Shown: piece after piece, positions 1 to 64,000 of the stretch
How positions within the stretch are numbered: position 1 is the first letter of the stretch
How the letters are laid out: every line of letters begins with the position of its first letter
Origin: Loktanella sp.
Lineage (GTDB): Bacteria > Pseudomonadota > Alphaproteobacteria > Rhodobacterales > Rhodobacteraceae
Direction: 5' to 3'
Assembly (NCBI GenBank): GCA_017390475.1
Contig: JAFPBO010000002.1
Span: 1-64,000 of the forward strand
Length of the DNA stretch: 64,000 nucleotides
Translations under genes and position numbers: made by a program
The notes under the pieces: generated by a model
What the model saw: only the letters and a program-made list of their open reading frames with translations
What the model was told of the DNA's origin: nothing
The model's database searches: none

Positions 1-366
1 AGTTTTTGGTCTGTGGTCAAAAATACATGTTTTTTGGTTGTTTTGTTTTCAGCTTCATGCGCGCGGAGCAGCTATACTGGCCTCTGACGGAAGATGCACA
101 ATAATATATGTAAAACATATGGTTATCCCCATAATAATCATTTTTTTCTGCTTTTGACTCAATGATTGGACCCCTGATGGCTTATACTGACTGCAGCACC
201 GCCGGAGACTTTCCCGGCTCAGATCAGATCAATATCACCCATCCCGCCTTGCCCGGGATCGGGCAGGAGAACTCGGCCTATGGCACGGGACCGGAGAAGT
301 CATGTTCGCGAACAGGAGGTCGTCACGGCGGCACCCTGCGGCGCTATGTCTCCCAATGCCCGTATG
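1..366. other. AT-rich left edge, no gene recognised
   Basis: No convincing gene is seen here. The first 160 bases are far richer in A+T than the rest of the window and contain one perfect AT palindrome (106-120, ATATGT-AAA-ACATAT). Several overlapping open frames between 162 and 499 have no ribosome-binding site and no recognisable protein. The base composition fits the edge of an integrated element belonging to the recombinase gene that follows. Confidence 0.5.
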
Positions 367-615
367 GCTACTTCGCGCAGGCGTCATGATGATGCTATCG
401 CATCACCCAGTCGCCACACGCCATTGCATGACGACGATGCACCTACGCAAAAAATCCTGCGTATTCAGTCGTGCCTCGGAACGGTCGCCATCCTTCTAGA
501 AACAAATCACGCATACCTACCAATATTCCTGCGGCTAGAGAGCGAGCTTGAGGCCGAACAGTTGAGGCTCGCCACGATAAAAAGGGCCAGAAAATATCTG
601 CCGTGCCCGAAATGA
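367..615 (+). CDS. Possible small hypothetical protein
   Basis: A doubtful ORF of 82 residues from the ATG at 367; ATGs at 346 and 280 are in the same frame. The N-terminal half is low-information and Arg/His/Asp-rich. The C-terminal half (TVAILLETNHAYLPIFLRLE, then a Glu-rich helix ending in RARKYL) has the look of short helical proteins I loosely recall from Rhodobacteraceae, which carry a similar Y-x-P-I-F-x-R-L-E segment, so it may be a remnant or a real accessory protein. No ribosome-binding site is obvious. It ends about 40 bases from the convergent end of the recombinase gene. Function unknown. Confidence 0.25.
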   Translation, partial: ATSRRRHDDAIASPSRHTPLHDDDAPTQKILRIQSCLGTVAILLETNHAYLPIFLRLESELEAEQLRLATIKRARKYLPCPK

Positions 616-656
616 ATGCGCGCCAGGCATCCGCAAGTCATGTTGCAACAATGGTG

Positions 657-1991
657 TCAGGACAGGTGTGCAGGGACGGGCAGCATCACCTTCTGCGCAA
701 TTAGTAAGCGATCTGGCAGCGGCATGCTGTCGCCGTAGATTTCGCGACCCCGCAGTCGTTTTAGAGAATGCCCCATCAACTCACCACGATCATCGGTGTC
801 GTAGCCCGCCTGCTTCATCCGGCTTTCCCATGTATGCCTGATACCGCCGATCGTCACACCTTCGGGCAGCAGGCCATTGTTGCGCAGATACTTGTTCACC
901 AAGTTGCTGTAGCCACTTGTGTTGCGATATCTTGGGAAGCCGTCAGGGTGCCTTTTGGCTGCAGCCAAAGCGACGCCAACCAAGGGAATTGTCCGATCTG
1001 ACGAGAGGTTTTTGATTTCTCGTCGTTCGTCGGGATCATCCGATTCTTCATTCGCAACCAGAATATGTGGGATTGGACCATCAAGACAGATCGCAGCTGC
1101 CGGCAGGTTGAAAATCTCGCTCTGGCGGCACCCAGTTTCGATCGAGATTAACAAAACGTCACGTGCCTGATCGTTGAGGCCATCAAGCGCACCCGGCGCA
1201 AACCATTTGTTCAGGATGCATGCGACTGGCACCTCGCGCTTACGGGTGGATTTTGCATGAGGATCTCGGATGGAGACACCGGCAAAAGGCCTTGGCGGAT
1301 CCTCGTGTTCAAGGTCGTCGTAAAACCGGGCCAGCATGCCCGCCAAATAATTGAAGTCTTTGTTCGCCGTTTCTGCCGATTGGCCTTCGCGTGCCATACG
1401 GGCCTTCCACCATTTTTTATGTGCCCGCGCGTGCGCAGTTCCAATATCGGCAACCGCTATATCCTCACCCAGAGCTGCGGTTAAATTCGCCGCAGCCCGA
1501 GCGCGTGGCGATCGCCACAGGCGCATTTGCTCGGTATTCTTGAAACGGTTGTCGTTCGCTGCAAGCTCTTCGATATGTGCCACAAGATCAGAAATCCGCA
1601 GTTTTGGCGCTTCAACCGTGCCAAGCAGAGCGGGTGCCACCGCCTCATCGGGCAAACCGTCAGGACCCCGAGAAGACTCGACCCGCTGCAAAACCTCTTC
1701 CAGTGGGGCTTCTTGCACCTTATCGACAGACAGAAACTGAAATCCGCGCACTCCGGCCAGATATTGCGCCGCACGAAACTTCTCCGCTGCATCGCCATCG
1801 CGACCGGCCAATCGCGCCTCCCACCCCTCAATGTAAGCTGACCATACACCAACCGATTTTTGTATAGCGATAGTATAGGAGTCTGTTTTGAGGCTATCCC
1901 AAATCACAGCACGCGGCTCTACCTCAGCATACCTTTTGGGAACGCGACGTTTCAGATACCACGTCTTCCCGCGCAACACTGGTCTGAACAT
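657..1991 (-). CDS. Tyrosine recombinase / phage-type integrase
   Basis: A 444-residue site-specific recombinase. The N-terminus (RPVLRGKTWYLKRRVPKRYA) resembles the short DUF6538-type domain found on many alphaproteobacterial integrases; the middle should be the SAM-like core-binding domain and the C-terminal third the catalytic domain. Visible catalytic residues are Arg289 (GCRQSEI), Arg385-His386 (GGIRHT), His408 (MGHS) and the nucleophile Tyr419 (EIYGD). The first His of the usual HxxR box is Gly382, so the box is atypical. The gene reads away from tRNA-Ser, whose 3' end faces it 144 bases off, the usual arrangement for an island integrated in a tRNA gene. The element would extend left out of the window. 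ATG start at 1991. Confidence 0.85.
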   Translation of the reverse strand: MFRPVLRGKTWYLKRRVPKRYAEVEPRAVIWDSLKTDSYTIAIQKSVGVWSAYIEGWEARLAGRDGDAAEKFRAAQYLAGVRGFQFLSVDKVQEAPLEEVLQRVESSRGPDGLPDEAVAPALLGTVEAPKLRISDLVAHIEELAANDNRFKNTEQMRLWRSPRARAAANLTAALGEDIAVADIGTAHARAHKKWWKARMAREGQSAETANKDFNYLAGMLARFYDDLEHEDPPRPFAGVSIRDPHAKSTRKREVPVACILNKWFAPGALDGLNDQARDVLLISIETGCRQSEIFNLPAAAICLDGPIPHILVANEESDDPDERREIKNLSSDRTIPLVGVALAAAKRHPDGFPRYRNTSGYSNLVNKYLRNNGLLPEGVTIGGIRHTWESRMKQAGYDTDDRGELMGHSLKRLRGREIYGDSMPLPDRLLIAQKVMLPVPAHLS

Positions 1992-2135
1992 GTCGGAACC
2001 TCATTTCACATCAAGTGTAGCAAAATGTGGTGCAAAAAGGGTAGCAAGGCAAGGTATATTAACTTAAGTAACACCAAAGTTTGGACTTAAGTATTTATTT
2101 ATAAACGATAAATATATTTTTGATACATGCGGCTG
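1992..2135. other. att-like spacer between integrase and tRNA-Ser
   Basis: An AT-rich stretch between the integrase start and the tRNA 3' end. It holds short iterated words that could be recombinase arm-type sites: GTAGCAAAA (2017-2025), GTGCAAAAA (2029-2037) and GTAGCAAGG (2041-2049), plus a direct repeat ACTTAAGTA at 2062-2070 and 2085-2093. The integrase promoter must also lie here. That these are arm sites is inference from position; the partner att site is not in the window. Confidence 0.35.
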
Positions 2136-2225
2136 TGGCGGAGGAGGTGGGATTCGAACCCACGGTAGACTTTCACCTACGTCGGTTTTCAAGACCGGTG
2201 CATTCAACCACTCTGCCACTCCTCC
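2136..2225 (-). tRNA. tRNA-Ser (UGA)
   Basis: A 90-base class II tRNA on the minus strand with encoded CCA (TGG at 2136-2138 on the plus strand). The acceptor arm GGAGGAG pairs with CTCCTCC, the T-arm loop reads GGTTCGAATCC, and the anticodon loop CTTGAAA gives anticodon TGA. A long variable arm (ACGTAGGTGAAAGTCTACC region) is typical of tRNA-Ser. Its 3' end faces the integrase gene and is the probable attachment site. Confidence 0.95.
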
Positions 2226-2445
2226 GACCGGGTCCTGTTAACGGCTGGGAAACGATTCGGAAAGCGCCTTTGCTGTTGGGGAAAATTGCCGATAAAACCG
2301 GGTTCCGGCTTTCCATGTACTGGTCCTGCGGCTATCTGTTCAAGTGTGGGCAGGTGGTAAGGCCGGGGCGATAACCGGTTGTCTTGTCTTGGTGCAGTTG
2401 AATGGCTGATTTCTTCGTCCTCTTGCGCAGAATTGGAGAGTGGGT

Positions 2446-3261
2446 ATGACAGGCTTTGCAACATACGGGCGGCGGTGGGTGAAATTGCCTGCGATCCTGT
2501 CTGCTGTCGTCGTGCTTGCAGCCTGTGAAGAGGGGGCCAGCACCGTTTTGTCCGGCGCGCAGCCGGGCGCGATGATGACGCGCGGCGAACAGGATGTGGA
2601 ACGGCCCGATATCTTCAGCGTCACGGACCGCGGGTTGTGGGACGGGCGCCCGTCGCTGGGTGGAATCTGGGTGGCGCATCCAGATGTGCGCGAACCTGAA
2701 CGCGTCATGATCCGCAATGCCGCGACGGGAGAATCGACCATCGGTGCCCTGTTCCGGCGCGAACGTGCAAACCCCGGACCTGTGCTGCAACTATCCTCTG
2801 ACGCGGCCGAAGCGCTGGGGATTCTGGCCGGTGCCCCGACACAGCTGAATGTGACCGTGCTGCGCCGCGAAGAGGTTGCCGTTCCGGCAGCGCCTGTCGC
2901 CGAGACCGACGAGACGGACCCTTTACCCGCGCCGGTCGAGATTGCGCAGACGCCGCTTGCGCCTGCCGTTGTAGCAGATGCGCCTGCTGCCACAGCTGTC
3001 GCCCCAGTGGCTGCGCCTGCCTTTACCGGGGCTGTGCCGCCCGCGCCTTTGGCGCAGATCGGCGTGTTCGGGGTCCAGGCCAATGCTGATAGCGCCAGCG
3101 CGACCTTGCAGTCCGCGGGCTTCACTGCAACGGTTACTCCGGTGCAGACGTCCGGCCGTCAGGTGTGGCTCGTAGTGGCTGGGCCGGTGCCGGACCCTGA
3201 CGCATTGGCACGGGTCAGAGCGTTGGGCTTCGCTGACGCTTATATTTTGCAGAACCCATAG
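2446..3261 (+). CDS. SPOR-domain lipoprotein
   Basis: A 271-residue envelope protein. A hydrophobic N-terminus ends in a lipobox with the lipidated residue at Cys27 (VVLAACEE), so it is probably anchored in a membrane facing the periplasm. The middle (DIFSVTDRGLWDGRPSLGG and GIWVAHPDVREPERVMIRN) is a conserved domain of roseobacter SPOR proteins. An Ala/Pro linker follows, then a C-terminal SPOR peptidoglycan-binding domain starting near AQIGVFGVQ. ATG at 2446 is preferred to the GTG at 2440 because GGAGAG lies five bases before it. It is the first gene of an operon with dac, tmk and holB, and probably acts in cell division or wall remodelling. Confidence 0.8.
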   Translation: MTGFATYGRRWVKLPAILSAVVVLAACEEGASTVLSGAQPGAMMTRGEQDVERPDIFSVTDRGLWDGRPSLGGIWVAHPDVREPERVMIRNAATGESTIGALFRRERANPGPVLQLSSDAAEALGILAGAPTQLNVTVLRREEVAVPAAPVAETDETDPLPAPVEIAQTPLAPAVVADAPAATAVAPVAAPAFTGAVPPAPLAQIGVFGVQANADSASATLQSAGFTATVTPVQTSGRQVWLVVAGPVPDPDALARVRALGFADAYILQNP

Positions 3262-3275
3262 TGAAAGGGCACGCG

Positions 3276-4454
3276 ATGAACATAGTCAAACAGGGCCTGA
3301 CCGCCGGTGTCATGCTGCTTTGCGCCGCTACGGTGCAGGCCCAGACTTTCGAGACAGCCGCGCGGGCCGCCTATGTCTATGACCAGACGACCGGGACAGT
3401 TCTGTTGGCCAAGGATGCATCGATCCCCTTACCGCCCGCGTCGATGTCAAAGCTGATGACGATCTACATGGCCTTCGAGGCGATTATTGACGGTCGGATG
3501 TCTGTCGATGATGTGCTGCCGGTCTCGGCCCATGCGGCCAGCTTTGGCGGGTCGTCGATGTTTCTGGATACCACCGACCGGGTCCGCGTCGAAGACCTGC
3601 TGCGCGGGGTGATCGTTTTGTCTGGCAATGACGCCAGCGTGGTGCTGGCAGAGGCATTGTCGCCCGACGGCACCGAGGCCGGATTTGGCCGCCTGATGAC
3701 CGAACGCGCCCGCCAGCTGGGGATGAACAGTTCGGTCTTTGTGAATGCCAGCGGCTGGCCTGCCGCCGGGCACCGGATGTCGACCGAGGATCTGGGCATT
3801 CTGTCCAGTCGGCTGATCACTGATTTCCCGACCTTCTATCCTTTGTTCGCCGAAACCGAATTCGCCTTTGACAACCGGGTGCCGTCCAACAGCCAGAACC
3901 GCAACCCGGTCCTGCGGATGGGGATCGGGGCTGACGGTCTCAAGACCGGCCATACGCAAGAGGCAGGCTATGGGCTGGCTGGCTCTGCAGTGCAGGGCGA
4001 CCGGCGGGTGATCTTTGTGATCACCGGTCTGGATACGATGCAGCAGCGCGCTGAAGAATCCGAACGGATCGTCAATTGGGCCTTCCGCCAGTTTGCCGAA
4101 CGCGATGTCGCCACTGCGGGCACCCGCATTGCCACTGCCGATGTCTGGATGGGGGCCGAACAGACCGTCGGCCTGACTGTGGCCGAGGATCTGACCCTGC
4201 TGGTGCCGACCCTGCATCAGGGTGCTGTCGAAGGGCAGGTGGTGTTCGATGGTCCGGTGCAGGCCCCGGTTGTCGCCGGTCAGCCGCTGGGCGAACTGAT
4301 CATTGCGCTTGATGGTTTGCCAGAGAAACGGGTGCCACTGGTGGCGGATGCCGATGTGCCCGCTGGCGGTTTTGCCGCGCGGATGCGCACGGCGGCACTG
4401 GTTCTTTGGGGCAAATATGGTTTCGCGCCGGGCGCCGATGCGAATGGCGCATGA
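3276..4454 (+). CDS. dacC: D-alanyl-D-alanine carboxypeptidase (PBP5/6 family)
   Basis: A periplasmic penicillin-binding protein of about 392 residues that removes the terminal D-Ala from peptidoglycan pentapeptides. A signal peptide (GVMLLCAATVQAQ) is followed by the SxxK box Ser56-Met-Ser-Lys59, the SGN triad (VLSGNDAS) and the KTG box (GLKTGHTQEAG), all intact. A C-terminal PBP5-type beta domain (VGLTVAEDLTLLVP) and a hydrophobic tail anchor follow. ATG at 3276 is preferred to the overlapping GTG at 3261: it has AAAGGG at a good distance and gives a clean signal peptide. The end overlaps tmk by ATGA. The exact paralogue letter (C, D or F type) is not certain. Confidence 0.9.
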   Translation: MNIVKQGLTAGVMLLCAATVQAQTFETAARAAYVYDQTTGTVLLAKDASIPLPPASMSKLMTIYMAFEAIIDGRMSVDDVLPVSAHAASFGGSSMFLDTTDRVRVEDLLRGVIVLSGNDASVVLAEALSPDGTEAGFGRLMTERARQLGMNSSVFVNASGWPAAGHRMSTEDLGILSSRLITDFPTFYPLFAETEFAFDNRVPSNSQNRNPVLRMGIGADGLKTGHTQEAGYGLAGSAVQGDRRVIFVITGLDTMQQRAEESERIVNWAFRQFAERDVATAGTRIATADVWMGAEQTVGLTVAEDLTLLVPTLHQGAVEGQVVFDGPVQAPVVAGQPLGELIIALDGLPEKRVPLVADADVPAGGFAARMRTAALVLWGKYGFAPGADANGA

Positions 4455-5059
4455 TTCAGCCGCGTTTCATTACCTTTGAAGGCATCGATGGCTCCGGCAA
4501 ATCGACACAGGCGCGCCGGTTGGCCGATTATCTGCGTGCGCAGGGGGCCGATGTCATCCTGACCCGCGAACCCGGCGGTAGTCCGGGGGCAGAGGAAATT
4601 CGCCAACTTTTGCTGACCGGCGATACCGACCGCTGGTCGGCCGAAACTGAAATCCTTTTGTTCACCGCTGCCCGTCGCGACCATCTGGAAAAAACGATCC
4701 TGCCCGCGCTGGCAGATGACAAAACCGTGGTCTCTGACCGTTTTGCCGACAGCACGCGGGTCTATCAGGGTGCGACCCGCGGCGATCTGCGTGCCAAGGT
4801 CGATGCGCTGCACAGCCTGATGATCGGGCGGGAACCCGACCTGACCTTCATTATCGACATGGACCCGGCGACCGCATTGCAACGCGGCCTTGCGCGCAAA
4901 TCCGGCGAGGACCGGTTCGAGGATTTCGGCCTGCCGTTTCAGGAAACCCTGCGCCACGGTTTTCTGGCCTTGGCACATGCAGATCCTGCGCGTTGCGTCC
5001 TGATCGACGGCAACCGCACCATGGACCAGATCGCCAGCGATGTGGCGGCCCATCTATGA
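4451..5059 (+). CDS. tmk: Thymidylate kinase
   Basis: A 202-residue cytosolic kinase converting dTMP to dTDP in dTTP synthesis. It starts with the P-loop (EGIDGSGKST, residues 10-19), then the TREPGG motif that binds dTMP, the DR pair (VSDRFADSTRVYQG) and the lid region (RKSGEDRFE). The length is normal for the family. The ATG at 4451 overlaps the dac stop as ATGA and the end overlaps holB the same way, so the three are translationally coupled. The tmk-holB pair is a conserved DNA-replication unit in alphaproteobacteria. Confidence 0.96.
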   Translation: MIQPRFITFEGIDGSGKSTQARRLADYLRAQGADVILTREPGGSPGAEEIRQLLLTGDTDRWSAETEILLFTAARRDHLEKTILPALADDKTVVSDRFADSTRVYQGATRGDLRAKVDALHSLMIGREPDLTFIIDMDPATALQRGLARKSGEDRFEDFGLPFQETLRHGFLALAHADPARCVLIDGNRTMDQIASDVAAHL

Positions 5060-6162
5060 GCGACGATGTCATCCCCGAACCCGACCGGATCGAGGGCGCA
5101 CCGCATCCACGCGAAACCCCGGTGCTTTATGGCCAGCAGGGGGCCGAACTGGCCTTTCTGGATGCTTTCACCTCTGGGCGGATGCATTCGGGCTGGCTGA
5201 TCACCGGGCCGCGCGGCGTCGGCAAGGCGACGCTCGCATGGAAAATCGCGACCTTCCTTTTGGCGGATGAACCTCCCGATATGCTGGGTGACCCGACACT
5301 GGCTGTCTCGCCCGACCACCCTGATGCCAAACTGGTACAATCCGGCGCGCATCCGCGACTGGCGCTGATCCGGCGGCCCTGGGACGATAAAGCAGGTAAA
5401 TTGCGTGCTGAAATCACCGTCGATGCCGTGCGCAGCCTGAAACATTTCTTCCAGATGTCCGCGACCGATGGTGGCAGGCGGGTGGTCATTGTCGATGCCG
5501 CCGATGAGATGAACCGCAACGCTGCCAATGCGATCCTGAAAGAACTCGAAGAACCGCCCGCAGGCGCTGTGATCCTGCTGGTGGCGCATCAACCCTCGCG
5601 CCTGTTGCCGACGATCCGGTCGCGTTGCCGCGAATTGCGCTGCCATGCGCTGGGGCCGGATGACCTGTCGCGCGCGCTGGCACAGTCCGGGCACAGCACC
5701 GATAATGCTGCCGGGCTTGCCGCCCTTGCCGGTGGATCGGTGGGCGATGCGATAAGGCTTCTGGGCAGCGGCGGCCTGACGCTCTATGCGGATCTGGTAC
5801 AGCTTTTCGATGGCTTGCCGCAAATCAACAGGCAGGCCGCCCTGCATCTGGCCGATGCCTGCGCCGGGCGCGGGGCCGAGGCGCGTTTTGGCCTGACACT
5901 GGACCTGATTGATCTCTTTCTGGCACGTGCTGCGCGGGCAGGGCTGCTCGGCGAGCCCACAACCCAAGGGGCTGCGGGCGAGGCGCGCCTGCTGGCCCGC
6001 ATCGCCCCAAATCCGCGCGCAGCGCAGGCTTGGGCGCGGTTGCAGCAAGACTTGTCCGAAAGGTCGCGCCATGGCCGCGCGGTGAACCTTGACCCTGCCG
6101 CGCTGATCCTTGATATGATCTTCAAGATTGAAGAGACGGCGCAAGGCGTCGCCGCAGCCTGA
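5056..6162 (+). CDS. holB: DNA polymerase III subunit delta'
   Basis: A 368-residue clamp-loader subunit. The AAA+ fold shows a Walker A-like loop (ITGPRGVGKATLAWK), a DE-like box (VVIVDAADEMN) and the sensor/arginine-finger SRC motif (LPTIRSRCRELRC), as in the HolB/DnaX family. The C-terminal collar helices follow. It acts with DnaX and HolA to load the sliding clamp. ATG at 5056 overlaps the tmk stop; a longer upstream frame is not needed. The next gene tatD starts 10 bases after its stop. Confidence 0.95.
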   Translation: MSDDVIPEPDRIEGAPHPRETPVLYGQQGAELAFLDAFTSGRMHSGWLITGPRGVGKATLAWKIATFLLADEPPDMLGDPTLAVSPDHPDAKLVQSGAHPRLALIRRPWDDKAGKLRAEITVDAVRSLKHFFQMSATDGGRRVVIVDAADEMNRNAANAILKELEEPPAGAVILLVAHQPSRLLPTIRSRCRELRCHALGPDDLSRALAQSGHSTDNAAGLAALAGGSVGDAIRLLGSGGLTLYADLVQLFDGLPQINRQAALHLADACAGRGAEARFGLTLDLIDLFLARAARAGLLGEPTTQGAAGEARLLARIAPNPRAAQAWARLQQDLSERSRHGRAVNLDPAALILDMIFKIEETAQGVAAA

Positions 6163-6172
6163 AAGCCGCGCC

Positions 6173-6961
6173 ATGACCCAAAGCCCGATCACCGACGCCC
6201 ATTGCCACCTTGATTTCCCCGATTTCGACGACGAACGCGACGACATTATCGCGCGCGCGATGGCGGCGGGGGTCACGCGGATGGTGACGATCTGCACGAA
6301 GCTGAAAAACGAACCCGCCGTCCGCGCCATCGCCGAAAGCTACGATCAGGTCTTTTATGCCGCCGGGACGCATCCGATGTCCGTGGCGGACGAACCTTTG
6401 GCGTCGGTGGATGAACTGATCGCACTGGCGCAGCATCCCAAATTCGTTGGCATCGGCGAGACGGGGCTGGATTATCACTACACCGCCGAAAGCAAGGATA
6501 TCCAGCAAACCAGCCTGCGTATCCACATCGCAGCGGCGCGTGAGACAAGGCTGCCGCTGATCATCCATGCCCGCGACGCCGATGACGATATGGCGCGGAT
6601 ATTAACCGAGGAATATCGCAACGGGGCCTTTACCTGCGTCATGCATTGTTTTTCCAGCAGCGCCGGTCTGGCGCGCGCGGCGCTTGATCTGGATTTCTAC
6701 CTCTCGATGTCCGGCATCGCGGCCTTTCCCAAAAGCAAAGACCTGCGCGATATTTTCGCAAGCGCCCCGCTGGACCGGATATTGGTCGAAACCGACAGCC
6801 CCTATCTGGCCCCGCCACCGCATCGCGGGCGGCGCAATGAACCGGCCTATACCGCGCATACGGCGGCTGTGGGCGCAGAGATTTTCGGCCTCGACTATGC
6901 CGATTTCGCCGCTGCGACCAATGAAAATTTCGACCGGCTTTTCTGGAAAGCAGCCTCATGA
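6173..6961 (+). CDS. tatD: TatD-family metal-dependent hydrolase
   Basis: A 262-residue TIM-barrel hydrolase, a metal-dependent 3'-5' DNase of the TatD/YcfH type. Metal ligands are visible: DAHCHLD near the N-terminus, the Glu of GIGETGLDYHY, His in PLIIHARDAD, His in CVMHCFSSS and Asp in LVETDSPYLAP. ATG at 6173 follows the holB stop by 10 bases; upstream in-frame codons lie within holB. The end overlaps the next gene by ATGA. The order holB-tatD-MBL is common in Rhodobacteraceae and suggests a role in DNA processing or quality control. Confidence 0.93.
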   Translation: MTQSPITDAHCHLDFPDFDDERDDIIARAMAAGVTRMVTICTKLKNEPAVRAIAESYDQVFYAAGTHPMSVADEPLASVDELIALAQHPKFVGIGETGLDYHYTAESKDIQQTSLRIHIAAARETRLPLIIHARDADDDMARILTEEYRNGAFTCVMHCFSSSAGLARAALDLDFYLSMSGIAAFPKSKDLRDIFASAPLDRILVETDSPYLAPPPHRGRRNEPAYTAHTAAVGAEIFGLDYADFAAATNENFDRLFWKAAS

Positions 6962-7767
6962 GCGACACGATCAGCTTCACGATCCTTGGCTGCGGCTCCT
7001 CGGGCGGCGTGCCACGGCTGGGCGGACATTGGGGCGCTTGCGACCCGACCAACCCGCGCAATCAGCGGCGGCGCTGTTCGATGCTGATCACAAGGCAAAG
7101 CGGCGATCAGATGACACGTGTGCTGATCGACACCTCGCCCGACATGCGCGCGCAGTTGCTTGACGCAGGGGTCAGCACGCTGGATGCGGTGGTCTATACC
7201 CATGCCCATGCCGATCATGTGCATGGCATCGACGATCTGCGGATGATCGTCTTCAACACCGGCCAAAGGCTGCAGGTCTGGGCTGATGGAGATACAACAG
7301 ATTCGCTGCTGTCGCGTTTTGGCTATGCTTTCGTGCAGCCAAAAGGATCGGCCTATCCACCAATCCTTGATCTGAACACGATTGACGGTGACATTGCCAT
7401 CGATGGGGCAGGGGGGCGCATCACGCTGACCCCGTTCAAAGTGACCCATGGCAATATCGACGCTTTGGGGTTCCGGGTGAATGACGTGGCCTATCTGCCC
7501 GATGTTTCTGACATCCCCGATGCCGCCTGGCCCGCGCTGGAAAACCTGACCTGCTGGATCGTTGACGCCCTGCGGCGCGACCCGCATCCGACCCATGCCC
7601 ATCTTGCCAAGACGCTGGACTGGATCGCCAAGGTACAGCCGAAACAAGCGGTCCTGACCAACATGCATATCGACCTCGACTACGCCACAATCGCTGCCGA
7701 AACCCCCGCCCATATCCAGCCAGCCTATGATGGCTTGACCCTGACCTTCCCCATCTTCCGAGCATAA
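6958..7767 (+). CDS. MBL-fold metallohydrolase (PhnP-like)
   Basis: A 269-residue metallo-beta-lactamase-fold hydrolase. The N-terminus (ILGCGSSGGVPRLGG) and the metal site THAHADHVHGIDD (HxHxDH) match the PhnP / cyclic-phosphodiesterase branch; further ligands are the Asp of PDVSD and the His of TNMHIDLDY. It is the last member of the core operon, overlapping tatD by ATGA. The extreme C-terminus (PIFRA) and its stop codon fall inside a short repeat element (7752-7796), so its end may have been rewritten by that element. The physiological substrate is unknown. Confidence 0.88.
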   Translation: MSDTISFTILGCGSSGGVPRLGGHWGACDPTNPRNQRRRCSMLITRQSGDQMTRVLIDTSPDMRAQLLDAGVSTLDAVVYTHAHADHVHGIDDLRMIVFNTGQRLQVWADGDTTDSLLSRFGYAFVQPKGSAYPPILDLNTIDGDIAIDGAGGRITLTPFKVTHGNIDALGFRVNDVAYLPDVSDIPDAAWPALENLTCWIVDALRRDPHPTHAHLAKTLDWIAKVQPKQAVLTNMHIDLDYATIAAETPAHIQPAYDGLTLTFPIFRA

Positions 7768-7796
7768 ATATCCCCGCCGGAGGCATAAAAGTTTTT
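7752..7796. repeat. Short GC-rich 3'-end element, copy 1
   Basis: A copy of an element beginning CATCTTCCGAGC and continuing ATATCCCCGCCGGAGGC to AAAAGTTTTT. A nearly identical copy sits at 25216-25260 in the same orientation, and a shorter reversed copy at 17433-17465. It overlaps the stop codon of the MBL gene and forms the leader of the AEC gene. In the opposite sense it reads GCCTCCGGCGGGGATATTT. Confidence 0.75.
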
Positions 7797-7809
7797 CAAG
7801 GACACGCCA

Positions 7810-8739
7810 ATGGCCGCCCTGCTCGACGTTATTCTGCCGGTCTTCATCGTGATCGGCTTCGGCTATCTGGCGGTCTGGCGCGGCTTTTTCAGCGATGCGG
7901 GCGTCGAAGGTCTGATGAAATTCACCCAGAATTTCGCGCTCCCCTGCCTGTTGTTCCGCGCCATTTCGACCCTGGATCTGCAGCAGAGCTTTGATCTTCT
8001 GCTCTTGGGCAGTTTCTATGCGGGCGCGCTTGGTGGCTTTTTCGCCGGGCTTCTTGGCGCGCGCTACATCTTCAAACGCGACTGGGAAGACAGCGTCGCG
8101 ATTGGTTTCTGCTGCCTGTTCTCCAACTCGCTGTTGCTGGGCCTGCCGATCACCGAACGCGCCTATGGCGTTTCTGCGCTGGAGGCAAATTACGCGATCA
8201 TCGCGATCCATACCCCGTTTTGCTATTGCGTCGGAATCACGGCGATGGAAATCGCCCGCAATCGCGGTGCCTCGATGATGTCCCTGCCGGGCAAGGTGGG
8301 GCGCGCGATGTTCCATAATGCGCTGATCATCGGCATCGTCCTGGGGTTTGTTGTCAATTTCTCGGGAATCCTCATGCCGATCGTCTTGACCGATGCGCTG
8401 GACCTGATGGTGCGTGCGGCCTTGCCTGCGGCTTTGTTCGGGCTGGGTGGCGTGCTGTATCGCTACCGGCCCGAGGGCGACATGCGCACGATCATGTATG
8501 TCGTCGCAGTGTCGCTGCTGCTGCATCCGGCCATCGTCTGGGGGCTGGCGCAGGCGGGGGGGCTTGGCGTTGCAGGGACACGTTCGGCCATTCTGACCGC
8601 CGCGATGGCGCCTGGGGTGAATGCCTTTCTCTTCGCCAATATGTATGGCCGGGCCAAGCGGGTGGCCGCATCTTCGGTCTTGTTGGCGACGGGCCTGTCG
8701 ATCCTGACAGTTTGGGGCTGGCTGGCGGTATTGCCGTAG
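7810..8739 (+). CDS. AEC-family transporter (auxin efflux carrier type)
   Basis: A 309-residue inner-membrane secondary carrier with about ten hydrophobic segments in two halves. Typical AEC features are the N-terminal LDVILPVFIVIGFGYLA, the FTQNFALPCLLFRAI segment after the first loop, and the C-terminal MAPGVNAFLFANMYG motif. Family members export malate, malonate or other anions; the substrate here cannot be told. AAGGAC lies before the ATG. It is 42 bases from the MBL gene but separated by a repeat element, so it may be transcribed on its own. Confidence 0.85.
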   Translation: MAALLDVILPVFIVIGFGYLAVWRGFFSDAGVEGLMKFTQNFALPCLLFRAISTLDLQQSFDLLLLGSFYAGALGGFFAGLLGARYIFKRDWEDSVAIGFCCLFSNSLLLGLPITERAYGVSALEANYAIIAIHTPFCYCVGITAMEIARNRGASMMSLPGKVGRAMFHNALIIGIVLGFVVNFSGILMPIVLTDALDLMVRAALPAALFGLGGVLYRYRPEGDMRTIMYVVAVSLLLHPAIVWGLAQAGGLGVAGTRSAILTAAMAPGVNAFLFANMYGRAKRVAASSVLLATGLSILTVWGWLAVLP

Positions 8740-8752
8740 CAGGACCGCCGCT

Positions 8753-8794
8753 GGCGGTGCCTCCGGCGGGAGTATTTTGACAAAGCGAGAAAAC
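8753..8794. repeat. Short GC-rich 3'-end element, variant copy
   Basis: Directly after the AEC stop the sequence reads GCCTCCGGCGGGAGTATTTT and then GACAAAGCGAGAAAA. This is a variant of the 3'-end element at 7752, 17433 and 25216, here in sense orientation to the gene it follows. It abuts the palindromic repeat pair at 8792-8848. Confidence 0.6.
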
Positions 8795-8848
8795 CTTCCC
8801 CGCGGGGAAGGTCCGGATGCGATGAAACCTTCCCCGCGGGGAAGGTTT
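8792..8848. repeat. Two copies of a SacII-centred palindrome
   Basis: Two copies of the perfect palindrome CCTTCCCCGCGGGGAAGG lie at about 8792-8812 and 8825-8848, the second extended with AAA/TTT flanks to 24 bases. They sit between two converging genes, the second touching the stop codon of the permease gene, so they could serve as a bidirectional terminator. Further copies are at 25137-25160, about 25196-25212 and inside a coding region at 31518-31540. Confidence 0.8.
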
Positions 8849-9735
8849 TAGCTGGGCGACAGTCCACGCAGCCGTTCTGACCGGCGGCGCAGAATTTCCA
8901 CCGTCGCCAGCAGCAGCACCGAGACAGCGACCAGCACGGTGGCAGCGGCCAGGATCGTCGGGCTGATCTGTTCACGCAACCCGGTGAACATCTGCCATGG
9001 CAGCGTTTTCTGCGCTGCCGCCCCGACAAACAGAACCACGACGACTTCGTCAAACGATGTAATGAAGGCGAACAGCCCGCCTGATATCACGCCGGGCAGG
9101 ATCAGCGGCATCTGCACCTTGAAGAAAGTCTGTGTCGGCGTCGCCCCCATATTTGCCGCAGCCCGGGTCAGCGATTGATCAAAGCCCACCAGCGTTGCCG
9201 TGACCGTGATGATCACAAAAGGGATGCCAAGTGCGGCATGGGCCATGATCACCTTGATATAGCCGGAAAAGGCGCGCGAAAAGCCAAGGTTGTCTTCCAT
9301 CCACAGACCCATCTGGCTGTAGAAAAAGAACATGCCCGTCGCCGAGATGATCAACGGCACGATCATCGGCGAAATCAGGATCGCCATAATCGTGCGGCGG
9401 TAGGGCACATGCGACTGCGACAGGCCGATGGCCGCCAGCGTGCCCAGACTTACCGAGATGATCGTCGCGAAAGGCGCGATGATCAGCGAATTTTTCAGCG
9501 GCTGAATCCAGTCCTGATTGGTAAAGAAATCCCGGTAATGCCGCAGGGAATATCCATCCGGGTCCAGCGCCAGCATCGCCGGGGTAAAGGTGAAAAAGCT
9601 CTCCGCGTTGAAAGACAGCGGGATGATGATCAGGATCGGCGCGATCAGAAAGAACAGGATCAGCCCGACGATGACGCGGAAGGTGTAATGCCAGATCTTC
9701 TGACCCGTCGTGGCGTAGATGGGCAAGCTGCTCAT
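8848..9735 (-). CDS. ABC transporter permease, PotC/YdcV type
   Basis: A 295-residue inner-membrane subunit of a polyamine/opine-type importer. It has about six membrane segments, with the BPD signature region near AANMGATPTQTFFKVQMPLILPG, which docks the ATPase. The loop EDNLGFSRAFSGY and the long hydrophobic first segment are typical of PotC. The GGAGG before the ATG overlaps the stop of the upstream permease gene, four bases away. It is the last gene of the minus-strand operon; a palindromic repeat pair follows directly. Confidence 0.88.
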   Translation of the reverse strand: MSSLPIYATTGQKIWHYTFRVIVGLILFFLIAPILIIIPLSFNAESFFTFTPAMLALDPDGYSLRHYRDFFTNQDWIQPLKNSLIIAPFATIISVSLGTLAAIGLSQSHVPYRRTIMAILISPMIVPLIISATGMFFFYSQMGLWMEDNLGFSRAFSGYIKVIMAHAALGIPFVIITVTATLVGFDQSLTRAAANMGATPTQTFFKVQMPLILPGVISGGLFAFITSFDEVVVVLFVGAAAQKTLPWQMFTGLREQISPTILAAATVLVAVSVLLLATVEILRRRSERLRGLSPS

Positions 9736-9739
9736 GGCA

Positions 9740-11353
9740 TTATCCTCCGAGTTTCACGTTGTCGATGCCGACGATCCGGTCATAGGCCCAGTAAAGCGCC
9801 ATCACGACGACCAGCAGGATGGTCCCGAGCGCCGCAGCCAGCCCCCAGTTCAGCGAGCTGGAGATATGATAGGCGATCCGGTTCGAGATAAAGATCCCCG
9901 AGGTGCCGCCCACGATTTCCGGCGTGATGTAATAACCGATCGACAGGATGAACACGAGGATCGACCCAGCCCCGATCCCCGGCACGGACTGCGGGAAATA
10001 CACCCGCCAGAAGGCGGTCCAATTGGTGGCACCCAAAGATTTTGCCGCGCGCAGATAGCTCGGCGGGATCGTCTTCATCACTGAATAAAGCGGCAGGATC
10101 ATGAAGGGCAGCAGGATATGCGTCATGGCGATCACCGTGCCGGTGGCATTGTTGATCATCGTCAGCCGGTTGGCATCGCTCACAAGCCCGATCCAGACCA
10201 GCAGATCATTGATCACGCCTTGCTGTTGCAGCAGGACTTTCCAGGCTGATGTCCGCACCAACAGCGAGGTCCAGAACGGCAATAGGACAAGGATCAGCAT
10301 CAGATTGGCCTGCCGCGATGGCAGGTTCGCCAGCATCCAGGCGACCGGATAGCCCAAAAGGATACAAGCCCCCATGATCGTCAGCGACATGATCAGCGTG
10401 CGGATGAACAATTTGACATAGATCTGCTGGTTTTCCGGCACCATCACCACGCCGTCGGGGGTCATCTGCATGTCGATTGAATTCAGGAAATAGCCTGCGG
10501 TATAAGGCGCGCTGAATGTCTGGATCGTTTGCCAGATCCGCGTGTCGCCCCAGCCGTTGGAACTGTCCAGAAAGGCGGCGCGGAAATCCTCTGTCGCAAA
10601 GCCCTGCGCGGCAGTGGCGGCATCTTGCAACAGCTCTGCCGGGACGCTGTCGATCTGCGGGGCAGGGCCCGTGGTCAGATCTTCGTAAAGCGCGGCATAG
10701 ACCACATTCCACGGCTGGACCGTTGTGGGGCTGCGATTATTGGTCTCCTGGGTGACCCGGGCGAAATCGGAGTAGATATCGGCGGTCTGTGGCAGGGCAT
10801 CCTGCGCCGCCTCTGACACGACAAACGCAGGTTCTGCACCGTCGCCGTCCCATGCCGCCAGTTCAGCGATCCAGTCAGGATCAGCCATCAGCGTCGTCCA
10901 TGTCGCGGGGTCTTCCCAGACAGGGTCGAGTGCTACGAATTGTTCAGTATAGACAGCACCCATATCGCTGACATCACGACCGCTGCGCCGGAATTGCGAA
11001 GAGATCCCCGCCAGTTCATAATTCAGCCGCGAGCCAAGCCTTGTGTGCCGGCGTTCTTCGACGGCGATGGCCATATCCTTGGCAAAGGCGGCATAGACGG
11101 CTTCATGCGGCAACGGGTCGATGCTGGCGTCCCAGCTGGCCAGTTCCTGCACTGTGCGCGGGATCGTATTGCCGACGATCTGGTTTTCGACCGAACGGAA
11201 CAGCATCTGCCCGATCGGAATGACAAAGGTCAGCATGATGAACAACAACAGCGGCGCGATCAGCAGCATGGCGCGCAGTTTTTGCCTGCGCAAAGCGCGG
11301 TTCAGGCTGGACTTGAGCGTGCGACCGTCGGCGGCCATCATTTGTTCTGCCAT
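9740..11353 (-). CDS. ABC transporter permease, PotB type with large insert
   Basis: A 537-residue inner-membrane permease, nearly twice the usual PotB length. The first membrane segment (AMLLIAPLLLFIMLTFVIP) is followed by about 250 hydrophilic residues, probably periplasmic, with many Trp and Asp residues. The remaining membrane segments then resume at IMSLTIMGACILLGYPVAW. The EAA-type docking loop is visible (LRAAKSLGATNWTAFWRVYFPQS). ATG at 11353 is chosen; a longer frame upstream runs back into an inverted repeat and is unlikely to be translated. The insert is seen in a subgroup of alphaproteobacterial transporters; its role is unknown. Confidence 0.85.
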   Translation of the reverse strand: MAEQMMAADGRTLKSSLNRALRRQKLRAMLLIAPLLLFIMLTFVIPIGQMLFRSVENQIVGNTIPRTVQELASWDASIDPLPHEAVYAAFAKDMAIAVEERRHTRLGSRLNYELAGISSQFRRSGRDVSDMGAVYTEQFVALDPVWEDPATWTTLMADPDWIAELAAWDGDGAEPAFVVSEAAQDALPQTADIYSDFARVTQETNNRSPTTVQPWNVVYAALYEDLTTGPAPQIDSVPAELLQDAATAAQGFATEDFRAAFLDSSNGWGDTRIWQTIQTFSAPYTAGYFLNSIDMQMTPDGVVMVPENQQIYVKLFIRTLIMSLTIMGACILLGYPVAWMLANLPSRQANLMLILVLLPFWTSLLVRTSAWKVLLQQQGVINDLLVWIGLVSDANRLTMINNATGTVIAMTHILLPFMILPLYSVMKTIPPSYLRAAKSLGATNWTAFWRVYFPQSVPGIGAGSILVFILSIGYYITPEIVGGTSGIFISNRIAYHISSSLNWGLAAALGTILLVVVMALYWAYDRIVGIDNVKLGG

Positions 11354-11380
11354 GAATTTGAACCTTTGGGTTGATGTGCA

Positions 11381-11441
11381 AGGCGGGGTGAACCCCGCCC
11401 TGCGATATCGTGCCTGGGGTAGGGCGGGGTTCACCCCGCCT
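11381..11441. repeat. Long inverted repeat within the ABC operon
   Basis: Two 20-base arms, GGCGGGGTGAACCCCGCCCT (ending near 11401) and its exact reverse complement (from 11421), are separated by 19 bases. Each arm is itself a palindrome (GGCGGGGT-ACCCCGCC). The RNA can fold either as one long stem or as two hairpins. It lies between the binding-protein gene and the first permease gene, where an attenuator or RNA-stabilising hairpin would keep the binding protein in excess over the permeases. Confidence 0.8.
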
Positions 11442-11458
11442 TACCCTGCCGGTGTGGC

Positions 11459-12571
11459 TTACTGTGCCAGCCAGCTCTGGAAACGTGCGTCCAGATCGTC
11501 ACGGTAATCTGCCCACCATTCGTAGTTCTGCACGAATGCGTTGGATGCATTGTCAGGGTTGGTTGGCATATGCGGCGCCATCTCGATGCCCAGTTCGGCA
11601 TGGGTCGACACCAGCGGTGCCGATGACATCCGGGCCGGACCATAAGAGATATAGGCCGCCTGATCCGCCAGACGCTGCGTATCTGTCGCGAAGAACACGA
11701 AATCCAGCACGCGGTTCAGGCGATCTTCTGGCAGACCGGCGGGGATGATCCAGCCGTCAAGGTCATAGACCTGCGCATCCCAGAGCATTTCCAGCGGCTG
11801 GTTCTGTTCCACAATGGCCGAGAAGAAACGGCCGTTATAGGACGACCCCATCACAGCTTCGCCATCGGCGATCGACTGGATGCTTTCTGCGGCGGATGTC
11901 CACCAGATCGTGTCGCCCTTGATCGTGTCAAGCTTGGCAAAGGCACGGTCCTGACCTTCGGGTGTTTCCAGCGTGTCGTAAACATCCTCGAAAGCGACAC
12001 CGTCACAGATCAGCGCCCATTCCATGTTGTTGAGCGGGCGACGTTCCAGCGTGCGGGTGCCGGGGAAGGTTTCCAGATCGAACAATGCACAGATATCTTC
12101 GGGGATGGCACCATCCCATGCGGCAACATCGGTGCGGTACGCATTGGTGGTCGAATAGGCGATCTGCGGGATGAAGCAGGACGAAATGATCATATCGCCG
12201 AAATCTTCGGTCGCAGATGTGCCATCGGGGGCAGCGGCCAGCAAGGCGTCATGGTCGATTTCCATCGCCAGACCTTCGTCGCACAGGCGCATCGCATCCG
12301 CAGCGGTCACATCGACCAGATCCCATGTCAGGTTATTGGCTTCGTCCATCGCGCGCAACATGGCGACAGCTTCGTTCGAGCTTTCGTCCCAGACGGCGCT
12401 GACGTCAGGGTTATCGGCCAGATAGGGTTGCAGATAAGCGTTGTCCTGGCTGGCCTGATAGGCGCCGCCCCAGCTGACGATGGTCATGTCATCGGCCATA
12501 TCCTGGGCAAAGGCGGTGGTTCCGGCCAGCGTCAGGGCTGTCGTCGCCATCATTGCTTTGGTCAGTTTCAT
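11459..12571 (-). CDS. PotD-like periplasmic substrate-binding protein
   Basis: A 370-residue extracellular solute-binding protein. A signal peptide (KAMMATTALTLAGTTAFAQ) precedes the mature domain. The opening TIVSWGGAYQASQ is typical of the PotD/PotF and opine-binding group. ATG at 12571 has GGGAGA before it; the longer upstream frame lacks a signal. It lies between the ATPase and permease genes of the same operon. Substrate is probably a polyamine, opine or similar cation, but the pocket cannot be read with confidence. Confidence 0.88.
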   Translation of the reverse strand: MKLTKAMMATTALTLAGTTAFAQDMADDMTIVSWGGAYQASQDNAYLQPYLADNPDVSAVWDESSNEAVAMLRAMDEANNLTWDLVDVTAADAMRLCDEGLAMEIDHDALLAAAPDGTSATEDFGDMIISSCFIPQIAYSTTNAYRTDVAAWDGAIPEDICALFDLETFPGTRTLERRPLNNMEWALICDGVAFEDVYDTLETPEGQDRAFAKLDTIKGDTIWWTSAAESIQSIADGEAVMGSSYNGRFFSAIVEQNQPLEMLWDAQVYDLDGWIIPAGLPEDRLNRVLDFVFFATDTQRLADQAAYISYGPARMSSAPLVSTHAELGIEMAPHMPTNPDNASNAFVQNYEWWADYRDDLDARFQSWLAQ

Positions 12572-12650
12572 TCTTAATCTCCCGTTGTCATGCCCGGTTG
12601 GTCGTCTGATCAAGGATACCCACCGGGCGGTGGTACCCTTGCAAAAGCCA

Positions 12651-13751
12651 TCACGCATCAAGCGCGCGGCAATCCTCTGGCAACCAGCCGATGTCGATCT
12701 GCGATCCGGGTGTCAGCCGGACCTGATCGGGGGCGTTACGTGTTTTGATGATGAAATCGTCTGTCCCGGCCACCCGCAGGCGGGTACGGAAAATGTCACC
12801 CATGTAAATGAATTCCAGTACCTCGGCCTTCAGCGTCAATGCGCCGGGTTGCAGCCGGGTCTTGTCAATCTCTACCCGTTCAGGCCGGATCGACACTTTG
12901 GTGCGGTCGCCCACGGCATTGACGTTTGCTGGCAAAGCCTCGATCACATCGCCACTGTCGAGCCTGACAGTACAGCGCTTGTCGCCGATTTCCTGCACCA
13001 CGCCGGTCAGGGTGTTGTTTTCGCCGATGAACTGCGCCACGAAGCTGTTCTGCGGGCGTTCATACAGATCATCCGGGGTGGCCAATTGCTGAATCCGCCC
13101 GTCTTCAAACACCGCCACGCGGTCCGACATGGTCAACGCTTCGGTCTGGTCATGGGTCACATAGACCACGGTGATGCCCAGCTGATGCGCCAGATTGGTA
13201 ATCTCGAACTGCAGGGTTTCGCGCAATTGCTTGTCCAGCGCGCCAAGCGGTTCGTCCATCAGCACCAGTTCCGGTTCAAACACCAGCGCCCGCGCCAGTG
13301 CCACACGCTGTTGCTGCCCCCCGGACATCTGTGCCGGTCGGCGATTGCCGAATGCGCCCATCTGCACCATGTCCAGCGCGCGTTTGACCTTGGCCTCGCG
13401 GTCGGATTTGCCCATCTTGCGGACTTCAAGCGGGAAGGACAGGTTCTCTGCAACTGTCATATGCGGGAAAAGCGCGTAATTCTGGAATACCATTCCAATG
13501 CCCCGCTTGTGCGGTGGGATGTTATTCACCGAAACGCCGTCCAGACGGATATGTCCGTGGGTTGCGGTCTCGAACCCGGCCAGCATCATCAGGCAAGTCG
13601 TCTTGCCAGAGCCGGAAGGGCCCAGAAGGGTCAGAAATTCGCCCTTCGGTATCGTCAGGTTCAGGTCTTTGACGACCAGTGTTTCGCCATCATAACTTTT
13701 CTGCACACGTTCGAATGCGACGAAAGCATCGTCGTTTTTGACTTGTAGCAA
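12651..13751 (-). CDS. ABC transporter ATP-binding protein, PotA type
   Basis: A 366-residue ATPase that energises the importer. Walker A (GPSGSGKTT), the Q-loop (GMVFQNYALFPHMTV), the signature (MSGGQQQRVALARAL), Walker B (ELVLMDEPLGALD) and the H-loop (VYVTHDQTEAL) are intact. The C-terminal third is a TOBE domain (TKVSIRPERVEI onward), as in PotA/FbpC. It is the first gene of the operon; AGGTTTGC-type sequence and a TATAAT-like box (13775-13780, minus strand) lie upstream. Order ATPase, binding protein, PotB, PotC. Confidence 0.92.
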   Translation of the reverse strand: MLQVKNDDAFVAFERVQKSYDGETLVVKDLNLTIPKGEFLTLLGPSGSGKTTCLMMLAGFETATHGHIRLDGVSVNNIPPHKRGIGMVFQNYALFPHMTVAENLSFPLEVRKMGKSDREAKVKRALDMVQMGAFGNRRPAQMSGGQQQRVALARALVFEPELVLMDEPLGALDKQLRETLQFEITNLAHQLGITVVYVTHDQTEALTMSDRVAVFEDGRIQQLATPDDLYERPQNSFVAQFIGENNTLTGVVQEIGDKRCTVRLDSGDVIEALPANVNAVGDRTKVSIRPERVEIDKTRLQPGALTLKAEVLEFIYMGDIFRTRLRVAGTDDFIIKTRNAPDQVRLTPGSQIDIGWLPEDCRALDA

Positions 13752-13937
13752 ACCAAACCTCCCCGGTGTTGGTAATTATATTTTTTCTAACTAAAGCGGG
13801 GCTGACCCCAAGATGCAACGCGAAACCGTGCCTTTTCGGAACAAAACCGACATCTTGCGCGCAGAACCCCGAATTGCGCAAGGATTGTGCGGGCTGCGAA
13901 GATGTCAGGCAATATATGCTTTCAGGATAGCCTCTTG

Positions 13938-13954
13938 CGAATGATTATCATTCG
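13938..13954. promoter_or_regulatory. Fur/Mur-type operator before sitABCD
   Basis: A perfect inverted repeat with 8-base arms and one central base: CGAATGAT-T-ATCATTCG. The core AATGATTATCATT matches the centre of the classical Fur box. In Rhodobacterales the Fur homologue (Mur) senses manganese and represses sitABCD, which fits the gene 71 bases downstream. Confidence 0.8.
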
Positions 13955-13965
13955 TGCTTAATAGT

Positions 13966-13980
13966 TGCGAACGGTTCGCA
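13966..13980. promoter_or_regulatory. Second perfect palindrome before sitABCD
   Basis: TGCGAAC-G-GTTCGCA, a perfect inverted repeat with 7-base arms, begins 12 bases after the Fur-type box. No run of T follows, so it is not a normal terminator. It may be a second operator, or another half-overlapping Mur site; the first box shares its GCGAA word. Confidence 0.6.
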
Positions 13981-14024
13981 GATTCTCTTGCCGTCGTTTT
14001 CTGATCTGATCAAAAGGACTGACC

Positions 14025-14918
14025 ATGACATTTCGCACCGCATTTTTCACCGTCAGCGTAGCGGCGATGCTGGCTGGCGGACCCGCCATTGCGGGGGATG
14101 ACAGGTTCCGGGTTGTGACCACCTTTACCGTGATCGCCGATATGGCGCGCAATGTCGCAGGCGATGCCGCCATCGTCGAAAGCATCACAAGGCCGGGGGC
14201 CGAGATTCACGAATACCAGCCAACGCCGCGCGATATCATCGTCGCGCAGGATGCCGATATGATCCTGTGGAACGGTCTGGGCCTTGAAAGCTGGTTTGAG
14301 CAGTTCTTCAATAACCTGCGCGATATCCCCAGCGTGGTTGTCACCGACGGGATTACGCCGGTCAGCATCAGTTCTGGTGATTATGACGGCCAGCCCAATC
14401 CGCATGCCTGGATGGGGTTGAATAATGCGCTGATCTATGTGGACAATATTCGCGATGCCTTTGTGACGCATGACCCGGCGCAAGCGGATATCTATACGGC
14501 CAATGCGGAACGTTATAAACAAGAAATCACCGACACGATTGCCCCCCTGCGTGATGCGATCCTCGCCGTGCCCGAAGACCGGCGCTGGCTGGTGTCCTGT
14601 GAAGGGGCATTTACCTATCTGATAGAAGATTTCGAGATGCAGGAACTTTACCTCTGGCCGATCAATGCCGGCAGTCAGGGCACGCCGCAGCAGGTGCGGC
14701 GGGTGATTGATACAGTGCGCGAAAACAACATCCCCGTGGTGTTCTGCGAAAGCACGGTCAGTCAGGCTCCGGCCGAACAGGTCGCGCGTGAAACTGATGC
14801 GGTCTATGGCGGCGTGCTTTATGTCGATAGCCTGACCGAAGGGGATGGCGCGGTCCCGACCTATCTGGATCTGCTGCGCGTCACCTCGGAAACCATCGCG
14901 CGGGGCCTGGCTGAATGA
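14025..14918 (+). CDS. sitA: Manganese/iron-binding periplasmic protein
   Basis: A 297-residue cluster A-I metal-binding protein. The signal peptide (AAMLAGGPAIAG) is followed by the mature domain. Candidate metal ligands are His in AEIHEYQPTPRD, His in NPHAWMGLNN, Glu in VSCEGAFTYL and Asp in LYVDSLTEGD, the SitA/PsaA pattern. There is no His-rich loop, which argues against zinc. The start of sitB overlaps its stop by ATGA. The Fur/Mur box 71 bases upstream indicates metal repression. YfeA-type iron binding is also possible. Confidence 0.92.
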   Translation: MTFRTAFFTVSVAAMLAGGPAIAGDDRFRVVTTFTVIADMARNVAGDAAIVESITRPGAEIHEYQPTPRDIIVAQDADMILWNGLGLESWFEQFFNNLRDIPSVVVTDGITPVSISSGDYDGQPNPHAWMGLNNALIYVDNIRDAFVTHDPAQADIYTANAERYKQEITDTIAPLRDAILAVPEDRRWLVSCEGAFTYLIEDFEMQELYLWPINAGSQGTPQQVRRVIDTVRENNIPVVFCESTVSQAPAEQVARETDAVYGGVLYVDSLTEGDGAVPTYLDLLRVTSETIARGLAE

Positions 14919-15751
14919 CAACGGGGATCACGGCAACTGGCGTCAGCGTGACCTATCGTAACGGTCACACCGCCTTGCATGACGCCAGTTTCACCATCCC
15001 CACCGGGACGATCACCGGGCTGGTCGGGGTGAATGGCGCGGGTAAATCCACCTTGTTCAAGGCGATCATGGGCTTTGCGCCCGCGACCAAAGGCGCGATC
15101 ACCGTGCTGGACATGCCGGTGAAAGAGGCGTTGCGCCAGAACATCGTCGCCTATGTCCCGCAATCCGAAGAGGTGGATTGGTCATTTCCGGTACTGGTCG
15201 AAGATGTGGTGATGATGGGCCGCTATGGCCATATGGGGTTTTTCCGCCGCGCCAGTGCCGTGGACAAGACTGCGGTGACCCAGGCGCTGGAACGTGTCGG
15301 CATGGTGGATTACCGCAACCGCCAGATTGGCGAACTATCGGGCGGCCAGCGCAAACGCGTTTTTCTGGCCCGGGCGCTGGCGCAGGACGGCAAGGTGATC
15401 CTGCTGGACGAACCATTCACCGGCGTCGATGTCCAGACCGAAGAGGCGATCATTACCCTGCTGCGCGGCATGCGTGACGAAGGCCGGGTGATGCTGGTCT
15501 CGACCCATAACCTTGGGTCCGTCACGGAATTCTGCGATCACACCATTCTGGTCAATCAGACCGTGCTGGCTTACGGGCCAACCGAACAGACATTCACCCG
15601 CGCCAATCTGGAACGCGCCTTTGGCGGCGTGTTGCGGCATTTCGTGCTGGGCGGGTCCGATTTGCATGACGATGACGACAGCCGCAAGGTGCGGGTGATC
15701 ACCGATGATGAACGGCCTTTTGTCGTCTACGGGGATGATGCGAAATCATGA
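14915..15751 (+). CDS. sitB: Manganese/iron ABC transporter ATP-binding protein
   Basis: A 278-residue ATPase of the SitABCD importer. Walker A (GVNGAGKSTL), Q-loop (AYVPQSEEVDWSFP, with the Trp-Ser-Phe-Pro sequence typical of manganese/zinc importers), signature (LSGGQRKRVFLARAL), Walker B (VILLDEPFTGVD) and H-loop (VSTHNL) are all present. The acidic C-terminal tail (DLHDDDDSRK) is extra. It overlaps sitA and sitC by four bases each. Confidence 0.94.
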   Translation: MTTGITATGVSVTYRNGHTALHDASFTIPTGTITGLVGVNGAGKSTLFKAIMGFAPATKGAITVLDMPVKEALRQNIVAYVPQSEEVDWSFPVLVEDVVMMGRYGHMGFFRRASAVDKTAVTQALERVGMVDYRNRQIGELSGGQRKRVFLARALAQDGKVILLDEPFTGVDVQTEEAIITLLRGMRDEGRVMLVSTHNLGSVTEFCDHTILVNQTVLAYGPTEQTFTRANLERAFGGVLRHFVLGGSDLHDDDDSRKVRVITDDERPFVVYGDDAKS

Positions 15752-16593
15752 TGGATCTGCTGCTGTCACCCTTTGCCTATGGCTATATGGTCAATGCCAT
15801 GTGGGTCAGCGCGCTGGTCGGTGCGATCTGCGCCTTTCTGTCGGCCTATCTGATGCTGAAAGGCTGGTCGCTGATCGGCGACGCATTGAGCCATTCCATC
15901 GTGCCGGGCGTGGCAGGGGCCTATATGCTGGGGCTGCCCTTTGCGCTGGGGGCTTTTGTCGCCGGGGGGCTGGCGGCGGGGGCGATGTTGTTTCTGAACC
16001 AAAGGTCGGGGCTGAAGGAAGATGCGATCATCGGGCTGATATTCACCGGATTTTTCGGGCTGGGCCTGTTCATGGTGTCGCTTTCACCGGCTTCGGTCAG
16101 TTTGCAGACGATCACCCTGGGCAATATTCTGGCGATCACCCCTGCCGATACGCTGCAACTGGCGATCATCGGTTTCGTGACGATGGCAGTGTTGCTGGCG
16201 AAATGGAAAGATCTGATGGTGGCGTTTTTCGATGAAAACCATGCGCGCAGCATCGGGTTGCGGCCTGATCTGCTCAAGGTCGTTTTCTTCACCCTGCTGG
16301 CGGCATCCTGCGTGGCGGCGATGCAGACAGTGGGGGCCTTTCTGGTCATCGCCATGGTGATCACGCCGGGGGCCACGGCCTATCTGCTGACCGACCGGTT
16401 TCAACGCCTTCTGGTCATCTCTGTCGCCATCGGCACCCTGACCAGTTTCATCGGCGCTTACCTGAGCTTTTTCGTTGATGGCGCGACCGGTGGCATCATC
16501 GTCACGCTGCAAACACTGGTCTTTCTGACCGCTTTTCTGTTCGCGCCCAAACACGGGCTGCTGGCGGCACGGCGCAAGGTGGCGCGGGCATGA
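15748..16593 (+). CDS. sitC: Manganese/iron ABC transporter permease SitC
   Basis: A 281-residue ABC-3 family permease with about eight hydrophobic segments. The conserved SAYLMLKGWSLIGDALSHSIVPGVAGAY region, split here as LKGWSLIGDALSH, is the family signature; ENHARSIGL precedes the segment that docks the ATPase. It is paralogous to the next gene; the two form the membrane heterodimer. Overlaps sitB and sitD by ATGA. Confidence 0.93.
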   Translation: MMDLLLSPFAYGYMVNAMWVSALVGAICAFLSAYLMLKGWSLIGDALSHSIVPGVAGAYMLGLPFALGAFVAGGLAAGAMLFLNQRSGLKEDAIIGLIFTGFFGLGLFMVSLSPASVSLQTITLGNILAITPADTLQLAIIGFVTMAVLLAKWKDLMVAFFDENHARSIGLRPDLLKVVFFTLLAASCVAAMQTVGAFLVIAMVITPGATAYLLTDRFQRLLVISVAIGTLTSFIGAYLSFFVDGATGGIIVTLQTLVFLTAFLFAPKHGLLAARRKVARA

Positions 16594-17453
16594 TCGACAC
16601 CTTGCTGTTCCCGTTCCAGTTCGCTTTTATGAACAAGGCTTTCGTGATCATGGCGCTGCTGGCCGTGCCGACCAGCCTGCTGTCCTGCTATCTGGTGCTG
16701 AAGGGCTGGTCGCTGATGGGCGATGCAATCAGCCATGCGGTGCTGCCGGGGGTCGTGCTGGCCTATATCATGGGCATCCCGCTGATCATCGGGGCCTTTG
16801 CGGCGGGGATGTTCTGTGCCGTCTCGACCGGGTTTCTGGCAGGCAACAGCCGGATCAAGCAGGATACGGCAATGGGTGTGGTGTTTTCCGGCATGTTCGG
16901 GATTGGTCTGGTGCTATACGCCAAGATCAGCACGGCGGTGCATCTGGATCATATCCTGTTCGGCAATATGCTGGGGGTCAGCGCCACTGATCTGTGGACA
17001 GCGGGGCTGATCGCGGGGTTTGTCGCACTTGTCCTGATCGCCAAGCGTCGGGATTTCCTGCTGCATGCGTTTGACCCGGTGCAGGCGCAGGCGGTGGGTC
17101 TGCGGATCAACTGGTTGCATTACGGGCTGCTGGCAATGATTTCGATGACCATCGTGGCGACGCTGTCGGCGGTCGGGATCATCCTGTCGATCGGCCTGCT
17201 GATCGCACCCGGCGCGATTGCGTTTTTGCTGACCAAAAGGTTCGAGGTCATGCTGCTGATCGCTGTGCTGGTGTCGCTGGCATCGGGATTTGTCGGGGTT
17301 TATGCAAGCTTTTTCATTGATTCCGCCCCTGCGCCCGCGGTGATTCTGGTGATGATGGCCGTCTTTGTTGCGGTCTTTGTCCGCAATAATATCCGCGCGC
17401 GGGCGGCGGATATTGCGCAAAAGAACATTTATGCCTCCGGCGGGGATACTTAG
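16590..17453 (+). CDS. sitD: Manganese/iron ABC transporter permease SitD
   Basis: A 287-residue ABC-3 permease, the second membrane subunit. It carries LKGWSLMGDAISHAVLPG and DPVQAQAVGLR, matching SitC position for position. The final residues (NIYASGGDT) and the stop codon are read from a short repeat element (17433-17465), so the C-terminal tail was probably replaced by it. Last gene of the sit operon, convergent with pqiC 16 bases away. Confidence 0.92.
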   Translation: MIDTLLFPFQFAFMNKAFVIMALLAVPTSLLSCYLVLKGWSLMGDAISHAVLPGVVLAYIMGIPLIIGAFAAGMFCAVSTGFLAGNSRIKQDTAMGVVFSGMFGIGLVLYAKISTAVHLDHILFGNMLGVSATDLWTAGLIAGFVALVLIAKRRDFLLHAFDPVQAQAVGLRINWLHYGLLAMISMTIVATLSAVGIILSIGLLIAPGAIAFLLTKRFEVMLLIAVLVSLASGFVGVYASFFIDSAPAPAVILVMMAVFVAVFVRNNIRARAADIAQKNIYASGGDT

Positions 17454-17465
17454 GCTCGGAAGATG
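17433..17465. repeat. Short GC-rich 3'-end element, copy 2
   Basis: GCCTCCGGCGGGGATACTTAG, then GCTCGGAAGATG, in sense orientation to sitD. It is the reverse of the copies at 7752 and 25216. It encodes the last residues of SitD, includes its stop codon, and separates sitD from the convergent pqiC. Confidence 0.75.
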
Positions 17466-17468
17466 CGA

Positions 17469-18026
17469 TCAGCGGGCGATGCTGCGCGCGATCTGTTCGG
17501 TCAGGGTCAGGATCGCGGCGGATTGTGCGGTCGTGATGCTGCCGAGGCTCTGGTCTGCCATCGGCTGGCGGATATCGAATGTCCGCGCGGTATTGCTGAA
17601 ATCGATCCCGTCACCGCCGACGAAATACTGCCCTGCAAGCCGGAACGCGCCGTCAGAACCCGCGATCATCTGTGTCACCCGGATATCAATCGCGACATCC
17701 GGCAGACCGACAAAAGGCCAGGGTTCCGGCCCGACATCGGCATTGATGATCTGCGCCAGCGTGGTGGAAACCGCCAATGTGATGGCGCGCTGCGGATCGT
17801 CGGCCCAAAGGATGCCGCTGTCAGCAGTGATCAGGCCGCTGGCGTCCTGCAGCGGGATTTCCTCGACCGCAGCATAGGTGGGCAAGGACACCGTCCGCAC
17901 CATCGCGCTGCGCACCAGCGGCTGCAATTGCAACGTTGATGCGGCAGGGGTAAAGGCCAGCCGGTCAGGTTGCGCGGCACAGCCAGCGACGCCAAGAACA
18001 GCGAGGATCATCATGGGTTTCAGCAT
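17469..18026 (-). CDS. pqiC: PqiC-type outer-membrane lipoprotein
   Basis: A 185-residue lipoprotein of the ABC-type transport auxiliary (DUF330/PqiC, YmbA) family. The lipobox VLGVAGCAAQ places the lipidated Cys at residue 16. The conserved IPLQDASGLITAD and ADDPQRAITLAV segments follow. PqiC sits in the outer membrane and receives the PqiB needle. The start lies two bases after the pqiB stop. The role is lipid transfer between the membranes and envelope integrity. Confidence 0.85.
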   Translation of the reverse strand: MLKPMMILAVLGVAGCAAQPDRLAFTPAASTLQLQPLVRSAMVRTVSLPTYAAVEEIPLQDASGLITADSGILWADDPQRAITLAVSTTLAQIINADVGPEPWPFVGLPDVAIDIRVTQMIAGSDGAFRLAGQYFVGGDGIDFSNTARTFDIRQPMADQSLGSITTAQSAAILTLTEQIARSIAR

Positions 18027-18028
18027 CT

Positions 18029-20125
18029 TTACCGTCCTGTAATCAGTGAATTGGGGTTGCGTTGAATGGCGCGCGCCAGCGCCGATACCGCATTGGCGGC
18101 ATTCTGGATCTCGCGCAGGGTGGTCAGCGTTTCGGCGTTGAACCGCGATCTGTCACCATAGCTGGCGATCACCGCCTCGGATTGGGTGACCAGCCGGCCG
18201 GCCTGTGCCGACAGCGCGGGCAGGGTGCCGACAGCATCCTCTACCGCGCGGGCGGCGGCATTTGCAGAGGCCAGAAGCGCATTCACATTTTCCACGGCAC
18301 CGCCTTCACGCACCTCTTCCATCACATTGCGCAATTCATCCAATGCGCCGTTCAGGCTGCCGGGCAGGGCCAGCGTATCCTCGGCCGCCAGGAATGTGTC
18401 GATGGACTCCAGGGTGCCGGTTGCCGCGTTCAGGAATGCCTCGAGTTCCAGCTCATTGGCGCGGGTGGTCAGCGCCTCGATCTCGGCGGTGATACGGGAC
18501 AGGTTGCGGGTGGCCTCGTCGATATTGGCCAGTGCAGAGGCGGCGACGACCAGCACATTATCCAGCGAGGCGACGATCCCGGTCTCATTCGCGCTGGCGA
18601 TGATTGCGTCGATCTCGGCAATGACGTTGCGCAGATCGGCGGGCACGGCTTGCAGATCGTCGGAACCGACCAGCCCGCGCGCCTCTTCCAGCAGCGCGAT
18701 GACGGAGCCGGGGACGTTGCGGGTATCTTCGCTGGCGACCAGCTGTTCGATTGAATCCATCAGATCAATCGCCCCATTCATCAATTCTTCGACCGGCAGG
18801 GCATTGATCCGGGCCAGCACGCCTTCGGCGGTGGCGGCGACATCGGAAATCTCGGATTCAGTTGCCGGGATCAGCGGGAACTGGCTGTCGCCGATGATCA
18901 TGGTTTGCGGTGGAGCATCGGCAATCTGCACCAGTTCCACCTGCAAGGACCCGGACAGGATATTGCCGGTGATCATCCGCGCCCGCAGACCACGGGCGAC
19001 GAAATCGGACAGCAGGGCCTGTGCCTCGTCGGCGGTGGCTTCGACCCCCAGTCCAAGGCGTGATGGCTGGATATCCAGCACGGCGCGCAGTCGGATTTCG
19101 GCTTCGTCATTGTTGTCGGTGACGATGGCGCTGATCTCGCTGACCTCGCCGATGCGGATACCCTGAAACCGTACTTCTGACCCGCGCGTCAGACCGGTCA
19201 CAGCCTCGTCAAACAGGACGGCGACACGCAGCACCTCTGCGGTGGGATCGACAAACAGGCTGTCGCGGGCGGCCTGTTCTGACGGAAAGATCGAGAATGC
19301 CTGCCCTTCGGTCACCGGGTCGCCGCCCGAGACGATCGTGTCAAACTCTACCCCGCCTTCGATCAGCGAGGCCAGCGAATTGACGTTCAACGCCACGCCG
19401 CCCGTGCCAAAGGACACGCTGAACCCAGAGACATCCCAGAACCTTGTGCTGCTGGTGATCCGGCGGTCATAGGGGGCCTGGATAAAGGCACTGACCATCA
19501 CGCCGGTGCCATCAAGGTTAAGCTGCGGTTCTTCAAGATAGCCGACCGCCAGCCCCTTGTGCAGCACTGGCGCGCCCGCGGCGATGGCGCCGGCATTGTC
19601 GCTGCGCAGCACGATGCTGGTGCCGCGCTGACCGGCGCGGGTCAGGACCGGCTGTTCCAGCCCGGTGAAATTGGTCTGCGCGACATCGGCTTCGTTGTTC
19701 CAGTTGCCCTCGATGTAGACACCCGACAAAACGGTATCGAGCCCGCTGATCCCGCGGACCGATACATTGGGCCGCACGACCCAGAATTGCGCATCGGCAT
19801 CCAGATAGGGCGCGATGTCCTGATCAACGCGGGCATGCACCAGAATTGTGCGCAGATCATTGTCAAATTCGACCTCGTCAACCAACCCGACGCGGATGTC
19901 GCGATAACGGATCTCGGTTGCTCCTGCGGTGACGCCGGATGCGTTTTCAAAGGCAATGGTGATCCGCACACCCTGATCGCGGTAATTCTGCCACGCCGCC
20001 CCAAGCGAGATTGCCAGCGCGAGGATCGGCACGATCCAGACCAGCGCCAGCCGCTGCATGACAGGGCCTTTCGCCGGGCGGATGTTCATCGGCGCTGGGC
20101 CAGCGGGTGGAGGGGTCTCAGTCAT
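18029..20125 (-). CDS. pqiB: PqiB MCE-domain lipid transport protein
   Basis: A 698-residue protein with one N-terminal membrane anchor (ALVWIVPILALAISLGAAW) and, from the repeats, three MCE/MlaD domains: GVRITIAFENASGVTAGATE, then near AGAPVLHKGLAVGYLEE, and near VLFDEAVTGLTRGSEVRFQG. A long Ala/Glu/Leu-rich helical C-terminus follows, which in E. coli PqiB forms the needle spanning the periplasm. ATG at 20125 (MTETPPPAG) is preferred over 20140. The gene overlaps the end of pqiA2 by eight bases. Confidence 0.9.
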   Translation of the reverse strand: MTETPPPAGPAPMNIRPAKGPVMQRLALVWIVPILALAISLGAAWQNYRDQGVRITIAFENASGVTAGATEIRYRDIRVGLVDEVEFDNDLRTILVHARVDQDIAPYLDADAQFWVVRPNVSVRGISGLDTVLSGVYIEGNWNNEADVAQTNFTGLEQPVLTRAGQRGTSIVLRSDNAGAIAAGAPVLHKGLAVGYLEEPQLNLDGTGVMVSAFIQAPYDRRITSSTRFWDVSGFSVSFGTGGVALNVNSLASLIEGGVEFDTIVSGGDPVTEGQAFSIFPSEQAARDSLFVDPTAEVLRVAVLFDEAVTGLTRGSEVRFQGIRIGEVSEISAIVTDNNDEAEIRLRAVLDIQPSRLGLGVEATADEAQALLSDFVARGLRARMITGNILSGSLQVELVQIADAPPQTMIIGDSQFPLIPATESEISDVAATAEGVLARINALPVEELMNGAIDLMDSIEQLVASEDTRNVPGSVIALLEEARGLVGSDDLQAVPADLRNVIAEIDAIIASANETGIVASLDNVLVVAASALANIDEATRNLSRITAEIEALTTRANELELEAFLNAATGTLESIDTFLAAEDTLALPGSLNGALDELRNVMEEVREGGAVENVNALLASANAAARAVEDAVGTLPALSAQAGRLVTQSEAVIASYGDRSRFNAETLTTLREIQNAANAVSALARAIQRNPNSLITGR

Positions 20126-20726
20126 GTGGTGTCCTGTCAACGTCCCAGATCAGCCGCGGATCGAACGCCTGCGCAGCCAACATCGTGAAAATGACCGATA
20201 ACGCAAAGCTGACAGCCGCGATACCGGGGTTGATCGTGGCAATCGTGTCCAGTTGCACGAGTGCCGATAGAATGGCGACGACAAAGACGTCGATCATCGA
20301 CCAGCGGCCGATGAATTCCACAAGGTCATAGGCTTTGTGGCGGCCATGTTGGTTGGCCTGCGATGCGCGTTGCACCGAAACTGCCAGATACATGATCGCC
20401 AGAAATTTTCCCACCGGGATCACGACCGAAGCAAAAAACACGACAAAGGCAATGCCATACGCGCCGTAATGCATCAGATCGACAACGCCGCCGATGATCG
20501 TGCTTTCCGACCGTTCCAGCAGCGTCGAGGTCAGCAGCATCGGATAGGTATTGGCAGGGATATAGGCGATGATGCCCGCGATCAGCCAGGCCCATACCTT
20601 TTGCAGGCTCTGATGGTCGCGACTGATCAACGGGCTTTGACAGCGCTTGCAGCGCTCTGCGCCTTTGTGATGCACCTGTCCGCAGGTTCGGCAAGCCACA
20701 AGACCTGCCGCGCGCGCGGTGGTCAG
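20118..20726 (-). CDS. pqiA: PqiA domain protein (second half), non-ATG start
   Basis: About 202 residues corresponding to one half of E. coli PqiA. A zinc-ribbon (CRTCGQ and CKRCQ) is followed by four membrane segments. No ATG fits: the only in-frame ATG at 20909 would lie deep inside the preceding gene. The protein similarity starts at LTTARAAGLVAC, where a CTG overlaps the upstream TGA stop (CTGA); a TTG at 20753 is the alternative. Stop-start coupling with a CTG start is proposed. It works with PqiB in lipid transfer in the inner membrane. Confidence 0.75.
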   Translation of the reverse strand: MTTARAAGLVACRTCGQVHHKGAERCKRCQSPLISRDHQSLQKVWAWLIAGIIAYIPANTYPMLLTSTLLERSESTIIGGVVDLMHYGAYGIAFVVFFASVVIPVGKFLAIMYLAVSVQRASQANQHGRHKAYDLVEFIGRWSMIDVFVVAILSALVQLDTIATINPGIAAVSFALSVIFTMLAAQAFDPRLIWDVDRTPHD

Positions 20727-21379
20727 GCCTTGGCTTGGTCCAGAGCTTCCCAAATCGAATACCTGCAAATCAATTGATCCTTGAGGATCGTGATCACTAC
20801 AACACCGGCAAAGGCCCAGAAGGCAGGCCCGATGGTCACGGCGGCCATGCCTGCGACCTTGATCAGGGCCACGGTGACCCCGACGATAAAGATTTCCGCC
20901 ATGCTCCATGGCCGCAGCCGTTCGGCCAAACCAAAGGCAAAGCGCGCACCGGGATGGGGTTTGCGCTCTGTCACCAGCGGCCCCAATGCATAGATCAGCG
21001 CCGACAACCGCATCAAAGGCAGCACCACGATGAAAAATGCAGTGGCGACGGCCAAAGGAAAGGCCAGCCCGTCCTTGAACGCCAGCACAGCATCAATGAC
21101 TGACGTCGCATTCTGCACACCGCCCGCATTCAGCGACAGAAAAGGAAAAGTCACCGCCGCGATCATCAGCACGAAAGCGGTCAGCGCAAGCGCGATGATC
21201 CGGGCCACAGCCGTGCGTTGCGTTGACATCAGAACATGACCGCAGCGCTGGCAGCAGGCGCGCATGCCTTCGGGCAGATCCTGCGCAGCGTGTAACGTGT
21301 CGCATTGCGGGCAGGCGACAAGGTCATCCAGATATTGCTGCGCGTCAGTCAAATCTCGCTCCGGCCAGGGGTGCGGCAT
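20723..21379 (-). CDS. pqiA: PqiA domain protein (first half)
   Basis: A 218-residue inner-membrane protein with an N-terminal zinc-ribbon (CPQCDTL and CQRCGHV) and four hydrophobic segments, matching half of E. coli PqiA. The segment GRSRSMAEIF-like (RPWSMAEIFIVGV) recurs in the second half as GRWSMIDVFVVAI, showing internal duplication in the family. In this operon the two halves are separate genes. ATG at 21379 starts MPHPWPERD. First gene of pqiA1-pqiA2-pqiB-pqiC. Confidence 0.85.
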   Translation of the reverse strand: MPHPWPERDLTDAQQYLDDLVACPQCDTLHAAQDLPEGMRACCQRCGHVLMSTQRTAVARIIALALTAFVLMIAAVTFPFLSLNAGGVQNATSVIDAVLAFKDGLAFPLAVATAFFIVVLPLMRLSALIYALGPLVTERKPHPGARFAFGLAERLRPWSMAEIFIVGVTVALIKVAGMAAVTIGPAFWAFAGVVVITILKDQLICRYSIWEALDQAKA

Positions 21380-21470
21380 TGCATTTTCCCCAAAACATGC
21401 GCGATCATGGCGCGTTGGCCGGAATTATGCCAGCATTTGCACAATTTCAACTCAAATATCCGAGAGCCTT

Positions 21471-22157
21471 ATGCCTGATACATTGTTTTCGCCACGTGCC
21501 GCCCCTGTCATCCCTGTTGCTGGCGGGGCAGGCTTCCCCGTCGCGCGGATTTTCTGCGTCGGGCGTAACTACGCCGCCCATGCCGCCGAAATGGGCCATG
21601 AGGTGGATCGCGAAGCGCCGTTCTATTTCACCAAATCCGCCCATGCCGTGCTTTTGTCAGGGCAGGATATGCCCTATCCGCCGCGCACGCAGGACCTGCA
21701 TCACGAAATGGAACTGGTCGTTGCCATCGGGGCTGAGGCGACAAATATCAGCACCGCCGACGCCATGAAGATCGTGGTGGGCTATGGCTGCGGTCTGGAC
21801 ATGACCCGCCGCGATCTGCAAGCTGCCGCCAAGGACAAACGCCGCCCCTGGGACACCGGCAAGGATTTCGACAATGCCGCGATCATCGCGCCGCTGACCC
21901 CTGCCGCCGAAATGCCTGATCTGGCCGATCTGCCCATCACCCTCGCCGTGAATGGCGAGATCCGGCAAGAGGCGGTGCTGGCCGATATGGTCTGGTCGGT
22001 GGCTGAAATCATCGCCGATCTGTCCACGCTGTACACGCTGATGCCCGGCGATCTGATCATGACCGGCACGCCTGCCGGTGTCGGCCCGGTGGTGCGCGGC
22101 GATCTGATGGAGGGCCGGATCGGCGATCTGACCCCGCTGGTCACCCGCGTGGTGTGA
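21471..22157 (+). CDS. Fumarylacetoacetate hydrolase family protein
   Basis: A 228-residue single-domain FAH protein. The FCVGRNYAAHAAEMG opening is typical, and the divalent-metal ligands are visible as the Glu-x-Glu of HHEMELVVAIG and Asp in GYGCGLDMTRRDLQ. MTGTPAGVGPV closes the active site. Such proteins act as acylpyruvate hydrolases or oxaloacetate decarboxylases (FAHD1 type). ATG at 21471 is the first in line with the family. It lies 70 bases before a TRAP transporter and may process its substrate. Confidence 0.88.
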   Translation: MPDTLFSPRAAPVIPVAGGAGFPVARIFCVGRNYAAHAAEMGHEVDREAPFYFTKSAHAVLLSGQDMPYPPRTQDLHHEMELVVAIGAEATNISTADAMKIVVGYGCGLDMTRRDLQAAAKDKRRPWDTGKDFDNAAIIAPLTPAAEMPDLADLPITLAVNGEIRQEAVLADMVWSVAEIIADLSTLYTLMPGDLIMTGTPAGVGPVVRGDLMEGRIGDLTPLVTRVV

Positions 22158-22227
22158 CGTCATTTCACTTGCGCGCTGGCAGGGCTTGTCGCAAAGCTGC
22201 GGCGAGTTTTTCAGGGAAGGGCCCGCC

Positions 22228-23256
22228 ATGACCATGACCTATCGTGTTCTCGCCGCTGTGCTGGCGGCCAGTCTCGGTGCTGCCGCCAGCGCGCAGGACG
22301 TGACGCTGCGGCTGCATCAATTCCTGCCCGCGCAAGCCAATGTGCCTGCCCACATCCTTGATGTCTGGGCCGATCAGGTCGAGGCAGACAGCGATGGTCG
22401 GATCAAAATCGAGCGTTACCCGTCGATGCAACTGGGTGGCAGCCCGCCGCAATTGATTGATCAGGTGATCGACGGCGTCGCCGATATCATCTGGACCCTG
22501 CCGGGATACACGCCGGGCCGGTTTCCGCAGCTCGAAGTGTTCGAACTCCCCTTCATCTCCCCCGATGCCGAAGCGACCTCGCGCGCTTTCTGGGAACTGG
22601 CCGAACAGCGGATGATGGATACGGATTTCGCCGCTTTCAAACCCCTTGGCCTCTGGGTGCATGGCCCCGGCGTGATCCATGCCAACCGACCGGTGGTGGA
22701 AATCGCCGATCTTGATGGGTTGAAACTGCGTGGCCCGACCCGCGTGATCACCAACCTGCTGACCGATCTGGGGGCGACCGCCGTGGGCATGCCAGTGCCC
22801 GCCGTGCCAGAGGCTTTGTCACGCGGCGTGATCGACGGCGCGGTGATCCCGTGGGAAGTCGTGCCATCGCTGAAAGTGCAGGAATTGGTAAGCCATCATA
22901 CTGAATTTGATGGGGCCGCACTTTATAACGCGACCTTCATATTCGCAATGAACCATAATTCTTACAATGCCTTGCCAGACGATCTTAAGGCAGTGATCGA
23001 TGCCAATTCCGGCCTTGAATTTTCGGCCTTCGCCGGGCGCACCCAGCAGGATTATGACGCGCCCGCCCGCGATCTCGCCGTGACGGCAGGCAATAGCATC
23101 GTCACCCTGACACCGGAACAGACCGAAGCATGGCGCGCTGCCGCCCAATCCACGACCGCCGCATGGATCGCCGAGGCGGATGCGGCAGGCATCGACGGCA
23201 CCGGCCTGTTTGCGGCGGCGACAGCCTTGATTGCCAAGCACGCGGTCAGCGACTAG
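22228..23256 (+). CDS. dctP: TRAP transporter periplasmic binding protein DctP
   Basis: A 342-residue solute receptor of a tripartite ATP-independent transporter. The signal peptide (VLAAVLAASLGAAASAQ) precedes VTLRLHQFLPAQA. The motif LKLRGPTRVITNLLTDLGA carries the conserved Arg that binds the substrate carboxylate. ATG at 22228 or 22234 can start it; GGGAAGGG precedes both. Linked to DctQ and DctM downstream. The substrate is an organic acid not defined by sequence. Confidence 0.9.
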   Translation: MTMTYRVLAAVLAASLGAAASAQDVTLRLHQFLPAQANVPAHILDVWADQVEADSDGRIKIERYPSMQLGGSPPQLIDQVIDGVADIIWTLPGYTPGRFPQLEVFELPFISPDAEATSRAFWELAEQRMMDTDFAAFKPLGLWVHGPGVIHANRPVVEIADLDGLKLRGPTRVITNLLTDLGATAVGMPVPAVPEALSRGVIDGAVIPWEVVPSLKVQELVSHHTEFDGAALYNATFIFAMNHNSYNALPDDLKAVIDANSGLEFSAFAGRTQQDYDAPARDLAVTAGNSIVTLTPEQTEAWRAAAQSTTAAWIAEADAAGIDGTGLFAAATALIAKHAVSD

Positions 23257-23286
23257 AGAGCGGGCAACAACAGCCCGGAGTTGCCT

Positions 23287-23817
23287 TTGTTTCACATCGC
23301 GATCACCCGTCTGGCCCAAGGGACCGCGCTTTTGGGCGGGATCGTTCTGATCGCGCTGATCTGCATGATCTGTGCCAGCATCATCGGGCGCGAAGTGATC
23401 GGGCTGGCAGGCCCCGGCGACCTGCGGACCCTCTTGCGCCAGATCGGCATCGGCCCGGTGACCGGCGATTACGAACTGGTCGAGGCGGGGATGGCCTTTG
23501 CCGTCTTTTCCTTCCTGCCGCTGACGCAGCTGACCCAGTCCCATGCCCGCGTCGATATCTTCACCAGCGGTCTGGGGCCAAGGACGAATGCCGCCTTGGG
23601 CGCGTTCTGGTCTGTGGTCATGGCCGCCGTGATCCTGCTGATCACCTGGCGGCTCTATGCCGGGATGCAGGACAAGCTGCGCTATAATGAAACCACATTC
23701 CTGATCCAGTTCCCGGTCTGGTGGGCCTATGCTGCCTGCCTTGCTGCCGCCGTGGTCGCCTGCATCACCAGCCTTTACTGCGCCACCCTGCGCCTGACCG
23801 GCAGGCGCATCGGATGA
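23287..23817 (+). CDS. dctQ: TRAP transporter small membrane subunit DctQ
   Basis: A 176-residue protein with four hydrophobic segments. No ATG is available near the start; two TTG codons (23281 and 23287) are in frame. The one at 23287 is preferred because GGAG ends six bases before it, whereas the 23281 codon touches it. The segment FLPLTQLTQSHARVDIF matches DctQ proteins. It overlaps dctM by ATGA, so the two membrane subunits are coupled. Confidence 0.85.
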   Translation: MFHIAITRLAQGTALLGGIVLIALICMICASIIGREVIGLAGPGDLRTLLRQIGIGPVTGDYELVEAGMAFAVFSFLPLTQLTQSHARVDIFTSGLGPRTNAALGAFWSVVMAAVILLITWRLYAGMQDKLRYNETTFLIQFPVWWAYAACLAAAVVACITSLYCATLRLTGRRIG

Positions 23818-25124
23818 GCGATCTTGCCCTTGGTTTCCTGTCCTTCCCCTTCCTGCTCGCGCTGATCTTTCTGCGCGCACCCATCGGTCTTGCCATGCTG
23901 CTCTGCGGGATCGGCGGGCTGTGGCTGGCGACGGATGGGACCACCGTCTTCATGGCGCGGCTGAAATCGGAAACCTATTCGACCTTTTCCAACTACAGCC
24001 TGTCCATCATCCCGCTGTTCCTGCTGATGGGGCAATTCGCCACCCATTCCGGCATGTCGCAGGCGCTGTTCCGCGCGGCAGGGGCATTCCTTGGCCATCG
24101 CAAAGGCGGGATGGCCATGGCCGCCGTCGGGGCCTGCGCAGGCTTCGGCGCGATCTGCGGGTCGTCACTGGCGACAGCAGCAACGATGAGCAAGGTAGCC
24201 CTGCCCGAATTGCGCCGGTCGGGCTATGCTGGCGGGTTTGCGACGGCGACGCTGGCGGCGGGCGGCACGCTGGGCATCCTGATCCCGCCTTCGGTCATTC
24301 TGGTGATCTATGCGATCCTGACCGAACAGAATATCGCCAAGCTTTTCGCCGCCGCGATCATCCCCGGCATCCTCGCCGCCTTGGGTTACATGCTGACCAT
24401 CGCGATCTATGTCCGGCTTTACCCCGATCAGGTCGGCACGCAGGACAGGTTGCCGATGAAAGACCGGCTGCAAGCCTTGCTGCCGGTCTGGCCAGTCCTC
24501 ATCGTTTTCGGCCTTGTGGTCGGTGGCATCTACAACGGCTGGTTCACCCCGACCGAAGGCGCAGCCGTCGGCGCGGCAGGCACCGGCCTCATCGCCCTTT
24601 TCGCGCGCAAACTCGGCTGGGCTGCCTTGCGCGACAGCCTGACACAAACCGCGACCGGCACCGGGATGATCTTTTTCATCGTGCTGGGTGCTGCCTTCTA
24701 CAACGGCTTTCTGGCGCTGACGCAGGTGCCACAGGAACTATCGGCATGGGTCGCGGGGCAAGGATTCAGCCCGATGATGATCATGGTGATGATCCTGATC
24801 TTCTATCTGGTGCTGGGCTGCCTGATGGACAGCCTGTCGATGATCCTGCTGACGGTGCCGATCTTCTGGCCTGTCATCTCTGGCCTTGATTTCGGGATGA
24901 CGCCGGAACAGCTGGCGATCTGGTTCGGCATTCTGGTACTGATCGTGGTCGAGGTCGGGCTGATCACGCCACCCGTGGGCATGAACCTGTTCATCATCAA
25001 CAGCATGGACCGTGAAACAAAGATCACGGCCACCTATAAGGCGGTTCTGTTCTTTGTCGGTTCTGACATCCTGCGGGTGGTGATCCTGCTGATGTTCCCG
25101 GTCATCACGCTGGTGCTGATCTAG
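23814..25124 (+). CDS. dctM: TRAP transporter large membrane subunit DctM
   Basis: A 436-residue membrane subunit with about twelve hydrophobic segments, the ion-coupled permease. Typical motifs are SIIPLFLLMGQFATHSGM, GAICGSSLATAATMSKVALPE, GGTLGILIPPS and VGLITPPVGMNLF. ATG at 23814 overlaps the dctQ stop. A longer upstream frame lies inside dctQ. Downstream is a pair of palindromic repeats, then the convergent pgm. Confidence 0.93.
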   Translation: MSDLALGFLSFPFLLALIFLRAPIGLAMLLCGIGGLWLATDGTTVFMARLKSETYSTFSNYSLSIIPLFLLMGQFATHSGMSQALFRAAGAFLGHRKGGMAMAAVGACAGFGAICGSSLATAATMSKVALPELRRSGYAGGFATATLAAGGTLGILIPPSVILVIYAILTEQNIAKLFAAAIIPGILAALGYMLTIAIYVRLYPDQVGTQDRLPMKDRLQALLPVWPVLIVFGLVVGGIYNGWFTPTEGAAVGAAGTGLIALFARKLGWAALRDSLTQTATGTGMIFFIVLGAAFYNGFLALTQVPQELSAWVAGQGFSPMMIMVMILIFYLVLGCLMDSLSMILLTVPIFWPVISGLDFGMTPEQLAIWFGILVLIVVEVGLITPPVGMNLFIINSMDRETKITATYKAVLFFVGSDILRVVILLMFPVITLVLI

Positions 25125-25136
25125 GCCCGTCCCGGA

Positions 25137-25212
25137 AAACCTTCCCCGCGGGGAAGGTTTCGCGCCGCCAGTGGGCCGGATAAAATACACTTGATCCTTC
25201 CCCGCGGGGAAG
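25137..25212. repeat. Second pair of SacII-centred palindromes
   Basis: A perfect copy with the core CCTTCCCCGCGGGGAAGG (25137-25160 with flanks) and a slightly eroded copy (about 25196-25212) are 36 bases apart. They lie between convergent dctM and pgm, the same situation as at 8792-8848, and may act as a bidirectional terminator. Confidence 0.8.
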
Positions 25213-25215
25213 CTT

Positions 25216-25260
25216 CATCTTCCGAGCCCAAATATCCCCGCCGGAGGCATAAAAGTTTTT
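25216..25260. repeat. Short GC-rich 3'-end element, copy 3
   Basis: CATCTTCCGAGC, then ATATCCCCGCCGGAGGC and AAAAGTTTTT, almost identical to 7752-7796. It begins four bases past the pgm stop, in sense orientation for pgm when read as GCCTCCGGCGGGGATATTT. Two different repeat families thus lie side by side here, as they do near 8753-8848. Confidence 0.8.
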
Positions 25261-25264
25261 GCCC

Positions 25265-26896
25265 TCAGGTTGTCACATCCGGTGCATTCCGCCCGGTCCG
25301 CTGCGCGATCCCGGCGACAGCATCGACCGCAGCGGCCAGCGGGTACAGCACGTCGCCTGCATCCTGATGCAGGTCACCGGGCGCGGTGACGATCTGTTCC
25401 AGATAGACCCGCAAAGTCGCCCCGCTCGTGCCAGTGCCTGACAAACGCAGCACAGCCCGCGCCTCACCCTCAAAATACAGGCGCAGGCCCTGATGTTCGC
25501 TGCGGCTGCCATCCACCGGATCATCATAGGCGAAATCATCCGCCGCCGTGATTTTCATCCCGGCAAAGCTCTGCCCCGGCAGATCGGGCAACCTGCCGCG
25601 CAGATCATCCATCAGGGCGTTGGCGATATCGCTCTCCACCTCTTCATAATCATGGCGGGAATAGTAATTGCGCCCATAGGCCTGCCAATGCGCCGCCATC
25701 AGATCCGCGACCGACCGGCCCGAGACGGCAATGATATTAAGCCACATCAACACCGCCCACAGCCCGTCCTTTTCGCGGATATGGTCCGACCCGGTGCCTG
25801 CACTTTCTTCGCCACAGAGCGTGATCTGCCCGGTATCCAGCAGATTGCCAAAGAATTTCCACCCCGTCGGCGTCTCGAAACAGGGGATGCCCTTGGCCTG
25901 CGCGACAAGATCGACAGCGCCTGACGTCGGCATCGACCGCGCCACCCCGGTCAGGCCGCGGGCATAGCCGCGCGCCAGATGCGCCTGATCGGCGATCAGC
26001 GCCAGAGAATCCGACGGCGTCACATATTGCCCGCGTCCGACAATCATGTTGCGGTCACCGTCGCCATCGCTTGCCGCACCGAAATCAGGCGCATTGGGGC
26101 CGGTCATCACCGCCATCAATTCATGCGCCCAGATCGGGTTGGGGTCGGGGTGGCCGCCGCCGAAATCGGGCAGGGGCGTGGCGTTCATCACGCTGTCCGG
26201 CGCTGCACCGCAACGCTCCACCAGCAGGGCGCGGGCATAAGGGCCGGTCACCGCATGCATCGCATCGAACCGCATCCGGAACCCACCTGCAAAAAGTGCG
26301 GCGATGGCATCAAGGTCGAAAAGCTCCGCCATCAGCGCCAGATAGTCGCTGACCGGATCAACCACCTGCACCTGCATGTCACCGATCTGCGCCGCCCCGA
26401 TGCTGTGCAGATCGACATCGGCATTGTCAGCCATGCGGATACGGGTCATCGCCTCGCTTGCGGCAACGATCGCCTTGGTCATTGTCTCTGTCGCGGGGCC
26501 CCCGTTGGACATGTTGTATTTCAGCCCGAAATCTGCGTCGATCCCGCCGGGGTTATGGCTGGCCGACAGGATGAAACCACCATCGGCCTCCATCTTGCGG
26601 ATCAGATGCGATGCGGCAGGGGTGGACAGCAATCCGCCCTGACCGACGATCACCCGCACAGCGCCGTTACCGGCCAGAATGCGCAGGATGATCTGGATCG
26701 CGGCATCATTGAAATAACGCCCGTCGCCACCCAGCACATAGGTCTTGCCCACCGCCCCGCCGGTCCCGTCGATGATGGATTGCACATAGTTTTCCAGAAA
26801 CAGCGGTGCCATGAAATCGCGGGTGCGGCGGCGCAGACCGGATGTGCCTGCCTTCTGCCCGGCAATCGGGGCGGTCGAAATATCGCGGATATGCAT
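25265..26896 (-). CDS. pgm: Alpha-D-phosphoglucomutase
   Basis: A 543-residue cytosolic enzyme interconverting glucose-1-phosphate and glucose-6-phosphate. The active-site phosphoserine loop is intact (FILSASHNPGG), as are the metal loop DGDGDRNMI and the sugar-binding loop GEESAGTGSDH. The length and the motifs near the N-terminus (PIAGQKAGTSGLRRRT) match the long Pgm type. ATG at 26896 (MHIRDISTAP) is preferred to 26926, which overlaps the previous gene. It supplies glucose-1-phosphate for glycogen, exopolysaccharide and nucleotide sugars. Confidence 0.93.
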   Translation of the reverse strand: MHIRDISTAPIAGQKAGTSGLRRRTRDFMAPLFLENYVQSIIDGTGGAVGKTYVLGGDGRYFNDAAIQIILRILAGNGAVRVIVGQGGLLSTPAASHLIRKMEADGGFILSASHNPGGIDADFGLKYNMSNGGPATETMTKAIVAASEAMTRIRMADNADVDLHSIGAAQIGDMQVQVVDPVSDYLALMAELFDLDAIAALFAGGFRMRFDAMHAVTGPYARALLVERCGAAPDSVMNATPLPDFGGGHPDPNPIWAHELMAVMTGPNAPDFGAASDGDGDRNMIVGRGQYVTPSDSLALIADQAHLARGYARGLTGVARSMPTSGAVDLVAQAKGIPCFETPTGWKFFGNLLDTGQITLCGEESAGTGSDHIREKDGLWAVLMWLNIIAVSGRSVADLMAAHWQAYGRNYYSRHDYEEVESDIANALMDDLRGRLPDLPGQSFAGMKITAADDFAYDDPVDGSRSEHQGLRLYFEGEARAVLRLSGTGTSGATLRVYLEQIVTAPGDLHQDAGDVLYPLAAAVDAVAGIAQRTGRNAPDVTT

Positions 26897-26925
26897 AAAA
26901 GGTCTTTCCAGTAATGATACGGTCA

Positions 26926-27540
26926 CTATGTCTGCGCGGGCTGGCCATCGAAGGTAAAGGTGCAGTCCAATGATTTGGCAATGACCCGCTGCGCATTGGG
27001 CATATCATTGCTTTCTGCGCGCCTTGTGGCAACCGCGCGTGACAAATTCCGGCTGAGCCAGCGTTGAATGAGCCGGGCGCGCAATTCCGGGATCGGGACA
27101 TCAAGCCTGATCGTCAGATCCCACAGGCCCGCAAGCTCGGCCCAGGGGGCCTCGTCAAACATCAGATAATTGCCTTCGGCAATGACAAAACGGGCATTGG
27201 AAGGGACATGGATCGCGCCCGCAATCGACAGATCGCGATGGCGGTCAAACTCCGGGGCATAGACATCCTCGCCCGCCTTGATGGCCTTGATCAGCCTGAT
27301 AAAGCCATGCGCGTCAAACGTGTCGGGCGCGCCCTTGCGCGGCAACATATTGCGCGCTTCAAGCACGGCATTGTCCAGATGGAACCCGTCCATCGGCACA
27401 ACCACCGCCTTGCGCCCGCGACTGGAAAGCCTGCGGGCCAGTTCAGTCGAAAAAATGGTCTTCCCCGCCCCCGGCGCGCCAGTGACCCCGATCAGGGTGC
27501 GCGGTGCGTCCAGATCGACCAGATGGTCGGCGATTTCCAT
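26926..27540 (-). CDS. P-loop nucleoside/small-molecule kinase
   Basis: A 204-residue kinase of the uridine kinase/pantothenate kinase fold. The P-loop GVTGAPGAGKT is near residue 18, followed by PMDGFHLDN and RKGAPDTFDAHGF, a pair of motifs shared by alphaproteobacterial proteins called nucleoside or fructose-type kinases. ATG at 27540 is chosen; a GTG at 27579 would add 13 residues. Substrate unknown. It precedes pgm by 29 bases, which suggests a sugar or nucleotide-sugar role, but this is only context. Confidence 0.75.
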   Translation of the reverse strand: MEIADHLVDLDAPRTLIGVTGAPGAGKTIFSTELARRLSSRGRKAVVVPMDGFHLDNAVLEARNMLPRKGAPDTFDAHGFIRLIKAIKAGEDVYAPEFDRHRDLSIAGAIHVPSNARFVIAEGNYLMFDEAPWAELAGLWDLTIRLDVPIPELRARLIQRWLSRNLSRAVATRRAESNDMPNAQRVIAKSLDCTFTFDGQPAQT

Positions 27541-27800
27541 GACATAACGTGTCGAATTGTTCACAAGATGGCCCACCACTGCCAGTTCATCTTTGCAACC
27601 CTAGCGCGCTTGCCGCGCCAGGGCGAGATTTTTCTATACTGGCAGGTGCAGCTGCCAGATCGATGCAACATACAGATGCGCCTGATAAATTACGGCGCGA
27701 TGACAAGGCTTTACCAAGGCAGCGCAGCGGTGGTCGCGACGCGATGCAGAAAGACAGAGCATATCGCCCATCCGTTTTGCCGTTTGTGAAAATAAATATT

Positions 27801-27824
27801 TATAAAACTAATTTTATAGTTATA
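27801..27824. promoter_or_regulatory. AT-rich palindromic operator before the ArsR gene
   Basis: An imperfect inverted repeat (TATAAAACTA, then TTTTATAGTTATA) just before the ArsR start, in a very AT-rich stretch that also offers -10-like boxes. ArsR-family proteins usually bind such imperfect AT-rich dyads in their own promoter. A similar word (AAATAACTACAAAAC) recurs before the permease start at about 28188-28203. Confidence 0.5.
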
Positions 27825-27832
27825 ACGAGTGC

Positions 27833-28165
27833 ATGAACAATACGAATCCCCACGCCCGTGCGCTTGCCGCCCTTGGCCATGATGCCCGCCTGTCGATCTT
27901 TCGGCTGTTGGTAAAAGCCGGGCCAGAGGGGCTGCGCGTCGGCGAGATCGGTGATCATCTGGGCCTTGCGGCGTCTACGCTGGCACATCATCTGTCGATG
28001 CTGGTGGAGGCCGGGCTGGTGGTGCAGGACAAACAGGGGCGTGAAGTGTTCAACAGCGTCGATTTCGACGCGATGAACCGGCTGGTCGGGTTTCTGACCT
28101 CTGAATGCTGTTCTGGGGTTTCGGCAAAGAGCAACGGCGATAACGCCCGAGTGCGTTGGCTTTAG
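27833..28165 (+). CDS. ArsR-family metalloregulator
   Basis: A 110-residue winged-helix repressor. The recognition helix region LGLAASTLAHHLSMLVEAGLV is characteristic. The usual ELCVCD metal site in the recognition helix is missing; instead a vicinal pair Cys92-Cys93 lies near the C-terminus. This resembles the arsenic-sensing ArsR of Acidithiobacillus ferrooxidans (Cys95, Cys96, Cys102), though the third Cys is not seen. It heads a run of genes with a permease 52 bases downstream, so it probably senses As(III)- or thiol-reactive metal and derepresses the permease. Confidence 0.85.
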   Translation: MNNTNPHARALAALGHDARLSIFRLLVKAGPEGLRVGEIGDHLGLAASTLAHHLSMLVEAGLVVQDKQGREVFNSVDFDAMNRLVGFLTSECCSGVSAKSNGDNARVRWL

Positions 28166-28217
28166 ACGACGTGTAAATTTTTTCGCTGAAAATAACTACA
28201 AAACTAGAGGTGTGGAT

Positions 28218-29267
28218 ATGACTGAAACAACACTACGTCCTGCCAGCCCGCCTACGGTGCTGGCACATCTGTGGCGCGATCAGCGGGTCTGGCTGGCGTC
28301 GGCGCTGATCCTGCTGCTGCTGGCGGTTTTTGATACGGCGCAGGCGGGGGCATCGGCGCTGTTCGCCGGGCAGGCCTTTCTGAACACCGCACCTTTCCTG
28401 ATCCTGTCCATCGGCATTGCCGCATGGGCCGGTGCGACGGGGGCGGATAACCTGATCGCCAAAGCCTTCACCGGTGCGCCCTTGCTGATGATCGGGCTGG
28501 GGGCGCTGGCGGGGGGGCTTTCGCCTTTCTGTTCCTGCGGGGTGATCCCCTTGATCGCGGCCTTGCTGGCGATGGGCGTGCCGTTGTCTGCGGTCATGGC
28601 GTTCTGGCTGGCCTCGCCGATCATGGACCCGTCGATGTTCGTGCTGACCGCTGGTGTGCTGGGCTGGGAATTTGCCGTCGCCAAGACCTTCGCCGCCATC
28701 GGGCTGGGCATCTTTGGCGGGTTGACGGTGCATTTGCTGGCGCGCGGCGGGGCGTTCACCGACCCATTGCGGGCAGGGATCGGCAATGGCGGTTGCGGTG
28801 GCGCAAGGGTCCGCGCCCCCAAACCCGTCGTCTGGCGTTTCTGGCAAGAGGCCGAGCGGCGCGCGAAATTCGCCAAAACCGCGCTGACCACAACGCTGTT
28901 TCTGGCGAAATGGCTGGTGCTGGCCTTTATCCTCGAAAGCCTGATGCTGGCGTGGATTCCTGCGGAAACCGTGACTGCGGCGCTGGGCGGTGAAGGTATC
29001 CTGCCGATCCTGATTGCGACCGTGGTCGGTGTGCCGGCCTATCTGAACGGCTATGCTGCGCTGCCTTTGGTCGGCGGGCTGATCGGGCAGGGGATGGCGC
29101 CGGGGGCCGGTCTTGCCTTTCTGGTCGCCGGTGGCGTCACCTCGATCCCTGCGGCGATGGCCGTCTGGGCGCTGGCGAAACCGCAGGTCTTTGTGCTCTA
29201 TCTCGGGCTGTCCTTGACGGGGGCTTTCGCGGTGGGTCTGCTGTTCCAACTCTGGGTGAACTTATGA
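28218..29267 (+). CDS. DUF318-type permease (ArsP/SO_0444 group)
   Basis: A 349-residue inner-membrane protein with about eight to ten hydrophobic segments. The motif SPFCSCGVIPLIAALLAMGVP is typical of the DUF318 permeases, which include ArsP (efflux of trivalent organoarsenicals) and SO_0444-type metal exporters. ATG at 28218 has AGAGG seven bases before it; the GTG at 28212 is too close. Pairing with an ArsR regulator supports metal or arsenical efflux, but the substrate is not proven. It overlaps the next gene by ATGA. Confidence 0.8.
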   Translation: MTETTLRPASPPTVLAHLWRDQRVWLASALILLLLAVFDTAQAGASALFAGQAFLNTAPFLILSIGIAAWAGATGADNLIAKAFTGAPLLMIGLGALAGGLSPFCSCGVIPLIAALLAMGVPLSAVMAFWLASPIMDPSMFVLTAGVLGWEFAVAKTFAAIGLGIFGGLTVHLLARGGAFTDPLRAGIGNGGCGGARVRAPKPVVWRFWQEAERRAKFAKTALTTTLFLAKWLVLAFILESLMLAWIPAETVTAALGGEGILPILIATVVGVPAYLNGYAALPLVGGLIGQGMAPGAGLAFLVAGGVTSIPAAMAVWALAKPQVFVLYLGLSLTGAFAVGLLFQLWVNL

Positions 29268-30100
29268 GAACGCTGAACGTCACAATTGCAGGGCCAGTGC
29301 ATGATCCGCTGCTGGCACCGACCGGCACCGCCACGCCCTATGAGACTGTCACCTGCCTGTCTGTCACCGGGGGTGAGATTGTCGCCGTGACCACCGAGCC
29401 GGAACTGGCACTGGGGGCCGCGCTGATCCAGCCGCAGGGCGGACCGGTGACGTTGCATTACGCCATCGATGCGCCCGGTGAGTATCCAGAGGCCGCATTT
29501 GCCCCGCGCGCCAACCGCTATACCAGCGCCGCAGCGGCGCTAGCAGAGGCCAGCCGCGCCATCGCGCAACAGGCAGGCGGCGGGCGCGCCGGGATCGCCG
29601 CCCTGGTGGCCGAGGCCGAGGCGCGGTTTGCCTATGCCCATCCCAAGCGGAAATTCAACGATGGGATGGATACGGTGCCCTATCTGTCCTGTGGGCTGAC
29701 CGAAGGGTCCTGCGTCGATATCAATACCTATCTGGTCGCCAGTCTGCGCGCGGCTGGTTATGAAGCCGCTTATATCTATGGCTATTTCTTTCCGCAGGAA
29801 CGCGGCGGCATGACAGATGATGGCCATTGCTGGGTGGTCACGCGCCATGCGGGCGAAGTGCTGGAATGGGACATTGCCCATCACCTCAAGGCCAATCTTG
29901 GGCCGACGCGGGCAGGGTTGAACCCACGCCGGGGTGAACGTGTGGCGCTGACCCATTCGATGGGGCATTGCTACGATCTGCCCGGCGGTCCTGTCGCGCT
30001 GAAGCTGCTGGGTGAACCCATGCTGCTGGCAGCGGAGGCCGCACCGGCCTACACCAGCCTTGTCGCGCGGCTTTCACCTGTCGCACCAACTGCCACGTAA
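29264..30100 (+). CDS. Transglutaminase-like protein
   Basis: A 278-residue protein with a transglutaminase core. The likely triad is Cys in TEGSCVDINTYLVAS, His in TDDGHCWVVTRHAG and Asp in VLEWDIAHHLK. The N-terminal 90 residues form a beta-rich domain as in bacterial transglutaminase-like proteins. No signal peptide. It overlaps the permease gene by ATGA, so the two are coupled. The reaction may be proteolytic rather than crosslinking, and the link to the permease is unexplained. Confidence 0.8.
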   Translation: MRTLNVTIAGPVHDPLLAPTGTATPYETVTCLSVTGGEIVAVTTEPELALGAALIQPQGGPVTLHYAIDAPGEYPEAAFAPRANRYTSAAAALAEASRAIAQQAGGGRAGIAALVAEAEARFAYAHPKRKFNDGMDTVPYLSCGLTEGSCVDINTYLVASLRAAGYEAAYIYGYFFPQERGGMTDDGHCWVVTRHAGEVLEWDIAHHLKANLGPTRAGLNPRRGERVALTHSMGHCYDLPGGPVALKLLGEPMLLAAEAAPAYTSLVARLSPVAPTAT

Positions 30101-30119
30101 TCCCCGCGAAGGTTCCCTG

Positions 30120-31280
30120 ATGATCGCAAGACTATCCTCTGCCCGCCGCGGCCTCACCGTCGCCGCGCTGGGCACGTCGCAGACCATCAGTTGGGCGTCG
30201 AGCTATTATATTCCTGCCGTTCTGGCCGTGCCGATGGCGCAGAGTTTCGACCTGTCGCCGGTCTGGGTCTTTGGTGCGTTTTCCATGGCGATGGTGGTTT
30301 CCGCTATGGTCGGCCCTTGGGCGGGCGCGCGGATCGACGGGTTCGGCGGGCGCGGGGTGTTGATGCTGTCGAACCTGATCTTTGCCGCAGGGCTGTGCCT
30401 GCTGGCGGCGGCCCCGGTGCCGGCGATGCTGTATCTTGGCTGGGCGGTAATCGGCTTTGGCATGGGGATCGGCCTGTATGAGGCGGGGTTTGCCACGCTT
30501 GCAGGTATTTATGGCAAGAATGCACGCGGCCCGATCACCGGGATCACGCTGATCGCAGGCTTTGCCAGCACGGTGGGTTGGCCGCTGTCGGGCATCATGC
30601 TGGCGACATGGGGCTGGCGCGAGGCCTGTCTGGGCTGGGCGCTGATCCATATCCTGATCGCCCTGCCGCTGAACGCCTGGTTGCCACGGGGCAGCGAGGC
30701 CTTGCCGAAACCCGCCACGCCGGAACCCGCAGGCAAGCCGCCGTCGCGGTTTGCGCTTTATGTGCTGGGCTTTGTCTTTGCGGTGACATGGTTCAATTCC
30801 ACCGCGATGGCTGCCCATCTGCCGGGCCTGTTGCAGGCGGCGGGGGCCAGCACCGCAATGGCGATTGCGGCAGGCGCGCTGATCGGCCCGGCGCAGGTTG
30901 CGGCACGGGTGCTGGAATTCGGGCTGTTGCGGCGCTTTCATCCCTTGGCCTCGACCCGGCTGGCGGCGGCGGCGCATCCGGTGGCGGCGGTTGCGCTGAT
31001 CAGCTTTGGCGGGCCGGCGGCCTATGTTTTCGCGATTTTGCATGGGGCGGGCAATGGGATCATGACGATTGCCAAGGGCACGCTGCCGCTGTCGCTGTTT
31101 GGCGCTGCGGGTTACGGGCAGCGGCTGGGGTGGCTGAATGCGCCCGGGCGGATCAGCCAGGCGGCGGCACCGCTGATTTTTGGTGCGGCGCTGACCGCCT
31201 GGGGGGTGCATGCGATCTGGCTGACGGCGGGGCTGGGGGTTCTGGCGCTGATTGCCTTGCTGATCCTGAAACGCAACTAG
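30120..31280 (+). CDS. MFS transporter
   Basis: A 386-residue major facilitator protein with about twelve membrane segments. GAFSMAMVVSAMVGPWAGARIDGFGGRGVL carries the MFS loop motif in diverged form (split here as GARIDGFGGRG). It lies 19 bases after the transglutaminase gene, in the same run of plus-strand genes. The ATG at 30120 gives a normal N-terminus; a longer frame overlaps the upstream gene. Substrate unknown; with an ArsR regulator nearby an efflux role is possible. Confidence 0.8.
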   Translation: MIARLSSARRGLTVAALGTSQTISWASSYYIPAVLAVPMAQSFDLSPVWVFGAFSMAMVVSAMVGPWAGARIDGFGGRGVLMLSNLIFAAGLCLLAAAPVPAMLYLGWAVIGFGMGIGLYEAGFATLAGIYGKNARGPITGITLIAGFASTVGWPLSGIMLATWGWREACLGWALIHILIALPLNAWLPRGSEALPKPATPEPAGKPPSRFALYVLGFVFAVTWFNSTAMAAHLPGLLQAAGASTAMAIAAGALIGPAQVAARVLEFGLLRRFHPLASTRLAAAAHPVAAVALISFGGPAAYVFAILHGAGNGIMTIAKGTLPLSLFGAAGYGQRLGWLNAPGRISQAAAPLIFGAALTAWGVHAIWLTAGLGVLALIALLILKRN

Positions 31281-31378
31281 CGTAAAAGTTGTGCGTGACC
31301 GGATCGTGACTTGACCTTTGCCCTTGCGGACGGGATACCAAGCCCCTGTCGCAAATGTAGGGCAAAGAGGCGTTTTTG

Positions 31379-34180
31379 ATGATCGACTACCCCAAAGGCA
31401 ATGTTCCCGCACAAATCGCCCTTGCCTTGCAGGACCATGCCGACAGGATCGCGATCAAAGATGCCGATCTGACGCTGACCTATGGGCAATTGGCCGATTG
31501 CATCGCAAGGCTGGGTGAAAACCTTCCCCGCGGGGAAGTTGCCGTCTTCGGCAAACCGACGGCGCTGTTTGGTGCGGCAGTGATGGCCTGCGTGGTTCTG
31601 GGGCGGCCTTTCGTGCATCTGGACCCGGCGATGCCGGATGAGGTGCTGCGCAATATCCTGTCGGAACTGGATATTGATGTGGTGCTGCTGTCGGAGGCTG
31701 CGAGGCCCGGCCAGATCCCTGACCATTGCCGCCACGTCGATGTCGCGCAGGTCATCGCGGGCTTTGCCGATGCGCCCGCCGCACCCGTCCAAGCCGCCGC
31801 TGTCGCGGCTGATGACATCATTTATCTGGTCGCCACATCCGGCACGACGGGCAAGCCCAAATGCATCCCGGTGACCCATGACGCGGCCTATCTGTCGTAT
31901 ATGTGGCGCGACGCTTATACGCCCTATGCGCCGGGTGATGTGGTGGGTGTCTATATCTTTGCGATCTGGGAAATGTTCCGGCCCTTGCGCGATGGTGCCG
32001 CGGTGTGTTTTCCGCGCATGGCGGAGCTGATGAACCCCGAAGCGTTGCGTGGGTTCTTGGTCCGGCATCAGGTGACCGAGATGCTGTTCACGCCGTCGGC
32101 CATTGACAAGACGTTGCAGGGGTGGGGGGCAGGCGCGTCCGAAGGACACGCCCTACGGCGTATCATCCTGAATGGGGAGGTCGTCACCGATGATCTGGTT
32201 GCTGTGGCAGAAGATAAACTGCCCGGTGTAACTGTCTGGAACTTATATTCAATTTGTGAAACGCATGATATCTGCATGACGCAGGTTTCCGGCCAGTCTG
32301 GGCCGCGCCAGACCGGCAGTGTTGGTAAGGCGATGCCCTATCTGACGCCTGTCGTGCTGGACGATCACGATCAGCCTTGCCCGCCCGGCACGCCGGGTCT
32401 GTTGCATTTTGAGGGGCCAAGGATGCTCGGCCCCGGTTATATCAACCGGCCCGAGGAAACCGCGCTGCGGTTCCGTGAACTGAACATCGACGGGCGTGTC
32501 GCGCGGCTCTATGACACTGGCGATCAGGGCTATGTCACTGACGATGGCACGATCTTCGTGCTGGGCCGGGTGGCGCATATGCTCAAGCTGCGGGGGCATT
32601 CGATCCAGACGCGGGAATTGACGGAGTCCCTGCATGGGTTCCTGCAGTTCAGCACCGCAGTGCCTTGGGTGCAGGATGTGCCGGGGCAGGGCAAGGTGCT
32701 GGTGTTCTATTATTGCGCTGATGATGCGCAGGCGGCTGCGAACCAGCGGCAATGGGGGATAGAGGCAGGGCAAATGCGCATGCCCGCCAGCCTGTCGCAG
32801 GCGTTGCGCGCGGAATTGCCGGCCTATTGCATCCCAAGCTATCTGGTGCGGCTGGATGCACTGCCGCTGCATCCGGTGTCGGGCAAATGCGATTACAAGG
32901 CCTTGCCCGCGATTGAAGCTATGGCCGATGTGGCCGATGCCGACGTGATCCCGACAATTGCGCAGGCGGCTGCGGTGATGGGCTGTTCTGCCAGCACACT
33001 CGACCCTGATCTGTCGTTTCATGACCAAGGCGGGGATTCCCTGATGGCGGTGACCCTGCTGCTGGCGCTGGAAGAGGTTTATGGCCGCCCCGTCGATTTC
33101 GATTTCGCGCTGAATGTGCCGCTGGGCCGGTTGCATGACCTGCTGTTGGACGCAGTGCCGATGGCGCAAGCGCAAGGCCAGTTCGACCGCCCCGGTATCC
33201 TGCTGACGGGGGCGACCGGGTTTCTGGGTAGTCGCGTTCTGGCCGCCGCTGCGCGTAGTTTGCCAGAGGGCGAGGTGATCTATTGCCTGATCCGCCCCAA
33301 ACGCCGCGATCCGTTGGAACGGCTCCATGCCATTGCCACAGAGCAGGGGGTGGATTCCGCGAGACTGGTGCTGGTGCCTGCGTCGATTGACGATGAACGT
33401 TTCGCGCTGACGGACGCCGATTATGCCAGCCTTGCGCGCAACACCCGGCAGGTCATCCATTGCGCGGCGATGGTGAACCTCGCCGTGGACCGGGATCATA
33501 TGGAAAGCTGGTCCAAGGCGGGGATCAGCAATATCTTGCAATTCTGCGCCGATGCCGGGGCGGATCTGCGGTTTTCCTCCTCGACAGCGGTCTTTGCCGA
33601 TCAGGGCGGGCGCTATCCCGAAGGGCCGACCACGGCCTATCCGCAAATCTCCGGCTATGGCGCGGCCAAGGTCGCGGCGGAGGCGTTGATTGCGGAGTCA
33701 GGTGTCGATGCGGCAGTGGTGCGGCTGCCGTCGCTTTACGATCTGGGCAATCCCAATCCGAACGATATCTATGAAATCATTATGAAAGCCTGCGCGCAGA
33801 TGCAGGCGGTCCCCGAGGGCCTGACCTTCCGCATGATCGCTGTGCAGGCGGCGGCGCGGTTCCTTGCCGATCTGCCAAAGGCGGAAGGGGTGCGCTGTTT
33901 CAACCTGACGCCTGATATCTATGCGACAGCCCCTGCCATGCCGGTGCTGCCGGCGGATCAATGGCTGCGTGAAGCGCCCCTGTCCGAGGGGGAACGCGCT
34001 CTGATCAACGCTGATCTGTCTGTCTTGCAGGCGACGGCCACGCTGACCCATGACGCGGCAAGCGCGGCTTGGCAGCAGATCACAGGTGAAGTTTTTACAG
34101 CAGTTTCTGACCCCGCAGCCCTGATCAAAGCCCGGCTTGGGAGCGTTTCACATCACCATAATGACCCGGCATTGACCTGA
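31379..34180 (+). CDS. Adenylation-carrier-thioester reductase enzyme
   Basis: A 933-residue NRPS-like enzyme with three domains and no condensation domain. Residues 1-490 are an AMP-forming adenylation domain (ATSGTTGKPK near 153; IWEMF; YDTGDQGY; the late Lys in HPVSGKCDYKAL). About 530-590 is a carrier domain with the phosphopantetheine Ser in DQGGDSL near 551. About 605-933 is a thioester reductase (GATGFLGSRV; YGAAK as the Tyr-Lys pair). It should activate an acid, hold it as a thioester and release an aldehyde or alcohol. In the A4 region the Asp that binds an alpha-amino group is replaced by Ile (YIFAIWEMF against FDxSVWEMF), which suggests a carboxylic, aryl or keto acid substrate. 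A palindromic repeat is embedded in frame (31518-31540). ATG at 31379 has CAAAGAGG before it. Aminoadipate reductase and carboxylic acid reductase are the nearest named types. Confidence 0.88.
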   Translation: MIDYPKGNVPAQIALALQDHADRIAIKDADLTLTYGQLADCIARLGENLPRGEVAVFGKPTALFGAAVMACVVLGRPFVHLDPAMPDEVLRNILSELDIDVVLLSEAARPGQIPDHCRHVDVAQVIAGFADAPAAPVQAAAVAADDIIYLVATSGTTGKPKCIPVTHDAAYLSYMWRDAYTPYAPGDVVGVYIFAIWEMFRPLRDGAAVCFPRMAELMNPEALRGFLVRHQVTEMLFTPSAIDKTLQGWGAGASEGHALRRIILNGEVVTDDLVAVAEDKLPGVTVWNLYSICETHDICMTQVSGQSGPRQTGSVGKAMPYLTPVVLDDHDQPCPPGTPGLLHFEGPRMLGPGYINRPEETALRFRELNIDGRVARLYDTGDQGYVTDDGTIFVLGRVAHMLKLRGHSIQTRELTESLHGFLQFSTAVPWVQDVPGQGKVLVFYYCADDAQAAANQRQWGIEAGQMRMPASLSQALRAELPAYCIPSYLVRLDALPLHPVSGKCDYKALPAIEAMADVADADVIPTIAQAAAVMGCSASTLDPDLSFHDQGGDSLMAVTLLLALEEVYGRPVDFDFALNVPLGRLHDLLLDAVPMAQAQGQFDRPGILLTGATGFLGSRVLAAAARSLPEGEVIYCLIRPKRRDPLERLHAIATEQGVDSARLVLVPASIDDERFALTDADYASLARNTRQVIHCAAMVNLAVDRDHMESWSKAGISNILQFCADAGADLRFSSSTAVFADQGGRYPEGPTTAYPQISGYGAAKVAAEALIAESGVDAAVVRLPSLYDLGNPNPNDIYEIIMKACAQMQAVPEGLTFRMIAVQAAARFLADLPKAEGVRCFNLTPDIYATAPAMPVLPADQWLREAPLSEGERALINADLSVLQATATLTHDAASAAWQQITGEVFTAVSDPAALIKARLGSVSHHHNDPALT
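31518..31540. repeat. SacII-centred palindrome inside a coding sequence
   Basis: The sequence AACCTTCCCCGCGGGGAAG, the same repeat as at 8792-8848 and 25137-25212, lies within the adenylation domain gene. It is read in frame as ENLPRGEVA and keeps the frame open, so the element has been accommodated in a surface loop near residues 47-54 of the enzyme. Confidence 0.8.
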
Positions 34181-34917
34181 ATATCTTCCATCGTGATCGC
34201 GCGGCCTGCGTCGCTGACCAGAAAGGCGGCCAGTTCGGCGATTTCTTCTGGCTGGACCAATGCGCCCTGCGGGTTCGAGGCCTCGTATTTCGCCCGGACC
34301 TCGGCACGTGACGCGCCGGTTTCGGCGATCTCCTGATCGATGAATTGCTTGAGCATCTCGGTTTCCACCCAGGTCGGGCTGATGCTGACGCAGGTGACGC
34401 CATGCGCAGCGCCTTCAAGGCTGACACAGCGGCCCAGCCCCAACAGCCCGGCCTTTGACGCGCAATAGGCGGCGTTGCTGGGCATCCCCTGATGGGCTGC
34501 GACCGAGGCCAGATTGACGATCCGTCCCCAGCCGCGTGATTTCATGCCGGGGAACACGGCGCGGATCATCTTGAACGTGCCGGTCAGATTGGTGTCGATG
34601 GTCGCATCCCACAGATCATCGGGGTGATCGATAACGGGGGATTCTTCATAAACACCGGCGGTGTTGATCAGGATATCGACCTGCCCATGCGCGGCGACAA
34701 CCTGCGCGACAAAGCTGTTCACGCTGTCAGTGTCGCGCACGTCCAGTGCGGCGACCATGACCGGCGCGCCTATAGCCTCATGCAGCCCTGCGACTGCCGC
34801 TTCATCCCCGCCGCGCCGCGCACCGATGCAGATGGTCACGCCGTCACTGTGCAATTTGCGCGCTATCGCAAGGCCCATGCCCGATAATCCGCCGGTGATG
34901 ATGGCTGTTCTGGTCAT
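34153..34917 (-). CDS. Short-chain dehydrogenase/reductase
   Basis: A 254-residue classical SDR. The nucleotide loop TGGLSGMGLAIA, the NTAG-type motif (ILINTAGVYEE), the catalytic Ser (VNLASVAAHQG) and YCASK (Tyr-x-x-x-Lys) are present. It is most like 3-hydroxyacyl or polyol dehydrogenases. Its last 28 bases overlap the end of the adenylation-carrier-reductase gene on the other strand. It could reduce the aldehyde made by that enzyme, but convergent transcription argues against a simple operon. Confidence 0.85.
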   Translation of the reverse strand: MTRTAIITGGLSGMGLAIARKLHSDGVTICIGARRGGDEAAVAGLHEAIGAPVMVAALDVRDTDSVNSFVAQVVAAHGQVDILINTAGVYEESPVIDHPDDLWDATIDTNLTGTFKMIRAVFPGMKSRGWGRIVNLASVAAHQGMPSNAAYCASKAGLLGLGRCVSLEGAAHGVTCVSISPTWVETEMLKQFIDQEIAETGASRAEVRAKYEASNPQGALVQPEEIAELAAFLVSDAGRAITMEDIQVNAGSLW

Positions 34918-34992
34918 GATATCCTGCCTGTGCTGCTGCGTTGTTGCCCCCTTATGTCCCGATCAGGGCACAGGTTTCAACCAAAGCGGGCT

Positions 34993-35352
34993 TTATTCGG
35001 CGCGCTGCGCCATGATCTGCGCCAGGTTATCCTCGATACAGGCGGCGAGCGCGTGAACCTTCGCCGCCACCTCTACCCCCAGGGGTGTCAGATCATATTC
35101 CACATGCGGCGGCACCACCGGATGCGCAGTGCGGCGGACAAAGCCGTCTTCCTCCAACAGCCGCAGGGATTGCGTCAGCATCCGTTCCGACACCCCGCCG
35201 ATCCGGCGGCGCAGGGCGCTGAACCGTAAGGTGCCGTCCTGCAGGGCGATCAGCACCAGCACGCCCCAGCGGCTGGTCACATGGTTCAAGACCTGCCGCG
35301 ACGGGCAGCGGTCGTTGAGGACATCGGGGGTCAGGTCTTTGGCCATTTTCAT
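34993..35352 (-). CDS. HxlR-family regulator
   Basis: A 119-residue winged-helix regulator. The N-terminal Cys of RCPSRQVL is the conserved redox-sensitive Cys of this family (YodB, HypR, QorR). The helix-turn-helix HVTSRWGVLVLIALQDG and the wing GVSERMLTQSLRLLEEDGFV are typical. ATG at 35352 or 35346. It is divergent from a QorB-like gene 78 bases away, the arrangement of E. coli ytfH-ytfG and of QorR-Qor2, so it probably represses that gene and its own until the Cys is oxidised. Confidence 0.88.
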   Translation of the reverse strand: MKMAKDLTPDVLNDRCPSRQVLNHVTSRWGVLVLIALQDGTLRFSALRRRIGGVSERMLTQSLRLLEEDGFVRRTAHPVVPPHVEYDLTPLGVEVAAKVHALAACIEDNLAQIMAQRAE

Positions 35353-35373
35353 ACTTACAAATATGTGGGTACT
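35352..35373. promoter_or_regulatory. Candidate HxlR operator
   Basis: TACTTACAAAT-ATGTGGGTACT is an imperfect dyad overlapping the hxlR start codon. Read on the minus strand it contains ATTTGTAAGTA, which resembles the operators of Cys-based HxlR repressors such as YodB. The reading is tentative. Confidence 0.4.
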
Positions 35374-35430
35374 TCCTTTTCGTGCGTATGCCGTTATCTG
35401 TTTGGTGTCAATCAATGAACGGAGCTTTCC

Positions 35431-36276
35431 ATGACCATCGCCATCACAGGTGCCACCGGCCAATTGGGCCGTCTGGCCATCGCCCATCTGAAAACCCTGA
35501 CCGATCCTGCGCAGATCATCGCCCTGGCGCGTGATCCGGGTAAAGCGGCTGATCTGGGTGTCGCTGCCCGCGCCTTTGACTATACCGCGCCCGAGACGAT
35601 GGCAGAGGCGTTGCAGGGCGTCACCGTGTTGGCGCTGATTTCTTCCAATGATTTCAACGACCGTGTGGGTCAGCACCGCAATGTGATCAACGCGGCCAAA
35701 GCCGCAGGGGTCGGGCGGATCGTCTATACCTCGATTATGCAGGCCGATTCCTCGCCCATGCTGATCGCCGCCGATCACAAGGCGACAGAAGCAGCGATCC
35801 ATGAGGCAGGGCTGACCGCCACGATCCTGCGCAATGGCTGGTATAGCGAAAACTGGACCGGCAATCTGGCCGGTGCGATCAGCGCCGGGGCGATGATCGG
35901 TGCGGCGGGCGATGCGACATTCACCCCTGCAACCCGTGCCGATTATGCCGAGGCCTTGGCCGTGGTGGCAGCAGGTGATGGCCATGCCGGGCAGGTCTAT
36001 GAACTGGGTGGGGATGAGGTGATCACGCTGGCGGATATCGCCGCCGAAGTCTCGCGTCAGACCGGCAAGGATATCCCCTATAACAACCTGCCGGGCGATG
36101 TGTATCAGGGTATTCTGGAAAGTTTCGGCCTGCCTGCCGGTTTTGCCAGCGTTCTGGTCGACGTGGATGTAAAGGCGGGCGGGGGGTGGCTGGCTGATAC
36201 GTCCGGCACCCTGCGCAATTTGCTGGGTCGTCCGACGGTGCCGATGTCAGAGGCTGTGCGTGCCGCGCTTGCCTGA
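35431..36276 (+). CDS. qorB: NAD(P)H quinone oxidoreductase-like SDR (QorB type)
   Basis: A 281-residue NmrA-like atypical SDR. The Rossmann loop AITGATGQLGRL and the central LALISSNDFNDRVGQHRNVI and RNGWYSENW motifs match E. coli QorB (YtfG), a quinone reductase using NADPH. Divergent from the HxlR-type regulator. Its last 30 bases overlap the end of the convergent methyltransferase gene. ATG at 35431. Confidence 0.88.
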   Translation: MTIAITGATGQLGRLAIAHLKTLTDPAQIIALARDPGKAADLGVAARAFDYTAPETMAEALQGVTVLALISSNDFNDRVGQHRNVINAAKAAGVGRIVYTSIMQADSSPMLIAADHKATEAAIHEAGLTATILRNGWYSENWTGNLAGAISAGAMIGAAGDATFTPATRADYAEALAVVAAGDGHAGQVYELGGDEVITLADIAAEVSRQTGKDIPYNNLPGDVYQGILESFGLPAGFASVLVDVDVKAGGGWLADTSGTLRNLLGRPTVPMSEAVRAALA

Positions 36277-36864
36277 GGTAAAGACCGCCATCTGGCTGGC
36301 CCCACCCAGCACCGGATGCGCACCTGCGATATCATGAAAGGCGGCGGTATAGCCCGCCGCCTTGGCCGCGCGCCCGCACCATTGGCGGAACCGCGCGCGG
36401 TCCCATTCGAAACGGTGATCGGGATGGCGCATCCGGTGCGCAGGCACCCCCAGCAGTGGATTGAATTCCGCATTGGGCGTGGTGATGATGATCGTCTGGG
36501 GGCGCAGCACGGTGAACAAGGCCCGTTCAAGGCGTGACAGATCGCCGGGGTCGATATGTTCGATGGTTTCCAGCAGCACGGCGCAATCATAGCCCCCCAG
36601 ATCACGTGACGGTTCGGTCATCGAAGCATGGCGGACATCAACCTTGCCTGCCTGCACATCCAGCCGCTGCAGCTTTGCCCGCAAACGATCAAGTGACGCC
36701 GTGCAGATATCCAACCCCACCAGTTCTGTCAGTTCCGGCATGGCGGCAAGACGAACGAACAGATCGCCATCGCCACATCCCAGATCAAGCACGCGGGCTG
36801 CACCGCTGTCGCGGATCGCGGTCAGGACGGCTTGCAGGCGGTCTTCATGCAGGTAGCTGGTCAT
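36247..36864 (-). CDS. hen1: HEN1-type RNA 3'-terminal 2'-O-methyltransferase
   Basis: A 205-residue SAM-dependent methyltransferase. The SAM loop VLDLGCGDGDL is at residues 25-35. The HEN1 metal motif Glu99-x-x-Glu102-His103 (LLETIEHI) and the downstream His150 of RHPDHRFEW are present, as is TTPNAEFN (128-135). These residues hold the divalent metal and the 3'-terminal ribose in HEN1 proteins and are rare outside the family. Unlike the Hen1 of bacterial Pnkp-Hen1 RNA repair operons, the protein is only the methyltransferase domain, and no Pnkp gene is in the window. It lies alone on the minus strand, its end overlapping the convergent qorB. The RNA substrate is unknown. Confidence 0.85.
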   Translation of the reverse strand: MTSYLHEDRLQAVLTAIRDSGAARVLDLGCGDGDLFVRLAAMPELTELVGLDICTASLDRLRAKLQRLDVQAGKVDVRHASMTEPSRDLGGYDCAVLLETIEHIDPGDLSRLERALFTVLRPQTIIITTPNAEFNPLLGVPAHRMRHPDHRFEWDRARFRQWCGRAAKAAGYTAAFHDIAGAHPVLGGASQMAVFTSGKRGTHSL

Positions 36865-37096
36865 GCGGTTTCTATCGTGGAGCGGGGGGCAAAAGGCAAT
36901 CGCTGTGGCCCTGGCGCGTCAGGTCAGGCAAACATGCTGCACCGACGCTAGGCAAGTGGAACGATAACTGCCACATTGCGTTGCAATAGTTAACAAACGC
37001 GGTCGGCTTTTTCCGACATCTTTGCTTTTTGCAGAAAAATTCTATATATCTCATAGAGAACGAACAATAAAACCCCGATCAAGGGTGGAGAAATTA

Positions 37097-37558
37097 ATGA
37101 CAACAGCGATGCTCAGGACATGGACAGATTATGTCCTGCCGTTTTTCAGACGCCCGGCCCGGCTTCAGGTTGCCGCTTTATGCTATCGTCAGGGCAAGGC
37201 CGGTAAAAAAGAAGTGCTGTTGATCACGTCACGCGGCACAGGCCGTTGGATCATTCCCAAAGGCTGGCCGATTGATGGCAAGGACGCGGCTGGTGCCGCC
37301 TTGCAGGAAGCCTGGGAAGAAGCAGGCGTGCGCTCTGGCCGTGTCATCAGCGGTGCGGTTGGTGTGTTCAGTTACGAAAAAGAGCTTTCGACAGGATTAC
37401 CGGTGCAGGTGGAAACACTGGTCTTTGCTGTCGAAGTCAGCAAGCTGGACGCCGATTACCCCGAAGTCACCGAGCGCCGCCGCAAATGGGTTAGCCCGAT
37501 GAAGGCCGCGAATATGGTGCAGGAACCGGAATTGCGGCAAATCCTCCGGGATATGTAA
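37097..37558 (+). CDS. Nudix hydrolase
   Basis: A 153-residue Nudix protein. The Nudix box is seen as GWPIDGKDAAGAALQEAWEE followed by AGV, with the REUXEE-type core AxQEAWEEAG. ITSRGTGRWIIPKGWP and the overall length resemble the diphosphoinositol polyphosphate phosphohydrolase/Ap(n)A type of alphaproteobacteria. ATG at 37097 has GGTGGAG before it. It lies 18 bases before a PiT gene, so a role in polyphosphate or phosphorylated nucleotide turnover is possible. Confidence 0.85.
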   Translation: MTTAMLRTWTDYVLPFFRRPARLQVAALCYRQGKAGKKEVLLITSRGTGRWIIPKGWPIDGKDAAGAALQEAWEEAGVRSGRVISGAVGVFSYEKELSTGLPVQVETLVFAVEVSKLDADYPEVTERRRKWVSPMKAANMVQEPELRQILRDM

Positions 37559-37576
37559 CAGAATTGTATCATTTTT

Positions 37577-39136
37577 GTGACAGACTCGGTTGCCACACCG
37601 GTCAGCCTGCCATATGCCGCGTCCGAACTGAATCAGACGGGGTATCGGCCTGTGAGCGATCTGCAAAATAACGCCCGCCACCTGGATACCCTTGACCGGG
37701 ATCTGCAGCGGTTCTCGCATCTGGAGACCGCCACGCAATATGTGGCCCGGCCAATGGTCGCGCCCGGCATCGCGCTGGCGTTCATCGTGCTTACGGGGCT
37801 GGCAGCATCGGTGTTCTTTGGGGAATCTCCGTCCAGTTTCGTCGTGATCGCTGCGGCGGTTTTCGGCGCCTATATGGCGCTGAACATCGGTGCCAATGAC
37901 GTTGCCAACAATATGGGTCCGGCGGTCGGGGCCAATGCGCTGACGCTGGGCGGCGCGATTGCGATTGCCGCGATCTTTGAAACGCTGGGTGCGTTACTGG
38001 CGGGCGGGGATGTCGTCACGACCATTTCCAGCGGGATCATCGATCCTGCGACAGTGGCGGATACACAGGTCTTTATCTGGGCCATGATGGCGGCGCTGAT
38101 CTCGGCGGCCTTGTGGATCAATCTGGCGACATGGGTCGGCGCACCAGTGTCCACAACCCATTCCGTTGTCGGCGGGGTGATGGGGGCAGGCATTGCTGCG
38201 GCTGGATTTGCCGCCGTGAACTGGACCACAATGAGCGCGATTGCAGCGTCCTGGGTGATTTCGCCGTTTCTGGGCGGGCTGATCGCAGCGCTGTTCCTTG
38301 CCCTGATCAAATCGCGGATCATCTACCAGGATGACAAAATAGCTGCGGCCCGCCGTTGGGTGCCGATCCTTGTGGGCATCATGGTCGGGGCCTTTGCGAC
38401 CTATCTGGTACTGAAAGGGTTAAGCCGGGTCGTCACCGTCGGGCTGCAAACCGCAGCCATCATCGGTCTGGTGCTGGGCGTGATTGCCTGGATCGTGACG
38501 ATCCCGTTGATCCGGCGGCAATCGCAGGGGCTGGAAAACCGCAACAAGTCGCTCAAGGTCTTGTTCAGTGTACCCCTGGTGATCTCTGCCGCGCTGCTGA
38601 GCTTTGCGCATGGGGCCAATGATGTGGCCAATGCCGTGGGGCCGCTGGCCGCGATCGTTCATGCCGCCGAGTTTGGCACCGTCACTGCGCAGGTCGCGAT
38701 CCCTTTATGGGTGATGATCGTGGGGGCCTTCGGGATTTCCTTTGGCCTGTTCCTGTTCGGTCCGAAACTGATCCGGATGGTCGGATCGCAGATCACCAAG
38801 CTGAACCCGATGCGCGCCTATTGTGTGGCATTATCAGCCGCGTTCACGGTGATCCTGGCCAGTTGGCTGGGGCTGCCGGTGTCTTCGACGCATATCGCGG
38901 TCGGCGCGGTTTTCGGCGTTGGCTTTTTCCGTGAATGGGACGCGGAACGCCGCCTGCGCAACAGCACGCTGACCCGCGAAGCGACATTGCGCATCGCACC
39001 CGAAGAACGGCGGCGGCGCAAACTGGTGCGCCGGTCGCATTTCATGACGATCATCGCCGCCTGGGTGGTGACCGTGCCTGCCGCCGCGCTGATCTCGGCA
39101 CTGGTTTTCGTGGTGTTGAACAGCCTGGCGGTCTAG
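37577..39136 (+). CDS. pit: PiT-family inorganic phosphate transporter
   Basis: A 519-residue inner-membrane carrier with two PHO4 repeats. The signature GANDVANNMGPAVGANAL occurs in the first half and GANDVANAVGPLAAI in the second. About ten to twelve membrane segments and a long cytoplasmic loop are seen. The start is GTG at 37577; a hydrophilic N-terminal extension of about 60 residues precedes the first segment. It probably takes up phosphate with a cation. The end overlaps the convergent caiD-like gene by four bases. Confidence 0.92.
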   Translation: MTDSVATPVSLPYAASELNQTGYRPVSDLQNNARHLDTLDRDLQRFSHLETATQYVARPMVAPGIALAFIVLTGLAASVFFGESPSSFVVIAAAVFGAYMALNIGANDVANNMGPAVGANALTLGGAIAIAAIFETLGALLAGGDVVTTISSGIIDPATVADTQVFIWAMMAALISAALWINLATWVGAPVSTTHSVVGGVMGAGIAAAGFAAVNWTTMSAIAASWVISPFLGGLIAALFLALIKSRIIYQDDKIAAARRWVPILVGIMVGAFATYLVLKGLSRVVTVGLQTAAIIGLVLGVIAWIVTIPLIRRQSQGLENRNKSLKVLFSVPLVISAALLSFAHGANDVANAVGPLAAIVHAAEFGTVTAQVAIPLWVMIVGAFGISFGLFLFGPKLIRMVGSQITKLNPMRAYCVALSAAFTVILASWLGLPVSSTHIAVGAVFGVGFFREWDAERRLRNSTLTREATLRIAPEERRRRKLVRRSHFMTIIAAWVVTVPAAALISALVFVVLNSLAV

Positions 39137-39927
39137 CGGCCTTTCCAGACCGGATCACGTTTTTCGGCGAAAGCGCGTGCGCCTTCCAGTTGGTCGTCAC
39201 TGGCATAAAGCACATCGACACTGGAAAACTGCCGTTTCGTGATCCGGTTGAGCGCATCCTGAAACCGCATATCCTCTGCCTCGCGGACGATTTCCTTGAT
39301 GGCGGCATAGACCAGCGGTGGCCCGCTTTCGAGCAATCGCGCCAGGTCCCATGCCTTGGGCAGCAGATCAGCGGGCGTCGTGATCTCGCGCAAAAGACCC
39401 CAGCGCAGCGCCTCTTCCGCGTCGAACCAGCGCCCCGTCAGCAGCAGATCCATCGCGACGTGATAAGGGATGCGTTTGGGCAATTTGATCGATGCGGCAT
39501 CGGCGATCGTGCCGGACCGGATTTCGGGCAGCGCAAAGCTGGCGTTGTCAGAGGCGAGGATCAGATCACAGCTAAGCGCCAGTTCCAGCCCGCCGCCACA
39601 GCAAATGCCGTTCACAGCCGCGATCACCGGCTTGTTCATCTGTGGTAATTCCTGCAAGCCGCCAAAACCGCCGACCCCGTAATCGGCATCGACGGCATCG
39701 CCATCGGCGGCGGCTTTCAGATCCCAGCCGGGGCAGAAGAATTTATCTCCCGCGGCCCGCAGGATCGCCACCCGAAGGCTGTCATCATCGCGGAAATCGC
39801 GGAACACTTCGCCCATGATCCGGCTGGTGGCCAGATCAATGGCATTGGCCTTGGGCCGGTCCAGCGTGACTTCCAGCACAGCGCCTTCGCGTCTTGTGCG
39901 GATCGGGCCTTCATTCAGCATCTGCAT
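39133..39927 (-). CDS. caiD: Carnitinyl-CoA dehydratase-like enoyl-CoA hydratase
   Basis: A 264-residue crotonase-fold enzyme. The oxyanion-hole regions FFCPGWDLKAAADG and AAVNGICCGGGLELAL, and the Glu of LPEIRSGTIADAA in the active site, match CaiD, which interconverts carnitinyl-CoA and crotonobetainyl-CoA. The start ATG at 39927 follows AAGGA and overlaps the ligase gene by 17 bases. It belongs to the minus-strand module with a CoA ligase, an acyl-CoA dehydrogenase and carnitine dehydrogenase. Confidence 0.82.
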   Translation of the reverse strand: MQMLNEGPIRTRREGAVLEVTLDRPKANAIDLATSRIMGEVFRDFRDDDSLRVAILRAAGDKFFCPGWDLKAAADGDAVDADYGVGGFGGLQELPQMNKPVIAAVNGICCGGGLELALSCDLILASDNASFALPEIRSGTIADAASIKLPKRIPYHVAMDLLLTGRWFDAEEALRWGLLREITTPADLLPKAWDLARLLESGPPLVYAAIKEIVREAEDMRFQDALNRITKRQFSSVDVLYASDDQLEGARAFAEKRDPVWKGR

Positions 39928-41926
39928 CGTCGTTTTCCTTCCAGATCACGGCATCAACCGCGATGGCCCCCTGCGCGCGGACCATCAGCGGGTTGATTTC
40001 TATTTCGTCCAGCAGCCTGTCATCACGCAGCATATTCTGCAACGCCAGTGCCGTGGCGATGACAGCATCCACATCGGCCAGCGGCCTGCCGCGATAGCCA
40101 TCCAGCAGGGGCCAAAGCTGCAAATGCAGCAAGGCTGCGCGCAGGTCATCGGCGGTGACCGGCAAGACCAGCGTCACAGTATCGGCCAACAATTCCGCCG
40201 TGACACCGCCAAAGCCCAGCGTCAGCGTCGCGCCATAAACCGGATCGCGCCGCGCGCCGATCAACATTTCGGCCAGCGCGCCGGTGACCATTTCTTCGGC
40301 GAGATAGCCTGTCGCACCGGGGATATCTGCCTGCCCGTCAAGTGATGGCAGGTTCAGTCGGACGGCCCCGGCCTCAGTCTTATGGGCAAAACCAAGTCCT
40401 TTGAGCACCAAGGGCGGGGTCAGATCGCTGGCCTGTTGCGCCAGATCAGACAGCGTCACGGCGCTGATGCCGCGCGGCGTGGCAATGTCCGCCGTGTTCA
40501 GCAACGCCTTGGCCGCGCTTTCAGGCAGCAACGTCAGCGGGCGCTTGCGCGGGACCACGGGCCATGGCCGCCAATCCGCGCGCCCCGGCGTCACCTGCGC
40601 CGCGCGGATCGCGGCCAGCGTGGTGTCCAGCCCCATCAGGGGCGCGATCCCCTGATCGATCAAGGCAATCGCGCGATCCTCGTCAAAGTTTTCGGGCAAG
40701 GAGGCGACGGGAAAGGCGGGCTTTCCGGTGGTTTTGCCTGCCGCGACGATGGCGTCCAACGCCGGTTCAAAGCTGGCCGGATCGCAGCGGTCCGCGCGCG
40801 GCGGGTCAATCACAAAGATCCCCGCATCATAGCCAGCCAGCATGGTGGTAAAGACATCGGTGGTGCACGGCCCGTCGCCCCAGATGAATGTGTGATAATC
40901 CAATGGATTGCTAATCGTGACAATCGGGCCAAGGATATCGGACAGGCGGGCGCGCTGTTCTGTGCTGGGGGTCGGAAAATCGAGGCCAAAAGGCGCGGCC
41001 AGATCGGCGACCAGCCCGGCCTCGCCACCCGAACAGGACAGCGAACACAGCCGCCGCCCCAGACCGAGGCCATGGACATGCAGGATTTTCAGGGTTTCGA
41101 TCAGTTCGGCGGGGGTGTTCACCTCTGCCACACCGACCTGGCGCAGATAGGCCGATGATGCCGCCCCGCCGCCTGCAAGCGTGGCGGTATGAGATGCTGC
41201 GGCATCGCGCGCGGCGGCGGTCTTGCCCGATTTGATCGCCACGATACCCTTGCCCGCCTGCTGCGCCGCCTCTGCGATGGCGGCGAAAGCAGGGGCATCA
41301 CCCAGACCTTCGATATAGAGCCCCAATGCCGTGACGCGGTCATCAGCCAAGAGCGCCTGCGCCAGCTGCGCAAGGCTGACCTGAGCGGCATTGCCCAGAC
41401 AGGCGACATAGGCAACCGGCAGGCCACGTGTCTGCATCGTCATATTGATCACGATATTGGAGGATTGGCTGAGCAGCGCCACCCCGCGTTCCACCCGCCG
41501 CCCACCGTGCTGGTCGGGCCAAAGCAGCGCGCCATCGAGGTAATTGATCACGCCATAGCAATTCGGCCCAAGGATCGGCATTTGTCCGGCATTTGCGACC
41601 AGCTGGTCCTGCAGACCGGTTTCGCCTGATTCCGACCAGCCCGATGCAAAGCAGATCGCCCCGCCTGCGCCCATCGTAGCCAGTTCTGTCACGACATCCA
41701 GCGTGGCATGACGGTTCACACCGATGAAGGTCGCGTCGGGGGCGCCGGGCAGGTCAGACAGCGTCGGATAGCAGGTGACACCGGCAATCTGATCGCGTGT
41801 CGGATGCACCGGCCAGACCGGACCGTCAAAGCCCATCTGCTGGCATTGCGCGATGACATTGCTGGCCCAGCCAGAGCCCAGCACGGCAATGCTGCGTGGT
41901 CGCAACAGGCGCGACAGGTCGGTCAT
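39911..41926 (-). CDS. ADP-forming-type acyl-CoA ligase (fused CoA-binding/ATP-grasp)
   Basis: A 671-residue fusion: an N-terminal CoA-binding domain (LLRPRSIAVLGSGWASN), a succinyl-CoA-ligase-like domain with its phosphohistidine region, and a C-terminal ATP-grasp domain (ALLNTADIATPRGIS and LVLKGLGFAHKTEAGAV). It is built like archaeal-type acetyl-CoA synthetases (ADP-forming). In this cluster it is the only CoA-activating enzyme and would take the place of CaiC, forming the CoA ester of carnitine, crotonobetaine or gamma-butyrobetaine. The substrate is inferred from neighbours only. Confidence 0.78.
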   Translation of the reverse strand: MTDLSRLLRPRSIAVLGSGWASNVIAQCQQMGFDGPVWPVHPTRDQIAGVTCYPTLSDLPGAPDATFIGVNRHATLDVVTELATMGAGGAICFASGWSESGETGLQDQLVANAGQMPILGPNCYGVINYLDGALLWPDQHGGRRVERGVALLSQSSNIVINMTMQTRGLPVAYVACLGNAAQVSLAQLAQALLADDRVTALGLYIEGLGDAPAFAAIAEAAQQAGKGIVAIKSGKTAAARDAAASHTATLAGGGAASSAYLRQVGVAEVNTPAELIETLKILHVHGLGLGRRLCSLSCSGGEAGLVADLAAPFGLDFPTPSTEQRARLSDILGPIVTISNPLDYHTFIWGDGPCTTDVFTTMLAGYDAGIFVIDPPRADRCDPASFEPALDAIVAAGKTTGKPAFPVASLPENFDEDRAIALIDQGIAPLMGLDTTLAAIRAAQVTPGRADWRPWPVVPRKRPLTLLPESAAKALLNTADIATPRGISAVTLSDLAQQASDLTPPLVLKGLGFAHKTEAGAVRLNLPSLDGQADIPGATGYLAEEMVTGALAEMLIGARRDPVYGATLTLGFGGVTAELLADTVTLVLPVTADDLRAALLHLQLWPLLDGYRGRPLADVDAVIATALALQNMLRDDRLLDEIEINPLMVRAQGAIAVDAVIWKENDDADAE

Positions 41927-41953
41927 GGCCGCATCTGCCTGCGGCGCAGGCAG

Positions 41954-42190
41954 CCGGGGGCTTTGCCCCCGGACCCCCAGGATATTTTTGAACAGATGAA
42001 AAGGGCGTGTCGCCCTGTCCCGCGTAAGCGAGACAGGGAAACTTCACCTGTTGCGGTCATCGGGGTCCCCCCCTGTACCGCCTGATCTTTATCGCAGCGA
42101 TTGATTAACATTTCGTTTCATTTGTTCCCAAATATCCTCGGGGGTGAGGCGCGCCAGCGCCGAGGGGGCAGACAGCCCCCTTCTTTCTGT
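41954..42190. repeat. Facing pair of GC-rich hairpin elements
   Basis: A hairpin CCGGGGGC-TTT-GCCCCCGG (41954-41972) is followed by CCCCAGGATATTTTTGAACA and GATGAAA. About 115 bases on, the reversed counterpart runs TTTCATTTGTTCCC, AAATATCCTCGGGG (ending at 42144) and a second hairpin GGGGGC-AGACA-GCCCCC (42164-42180), which lies just past the acyl-CoA dehydrogenase stop. The two tails form an imperfect inverted repeat of about 27 bases. The interval contains another hairpin (CCTGTC to GACAGG, 42014-42037). They may end the upstream transcript; no gene is seen between. Confidence 0.7.
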
Positions 42191-43354
42191 CTAGCCACCA
42201 TGCGGGCGCAGCAGTGCGCGGCTGATGATATGGCGCTGGATTTCGCTGGTGCCTTCCCAGATCCGTTCGACCCGCGCATCGCGCCAGATCCGCTCCAGCG
42301 GCAAATCATCCATCAACCCCATGCCGCCATGGATCTGGATCGCCTCATCGGCAACCATGGCCAGCACTTCGCTGGCTTTGAGTTTTGCCATGGCCATATC
42401 GGCATCGGTCACATTGCCCTGATCGAGCTTCCAGCCTGCCTCCCAAGTCAGCAATTCTGCGGCTTTCAGTTCCATCGCCATATCGGCGAGTTTGAAACTG
42501 ACACCCTGAAACTTGCCGATCTGCTGGCCGAACTGGCGGCGTTCGGCGGCATAGCTGATCGCATGCTGCAAGGCGCGGTCGGCGCGGCCAAGGCAGGTGG
42601 CGGCGACTTGCAGGCGGGTGGCACCGAGCCAGTCATTGGCGACCTCGAAGCCTTTATGAACCTCGCCGAGGATATTTTCGGACGGCACCCGGCAGTCATC
42701 GAACTCCAGCACCGCATTGGAATAACCCCGGTGGCTGACATTGCGATAGCCATCCCGTACGGTGAACCCCGGCGTGCCTTTGTCGACGAAGAAGGCGGTG
42801 ATCTTTTTCTTCTTGCCGCGCGGCGTCTCCTCTTCCCCGGTCGCCATGAAGGCGATGGTGAAACCCGCGATATCAGCATGGCTGATGAAATGTTTGGTGC
42901 CGTTCAGCACCCAGTCGTCGCCGTCCTGTCGCGCGTTGGCCTGCATGCCGCGCAGGTCAGACCCGGCGCCGGGTTCGGTCATGGCCAGACAATCCCAGGT
43001 TTCGCCACGCAGGCAGGGATAGAGGTATTTTTCCTGCTGTGCTTCGGTGCCCGCCAGCAGGATGTTGGACGGTCGCGCGACGCAGGTCCAGTGCAGCGCG
43101 TAATTGGCGCGCCCCAGTTCGCGTTCATAGAGCAGCCAGGAGAGCGTATCGAGGCCTGCGCCGCCGACCTCTTCGGGCATGTTGGCGGCATAGAGTCCCG
43201 CTGCCATCGCCTTGGCCTGAATCTCGCGGATCAGCTCCATCGGCAGATGGCCCGTGCGTTCGACCAAGGCCTCATGCGGGTAAAGTTCCGCCTCTACAAA
43301 GGCGCGGGTCGTGTCCACGATCATCCGCTGTTCGTTGGTCATGCCAAAATGCAT
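42191..43354 (-). CDS. Acyl-CoA dehydrogenase (CaiA-like)
   Basis: A 387-residue FAD-dependent acyl-CoA dehydrogenase. The signatures CLAMTEPGAGSDLRG and QIHGGMGLMDDLPLERIWRD, split as QIHGGMGLM, are intact. In the last third the catalytic Glu is likely the Glu of RIWEGTSEIQ, as in the family. Next to caiD-like, ligase and carnitine dehydrogenase genes it probably oxidises gamma-butyrobetainyl-CoA to crotonobetainyl-CoA. It starts one base within the end of the previous gene. Confidence 0.87.
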   Translation of the reverse strand: MHFGMTNEQRMIVDTTRAFVEAELYPHEALVERTGHLPMELIREIQAKAMAAGLYAANMPEEVGGAGLDTLSWLLYERELGRANYALHWTCVARPSNILLAGTEAQQEKYLYPCLRGETWDCLAMTEPGAGSDLRGMQANARQDGDDWVLNGTKHFISHADIAGFTIAFMATGEEETPRGKKKKITAFFVDKGTPGFTVRDGYRNVSHRGYSNAVLEFDDCRVPSENILGEVHKGFEVANDWLGATRLQVAATCLGRADRALQHAISYAAERRQFGQQIGKFQGVSFKLADMAMELKAAELLTWEAGWKLDQGNVTDADMAMAKLKASEVLAMVADEAIQIHGGMGLMDDLPLERIWRDARVERIWEGTSEIQRHIISRALLRPHGG

Positions 43355-44796
43355 CAGGTTTTCCTTTGTCCGACATGGCGGCCTGCGCTGGCGGGGCGCG
43401 GCAGGCTGGCATGAGCATCGCGGATCGGCAGCAGGCGGGCGAGGATATCGGGGGCGGCCGGGCAGGTCTTGCCTGCCGCCATATCGACATGCAGCAGCAT
43501 CTGTTCCAGTGTCGCCACTGGCGTGCCATCTTTCGCGATTGTGATGAAGACATGCAGCCGCTTTTCATCGGCTTCCAGCACCTGCACTGATCCGGTCAGG
43601 TGGTCGCCCAGTTTTGCCTCGCCCAGATGCAGGATATGGGTTTCGGCGGTGTAATAGCTGTGCCCGCCCGCGACATAATCCATATCCGCGCCGATCAGCC
43701 GCAGCAGCGCGTCCGAGGTTTCTGAGCCTGCAAACAGGTAGCGGCTTTCGGTCATATGGCCGTTGTAATCGATCCAGCTGGGCAGGACCTGCAGGTTTAC
43801 CAGCGGGCCATCGGCATCCGGCGCTTTCACAGTGTCGCGCCGCAATGCGTCATGCGCGTTCAGCACCTGACCGGCCCCCCAGTCGCGGTCTTTCAGCACC
43901 CGCAGAAAGCCGACAAGATTGCCGTCGCGGATGCGTTCCAGATCGCGGATCGAATGATGGCCGGATTGGGCATCCGATTGTCCGGCGATCAGATCGACCA
44001 GGTCTTCGTTGAAGTCCGGCACATCCATCAATCTGGTCCAGGGCCAGGTCAGGCAGGGGCCGAATTGTTCCAGAAAATGTTTCATGCCAGCCTCGCCACC
44101 TGCGATCCGGTAGGTTTCGAACAGGCCCATCTGGCCCCAGCGCAGGCCGAACCCCATGCGGATCGCCTCGTCGATTTCCTCGGTGGTGGCGATGCCGTCC
44201 TTGACCAGCCACAGCGCCTCGCGCCAGACCGCCTCCAGGAACCGGTCGGCGATATGGGCGTCGATTTCCTTGCGCACATGCAATGGGAACATGCCAAGGC
44301 TGCGCAGCGTGTCTTTGACGGTTTCGATCAGGGTCATGTCGCTGGCGGGGCTGGGCACCACCTCGACCAGCGGCAGCAGGTAGACCGGGTTGAACGGATG
44401 CGCGACAAAGATCGCGGCGGGGTTGATCGCGCCTTCCTGCAATTGGGACGGCTTGTAACCGGATGTGGAAGACCCCAGCGGTGTGTCAGGTGCCGCGTGC
44501 TGGATCTCCGCATAAACGCGATGTTTCAGGTCCAGCCGTTCGGAGACCGATTCCTGAATGTAATCCGCCCCTGTCACGGCCTCTGTCAGGGTCGTGGCAT
44601 AGCTGAGCTGGCCCATCGCGGGCAGCGGCACGTCCGATAATGCGGGCAGTGATAATCTGGCATTGTCCAGCACCGCGTTGATTTTGCGGGGGGCGGCGGG
44701 GTCGGGATCGAAGACCGCCACATCCCAGCCGTTCAGCAAGAAACGCGCCGCCCAGCCGCCACCGATCACGCCACCACCGATGATCGCGGCCTTCAT
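43354..44796 (-). CDS. Carnitine 3-dehydrogenase fused to a hot-dog thioesterase
   Basis: A 480-residue bifunctional protein. Residues 1-320 are an NAD-dependent 3-hydroxyacyl-CoA dehydrogenase fold (IIGGGVIGGGWAARFLLNG; HPFNPVYLLPLVEVVPS), as in L-carnitine 3-dehydrogenase, which makes 3-dehydrocarnitine. About 340-465 is a 4-hydroxybenzoyl-CoA-type hot-dog thioesterase with DYNGHMTESRY. This matches the known carnitine dehydrogenase/betainyl-CoA thioesterase fusions; the two activities bracket the cleavage enzyme encoded just upstream. It overlaps that gene by four bases. Confidence 0.88.
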   Translation of the reverse strand: MKAAIIGGGVIGGGWAARFLLNGWDVAVFDPDPAAPRKINAVLDNARLSLPALSDVPLPAMGQLSYATTLTEAVTGADYIQESVSERLDLKHRVYAEIQHAAPDTPLGSSTSGYKPSQLQEGAINPAAIFVAHPFNPVYLLPLVEVVPSPASDMTLIETVKDTLRSLGMFPLHVRKEIDAHIADRFLEAVWREALWLVKDGIATTEEIDEAIRMGFGLRWGQMGLFETYRIAGGEAGMKHFLEQFGPCLTWPWTRLMDVPDFNEDLVDLIAGQSDAQSGHHSIRDLERIRDGNLVGFLRVLKDRDWGAGQVLNAHDALRRDTVKAPDADGPLVNLQVLPSWIDYNGHMTESRYLFAGSETSDALLRLIGADMDYVAGGHSYYTAETHILHLGEAKLGDHLTGSVQVLEADEKRLHVFITIAKDGTPVATLEQMLLHVDMAAGKTCPAAPDILARLLPIRDAHASLPRPASAGRHVGQRKT

Positions 44797-45701
44797 AATG
44801 GTGCCCTCTTGGTCAGGTGCAAGCGTTCACGCACCGCATCCGGCCCGATCACATTTGCGCCCATGTTTTCCACGATAGTGACTGCCTTTTCGACCAGCTG
44901 CGCATTGCTGGCCAGCACGCCTTTGGACAGGTAGAGGTTGTCTTCCAGCCCGACCCGCACATTGCCGCCCGCCAGCACAGAGGCCGCGACATAGGGCATT
45001 TCATTGCGTCCGAGTGCAAAGGCTGACCAATGCCAATCGTCGGGGACGTTGTTGACCATCGCCATGAAGGTGTTGAGGTCATCCGGCGCGCCCCAAGGCA
45101 CGCCCATGCATAGCTGCACCAGCACCGGGTCGGGGATGATGCCTTCTTTTACCAATTGCTTGGCGAACCACAGATGGCCGGTGTCGAAGGCTTCAATCTC
45201 GATCCGCACGCCGGTGGCTGCCATGCGCGCTGCCATGTCGCGCAACATGCCGGGCGTGTTGACCATGACATAATCGGCCTCGGCAAAGTTCATCGTGCCG
45301 CAATCGAGGGTGCAGATTTCAGGGCGGCAATCGACGATATGCTGCACCCGTTCGGCGGCACCTGCCATGTCGGATGTCTGCGACATGCGGTTCATCGTTT
45401 CGGTGCCGTCGAACATCAGATCGCCGCCCATGCCTGCGGTCAGGTTCAGGATCACATCGACCTCTGCGTCGCGGATGCGTTCGGTGACTTCGCGGTACAG
45501 TGCGGGGTCGCGTGAGGGCACGCCTGTTTCAGGGTCGCGCACATGGCAATGGACAATGGCGGCCCCGGCCTTGGCCGCGTCAATCGCGGCGGTTGCGATC
45601 TGTGCGGGGGAACGTGGCACATGCGGTGACATATCCTGCGTGCTGCCTGATCCGGTGACGGCACAGGTGATGAAAACCTCGCGGTTCATGGTGAGTGGCA
45701 T
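44793..45701 (-). CDS. Dehydrocarnitine cleavage enzyme (BKACE family)
   Basis: A 302-residue TIM-barrel of the beta-keto acid cleavage family (DUF849). Metal-site residues appear as the two His of IVHCHVRDPETG and the Glu/Asp region IEIEAFDTGH. In carnitine degradation the enzyme converts 3-dehydrocarnitine and acetyl-CoA to betainyl-CoA and acetoacetate. ATG at 45701 has AAGGAG seven bases before it. It is the first gene of the minus-strand carnitine operon and is divergent from the AraC-type regulator. Confidence 0.88.
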   Translation of the reverse strand: MPLTMNREVFITCAVTGSGSTQDMSPHVPRSPAQIATAAIDAAKAGAAIVHCHVRDPETGVPSRDPALYREVTERIRDAEVDVILNLTAGMGGDLMFDGTETMNRMSQTSDMAGAAERVQHIVDCRPEICTLDCGTMNFAEADYVMVNTPGMLRDMAARMAATGVRIEIEAFDTGHLWFAKQLVKEGIIPDPVLVQLCMGVPWGAPDDLNTFMAMVNNVPDDWHWSAFALGRNEMPYVAASVLAGGNVRVGLEDNLYLSKGVLASNAQLVEKAVTIVENMGANVIGPDAVRERLHLTKRAPL

Positions 45702-45768
45702 TGGCTGTCTCCTTTCCCGGCAGGCTAACAGGGTTGCGCGGGCAGGCTTGGCGATTTACGAAACAGAT

Positions 45769-46737
45769 ATGGCATTTTCTGCAACCATCTTTGCGCCTTC
45801 GGACCGCCCGCTGGACATTGCAGTGCTGGTGCTGCCGCGGGCGTCGATATTGGAGGTGGCGTCGGTGCTGGACCCGTTGCGCAATGCCAACCGGCATCTG
45901 GGGAAGGAGGGGTTTCGCTGGCGCGTGGTGTCGCCCGATGGCGATGATGTGGCGCTGACCTGTGGGATCGCCTTGCCTGCCATCGGGCCGTTGAGTGCTG
46001 CCGTGGGCGCTGATGCGCTGATCGTGGTCGCGGGGTATAACCAGTCGGAGGTTGCGACCCGTCCTTTAATCGCGGATTTGCGCCGCATCGCTGGACAATT
46101 CCGCGCTGTGGGTGCGGTGGATGCCGGGCCTTGGGTGCTGGCGCGGGCGGGTCTGTTGGACGGGCACCGCGCCACCGTGCATTGGGAAGATCTGGAGGAT
46201 TTCGCAAGCGCCCATCCGGCGGTCGAGGTCGTGCCAGACCGTTTTGTCATTTCGCGCAATCGCTTTACGGCGGGCGGTGCGGCCCCTGCGGCTGATCTGA
46301 TGCTGCATCTGATTGGCGCGCGCTATGGCGCGGCACTGGCGGGGCAGGTGGCGGCGTCGTTTCAATATGAACCACAGGTTGATGGTGCTCGCCCGCAGCG
46401 CCCGGGTCTGGTGCCTGTCGCGGGGGATGCGCGGTTGGCCGGAGCGCTGGCGATGATGAATGCGCATCTGGAGGATATTCTGCCGCTGGCCGCTATCGCC
46501 CACGCCCAAGGGCTGGGCCTGCGCCGGATGGAGCAATTGTTTCGCGATGCTTTGGGCCAGGGGCCGGGCGCGGCCTATCTGGACCTGCGGTTACAGATGG
46601 CACGGCGGATGGTGACGGACACCGACCATACGCTGCGCGATATCGCGCTGCGCTGTGGGTTCGTTGATCCGACCAGCTTTTCCCGGGCGTTCCGCCGCAG
46701 GTTCGGGGTGCCGCCCAGCCGGGTCAGGACACAGTGA
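45769..46737 (+). CDS. CdhR-like AraC/GATase-1 transcription regulator
   Basis: A 322-residue regulator with an N-terminal DJ-1/PfpI-type (class I glutamine amidotransferase-like) domain and a C-terminal AraC double HTH (ARRMVTDTDHTLRDIALRCG and DPTSFSRAFRRRFGVPPS). This is the layout of Pseudomonas CdhR and GbdR, which sense carnitine or glycine betaine. It is divergent from the carnitine operon and probably activates it. ATG at 45769 lacks a clear Shine-Dalgarno; a TTG 19 bases upstream is out of frame, so the start is moderately sure. The end overlaps the convergent decarboxylase gene by 14 bases. Confidence 0.88.
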   Translation: MAFSATIFAPSDRPLDIAVLVLPRASILEVASVLDPLRNANRHLGKEGFRWRVVSPDGDDVALTCGIALPAIGPLSAAVGADALIVVAGYNQSEVATRPLIADLRRIAGQFRAVGAVDAGPWVLARAGLLDGHRATVHWEDLEDFASAHPAVEVVPDRFVISRNRFTAGGAAPAADLMLHLIGARYGAALAGQVAASFQYEPQVDGARPQRPGLVPVAGDARLAGALAMMNAHLEDILPLAAIAHAQGLGLRRMEQLFRDALGQGPGAAYLDLRLQMARRMVTDTDHTLRDIALRCGFVDPTSFSRAFRRRFGVPPSRVRTQ

Positions 46738-48271
46738 CCGGCGGCAATGTCACCTCGATCATCCGGGGGCCGTGGGCTGTTGCGTCCAGATTTGCGGGCG
46801 TCGTGCAGGTATAGGGCAGACCGCAGGCCCGCGCGAAATCGGCAAAGGCGGGTGGCCGGGGGGTGCAGCCCAGAACCACTGCCCCTGCGGATTTCATTGC
46901 ATTTGCGATCTCGCCAAAGCCTGCGTTATTGAAGACGATGAAGGTGATGTTCAGGTTTTCCTCGACCGCTGTCATCAACTCGCCGGGCGCGAACATCAGT
47001 CCGCCATCGCCGATCAGGCACAGGATGCGCGCATCAGGTGCGGCCAGTGCCGCCCCGACTGCCGCACCCGTCGCATAGCCCAAAGCGCCATAGCCGGTGG
47101 CGGCGTTAAACCAGCCACGTGGGCGGTCGTGATCGTAATACATATTACCTGCATAGATCACTTGTGTGGAATCGCCGACCATGATGGCATCCGGACAGGT
47201 GTCGCGCAGGGCGTCGAGCAAGGCGATCTCCGCAGCATAACCTGCGGGGAGGGCGGCATGCGCTGCTTTGCGTGTGTCAGCCGCGCGGGGAGGGCCATCT
47301 TGTGCGGGGGTGGCGCGTGTCAGATGCGGCAGGATCGTTACGACATCGCCTTGAAGTGTCAGGGCGGCGGGATGGCGGGCGAGTTGGTCTGCGTCGATAT
47401 CGACGCGGATCATCGGTGCAAGGCTTGGGAAACCACCATCGTCATACATATCGTAATCGGTCGGCCCCATTTCAGAGCCCAGCACCAGCACCTGATCTGC
47501 AGCGCGGATCAGGTCGCGCACCGGCGCAAGGCTGGGTGTGGCAGGCACGACCAGCGGATGCCCATGCATCAGCCCGCGCGCATTGGTCGTCAGGATCACC
47601 GGCGCGCCGAGCCGTTCGGCCAGCGCCTGCAATTCCGCACCCGCATGGCGACAGCCGCCACCGGCAAGGATCACCGGGGATTCCGCACGGTCAAGCAGGA
47701 CATTTGCACGGGTCACATCTGGCATCGTGGCGGGATCACCCGCAACATTTTCGGGCGCGTCTGGTGCCTCTGCCGCCATCAGATCGAGCGGGATTTGCAA
47801 ATGCACAGGACCGCCGCGACCATTTGTCAGGGCGGTCGCGATGTTGGTCAGGATGCCGGGCAATTCGTCAGGCTGATCCAGATGAAAGGTCGGACCCAGC
47901 GTTTTGGTCAGCGCCAGTTGGTCGGGCAGTTCATGCAGATGGCCCAGCCCTTTGCCCAAGCTGCCGCGCCGGTTCACGCCCGAAATCACCAGCATCGGCA
48001 CCGAATCCGCCCGCGCTTGCGCCATCGGCGTCAGGATATTGGTCAGCCCCGGCCCTGTGATCACCAAGGCCACGCCGAACCGGCCTGTCACCCTTGCATA
48101 GCCATCGGCCATGAAACCCGCGCCAGCCTCGTGCCTTGGCGTGACATGGCGGATACCGGCATCCGGCAAGGCGCGGTAAAGCTCGATCGTATGGACGCCG
48201 GGGATGCCGAAGATCACTTCGGTTCCCATGGATTTGAGCCAGCCGACAAGGGTTTCGGCGACGGATGTCAT
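46724..48271 (-). CDS. aruI: 5-guanidino-2-oxopentanoate (2-ketoarginine) decarboxylase-like
   Basis: A 515-residue thiamine diphosphate enzyme. IFGIPGVHTIELYRALPDAG and the Glu of RHEAGAGFMADGYARV, which activates the cofactor, are typical of the AruI group; GDGGLMFAPGELM to FIVFNN is the metal/ThDP motif. AruI decarboxylates 2-ketoarginine to 4-guanidinobutyraldehyde. The aminotransferase upstream, overlapping by four bases, supplies that keto acid. A general acetolactate-synthase-like role cannot be excluded. Confidence 0.82.
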   Translation of the reverse strand: MTSVAETLVGWLKSMGTEVIFGIPGVHTIELYRALPDAGIRHVTPRHEAGAGFMADGYARVTGRFGVALVITGPGLTNILTPMAQARADSVPMLVISGVNRRGSLGKGLGHLHELPDQLALTKTLGPTFHLDQPDELPGILTNIATALTNGRGGPVHLQIPLDLMAAEAPDAPENVAGDPATMPDVTRANVLLDRAESPVILAGGGCRHAGAELQALAERLGAPVILTTNARGLMHGHPLVVPATPSLAPVRDLIRAADQVLVLGSEMGPTDYDMYDDGGFPSLAPMIRVDIDADQLARHPAALTLQGDVVTILPHLTRATPAQDGPPRAADTRKAAHAALPAGYAAEIALLDALRDTCPDAIMVGDSTQVIYAGNMYYDHDRPRGWFNAATGYGALGYATGAAVGAALAAPDARILCLIGDGGLMFAPGELMTAVEENLNITFIVFNNAGFGEIANAMKSAGAVVLGCTPRPPAFADFARACGLPYTCTTPANLDATAHGPRMIEVTLPPVTVS

Positions 48272-49449
48272 AGCTGATATCCTTGCGCGAAATCAGCGAT
48301 CCGGGTGCAGGCGGCGCGCGTGTCATCATCGCTGGCGTTCAGGGCAAGGCGCAGCCAACCCTCGAACGCCGCGCCGAAAGAGGCACCGGGCATGACGGCG
48401 ACTTTTGTCGCATCGAGCAGGGCGAAGGCGAAAGCCTGTGAATCCTGACTAAGGGCGCGGATGTCGAGCAAGGCAAACATTCCCGCCTCTGGCAGATGCA
48501 CGTGCAGGCCTGCCACCCCGTCCAATGCGTCGTGGATAATGCGGGCGCGATTTGCCATGCGTCCGGCCATGGCGCGGGCGAGGGTGGGGGGGCTGGCCAC
48601 CGCCTCTGCCGTCATATCGGCGATGAAAGGCTGCGAGCCGAACAGCATGGTTTCCGACAAGGGCAAAGCCCGCGCGCAGAAATCAGCCGAGGCACAGACC
48701 CAGCCCGACCGGAACCCCGGTGCCGCATGGGATTTCGAGATTGAGGCGGTGACGATCACCCTTTCCTCATAGGCCGGATTGGCCAAGGCCGAGGTGAAGA
48801 CCGCGTCATTATGCGTCAGATTGCTGTAAACCTCGTCCGAGATGACCCAGAGGTCATGTTCTTCCGCCACCGCACAGATCGCGTCCAGATCATCGGGTCC
48901 CAAAATTGCGCCGGTCGGGTTATGCGGTGTGTTCACCATGATCGCGCGGGTGGCGGCGGTGATCTTTTCGGCGATATCGCTGGCTTGCAGCCGGAAGCCA
49001 TGCGCAGGGTCCAGCGTGACATGCACCGGGACGGCACCGGCGGCGCGGATCAGACCTTCGTAGGTGGCATACATCGGGTCGCCGAGGATCACTTCGGACC
49101 CCGGATCGCAGATCGCCATCAGCACCAGAAACAAGGATGTCTGCGTGCCGGGCAGGCACAGGAAACGGTCGGTTCCGATATCGCGCCCGGTTAACTCGCT
49201 ATAGCGTCCCGACAGGGCGCGCAGCAGGGCCGGTTCCCCACGCCCGTTGGAATAGCCGGTGCGCCCGGCCTGCATCGCGCTTGTGGCGCTTTGGATCAGG
49301 GTATCGGGTGTCGGGACATCGGGTTCGCCGATGGTCAGGTTGATCACCTTTTCACCCGCGCGAATCCGCGCATTGGCAGCGGCGCTAAGCGCCCATTTAT
49401 CAGACCCCATCCCGGCAAGGCGGGTGGTCACAGCAGCATAATGCATCAC
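48268..49449 (-). CDS. aruH: Arginine:pyruvate transaminase-like aminotransferase
   Basis: A 393-residue class I/II PLP aminotransferase. The PLP-lysine is in SISKSHAAPGFRSGW, with NTPHNPTGAIL and the Arg of LRLALNASDDD-type C-terminus. Partner of the AruI-like decarboxylase downstream. ATG at 49449 has GGAG six bases upstream. It would move the amino group of arginine, or of a methylated arginine, to pyruvate. Substrate inferred from context. Confidence 0.82.
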   Translation of the reverse strand: MMHYAAVTTRLAGMGSDKWALSAAANARIRAGEKVINLTIGEPDVPTPDTLIQSATSAMQAGRTGYSNGRGEPALLRALSGRYSELTGRDIGTDRFLCLPGTQTSLFLVLMAICDPGSEVILGDPMYATYEGLIRAAGAVPVHVTLDPAHGFRLQASDIAEKITAATRAIMVNTPHNPTGAILGPDDLDAICAVAEEHDLWVISDEVYSNLTHNDAVFTSALANPAYEERVIVTASISKSHAAPGFRSGWVCASADFCARALPLSETMLFGSQPFIADMTAEAVASPPTLARAMAGRMANRARIIHDALDGVAGLHVHLPEAGMFALLDIRALSQDSQAFAFALLDATKVAVMPGASFGAAFEGWLRLALNASDDDTRAACTRIADFAQGYQL

Positions 49450-50079
49450 TTACTCCGGTAGGTTGAGGTCGAGAAGGCGGCCAAAGGCGCGGATCGCAAG
49501 GCTGCGCATCTCGCCGGTCGCAAATTGGTCGGGCAGAACGGAAGCTTCGATCCAAAGCCCGTCCAGCAGCGCATTGCCAGCGATGGCGAGGCTGCGGGTG
49601 GTCGCCTGATCGCAGGGTTTGCCGGTCTCGCGCATTGCATCGGCAATCATCGCCTCCAGCCGGTTGCGGAAGGCAAGATAGGTGCGTTCATGCACGGCGC
49701 GCATCGCCGCATCACGCGGGACCAGTTGCATCGATGCCGCCCAAAGCGCCATGGCGCGTGGGTCGACCACCGGTGGTGTGACCGCATTGGCGACAAAACC
49801 TGCCAGACGCGCCAAAGGATCAGCCGGCAGATCGTCAAGTGATGCGGCACTCGCCTCGGTCAGGCGGGTCATCAGGGTTTCGTGGGCGGCGGCAACGAGG
49901 TCTTCTTTGCTGTCGAAATAATGTTTGATCAGTCCCGGCGTCACGCCTGCCTTTACGGCGATGGCGCGCACTGTCGCGGCCTGCGGCCCGCCTGCGGCGA
50001 TGCAGTCCAGCGTGGCGTCGATCAGCGCTGCGCGCCGCGCTTCTTCGCCTTCGCGCTTGAAGGTGCGGCGGGTGGTCAT
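49450..50079 (-). CDS. TetR-family regulator
   Basis: A 209-residue repressor. The HTH GPQAATVRAIAVKAGVTPGL and LIKHYFDSKEDLVAAAHETL is BetI-like. ATG at 50079 overlaps the stop of the DDAH gene by four bases and its stop abuts the aminotransferase, so it lies inside the operon it likely controls. Effector probably an arginine derivative, by inference. Confidence 0.88.
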   Translation of the reverse strand: MTTRRTFKREGEEARRAALIDATLDCIAAGGPQAATVRAIAVKAGVTPGLIKHYFDSKEDLVAAAHETLMTRLTEASAASLDDLPADPLARLAGFVANAVTPPVVDPRAMALWAASMQLVPRDAAMRAVHERTYLAFRNRLEAMIADAMRETGKPCDQATTRSLAIAGNALLDGLWIEASVLPDQFATGEMRSLAIRAFGRLLDLNLPE

Positions 50080-50945
50080 CCGCGCAGCACCGGGCGGGTC
50101 AGGCAGGTTGGCCCGCCTTCGCAGGCGATGCACAGCGCGTCACCGGCAAAGACCTGCACATTGCAGCCAGCCTGTTCCATCAGGGCGCGGGTTTTAGGGA
50201 AACCATCGACCATCACCACATCGCGCGCGCGCAGGGTCAGGACGTTCAGGTTCAGCCCGCCCGAGGCGATGAATTCATCCTGTGGCGCATGGATCAGGGT
50301 CCAGCCGCGCGCGTCCATCTCAGCCCAAAGCGCATAGGGCAGCAAAGGCGCGTGGATCAGCGCGATATCGGGGCCAAGAGGCGAGACAAGTGACATCAGA
50401 TGCAGGCACGCAGCAGGGCCGGTCCAATAGGGCAGGTCATAGGCTTGCACCGCAATGCCATGCGGGTTCAGAATGTCCGTCAGCGCGTCGATCCCCGCCT
50501 GATTGGTCCGCACGCCGCGCCCGACGGCAAGGGTTTGCGGGTCTAGCCAAAAACAATCGCCGGATTCCACTGTCGCATCGCCGGTCAGGCGGCCGATGAT
50601 CGGGACGCCGATGGAGGTGTAGAAGGTTTCGTGCATATCCGGTTCAGCCCGCCGCAGGGCCTTGCCCATGTTCAGGATCACGGCACCGTGGCGGGTAACA
50701 AAAGACGGGTCCTGCACAAACACCGCATCGGACAGATTGTCATCATCCGATGGCATCCAGTGAATCTCTGCCCCGTTGGCGGTGACAATCCGGGCCAGTT
50801 CGGCATGCTGGATTTCAGCGCGCGCAGGGTCAAACCCAGGCCCGTAATGCCAGTCTTTCGGATCGGCCTTGGCCATGGCGGGGCCGGGGGCGCGCATGAT
50901 CACGGCAGTCAGGGGTCTTGATCGGTCTTCGGCACCATAGCGCAT
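50076..50945 (-). CDS. ddaH: Dimethylarginine dimethylaminohydrolase (DDAH)
   Basis: A 289-residue member of the guanidino-modifying superfamily. The nucleophile Cys is near the C-terminus (CEGGPTCLTRP), the catalytic His lies in AACLHLMSLVSP, and acidic substrate contacts appear in NLSDAVFVQDPS and TVESGDCFWLD. DDAH hydrolyses N-omega-methylated arginines to citrulline and a methylamine. ATG at 50945 is preferred to 51014, which would run into the promoter. It heads the operon ddaH-tetR-aruH-aruI and is divergent from an amino-acid transporter. Confidence 0.85.
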   Translation of the reverse strand: MRYGAEDRSRPLTAVIMRAPGPAMAKADPKDWHYGPGFDPARAEIQHAELARIVTANGAEIHWMPSDDDNLSDAVFVQDPSFVTRHGAVILNMGKALRRAEPDMHETFYTSIGVPIIGRLTGDATVESGDCFWLDPQTLAVGRGVRTNQAGIDALTDILNPHGIAVQAYDLPYWTGPAACLHLMSLVSPLGPDIALIHAPLLPYALWAEMDARGWTLIHAPQDEFIASGGLNLNVLTLRARDVVMVDGFPKTRALMEQAGCNVQVFAGDALCIACEGGPTCLTRPVLRG

Positions 50946-51103
50946 AGCGGATTCACTTCTGCTGAAATTATACACTTGAATAATTGCGCGGATTTTGACC
51001 AGATACAATGACAAATCTGTTGCGGTGGAATTCGCGCAGGCGCAGCCTGATCATCAAGAGGTGCAGCCAGCACCCGCATGTTCAACAACAAGGAGAGATG
51101 AAA

Positions 51104-51871
51104 ATGAAAAAACTGACACTTTTGGCAACGACTGCCCTGATCGCTGCCGCTGGCATGGCCCAGGCTGATCAGGTCCGTATCGGTATTGCCGCTGAACCTT
51201 ACCCGCCTTTCACTTCGCCTGATGCCGCAGGCAATTGGGTCGGCTGGGAGGTCGAGGTGATCGATGCGGTCTGCGCCGCCGCCGAGCTTGATTGCGTGCT
51301 GACGCCGACCGCGTGGGACGGGATCATTCCCGCGCTGCTGTCAAACCGGATCGACGCGATCATGACGTCGATGTCGATCACGGCAGACCGTCTTGAAACC
51401 ATTGATTTTTCAGACCCCTATTACAACACGCCGACAGTGATCGTCGGCCAGCGTGACATGGAAATGGACCCCAGCCCCGAAGGTATAGCAGGGCTGGTGC
51501 TGGGTGTGCAGGTATCGACTATCCACCAGACCTATGCGCAGACCTATTTCGAGGCCGAGACCGAACTGCGCCCCTATCAGACTCAGGACGAGGCCAATCA
51601 GGACCTTGCCGCTGGCCGGATCGATGCGACACAGGCCGACAGTCTGGCGATGGATGATTTTCTGGCCAGTGATGCCGGTGCCTGTTGCGAGGTGAAAGGT
51701 GCGGTTGCGATGGATGAGGATATTCTCGGCTCTGGTGTCGGCGCGGGTCTGCGCAAGGGCGATGATGCGCTGCGTGAGGCGATCAATGCAGGCATCGCCG
51801 CAATTCTTGAAGACGGCACTTATGACGAGATCACGGCGCGCTATTTCGCCACTTCGATTTATGGCAATTAA
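51104..51871 (+). CDS. Amino-acid ABC transporter binding protein
   Basis: A 255-residue polar-amino-acid (family 3) binding protein. The signal peptide TLLATTALIAAAGMAQA is followed by VRIGIAAEPYPPFTS. ATG at 51104 (MKKLTLL) has AAGGAG eight bases before it; the ATG at 51098 is too close. The lysine/arginine/ornithine-like pattern and its position divergent from the DDAH operon suggest import of arginine or methylarginines. Confidence 0.88.
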   Translation: MKKLTLLATTALIAAAGMAQADQVRIGIAAEPYPPFTSPDAAGNWVGWEVEVIDAVCAAAELDCVLTPTAWDGIIPALLSNRIDAIMTSMSITADRLETIDFSDPYYNTPTVIVGQRDMEMDPSPEGIAGLVLGVQVSTIHQTYAQTYFEAETELRPYQTQDEANQDLAAGRIDATQADSLAMDDFLASDAGACCEVKGAVAMDEDILGSGVGAGLRKGDDALREAINAGIAAILEDGTYDEITARYFATSIYGN

Positions 51872-51884
51872 GCGCTGCTGACGG

Positions 51885-52628
51885 GTGTTGGACTGGCTTT
51901 ATGCTGTTTGGCCGGGGCTTGAGGCCTCGGTCAGCCTGTTATCCCTTCAGCCGCCGGGCTGGGGGGGGAATTTGCTGCGCGGAGCATGGGCCAGTTTGCA
52001 GATCGCGCTGGGGGCCTTTGCGCTGGGGCTGGTGATCGGCACATTCGGCGCGCTGGGCAAGCTGCATGGCGGGCCGGTGACCCGCGATCTGTTGTCGGTC
52101 TATACGGTCGTGGTGCGGGCGGTGCCGGAACTGATCCTGATCCTGATATTGTATTATGCAGGGACAGATATTCTGAACCAAGCCTTGCAGGCGATGGGCC
52201 AGCGGCCTGTCGAAATCTCTGGCGTGGTCGCGGGCATCGCGGTGCTGGGCATCGTGCAGGGTGCCTATGCGACAGAGGTTTTGCGCGGTGCCATCCAGTC
52301 CGTGCCGCGCGGCCAGCATGAAGCGGCACGCGCCTATGGCATGGGGTCGGTGCAGACGCTCCGGCGGGTGACCTTTCCCGCGATGCTGCCCTTGGCCTTG
52401 CCCGGCCTGTCCAACCTGTGGCTGATCGCGACAAAGGATACGGCTTTGCTGGCTATTGTTGGCTTTGCCGAACTGACGCTGGAGACAAGGCAGGCTGCGG
52501 GGTCCACACGGGCCTATTTCACATTTTTCCTGGCGGCGGGCGCGCTTTATCTGATGATGACGCTGCTGTCGGGCCGCATTTTTGGCTGGATCGAAGCGCG
52601 CTATCGCCGTGGGCAGGTGCGGCAATGA
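51885..52628 (+). CDS. Amino-acid ABC transporter permease 1
   Basis: A 247-residue inner-membrane permease of the HisQ/ArtQ type, with five or so hydrophobic segments. GAYATEVLRGAIQSVPRGQ and HEAARAYGMGSVQTLRRVTFP form the docking region. The start is GTG at 51885, 13 bases after the binding-protein stop. It overlaps permease 2 by ATGA. Confidence 0.87.
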   Translation: MLDWLYAVWPGLEASVSLLSLQPPGWGGNLLRGAWASLQIALGAFALGLVIGTFGALGKLHGGPVTRDLLSVYTVVVRAVPELILILILYYAGTDILNQALQAMGQRPVEISGVVAGIAVLGIVQGAYATEVLRGAIQSVPRGQHEAARAYGMGSVQTLRRVTFPAMLPLALPGLSNLWLIATKDTALLAIVGFAELTLETRQAAGSTRAYFTFFLAAGALYLMMTLLSGRIFGWIEARYRRGQVRQ

Positions 52629-53419
52629 TAACAAGGGCAAGGTTGGCGCAGGAGATTTTCGTGCCGCATCGTCTGGTGATGATCGCGGTGGCGATTGGTC
52701 TGGTGGTCTGGGCCGCCACGGCAATGCGCTGGCACTGGATACCACGCTATTACGATCTGGCGTTGCAAGGATTATGGCGCACTATCTGGCTGCTCGGCCT
52801 CAGCTGTCTGATCGGTTTCGCCTTGGCGGTGCCTTTGGGGCTGGCACAGGCGGCTGGGCCACGCATCCTTGCCGCGCCGGCGCGCGCCTTTTGCACGGTG
52901 ATCCGCGGCACGCCGATTTTGCTGCAACTCTGGCTGATCTATTACGGCGTCGGCAGCCTTTTCCCGCAATTTCCCTGGATCAGGGAAAGCGAGCTTTGGC
53001 CCTATCTGCGGCAGGCCTGGCCCTATGCGTTGTTAGCCTTGTCGCTGAGTTTTGCGGGCTATGAGGGCGAGGTGATGCGCGGTGCGTTCCGATCCGTCCC
53101 CGGCGGTCAGTTAGAGGCAGCGCGGTCGATGGGCATGGGCCGTTTGGCGATTTTCCGCCGGATATGGTTCCCGCAGGCGTTGCAGCGGGCCTTGCCGACC
53201 CTGGGCGGTGAAACCGTTTTGCAGCTGAAGGCGACACCATTGGTTGCAACGATTTCGGTCATCGATATCTACGCTGTAGCCAGCCGGGTGCGGCAGGATA
53301 CGTTCATTATTTATGAACCTTTGCTGTTATTGGCGGTGATTTACATGATGATCGCGGGACTGCTGGCTTTGGGTTTCAAGCTGCTGGAACAGCGGTTCAA
53401 TCGCGGCATGATCGGATAG
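52625..53419 (+). CDS. Amino-acid ABC transporter permease 2
   Basis: A 264-residue HisM/ArtM-type permease. Typical docking segment GAFRSVPGGQLEAARSMGMG, and FCTVIRGTPILLQLWLIYYG in the first half. ATG at 52625 overlaps the end of permease 1. No amino-acid-type ATPase gene follows: the next genes are oppA and its partners. The ATP-binding subunit must come from elsewhere, possibly a shared one. Confidence 0.88.
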   Translation: MITRARLAQEIFVPHRLVMIAVAIGLVVWAATAMRWHWIPRYYDLALQGLWRTIWLLGLSCLIGFALAVPLGLAQAAGPRILAAPARAFCTVIRGTPILLQLWLIYYGVGSLFPQFPWIRESELWPYLRQAWPYALLALSLSFAGYEGEVMRGAFRSVPGGQLEAARSMGMGRLAIFRRIWFPQALQRALPTLGGETVLQLKATPLVATISVIDIYAVASRVRQDTFIIYEPLLLLAVIYMMIAGLLALGFKLLEQRFNRGMIG

Positions 53420-53444
53420 GGCAAAGTGCCGGTCTGGCGGCATT

Positions 53445-53564
53445 GAAAGTGCCGTCGCGGCACTTTCGGCATGCTCTTGTCATTTCTGCAAAGACGCCCC
53501 AGAGTTGCGGTCTCGCGACAGAGATCGCGACCCAACAGATCTGTGGCACATGTCCGATGACATG
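53445..53564. promoter_or_regulatory. Hairpin-rich leader before oppA
   Basis: Three strong dyads lie in 120 bases: GAAAGTGCCG-TCG-CGGCACTTTC (53445-53467), GGTCTCGCGA with TCGCGACC (53509-53532) and CATGTC-CGAT-GACATG (53549-53564). The first may terminate the amino-acid permease transcript, although no T-run follows. The others would fold in the oppA leader and could serve mRNA stability or small-RNA control. Confidence 0.5.
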
Positions 53565-53592
53565 CCCCACCCTCGCCAACAGGGAGATTTTC

Positions 53593-55224
53593 ATGAAACT
53601 GAAATCGTTACTCAAAACCGGCAGCGCATTGGTGCTGCTATCGGCCGTTGCAGCCAATGCGCAGGCGACTCATCCGCAAACCGGCGAAGCGCTGGCCGAG
53701 GTGCAAACATTCACCTATCGCGTTCTGGATGAACATTCCTCGGTCGATCCGCAGGTGGTCGAAGATACCTATGGTGCCGATATTGTCCGTGATCTGTTTG
53801 AAGGTCTGATGAACCAGGATGCCGAAGGTGAAGTGACACCCGGTGTCGCCACCGGATATGAAGTATCCGAAGACGGGCTGACCTATACGTTCACGCTGCG
53901 CGACAATGCGCTTTGGTCCAATGGCGACCCGATTATGGCCAGCGATTTCGTCTTTGCATGGAAACGCGCTGTCGATCCGGCACTCGCTTCTGAATATGCA
54001 TGGTTCATGGAATTGATGTCGATCCAGAACGCGGCAGAGATCATCGCGGGCGAGATGGACAAAGATGACCTGGGCGTCGCCGCCCCTGACGACAAGACCT
54101 TCGTCGTGACCCTGTCTCAGCCCTTGCCCTATTTCGCGCAGATGACGACGCATTCCACGACCTTCCCGGTGCATCCGGCGACTGTCGAAGAATTCGGCGA
54201 CGCATGGACGCGCCCTGAAAACATCGTGTCCAACGGCGCTTACATCCTGCGCGAACACGTCCCGCAGGAACGTCTGGTGCGCGTGCGCAACGAAAACTAC
54301 TGGGACAATGACAACACCATCCTTGATGAAGTCACATCGCTGGTGATCAATGACGTCAATCAGGGCCTGACCCGTTTTCTGGCAGGCGAGCTTGACCGGA
54401 CAGAGATTCCTCCGGGTCAGTTCACCCGTCTGGCCGATGAATATCCTGATCAGGCGATCAGCATTCCGCGCCTGTGTTCCTATTACTACAACTTCAACCT
54501 GGCCGAGGGCGGGCCGGAAGCCTTGCAGGACGTGCGTGTACGCCAGGCGATGAACCTCGCTGTCAACCGCGATGTGATCGTCAATAATGTGCTGGGTGCA
54601 GGGCAGACTGCGGCCTATAACTTTACCCCGGTGCTGACGGCAGGTTTTGAACTGCCCGAATTGCCGATTGCAGACATGACGCAGGAAGAACGCAATGCTA
54701 TGGCGGTCGAACTGATCACAGAGGCCGGTTACGGCATCGGTGGCCAGCCGCTGAGCATCGAGCTGTTGTACAACACCGACGAGGCGCACCGGAACATCGC
54801 TGTGGCGCTTGGCCAGATGTGGCAGCAGACGCTGGGTATCCAGACCTCGCTGGCCAATCAGGAATGGCAGACCTTCCTGCAGACCCGTGGCAACCAGAAC
54901 TTTGAAATGGCCCGCGGTGCCTGGTGTGGTGATTATAACGAAGCTTCGACCTTTCTTGATCTGGTCACCACCAATTCCGGCTACAACGACGCGAAATATT
55001 CCAACGCCGAAGTCGATCAGCTGATGGCCGATGCCAAAACGGCCGAGGACCCGCAGCCGAACTATACCCGAGTAGAAGAGATCATCGCCGAAGAAGTGCC
55101 GATCATCCCGATCTACCATTACGCCGATGGCTATATGTTCGATGAGACCCTGCGCGGCTGGCCGGTCGATAACGTCGAGCAGAACTGGTATAGCCGCGAC
55201 CTTTACAAAGTCGTCGCGGAATAA
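53593..55224 (+). CDS. oppA: Oligopeptide-binding protein OppA
   Basis: A 543-residue family 5 solute-binding protein. A signal peptide (SALVLLSAVAANAQA) is followed by the large two-lobe domain; DPQVVEDTYGADIVRDLFEG and LVTTNSGYNDAKY are typical of E. coli-like OppA. ATG at 53593 has GGGAG before it. Head of oppABCDF. Peptide range cannot be read from sequence; murein peptides or short peptides are both possible. Confidence 0.92.
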   Translation: MKLKSLLKTGSALVLLSAVAANAQATHPQTGEALAEVQTFTYRVLDEHSSVDPQVVEDTYGADIVRDLFEGLMNQDAEGEVTPGVATGYEVSEDGLTYTFTLRDNALWSNGDPIMASDFVFAWKRAVDPALASEYAWFMELMSIQNAAEIIAGEMDKDDLGVAAPDDKTFVVTLSQPLPYFAQMTTHSTTFPVHPATVEEFGDAWTRPENIVSNGAYILREHVPQERLVRVRNENYWDNDNTILDEVTSLVINDVNQGLTRFLAGELDRTEIPPGQFTRLADEYPDQAISIPRLCSYYYNFNLAEGGPEALQDVRVRQAMNLAVNRDVIVNNVLGAGQTAAYNFTPVLTAGFELPELPIADMTQEERNAMAVELITEAGYGIGGQPLSIELLYNTDEAHRNIAVALGQMWQQTLGIQTSLANQEWQTFLQTRGNQNFEMARGAWCGDYNEASTFLDLVTTNSGYNDAKYSNAEVDQLMADAKTAEDPQPNYTRVEEIIAEEVPIIPIYHYADGYMFDETLRGWPVDNVEQNWYSRDLYKVVAE

Positions 55225-55302
55225 TCACGACAGTCTGAACCCGGATCTGTGCCCCCATTGCGGGGGCGCAGGCGATTTATCCATTGGGCAGCGGAGACGT
55301 TC

Positions 55303-56226
55303 ATGTTCAACTTCGTGCTGAAGCGGCTGGCGATTGCCGTGCCGACGATCCTTATTCTGGTCATCTTGTCCTTCATGCTGATGTTCGCGGCCCCGGGTGG
55401 GCCGTTCAACAGCGAAAGGCCGCTGCCGCCACAGGTGCTTGCCAATATCGAGGCGCGCTATGGGCTGGATCAGCCTTATTGGAAGCAGATGTATGATTAT
55501 GTGGTGAATGTCGTCACCCGGTTCGATTTCGGCCCGTCATTCCAATATCGCGACCGCAATGTGAATGATGTCATCATGCAGGGGTTTCCGGTGACGCTGA
55601 CCTATGGTTTCTGGTCCTTTCTGATCGCCGTCGTTGTTGGTGTGTCGCTGGGCGTCGTGGCCGCTATCCGGCATAATACATGGCTGGATTATTTCGCCGT
55701 GGGGATCACGGTCGGCGCGCAGGTGCTGCCGAATTTTGTCATGGCCCCGATCCTTGTGCTGGTTTTCACACTTTGGCTGGGATGGTTGCCGGGCGGTGGC
55801 TGGCAGGGCGGGCAATGGCAATATCTGGTGCTGCCGGTGATTGCGCTGTCGACCAGCTATATGGCCTCGATCGCGCGGATCATGCGGTCTTCGATGCTCG
55901 AAGTGCTGAACGCCGGTTTTATCCGCACCGCCCATGCCAAGGGGCTGCCGATGTGGCGGATCATCCTGCGCCACGCGCTGAAACCCGCGATGCTGCCGGT
56001 CCTGTCCTATCTGGGGCCTGCTTTCGTGCTGATGATCACCGGTTCGGTGGTGATCGATGTCTATTTCTCGACCGGCGGGATCGGCCAGTTTTTTGTGAAT
56101 TCCGCCTTTAGCCGTGACTATGCGGTCATCATGGGGATTACCATTCTGGTGGGCGTACTGACCATTCTTTTCAACCTTGTGGTGGATCTGCTTTATGCAT
56201 GGATCGACCCCAAGATCCGCTATTGA
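55303..56226 (+). CDS. oppB: Oligopeptide transporter permease OppB
   Basis: A 307-residue permease with about six hydrophobic segments. IRTAHAKGLPMWRIILRHAL is the docking loop; the first segment (LAIAVPTILILVILSFMLMF) and the FFVNSAFSRDYAVIMG loop match OppB. ATG at 55303 is the natural start; a longer frame begins in the intergenic region. Confidence 0.93.
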   Translation: MFNFVLKRLAIAVPTILILVILSFMLMFAAPGGPFNSERPLPPQVLANIEARYGLDQPYWKQMYDYVVNVVTRFDFGPSFQYRDRNVNDVIMQGFPVTLTYGFWSFLIAVVVGVSLGVVAAIRHNTWLDYFAVGITVGAQVLPNFVMAPILVLVFTLWLGWLPGGGWQGGQWQYLVLPVIALSTSYMASIARIMRSSMLEVLNAGFIRTAHAKGLPMWRIILRHALKPAMLPVLSYLGPAFVLMITGSVVIDVYFSTGGIGQFFVNSAFSRDYAVIMGITILVGVLTILFNLVVDLLYAWIDPKIRY

Positions 56227-56236
56227 GGGGGCGATG

Positions 56237-57163
56237 ATGTATCCCGACAAGACAACCGCCGACGGGCTGGTCGGTGCCGCACATCTGGCCGAGGTGCAGG
56301 GCCGGTCGCTGTGGAAAGATGCCCGCCAGCGTTTCGCGCGCAACAAGGCGGCAGTGGCCGGTCTGATCGCGCTGATCCTGATCACGCTGTTTGCGTTTTT
56401 CGGCGGCGTTCTGACACAATGGTCCACTCAGGAAATCGACTGGCCAATGATGGGCCGTGTCGCGCAGGATGGTGGCCCAAGCTTTGCCAATGGCCATTAC
56501 TTTGGTGTCGATGAACTGGGCCGCGACCTTTATGCCCGCACGGTGCAGGGCACACGGATATCCTTGCTGGTCGGTTTTGTCGGTGCCGGGATCGCGGTGA
56601 TTGTCGGCACGCTCTATGGGGCCATCGCCGGTTATTTCGGCGGGCGGATCGACGGGATCATGATGCGCAGTGTCGATATCCTGATGGCGATCCCGTTCAT
56701 GTTCGTGCTGATCCTGATGCTGGTGATTTTCGGGCGGTCAATCCTGATGCTATTCATCGGCATCGGGCTGATTTCATGGCTGGATATGTCGCGTATCGCA
56801 CGCGGCCAGACCTTGACGCTGAAGAACAAGGAATTCGTCGAGGCGGCCGTTGCCACCGGTGTGCGCCCACTAACGATCATCCTGCGCCATATCGTGCCGA
56901 ACCTGCTGGGCCTTGTGATCGTCTATGCCACCTTGCTGGTCCCCAGCATGATCATCACCGAAAGTTTCATCAGCTTTCTGGGCCTTGGCGTACAGGAGCC
57001 GGCGACATCGCTGGGCGCGCTGATCTCGGCTGGTGCCGGCCAGATGCAATATGGCGTGATCTGGCAACTGGCCTTTCCGCTGTTCTTTTTCATTGTGACG
57101 CTTTTCGCGTTCTTTTTCGTGGGCGACGGTCTGCGCGATGCGCTCGACCCCAAGGACCGCTGA
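56237..57163 (+). CDS. oppC: Oligopeptide transporter permease OppC
   Basis: A 308-residue permease with an N-terminal cytoplasmic stretch (SLWKDARQRFARNKAAVAG) before the first segment, as in OppC. The docking loop AAVATGVRPLTIILRHIVPN and the later SFISFLGLGVQEPATSLGAL are typical. GAGGGG ends six bases before the ATG at 56237; the ATG at 56234 is also possible. Confidence 0.93.
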   Translation: MYPDKTTADGLVGAAHLAEVQGRSLWKDARQRFARNKAAVAGLIALILITLFAFFGGVLTQWSTQEIDWPMMGRVAQDGGPSFANGHYFGVDELGRDLYARTVQGTRISLLVGFVGAGIAVIVGTLYGAIAGYFGGRIDGIMMRSVDILMAIPFMFVLILMLVIFGRSILMLFIGIGLISWLDMSRIARGQTLTLKNKEFVEAAVATGVRPLTIILRHIVPNLLGLVIVYATLLVPSMIITESFISFLGLGVQEPATSLGALISAGAGQMQYGVIWQLAFPLFFFIVTLFAFFFVGDGLRDALDPKDR

Positions 57164-57164
57164 C

Positions 57165-58133
57165 ATGACCTTATTGCAGACCAAAGACCTGACCGTGACA
57201 TTCCAGACCGCTGATGGCCCCGTCAATGCGGTCAACGGGGTGAATTTCAACATCGACACCGGCGAAACCCTGGCCATCGTTGGGGAAAGCGGGTCTGGCA
57301 AGAGCCAGACTGCCTTTGCGATCATGGGCTTGCTTGCGCGCAACGGTAAAGCCAGCGGGCAGGCTCTGTTCGACGGGCAGGACCTGCTGAGCATGTCGAC
57401 AAAGGCCCTGAACAAGATCCGCGCGAATGAGATCGCGATGATCTTTCAGGACCCGATGACATCGCTGAATCCCTATATCCGCATTTCCGACCAGATGGCC
57501 GAGGTGTTGACGCTGCACAAAGGCCTGTCCAAACGTGAGGCTATCGCGCAATCGGTGCGGATGCTGGATGCGGTGCGTATCCCCGACGCCAAGGCGCGGA
57601 TCAGCAGCTATCCGCATGAATTTTCCGGCGGTATGCGGCAGCGGATCATGATTGCGATGGCGCTACTTTGCGAACCGCGGCTGTTGATCGCGGATGAACC
57701 GACCACCGCGCTGGATGTGACTGTGCAGGCGCAGATCATGCAGGTGCTCGCCGATATCCGGCGCGATTTCGGCACGGCGATTATCCTGATCACGCATGAT
57801 CTGGGGATCGTGGCCGATGCCTGTGACCGGACGCTGGTGCTTTATGGTGGGCAGATCATGGAGGAAGGGGCGACGGATGACGTCTTTGCACGCCCGGCGC
57901 ATCCTTATACATCGGGCCTGCTGCGTGCCGTGCCACGGCTGGACCGCGACGATGATGAATTGCTGACCATCGCGGGCGAGCCGCCGGATATGTCGCGTCT
58001 GCCTGCGGGCTGCCCGTTTTCGCCGCGCTGCGCCGTCGTGATGCCGCATTGCCCCACAGTCAAACCCGCGTTGGAAAGGTTCGACGGCACCCGCCGCCGC
58101 GCCTGCCATCTGCCGGTGCAGGAGGTCGCATGA
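57165..58133 (+). CDS. oppD: Oligopeptide transporter ATPase OppD
   Basis: A 322-residue ATPase. Walker A GESGSGKSQT, Q-loop MIFQDPMTSLNPYIRI, signature FSGGMRQRIMIAMAL, Walker B LLIADEPTTALD and H-loop ITHDLGI are intact. The C-terminal oligopeptide-transporter domain holds four Cys (GCPFSPRCAVVMPHC to RACHLP) that bind an iron-sulfur cluster in related proteins. Overlaps oppF. Confidence 0.94.
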   Translation: MTLLQTKDLTVTFQTADGPVNAVNGVNFNIDTGETLAIVGESGSGKSQTAFAIMGLLARNGKASGQALFDGQDLLSMSTKALNKIRANEIAMIFQDPMTSLNPYIRISDQMAEVLTLHKGLSKREAIAQSVRMLDAVRIPDAKARISSYPHEFSGGMRQRIMIAMALLCEPRLLIADEPTTALDVTVQAQIMQVLADIRRDFGTAIILITHDLGIVADACDRTLVLYGGQIMEEGATDDVFARPAHPYTSGLLRAVPRLDRDDDELLTIAGEPPDMSRLPAGCPFSPRCAVVMPHCPTVKPALERFDGTRRRACHLPVQEVA

Positions 58134-59140
58134 TGGACCCGATCCTTTCTGTTCAGGACCTCAAGGTCACCTTTGATGTGATCCCGCAGGGCGCCTGGCC
58201 CTGGACCAAGGCGCAAAAGCTGCATGCAGTGAACGGTATCAGTTTCGATCTGGCACCGGGCGAATGTCTGGGCGTCGTCGGCGAAAGCGGCTCTGGCAAG
58301 TCAACGCTGGCGCGCGCCATCGTCGGCACTGTGCCATCCAGCCACGGGCGGATCATGTTTGAAGGCAATGATCTGGCCGCGATGACGCCGAACACCCGCC
58401 GGGTGCATCGCAAAGATGTGCAGATGATCTTTCAGGACCCGCTTGCCGCACTGAACCCGCGGATGACGGTGGGTGACATCATCGCCGAACCTTTGATCAC
58501 CCATGAGCCAAAGACGCCGCGCAAAGAGGTCCGCCAACGGGTGCAGGCGCTGATGGAACGGGTCGGGTTGCTGCCCAATCTGGTCAACCGCTATCCGCAT
58601 GAATTTTCCGGCGGCCAGTGTCAGCGGATCGGCATTGCCCGCGCGTTGATCCTGAAACCGAAACTGCTGATCTGTGACGAACCGGTGTCGGCGCTGGATG
58701 TGTCGGTGCAGGCCCAGGTTGTAAACCTCTTGCGTGAATTGCAGCGTGACATGGGCCTGTCGATGATCTTTATCGCCCATGATCTTAGCGTCGTGCGTCA
58801 TGTTTCTGATAGGGTGATGGTCATGTATCTGGGCCGCACGATGGAGCTGGCCGACAGCAAGCTGCTGACCCGCGCGCCGCGCCACCCCTATAGCCAGGCC
58901 TTGATCGCGTCAGTGCCGATCCCTGATCCGGTGCGGGAACGGGCACGCAGACGCCCGGTGCTTGAAGGTGAACTGCCATCGCCACTGCGCCCGCCATCAG
59001 GCTGCGTCTTCCGCACCCGTTGCCCCAAGGCGCAGCAGGTCTGCGCGCAAGAATGCCCGCCGATGATCGATGCAGGCGGCGGCCATCTGGTCGCCTGCCC
59101 TTTCCAGGAAGTGGAACAGGTCTTGCAGCCGGCGGACTGA
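58130..59140 (+). CDS. oppF: Oligopeptide transporter ATPase OppF
   Basis: A 336-residue ATPase. Walker A GESGSGKST, Q-loop MIFQDPLAALNPRMTV, signature FSGGQCQRIGIARAL, Walker B LLICDEPVSALD and H-loop IAHDLSV are intact. The C-terminus again has a Cys cluster (GCVFRTRCPKAQQVCAQEC). Starts with MMDPILSV at 58130, overlapping the oppD stop; a second ATG follows directly. Last gene of the opp operon; rhaI is convergent 18 bases away. Confidence 0.94.
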   Translation: MMDPILSVQDLKVTFDVIPQGAWPWTKAQKLHAVNGISFDLAPGECLGVVGESGSGKSTLARAIVGTVPSSHGRIMFEGNDLAAMTPNTRRVHRKDVQMIFQDPLAALNPRMTVGDIIAEPLITHEPKTPRKEVRQRVQALMERVGLLPNLVNRYPHEFSGGQCQRIGIARALILKPKLLICDEPVSALDVSVQAQVVNLLRELQRDMGLSMIFIAHDLSVVRHVSDRVMVMYLGRTMELADSKLLTRAPRHPYSQALIASVPIPDPVRERARRRPVLEGELPSPLRPPSGCVFRTRCPKAQQVCAQECPPMIDAGGGHLVACPFQEVEQVLQPAD

Positions 59141-59157
59141 CCTGTCCGACGATATCG

Positions 59158-60402
59158 CTAACCGCGTGACGCGACGCTGTGCTGATATTTCTCAAGCCCG
59201 GTCAGCAGGGTATGGCCCACCGGCACATCGGCTCGCGCGCAATGTTCGGCCCAGACAGCGGCAAAGGGCAGATCGCGTGCTTCCTCTGTCAGCACCAGAC
59301 GAGCGGTGAAATCGAGGTTGTGTTCCATCGATTTCAACCGGTCCTGCGGCAGCAAAAACGCGCGCAGCAATGCCTTTTGCATATTGCGCACACCGATGAC
59401 CCAGGCCGCGGTCCGGCTGATCGTGGCGTCAAAGAAATCCAGCCCGATCCGCGTGCGCGGCAGAAGGTCGGCAAAGACCAGTTCCTGCGCCATCGCCAGC
59501 AGATCGTCGTTCAGCAGGATCACATGGTCGCTGTCCCACCGCACCGGGCGCGAGACATGCAGCAGGATATCCTCGACTGACAGGGCGACGGATGACAATT
59601 TGTCGGCCACGCTTTCTGTCGGGTGGAAATGGCCCATGTCGAGGCAAAGCGCGGTGCCCTTGCGGATCGCATAGCCGAGGTAGAATTCGTGGCTGCCTAC
59701 GGTCATGGATTCCACGCCAATGCCGAAGAGTTTGGATTCCACAGCGTCGATCAGTTCACTTTTCGGCAGCTTGTCGGCCATCATCGCGTCCAATGACGCT
59801 TCCAGCCTGCGCCGTGCGGCCATCCGGTCGACCGGCGTATCCTTGGACCCGTCTGGCACCCAGATGTTATTGACCGCAGCCGACCCAAGTTCGCGCCCCA
59901 TCCTTGCGGCAATCTCGCGGCAGCGCTTGCCATGTTCGATCCAGAAATCGCGGATACCTGCATCGGGGTGTGATAGGGTCAGATTGTCGTCCGCCTTTGC
60001 ATGGGCAAAGAAAGTCGGGTTGAAATCCAGCCCCAGCCCCTGATCCCTGGCCCAATCGACCCAAGGCATGAAATGGCGGTATTCGATCTGGTCACGGTCG
60101 GGGTTTTCGTCACTGTCCAGATAGCAGGCATGCAGGTTCAGCCGGTGTTTGCCGGGGATATGCGCAAAGGCGAAATCCAGATCGGCGCGTAATTCATCAG
60201 GATTCCGCGCGCGGCCAGGATGGTTGCCGGTCGCCTGAATACCGCCGCCCGATGCGCCGGTTTTCGTCTCAAACCCCGCCACATCATCGCCTTGCCAGCA
60301 ATGCACGGAAATCGGCACGGTGGACAGCGCGGCCAAGGCTGTTTCGGTATCCACGCCCCAGTCAGCGAATTGGGCGCGGGCGGACTCATAGGTGTTGGTC
60401 AT
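59158..60402 (-). CDS. rhaA: L-rhamnose isomerase (E. coli RhaA type)
   Basis: A 414-residue metal-dependent isomerase turning L-rhamnose into L-rhamnulose. It matches the enterobacterial RhaA type along its length: ISVHCWQGDDVAGFE, GIQATGNHPGRARN, LGLDFNPTFFAHAKAD, CLDMGHFHPTESVADKLSS and LLHVSRPVRWDSDHVILL are nearly the same. Metal ligands Glu, Asp and His in the ESKLFG to DMGHFHP region are intact. Three ATGs start the frame; the third (60402) is six bases after AGGGG and is preferred. It lies downstream of the bifunctional aldolase gene. Confidence 0.9.
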   Translation of the reverse strand: MTNTYESARAQFADWGVDTETALAALSTVPISVHCWQGDDVAGFETKTGASGGGIQATGNHPGRARNPDELRADLDFAFAHIPGKHRLNLHACYLDSDENPDRDQIEYRHFMPWVDWARDQGLGLDFNPTFFAHAKADDNLTLSHPDAGIRDFWIEHGKRCREIAARMGRELGSAAVNNIWVPDGSKDTPVDRMAARRRLEASLDAMMADKLPKSELIDAVESKLFGIGVESMTVGSHEFYLGYAIRKGTALCLDMGHFHPTESVADKLSSVALSVEDILLHVSRPVRWDSDHVILLNDDLLAMAQELVFADLLPRTRIGLDFFDATISRTAAWVIGVRNMQKALLRAFLLPQDRLKSMEHNLDFTARLVLTEEARDLPFAAVWAEHCARADVPVGHTLLTGLEKYQHSVASRG

Positions 60403-60411
60403 CATCATCCC

Positions 60412-62508
60412 CTAGCGTGTAAACGCTTCTTTATTGCCGGCATCGACGTTCAGGATATTGCCGGTGGATTTTGCCGACAGGTCCGAGGCGAGGAAATAGA
60501 CGCCTTCGGCGATATCCTCTGGCAGCACTGACCGTTTCAGCAAGGACCGTTGACGATACATTTCCTCCAGCCCGTCTTTGTCGGTCTGGTAGGTGCTGGC
60601 GCGCTGGTCGAGCCATTCGCCAGACCAGATTTTCGAGCCGCGCAGCACGGCGTCAGGATTAACGGTGTTGACGCGGATGCCAGCATCAGCCCCTTCCAGC
60701 GCCAGACAGCGTGCCAGATGAATCTCTGCCGCTTTCGCCGTGCAATAGGCGCTGGCATTGGGGCTGGCGGCCAAACCGTTCTTGGAGGCGACAAAGACCA
60801 CTGACCCGCCGATCCCCTGGGTGCGCAGCAGTTTGAATGCTTCGCGGCTGACCAGGAAATAGCCGGTGGACAGGATATCCATGTTTTTGTTCCACAAGGC
60901 CAGCGTGGTGTCCTCGACCGGGGCAGAGGAGGCGATACCGGCGTTGGAGACCAGAATATCGACGCCGCCGAACTCCAGCGCTGTTTGCGCATAGGCGGCG
61001 ATCACCTGCGCCTCATCCGTGACATCCATGGCGCAGGCGCGCACGACATCTGCGCCAAAGGCTTTCGCCATGCCAGCCGCTACATCATCTACTGCCGCAC
61101 CGTCGATATCGGCGAGCATGACGCAGGCACCTTCTTTCAGCAGCCGTTCGGCGGTGGCGGACCCGATCCCGCCCGCGCCGCCGGTGACGAGGGCGATGCG
61201 GCCAGCCATGGATTTGGGTTTCGGCATGCGTTGCAGTTTGGCTTCTTCCAACAGCCAATATTCAATATCGAAGGCTTCCTGTTCCGGCAGGCCCTGATAG
61301 GTGGACACGGCAGAGGCCCCGCGCATCACGTTGATCGCGTTGACGTAGAATTCGCCGGATATCCGCGCCGTCGCCTTGTCCAGCGCAAAGGTGATCATGC
61401 CGACGCCGGGCACCAGATAGACCACCGCATTGGGGTCACGCAGGGCAGGGCTGTTGTCATGTTTGCAGCGGTCGTAGTAGGCGGCGTAATCGGCGCGGTA
61501 ATCCTCGATCGCGGGGGCAAGGCTGGCGAGCGTTGCGGCGATATCCGGCTTGGCCGGATCGAAATCCACCACCAGCGGGCGGATTTTCGTGCGCAGGAAA
61601 TGGTCCGGGCAGGAGGTGCCCATCGGGGCGAGCGTGTCCAGCATTTCAGAGCCGACGAATTCCAGCACCGCAGCAGAATCATCGAAATGACCGACCTTGT
61701 GCCGGTCGCCAGAGATCAGCCCGCGGATCACCGGCATCAGCTGTGCTGCAACAGCGCGGCGTTCCTCTGCGGGCAGGTCCGGGCGTTTGACGCCGCCAAA
61801 GGCGGGCTTGCCTGCGGATTGTTCCGCCAGCCAATCGGCGGCGGTGTTGATGATTTCCAGCGTAGTCAGATAGCATTCCTTGGCATCATCTGCCCAGGTG
61901 AACAGCCCGTGGCTTTCCAGCACAGCGCCGCGCATCTGCGGATTTTCCATGGCCAGCTTTTCCAGCCAAAGACCCAGTTCATAGCCCGGCTTTTTCCAGG
62001 GCAGCCAGCCGATATCATCGCCAAACACCTCTGCCGTCAGGTCGCGCGAATTGACCGAGGCGGCGATGGCGATGATCGCGTCGGAATGCACATGATCAAC
62101 ATGCTTGCGCGGCACATAGGCATGCAGTGGCGTGTCGATGCTGGCCGCGCGCGGGTTGAGGCTAAAGGTGCAATGCGGCAGATAGCCGACCATTTCATCC
62201 TCATGGTCCAGACCGCGATACATGCCTTTCAAGGCTTGCAGCTTGTCCATGTAAAGCGTCGAAAATCCGTCCATCTTGATCGACCCGATATCGCCGCCGG
62301 AGCCTTTGACCCACAACACCTCGACCATATCACCCGTCAGCGGGTCGCGTTCCATAACCTTGGCGCTGGTATTGCCGCCGCCGTAGTTGGTGACGCGCTT
62401 GTCAGAGCCAAGCAGGTTGGAGCGGTAAAGCAGCTTTTCCGATTCGCTCATGGCAGCCGCCTGCGCGTCATCCCACAGGTTTTTCAAATGGTTGTCGGGT
62501 GCTGTCAT
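60412..62508 (-). CDS. rhaD: Bifunctional rhamnulose-1-phosphate aldolase / lactaldehyde dehydrogenase
   Basis: A 698-residue fusion. Residues 1-430 are a class II aldolase/adducin domain (NYGGGNTSAKV; HVHSDAIIAIAAS with the zinc His pair; VLESHGLFTWADD), cleaving rhamnulose-1-phosphate. About 440-698 is an SDR (VTGGAGGIGSATAERLL; NAGIASSAP; YCTAKAAE) that handles the L-lactaldehyde product. This fusion is well known from rhizobial rhamnose clusters. GAGGAG precedes the ATG at 62508. Probably controlled by the adjacent DeoR protein. Confidence 0.92.
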   Translation of the reverse strand: MTAPDNHLKNLWDDAQAAAMSESEKLLYRSNLLGSDKRVTNYGGGNTSAKVMERDPLTGDMVEVLWVKGSGGDIGSIKMDGFSTLYMDKLQALKGMYRGLDHEDEMVGYLPHCTFSLNPRAASIDTPLHAYVPRKHVDHVHSDAIIAIAASVNSRDLTAEVFGDDIGWLPWKKPGYELGLWLEKLAMENPQMRGAVLESHGLFTWADDAKECYLTTLEIINTAADWLAEQSAGKPAFGGVKRPDLPAEERRAVAAQLMPVIRGLISGDRHKVGHFDDSAAVLEFVGSEMLDTLAPMGTSCPDHFLRTKIRPLVVDFDPAKPDIAATLASLAPAIEDYRADYAAYYDRCKHDNSPALRDPNAVVYLVPGVGMITFALDKATARISGEFYVNAINVMRGASAVSTYQGLPEQEAFDIEYWLLEEAKLQRMPKPKSMAGRIALVTGGAGGIGSATAERLLKEGACVMLADIDGAAVDDVAAGMAKAFGADVVRACAMDVTDEAQVIAAYAQTALEFGGVDILVSNAGIASSAPVEDTTLALWNKNMDILSTGYFLVSREAFKLLRTQGIGGSVVFVASKNGLAASPNASAYCTAKAAEIHLARCLALEGADAGIRVNTVNPDAVLRGSKIWSGEWLDQRASTYQTDKDGLEEMYRQRSLLKRSVLPEDIAEGVYFLASDLSAKSTGNILNVDAGNKEAFTR

Positions 62509-62560
62509 GGTGTCCTCCTCTGACCTCTGGTTGAAAATTGCGCCGAGTTCGCAATGAAAG

Positions 62561-62640
62561 TCAATCAATAACAATCATATTCAATCATGCTGCGTTGCAG
62601 AAATGATCATGATGACTGAAAATGATTGACAATGATTGTT
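62561..62640. promoter_or_regulatory. Phased operator array between rhaD and the DeoR gene
   Basis: Three copies of CAATCA(T) stand at exactly 10-base spacing on one side (62562, 62572, 62582), and their reverse complement AATGATTG recurs at 62621 and 62631, again 10 bases apart, with a diverged GATGACTG at 62611. The whole array is an inverted pair of tandem repeats in phase with the DNA helix. It lies between the divergent rhaD operon and the DeoR gene and is probably the binding region of that repressor. Confidence 0.75.
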
Positions 62641-62673
62641 TTAGTTGGAAACTAAGCAACAGGGGAGACGGTA

Positions 62674-63486
62674 ATGCACGAAAGCGAACGCCACAGGATC
62701 ATCTTGTCATCCATCGAAGGCCGACCCGTTGTCACGGTCGCCGATCTGGTCACGTTGACAGGGGCGAGCGAGGCCACAATCCGCCGCGATATCGCCGCCC
62801 TGCATTTGCAAAAGAAACTGCGCCGGGTGCGCGGCGGGGCGGAATCAGTCGCGCCGTCGCAATTCGTCAGCATCAATGCCCGACCGTTCAGCCTGAATGA
62901 AACGATCCGTCTGGCCGAAAAACGCGCGATTGCGCGGGCGGCTGTCGATCTGTGCAAGGATGGCGAGGCGATCATCATCAACGGCGGCACCACGACATTC
63001 CAGATGGTGCATCCGCTGACCGCGCGCCGATGCCAGGTCTTTACCAACAGCTTTCCCATCGCGGAACATCTGCTGAAACATTCCAAAAACACGGTGCTGC
63101 TGCCCGCCGGTGCGATTTACCGCGAACAGAACATCATCCTGTCGCCCTTTGATGAGGATGGCAGCCGCAATTTCTATGCCAGCCGCATGTTCATGGGCTG
63201 TCGTGGCCTTGGCGCGCTCGGGTTGATGGAAGGCGATCCGATGCTGGTGCAGGCCGAACAAAAGCTGATCAATCAGGCCGATGAACTGGTGGTTCTGGCC
63301 GATAGCACGAAATTTTCCGCCCGCTCCAGCCTGCTGCTTTGCGCATTGTCGCGGATCCATACCGTCATCACCGACGAAGGGATCAGTGACCGCGACGCCG
63401 CCATGCTGGACGCAGCGGATATCAAGCTGATCGTGGCCCGCACAGGGGCCGCTGACAGGACGGAGGACCGGGCAGGCGACGCCTGA
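62674..63486 (+). CDS. rhaR: DeoR-family rhamnose regulator
   Basis: A 270-residue DeoR repressor. The N-terminal HTH (TVADLVTLTGASEATIRRDI) is standard, followed by the DeoRC sensor domain (NGGTTTFQMV; LPAGAIYREQNI; DSTKFSARSSLL). It sits between the rhaD/rhaA operon and the transporter gene rhaS, like RhaR of Rhizobium leguminosarum. Ligand probably a rhamnose pathway intermediate. ATG at 62674 has AGGGGAG before it. Confidence 0.87.
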   Translation: MHESERHRIILSSIEGRPVVTVADLVTLTGASEATIRRDIAALHLQKKLRRVRGGAESVAPSQFVSINARPFSLNETIRLAEKRAIARAAVDLCKDGEAIIINGGTTTFQMVHPLTARRCQVFTNSFPIAEHLLKHSKNTVLLPAGAIYREQNIILSPFDEDGSRNFYASRMFMGCRGLGALGLMEGDPMLVQAEQKLINQADELVVLADSTKFSARSSLLLCALSRIHTVITDEGISDRDAAMLDAADIKLIVARTGAADRTEDRAGDA

Positions 63487-63514
63487 CGGATTTTTAACTG
63501 GGAGGAACGAAACA

Positions 63515-64000
63515 ATGTCTATTATGAAGAAAGCGCTGGCATCAGCGGCAATGGCAACAGTGATGCTGGCGCAGCCAGCATTGGCCGATGATGTGCGGAT
63601 CGCGCTGGTGGTCAAGGCGCTGGGGATCGGCTTTTTCGAAGCCGCCAATGAAGGCGCGCAAGAAGCCGCTGCCGAGTTGGGTGATGTTGAGATCATCTAC
63701 ACCGGCCCGACCAGCACCACCGCCGAAGGCCAGATCGAGGTGATCAACGCCCTGATCGCGCAAGGCGTCGATGCGATTGCGATTTCCGCCAATGACCCCG
63801 ACGCTGTCGCCCCCGCGCTGCAGCGCGCGATGGACCGTGGCATCACCGTGATCTCATGGGATTCTGGTGTCGCCCCTGCGGGCCGTCAGATGCATCTGAA
63901 CCCGTCATCGCCGGAATTGATCGGCAATACGATCATCAAACTGGCTGCCGATCATCTGCCCGATGGCGGCGATGTGGCGATCCTGTCGGCGACCTCGACA
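63515..64000 (+). CDS. rhaS: Rhamnose ABC transporter binding protein, partial
   Basis: The first 162 codons of a sugar-binding protein, cut by the window end. A signal peptide (KKALASAAMATVMLAQPALA) is followed by VRIALVVKALGIGFFEAANE and the hinge LIAQGVDAIAISANDPDAVA, typical of the periplasmic binding protein type 1 (RbsB-like) fold and of RhaS. GGAGG is placed nine bases before the ATG at 63515. With the DeoR gene 28 bases upstream it starts the rhamnose uptake operon. Confidence 0.88.
   Translation, partial: MSIMKKALASAAMATVMLAQPALADDVRIALVVKALGIGFFEAANEGAQEAAAELGDVEIIYTGPTSTTAEGQIEVINALIAQGVDAIAISANDPDAVAPALQRAMDRGITVISWDSGVAPAGRQMHLNPSSPELIGNTIIKLAADHLPDGGDVAILSATST

Follow-up and report, generated by a model that had tools for sequence, protein, structure and literature searches.

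What does a HEN1-type methyltransferase do in a bacterium where no RNA-repair gene stands beside it? The question is raised by a 64,000-nucleotide stretch of a Loktanella sp. genome (assembly GCA_017390475.1, contig JAFPBO010000002.1, positions 1 to 64,000; hereafter the window), in which a gene, hen1, encodes the methyltransferase domain alone. The classical system is described as having its Pnkp and Hen1 genes always in the same operon (PMC4411300), and the literature that we found presents 3'-terminal 2'-O-methylation by bacterial Hen1 solely as one of the steps in RNA repair. As reported in the 2006 analysis, bacterial HEN1 proteins were found only in Firmicutes, Cyanobacteria and Actinobacteria, and characterisation of the short forms was called for (PMC1397878). 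Among the titles and abstract openings listed in a literature search, with most subscription journals outside its scope, there was no account of a stand-alone proteobacterial HEN1 or of the c3-c1-hen1 operon described below.

A preliminary description, made from the letters of the window alone, had placed a HEN1-type open reading frame at 36247..36864. The gene was recovered at exactly these coordinates on the minus strand, and every motif named for its product is present (the SAM loop, E99-x-x-E102-H103, TTPNAEFN at residues 128-135 and RHPDHRFEW). The neighbours, given earlier as a quinone reductase and a Nudix hydrolase, were confirmed as genes for an NmrA-type NAD(P)-binding protein and a NUDIX protein. 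The features are as follows:

35431..36276, plus strand: NmrA-like NAD(P)-binding protein, convergent with hen1 and overlapping its 3' end by 30 nt
36247..36864, minus strand: stand-alone HEN1-type methyltransferase gene (hen1), 205 aa, ATG start
36403..36429, minus strand: RHPDHRFEW (residues 146-154) with the fourth metal ligand H150 inside, aligned with the histidine of HENMT1 DHKFEW
36556..36570, minus strand: metal ligands E99-T-I-E102-H103, invariant in 32/32 and mapping to Arabidopsis E796/E799/H800
36763..36789, minus strand: SAM-binding loop LDLGCGDGD, residues 26-34 (VLDLGCGDGD being 25-34)
37022..37558, plus strand: NUDIX hydrolase, divergent neighbour of hen1; the ATG at 37097 may be its real start

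The genome (99.99% complete) holds one copy of hen1, and in an alignment of 35 stand-alone proteins, the window protein included, at least 90% share its M1. The Yoonia relatives L002 and L003 likewise have an NmrA-like gene downstream of hen1 and convergent with it (profile check for L002 only); upstream of hen1 there is a DoxX gene in L002 and a gene at the same place in L003. NUDIX was rejected as a partner of hen1, none being recognised by eye among 25 neighbour groups. Elsewhere in the window, positions 31376-34180 encode a carboxylic-acid-reductase-like protein of 934 aa (AMP-binding, PP-binding and NAD_binding_4), whose gene is convergent with an SDR gene and overlaps it by 28 nt.

Among the NCBIfam models, the bacterial Hen1 model TIGR04074 matched the window protein with 195.2 bits (E=1.4e-57) over model positions 265-461 of 462, a coverage which corresponds to the C-terminal methyltransferase half of bacterial Hen1 only. 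The family cut-off of 340 bits applies to the whole protein with its N- and C-terminal halves and is not reached at 195 bits. The next model, UbiG, scored 34.5 bits against its cut-off of 103, and Pfam gave generic methyltransferase domains only. UbiG/COG2227 O-methyltransferases form a related Rossmann-fold family, but at this low score, and UbiG is not known to have the HEN1 metal tetrad. The preliminary description had named a placement with small-molecule methyltransferases, by structure or profile, as a refutation of its reading; the profiles place the protein with Hen1 instead. Its best solved relative is the Anabaena Hen1 methyltransferase (3jwh, E=5e-40), followed by human HENMT1 (5wy0, 8.7e-27) and Arabidopsis HEN1 (3htx, 1.1e-21). 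All seven solved sequences at E <=1e-10 are bacterial Hen1, human HENMT1 or Arabidopsis HEN1, including two bacterial Hen1 structures deposited as 'Methyltransferase type 12'. The earlier assignment to the HEN1 catalytic domain is borne out by these matches, which are not due to chance, and, judged by homology, the window protein is a genuine member of this family.

The metal site has been described as E796, E799, H800 and H860 in Arabidopsis HEN1 and as E132, E135, H136 and H181 in human HENMT1 (PMC10781085). Alignment with HENMT1 puts the human ligands on E99, E102, H103 and H150 of the window protein, and these four residues are invariant in all 32 proteins of a mixed alignment (28 stand-alone, 4 full-length) as well as in 35/35 stand-alone proteins, window included. 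The triad Glu99/Glu102/His103 proposed before is therefore correct in its residues and incomplete as a site, the metal site being a tetrad with H150. Full-length repair-type Hen1 and the stand-alone proteins share the complete metal site, and also most residues of the HRFEW region. The window SAM loop is the equivalent of the DxGCG motif, which is conserved in HEN1 proteins (PMC10781085).

No match to the Hen1 N-terminal half (profile built from 11 full-length proteins) was found in any window frame of at least 100 aa or, with the same profile, in any frame of 78 stand-alone loci. FXPP, a substrate motif of eukaryotic HEN1, occurs in 0/35 stand-alone proteins and in 0/32 proteins of the mixed alignment, which includes four full-length bacterial Hen1. 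The window protein has 24 K+R and 25 D+E, that is, no net positive charge, and no RNA-binding extension is recognisable in it. Animal HENMT1/DmHen1 and plant HEN1 carry the same catalytic domain and are reported to act on the 3'-terminal ribose of RNA (PMC10781085, PMC8220740); unlike these, the window protein has neither FXPP nor RNA-binding domains, and its host has no known small-RNA pathway.

Scanning of the order gave matches in 87/149 genomes at E 1e-3, of which ten exceeded 130 bits and the remainder stayed at about 33 bits or less, the level that would be expected of generic methyltransferases. Six of the ten are stand-alone proteins (G000, G118, G048, G141, G123 and G067). The other four are full-length Hen1, about 470 aa long, and two of these (G003, G040) belong to the window's own genus. 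In the class, 12/385 genomes matched at 1e-20, six with stand-alone and six with full-length proteins as split by open-frame length. The best 80 of 538 confirmed loci, which are the nearest relatives of the window protein and not a fair sample, contain 78 stand-alone loci and two full-length ones (L079, L081); the 78 come mostly from Alphaproteobacteria and also from Thiobacillus, another Hydrogenophilales, Halochromatium and two Desulfuromonadales. A free-standing system in roseobacters had been suggested: the free-standing domain holds, and the restriction to roseobacters fits poorly, given 6/149 genomes of the order and the wider hosts.

A tree of 97 rows was built and rooted at the midpoint only; L072 (the second copy in the genome of L004), L085 (identical to L020), L088 (identical to L059) and repeat loci were left out. 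The 11 full-length Hen1 domains lie on one side of a branch (100/96). Four stand-alone rows (Thiobacillus/Hydrogenophilales and Desulfuromonadales) fall on this same side with weaker support (95/79, 92/51), so that the tree does not prove the stand-alone proteins to be one clade. The window protein groups with the Yoonia proteins L002 and L003 (100/99), within a set of 37 rows (99/96).

The preliminary description saw no evident partner for the enzyme, which is right for the window's genome and does not extend to the family. In 33/78 stand-alone loci (a profile count among nearest relatives), a gene that we call c1 lies directly upstream of hen1 on the same strand, sometimes with a further gene, c3. 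The c1 gene encodes a class I methyltransferase (Methyltransf_23) with a Zn-ribbon (CxxC...CxxC near the N terminus) whose four cysteines are invariant in 14/14. Its stop overlaps the hen1 start by 4 nt in 31 of the 33 loci, L023 and L040 having a gap, and the start context of hen1 behind c1 is ATGA in 25/33 and GTGA or TTGA in the rest. Partial c1 matches only were seen in L022, L028 and L042, in the last case because the contig ends there. No fusion of hen1 to c1 or c3 in one reading frame was found; the extended open frames at L029, L035 and L072 look like spurious extensions in GC-rich DNA.

The c3 gene precedes c1 in 11 of the 33 c1-hen1 loci and stands directly upstream of hen1, with no c1 between, in L034, L044, L066 and L076. 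The best solved matches of c1 are UbiG-type enzymes, and no specific family was reached for it, only general methyltransferase models and low-scoring hits under the cut-off; nor did the profile search reach a specific family for c3. The c3 profile matches polyamine aminopropyltransferases weakly (7xif, 32.8 bits). Aminopropyltransferases have a GGGDGG cofactor loop and a DxxD catalytic motif; c3 is probably not one of them, because GGLGLG and DIDH stand in place of these motifs in 15/15 proteins.

Association between c1 and stand-alone hen1 was then assessed genome by genome. In the order, c1 occurs in 2/149 genomes, both times adjoining stand-alone hen1, which is present in six genomes (p 0.0014). 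In the class it occurs in 12/385 genomes, namely 5/6 with stand-alone hen1 against 7/379 others (Fisher 7e-8); counted by genus the association is 3/4 (p 1.4e-4), three of the five genomes being of one genus. Since c1 and hen1 are on different contigs in 4/5 of the co-occurring class genomes, the association exceeds shared synteny. In G539, G543 and G564, c1 and c3 stand side by side with hen1 elsewhere in the genome, and G328 and G240, two genomes in which hen1 was not matched, carry c3-c1 pairs as well. Such pairs without hen1 (L138, 3512-4953; L139, 3833-5253) are themselves an uncharacterised unit, and the neighbours of the L139 pair resemble tpiA, secG and pyrG by eye. Over 49 genomes, c3 scored above 350 bits in 9, or in 17 when weaker relatives at about 90-106 bits are counted.

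Neither c1 nor c3 was found in the window's genome by profile searches. Among 43 genomes, mostly those in which hen1 has no adjacent c1, c1 was not found in 36, including the own genome and both Yoonia genomes, and lay elsewhere in 7, with no completeness figures for the genomes reached through loci. The search itself took in 44 genomes, which represent 40 of the 45 stand-alone loci that have no c1 beside hen1 (all but L031, L037, L053, L060 and L064), the own genome and three other genomes of the order; leaving out the genome of L004, in which L072 also lies, gives the 43. Accordingly, c1 is not obligatory for stand-alone hen1. In the 37-row set that holds the window protein, c1 adjoins hen1 in 24, and on the tree the c1 label requires 5 changes against 13.9 when shuffled. 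The window's lineage probably lost its c1 neighbour and kept hen1, because it sits inside this mostly c1-linked group yet has neither c1 nor c3. One MAG (G531) has two stand-alone hen1 copies, L004 and L072, with c1 adjoining one and absent beside the other.

We favour, with a probability of about 0.6, the explanation that the window protein is a metal-dependent HEN1-type ribose 2'-O-methyltransferase from a proteobacterial set that works without Pnkp repair machinery. The metal would coordinate both hydroxyls, 2'- and 3'-OH, of the last ribose at a mature RNA end that carries a 3'-OH, and methylation of the 2'-O would protect or mark this end. Where relatives have c1, this protein with its ribbon of four cysteines probably acts on the same substrate or at an adjacent step; the HEN1 enzyme of the window's lineage would do without c1. 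A terminal ribose diol is the predicted substrate because the invariant tetrad binds the 2'- and 3'-OH in HEN1, and the target is most likely the 3'-terminal ribose of an RNA, outside repair. Activity is reported to need no more than the C-terminal domain in plant HEN1 and the methyltransferase region in HENMT1 (PMC10781085), which means that an enzyme can work as a bare domain. On the other side, the lack of basic charge and of the FXPP motif would count against strong RNA binding, and the HEN1 catalytic domain was nearest to small-molecule methyltransferases in the 2006 analysis (PMC1397878), which counts against an RNA substrate.

HEN1 enzymes that have shed the repair machinery and have another operon partner suggest a purpose other than repair for which RNA 3' ends are marked or protected in some bacteria. 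More tentatively, and in our view possible though not probable, c3, c1 and stand-alone HEN1 might together form a proteobacterial system for modifying RNA 3' ends, in which a defined class of bacterial RNAs is methylated outside repair, a bacterial counterpart of small-RNA end protection, with the window's lineage running on HEN1 alone. The idea is testable with concrete genes (hen1, c1 and c3) and named strains, among them Yoonia vestfoldensis SKA53 carrying hen1 alone, and Salinihabitans flavidus DSM 27842 and the isolate Lutimaribacter EGI FJ00013 (L006), both carrying c3-c1-hen1.

As the substrate, an RNA 3' end demands the fewest assumptions, and its main rival is a metabolite. The HEN1 site would then be re-used, with c1 and c3, to methylate a vicinal diol on a small molecule such as a nucleoside, a nucleotide sugar or another metabolite. 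With its aminopropyltransferase-like c3 profile and the matches of c1 to UbiG-type enzymes, the operon does resemble a set of SAM-fold enzymes, the missing RNA-binding extension and basic charge of the window protein point the same way, and other substrates have been raised for non-plant HEN1 proteins (PMC1397878). We nevertheless regard a metabolite as an unlikely substrate, as repair-type and stand-alone proteins have the metal site and most of the HRFEW region in common. The CxxC...CxxC ribbon of c1 also speaks against a metabolite, such ribbons being common in nucleic-acid enzymes.

Less probable still is a repair enzyme whose kinase/phosphatase and ligase are unlinked, as in the Pnkp1-Rnl-Hen1 system of Capnocytophaga gingivalis. 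There too, hen1 does not adjoin Pnkp; this Hen1 is about 20% identical to AvaHen1, and Rnl and Pnkp1 are described as an unlinked operon elsewhere in the genome (PMC4411300). The Hen1 of the Pnkp/Hen1 cassette (TIGR04074; 3jwg, 3jwh) likewise has the same catalytic domain, SAM loop and metal ligands as the window protein, which is 39-47% identical to four aligned full-length bacterial Hen1. The window protein differs from the cassette in having no N-terminal half, which speaks against repair, in lying outside the full-length tree group and in its genome having no Pnkp over cut-off. The absence of Pnkp, ligase and RtcB genes near the lone methyltransferase domain, as noted in the preliminary description, extends to the genome for Pnkp over cut-off, PNKP-type ligase and RtcB. 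The whole-genome profile search for Pnkp that it had proposed gave one 33-bit stretch only, against a cut-off of 750, and no RtcB was found in the own genome (RtcB control positive in 9/14), both of which argue against repair. Nor was a PNKP-type ligase found: the PNKP_ligase model, which is not Rnl-specific, gave no match in the own genome (control positive in 1/14) and none in 16 further genomes with stand-alone hen1, in a search that did not extend to T4-type RNA ligases and kinases. Over the 19 genomes searched (17 stand-alone and 2 full-length, L006 not among them), PNKP_ligase was found in 0/17 genomes with stand-alone hen1 versus 2/2 with full-length Hen1 (>500 bits), and in L079 and L081 full-length hen1 is followed by a Pnkp gene (1323 and 1163 bits, respectively). 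The stand-alone HEN1 proteins are decoupled from Pnkp-type repair.

Selection on the gene was estimated by the Nei-Gojobori method. Between the window hen1 and seven relatives, dN/dS is 0.13-0.19; dS ranges from 0.7 to 2.1, so that for pairs further apart the ratio is approximate. The two Yoonia copies, also without adjacent c1, give 0.15 and 0.13. The orphan hen1 copy is maintained under purifying selection. That it is a functionless remnant left after the loss of c1, as the missing c1 and c3 in a group with 24/37 c1-linked members could suggest, is very improbable in view of the intact open reading frame, the invariant active site and these two Yoonia ratios.

Other origins and roles were considered for hen1. 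A phage origin was rejected: there were two remote phage matches (29% identity), and no match was confirmed among viral contigs. Plasmids gave 23 matching records, and of the 20 listed 14 are annotated as Hen1; a plasmid source was rejected, the nearest among the matches listed being a Comamonas plasmid protein of 46% identity annotated as a methyltransferase only. PADLOC gave a single match for the window protein (mad2, 49.5 bits, residues 4-133), which looks like the generic methyltransferase fold, and in PHROGs nothing but methyltransferase families was matched, none above 33 bits; a role in anti-phage defence was set aside.

A survey of neighbour groups covered 78 of 85 loci, those where the gene caller found hen1. 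UvrD-like helicase genes adjoin hen1 or lie close downstream in L015, L027 and L005 (family checked for L015 only). A universal stress protein (Usp) gene is near hen1 in 10/78 loci, one to four genes downstream (L009, L014, L016, L021, L022, L023, L033, L041, L070 and L071), and a SulP-type transporter gene in 9/78, the two being mostly paired; Pfam confirmed three Usp and one SulP, and the counts stand without a background rate. This recurrence spans Rhodobacterales to Thiobacillus, and SulP is also found near hen1, on the upstream side, in L045.
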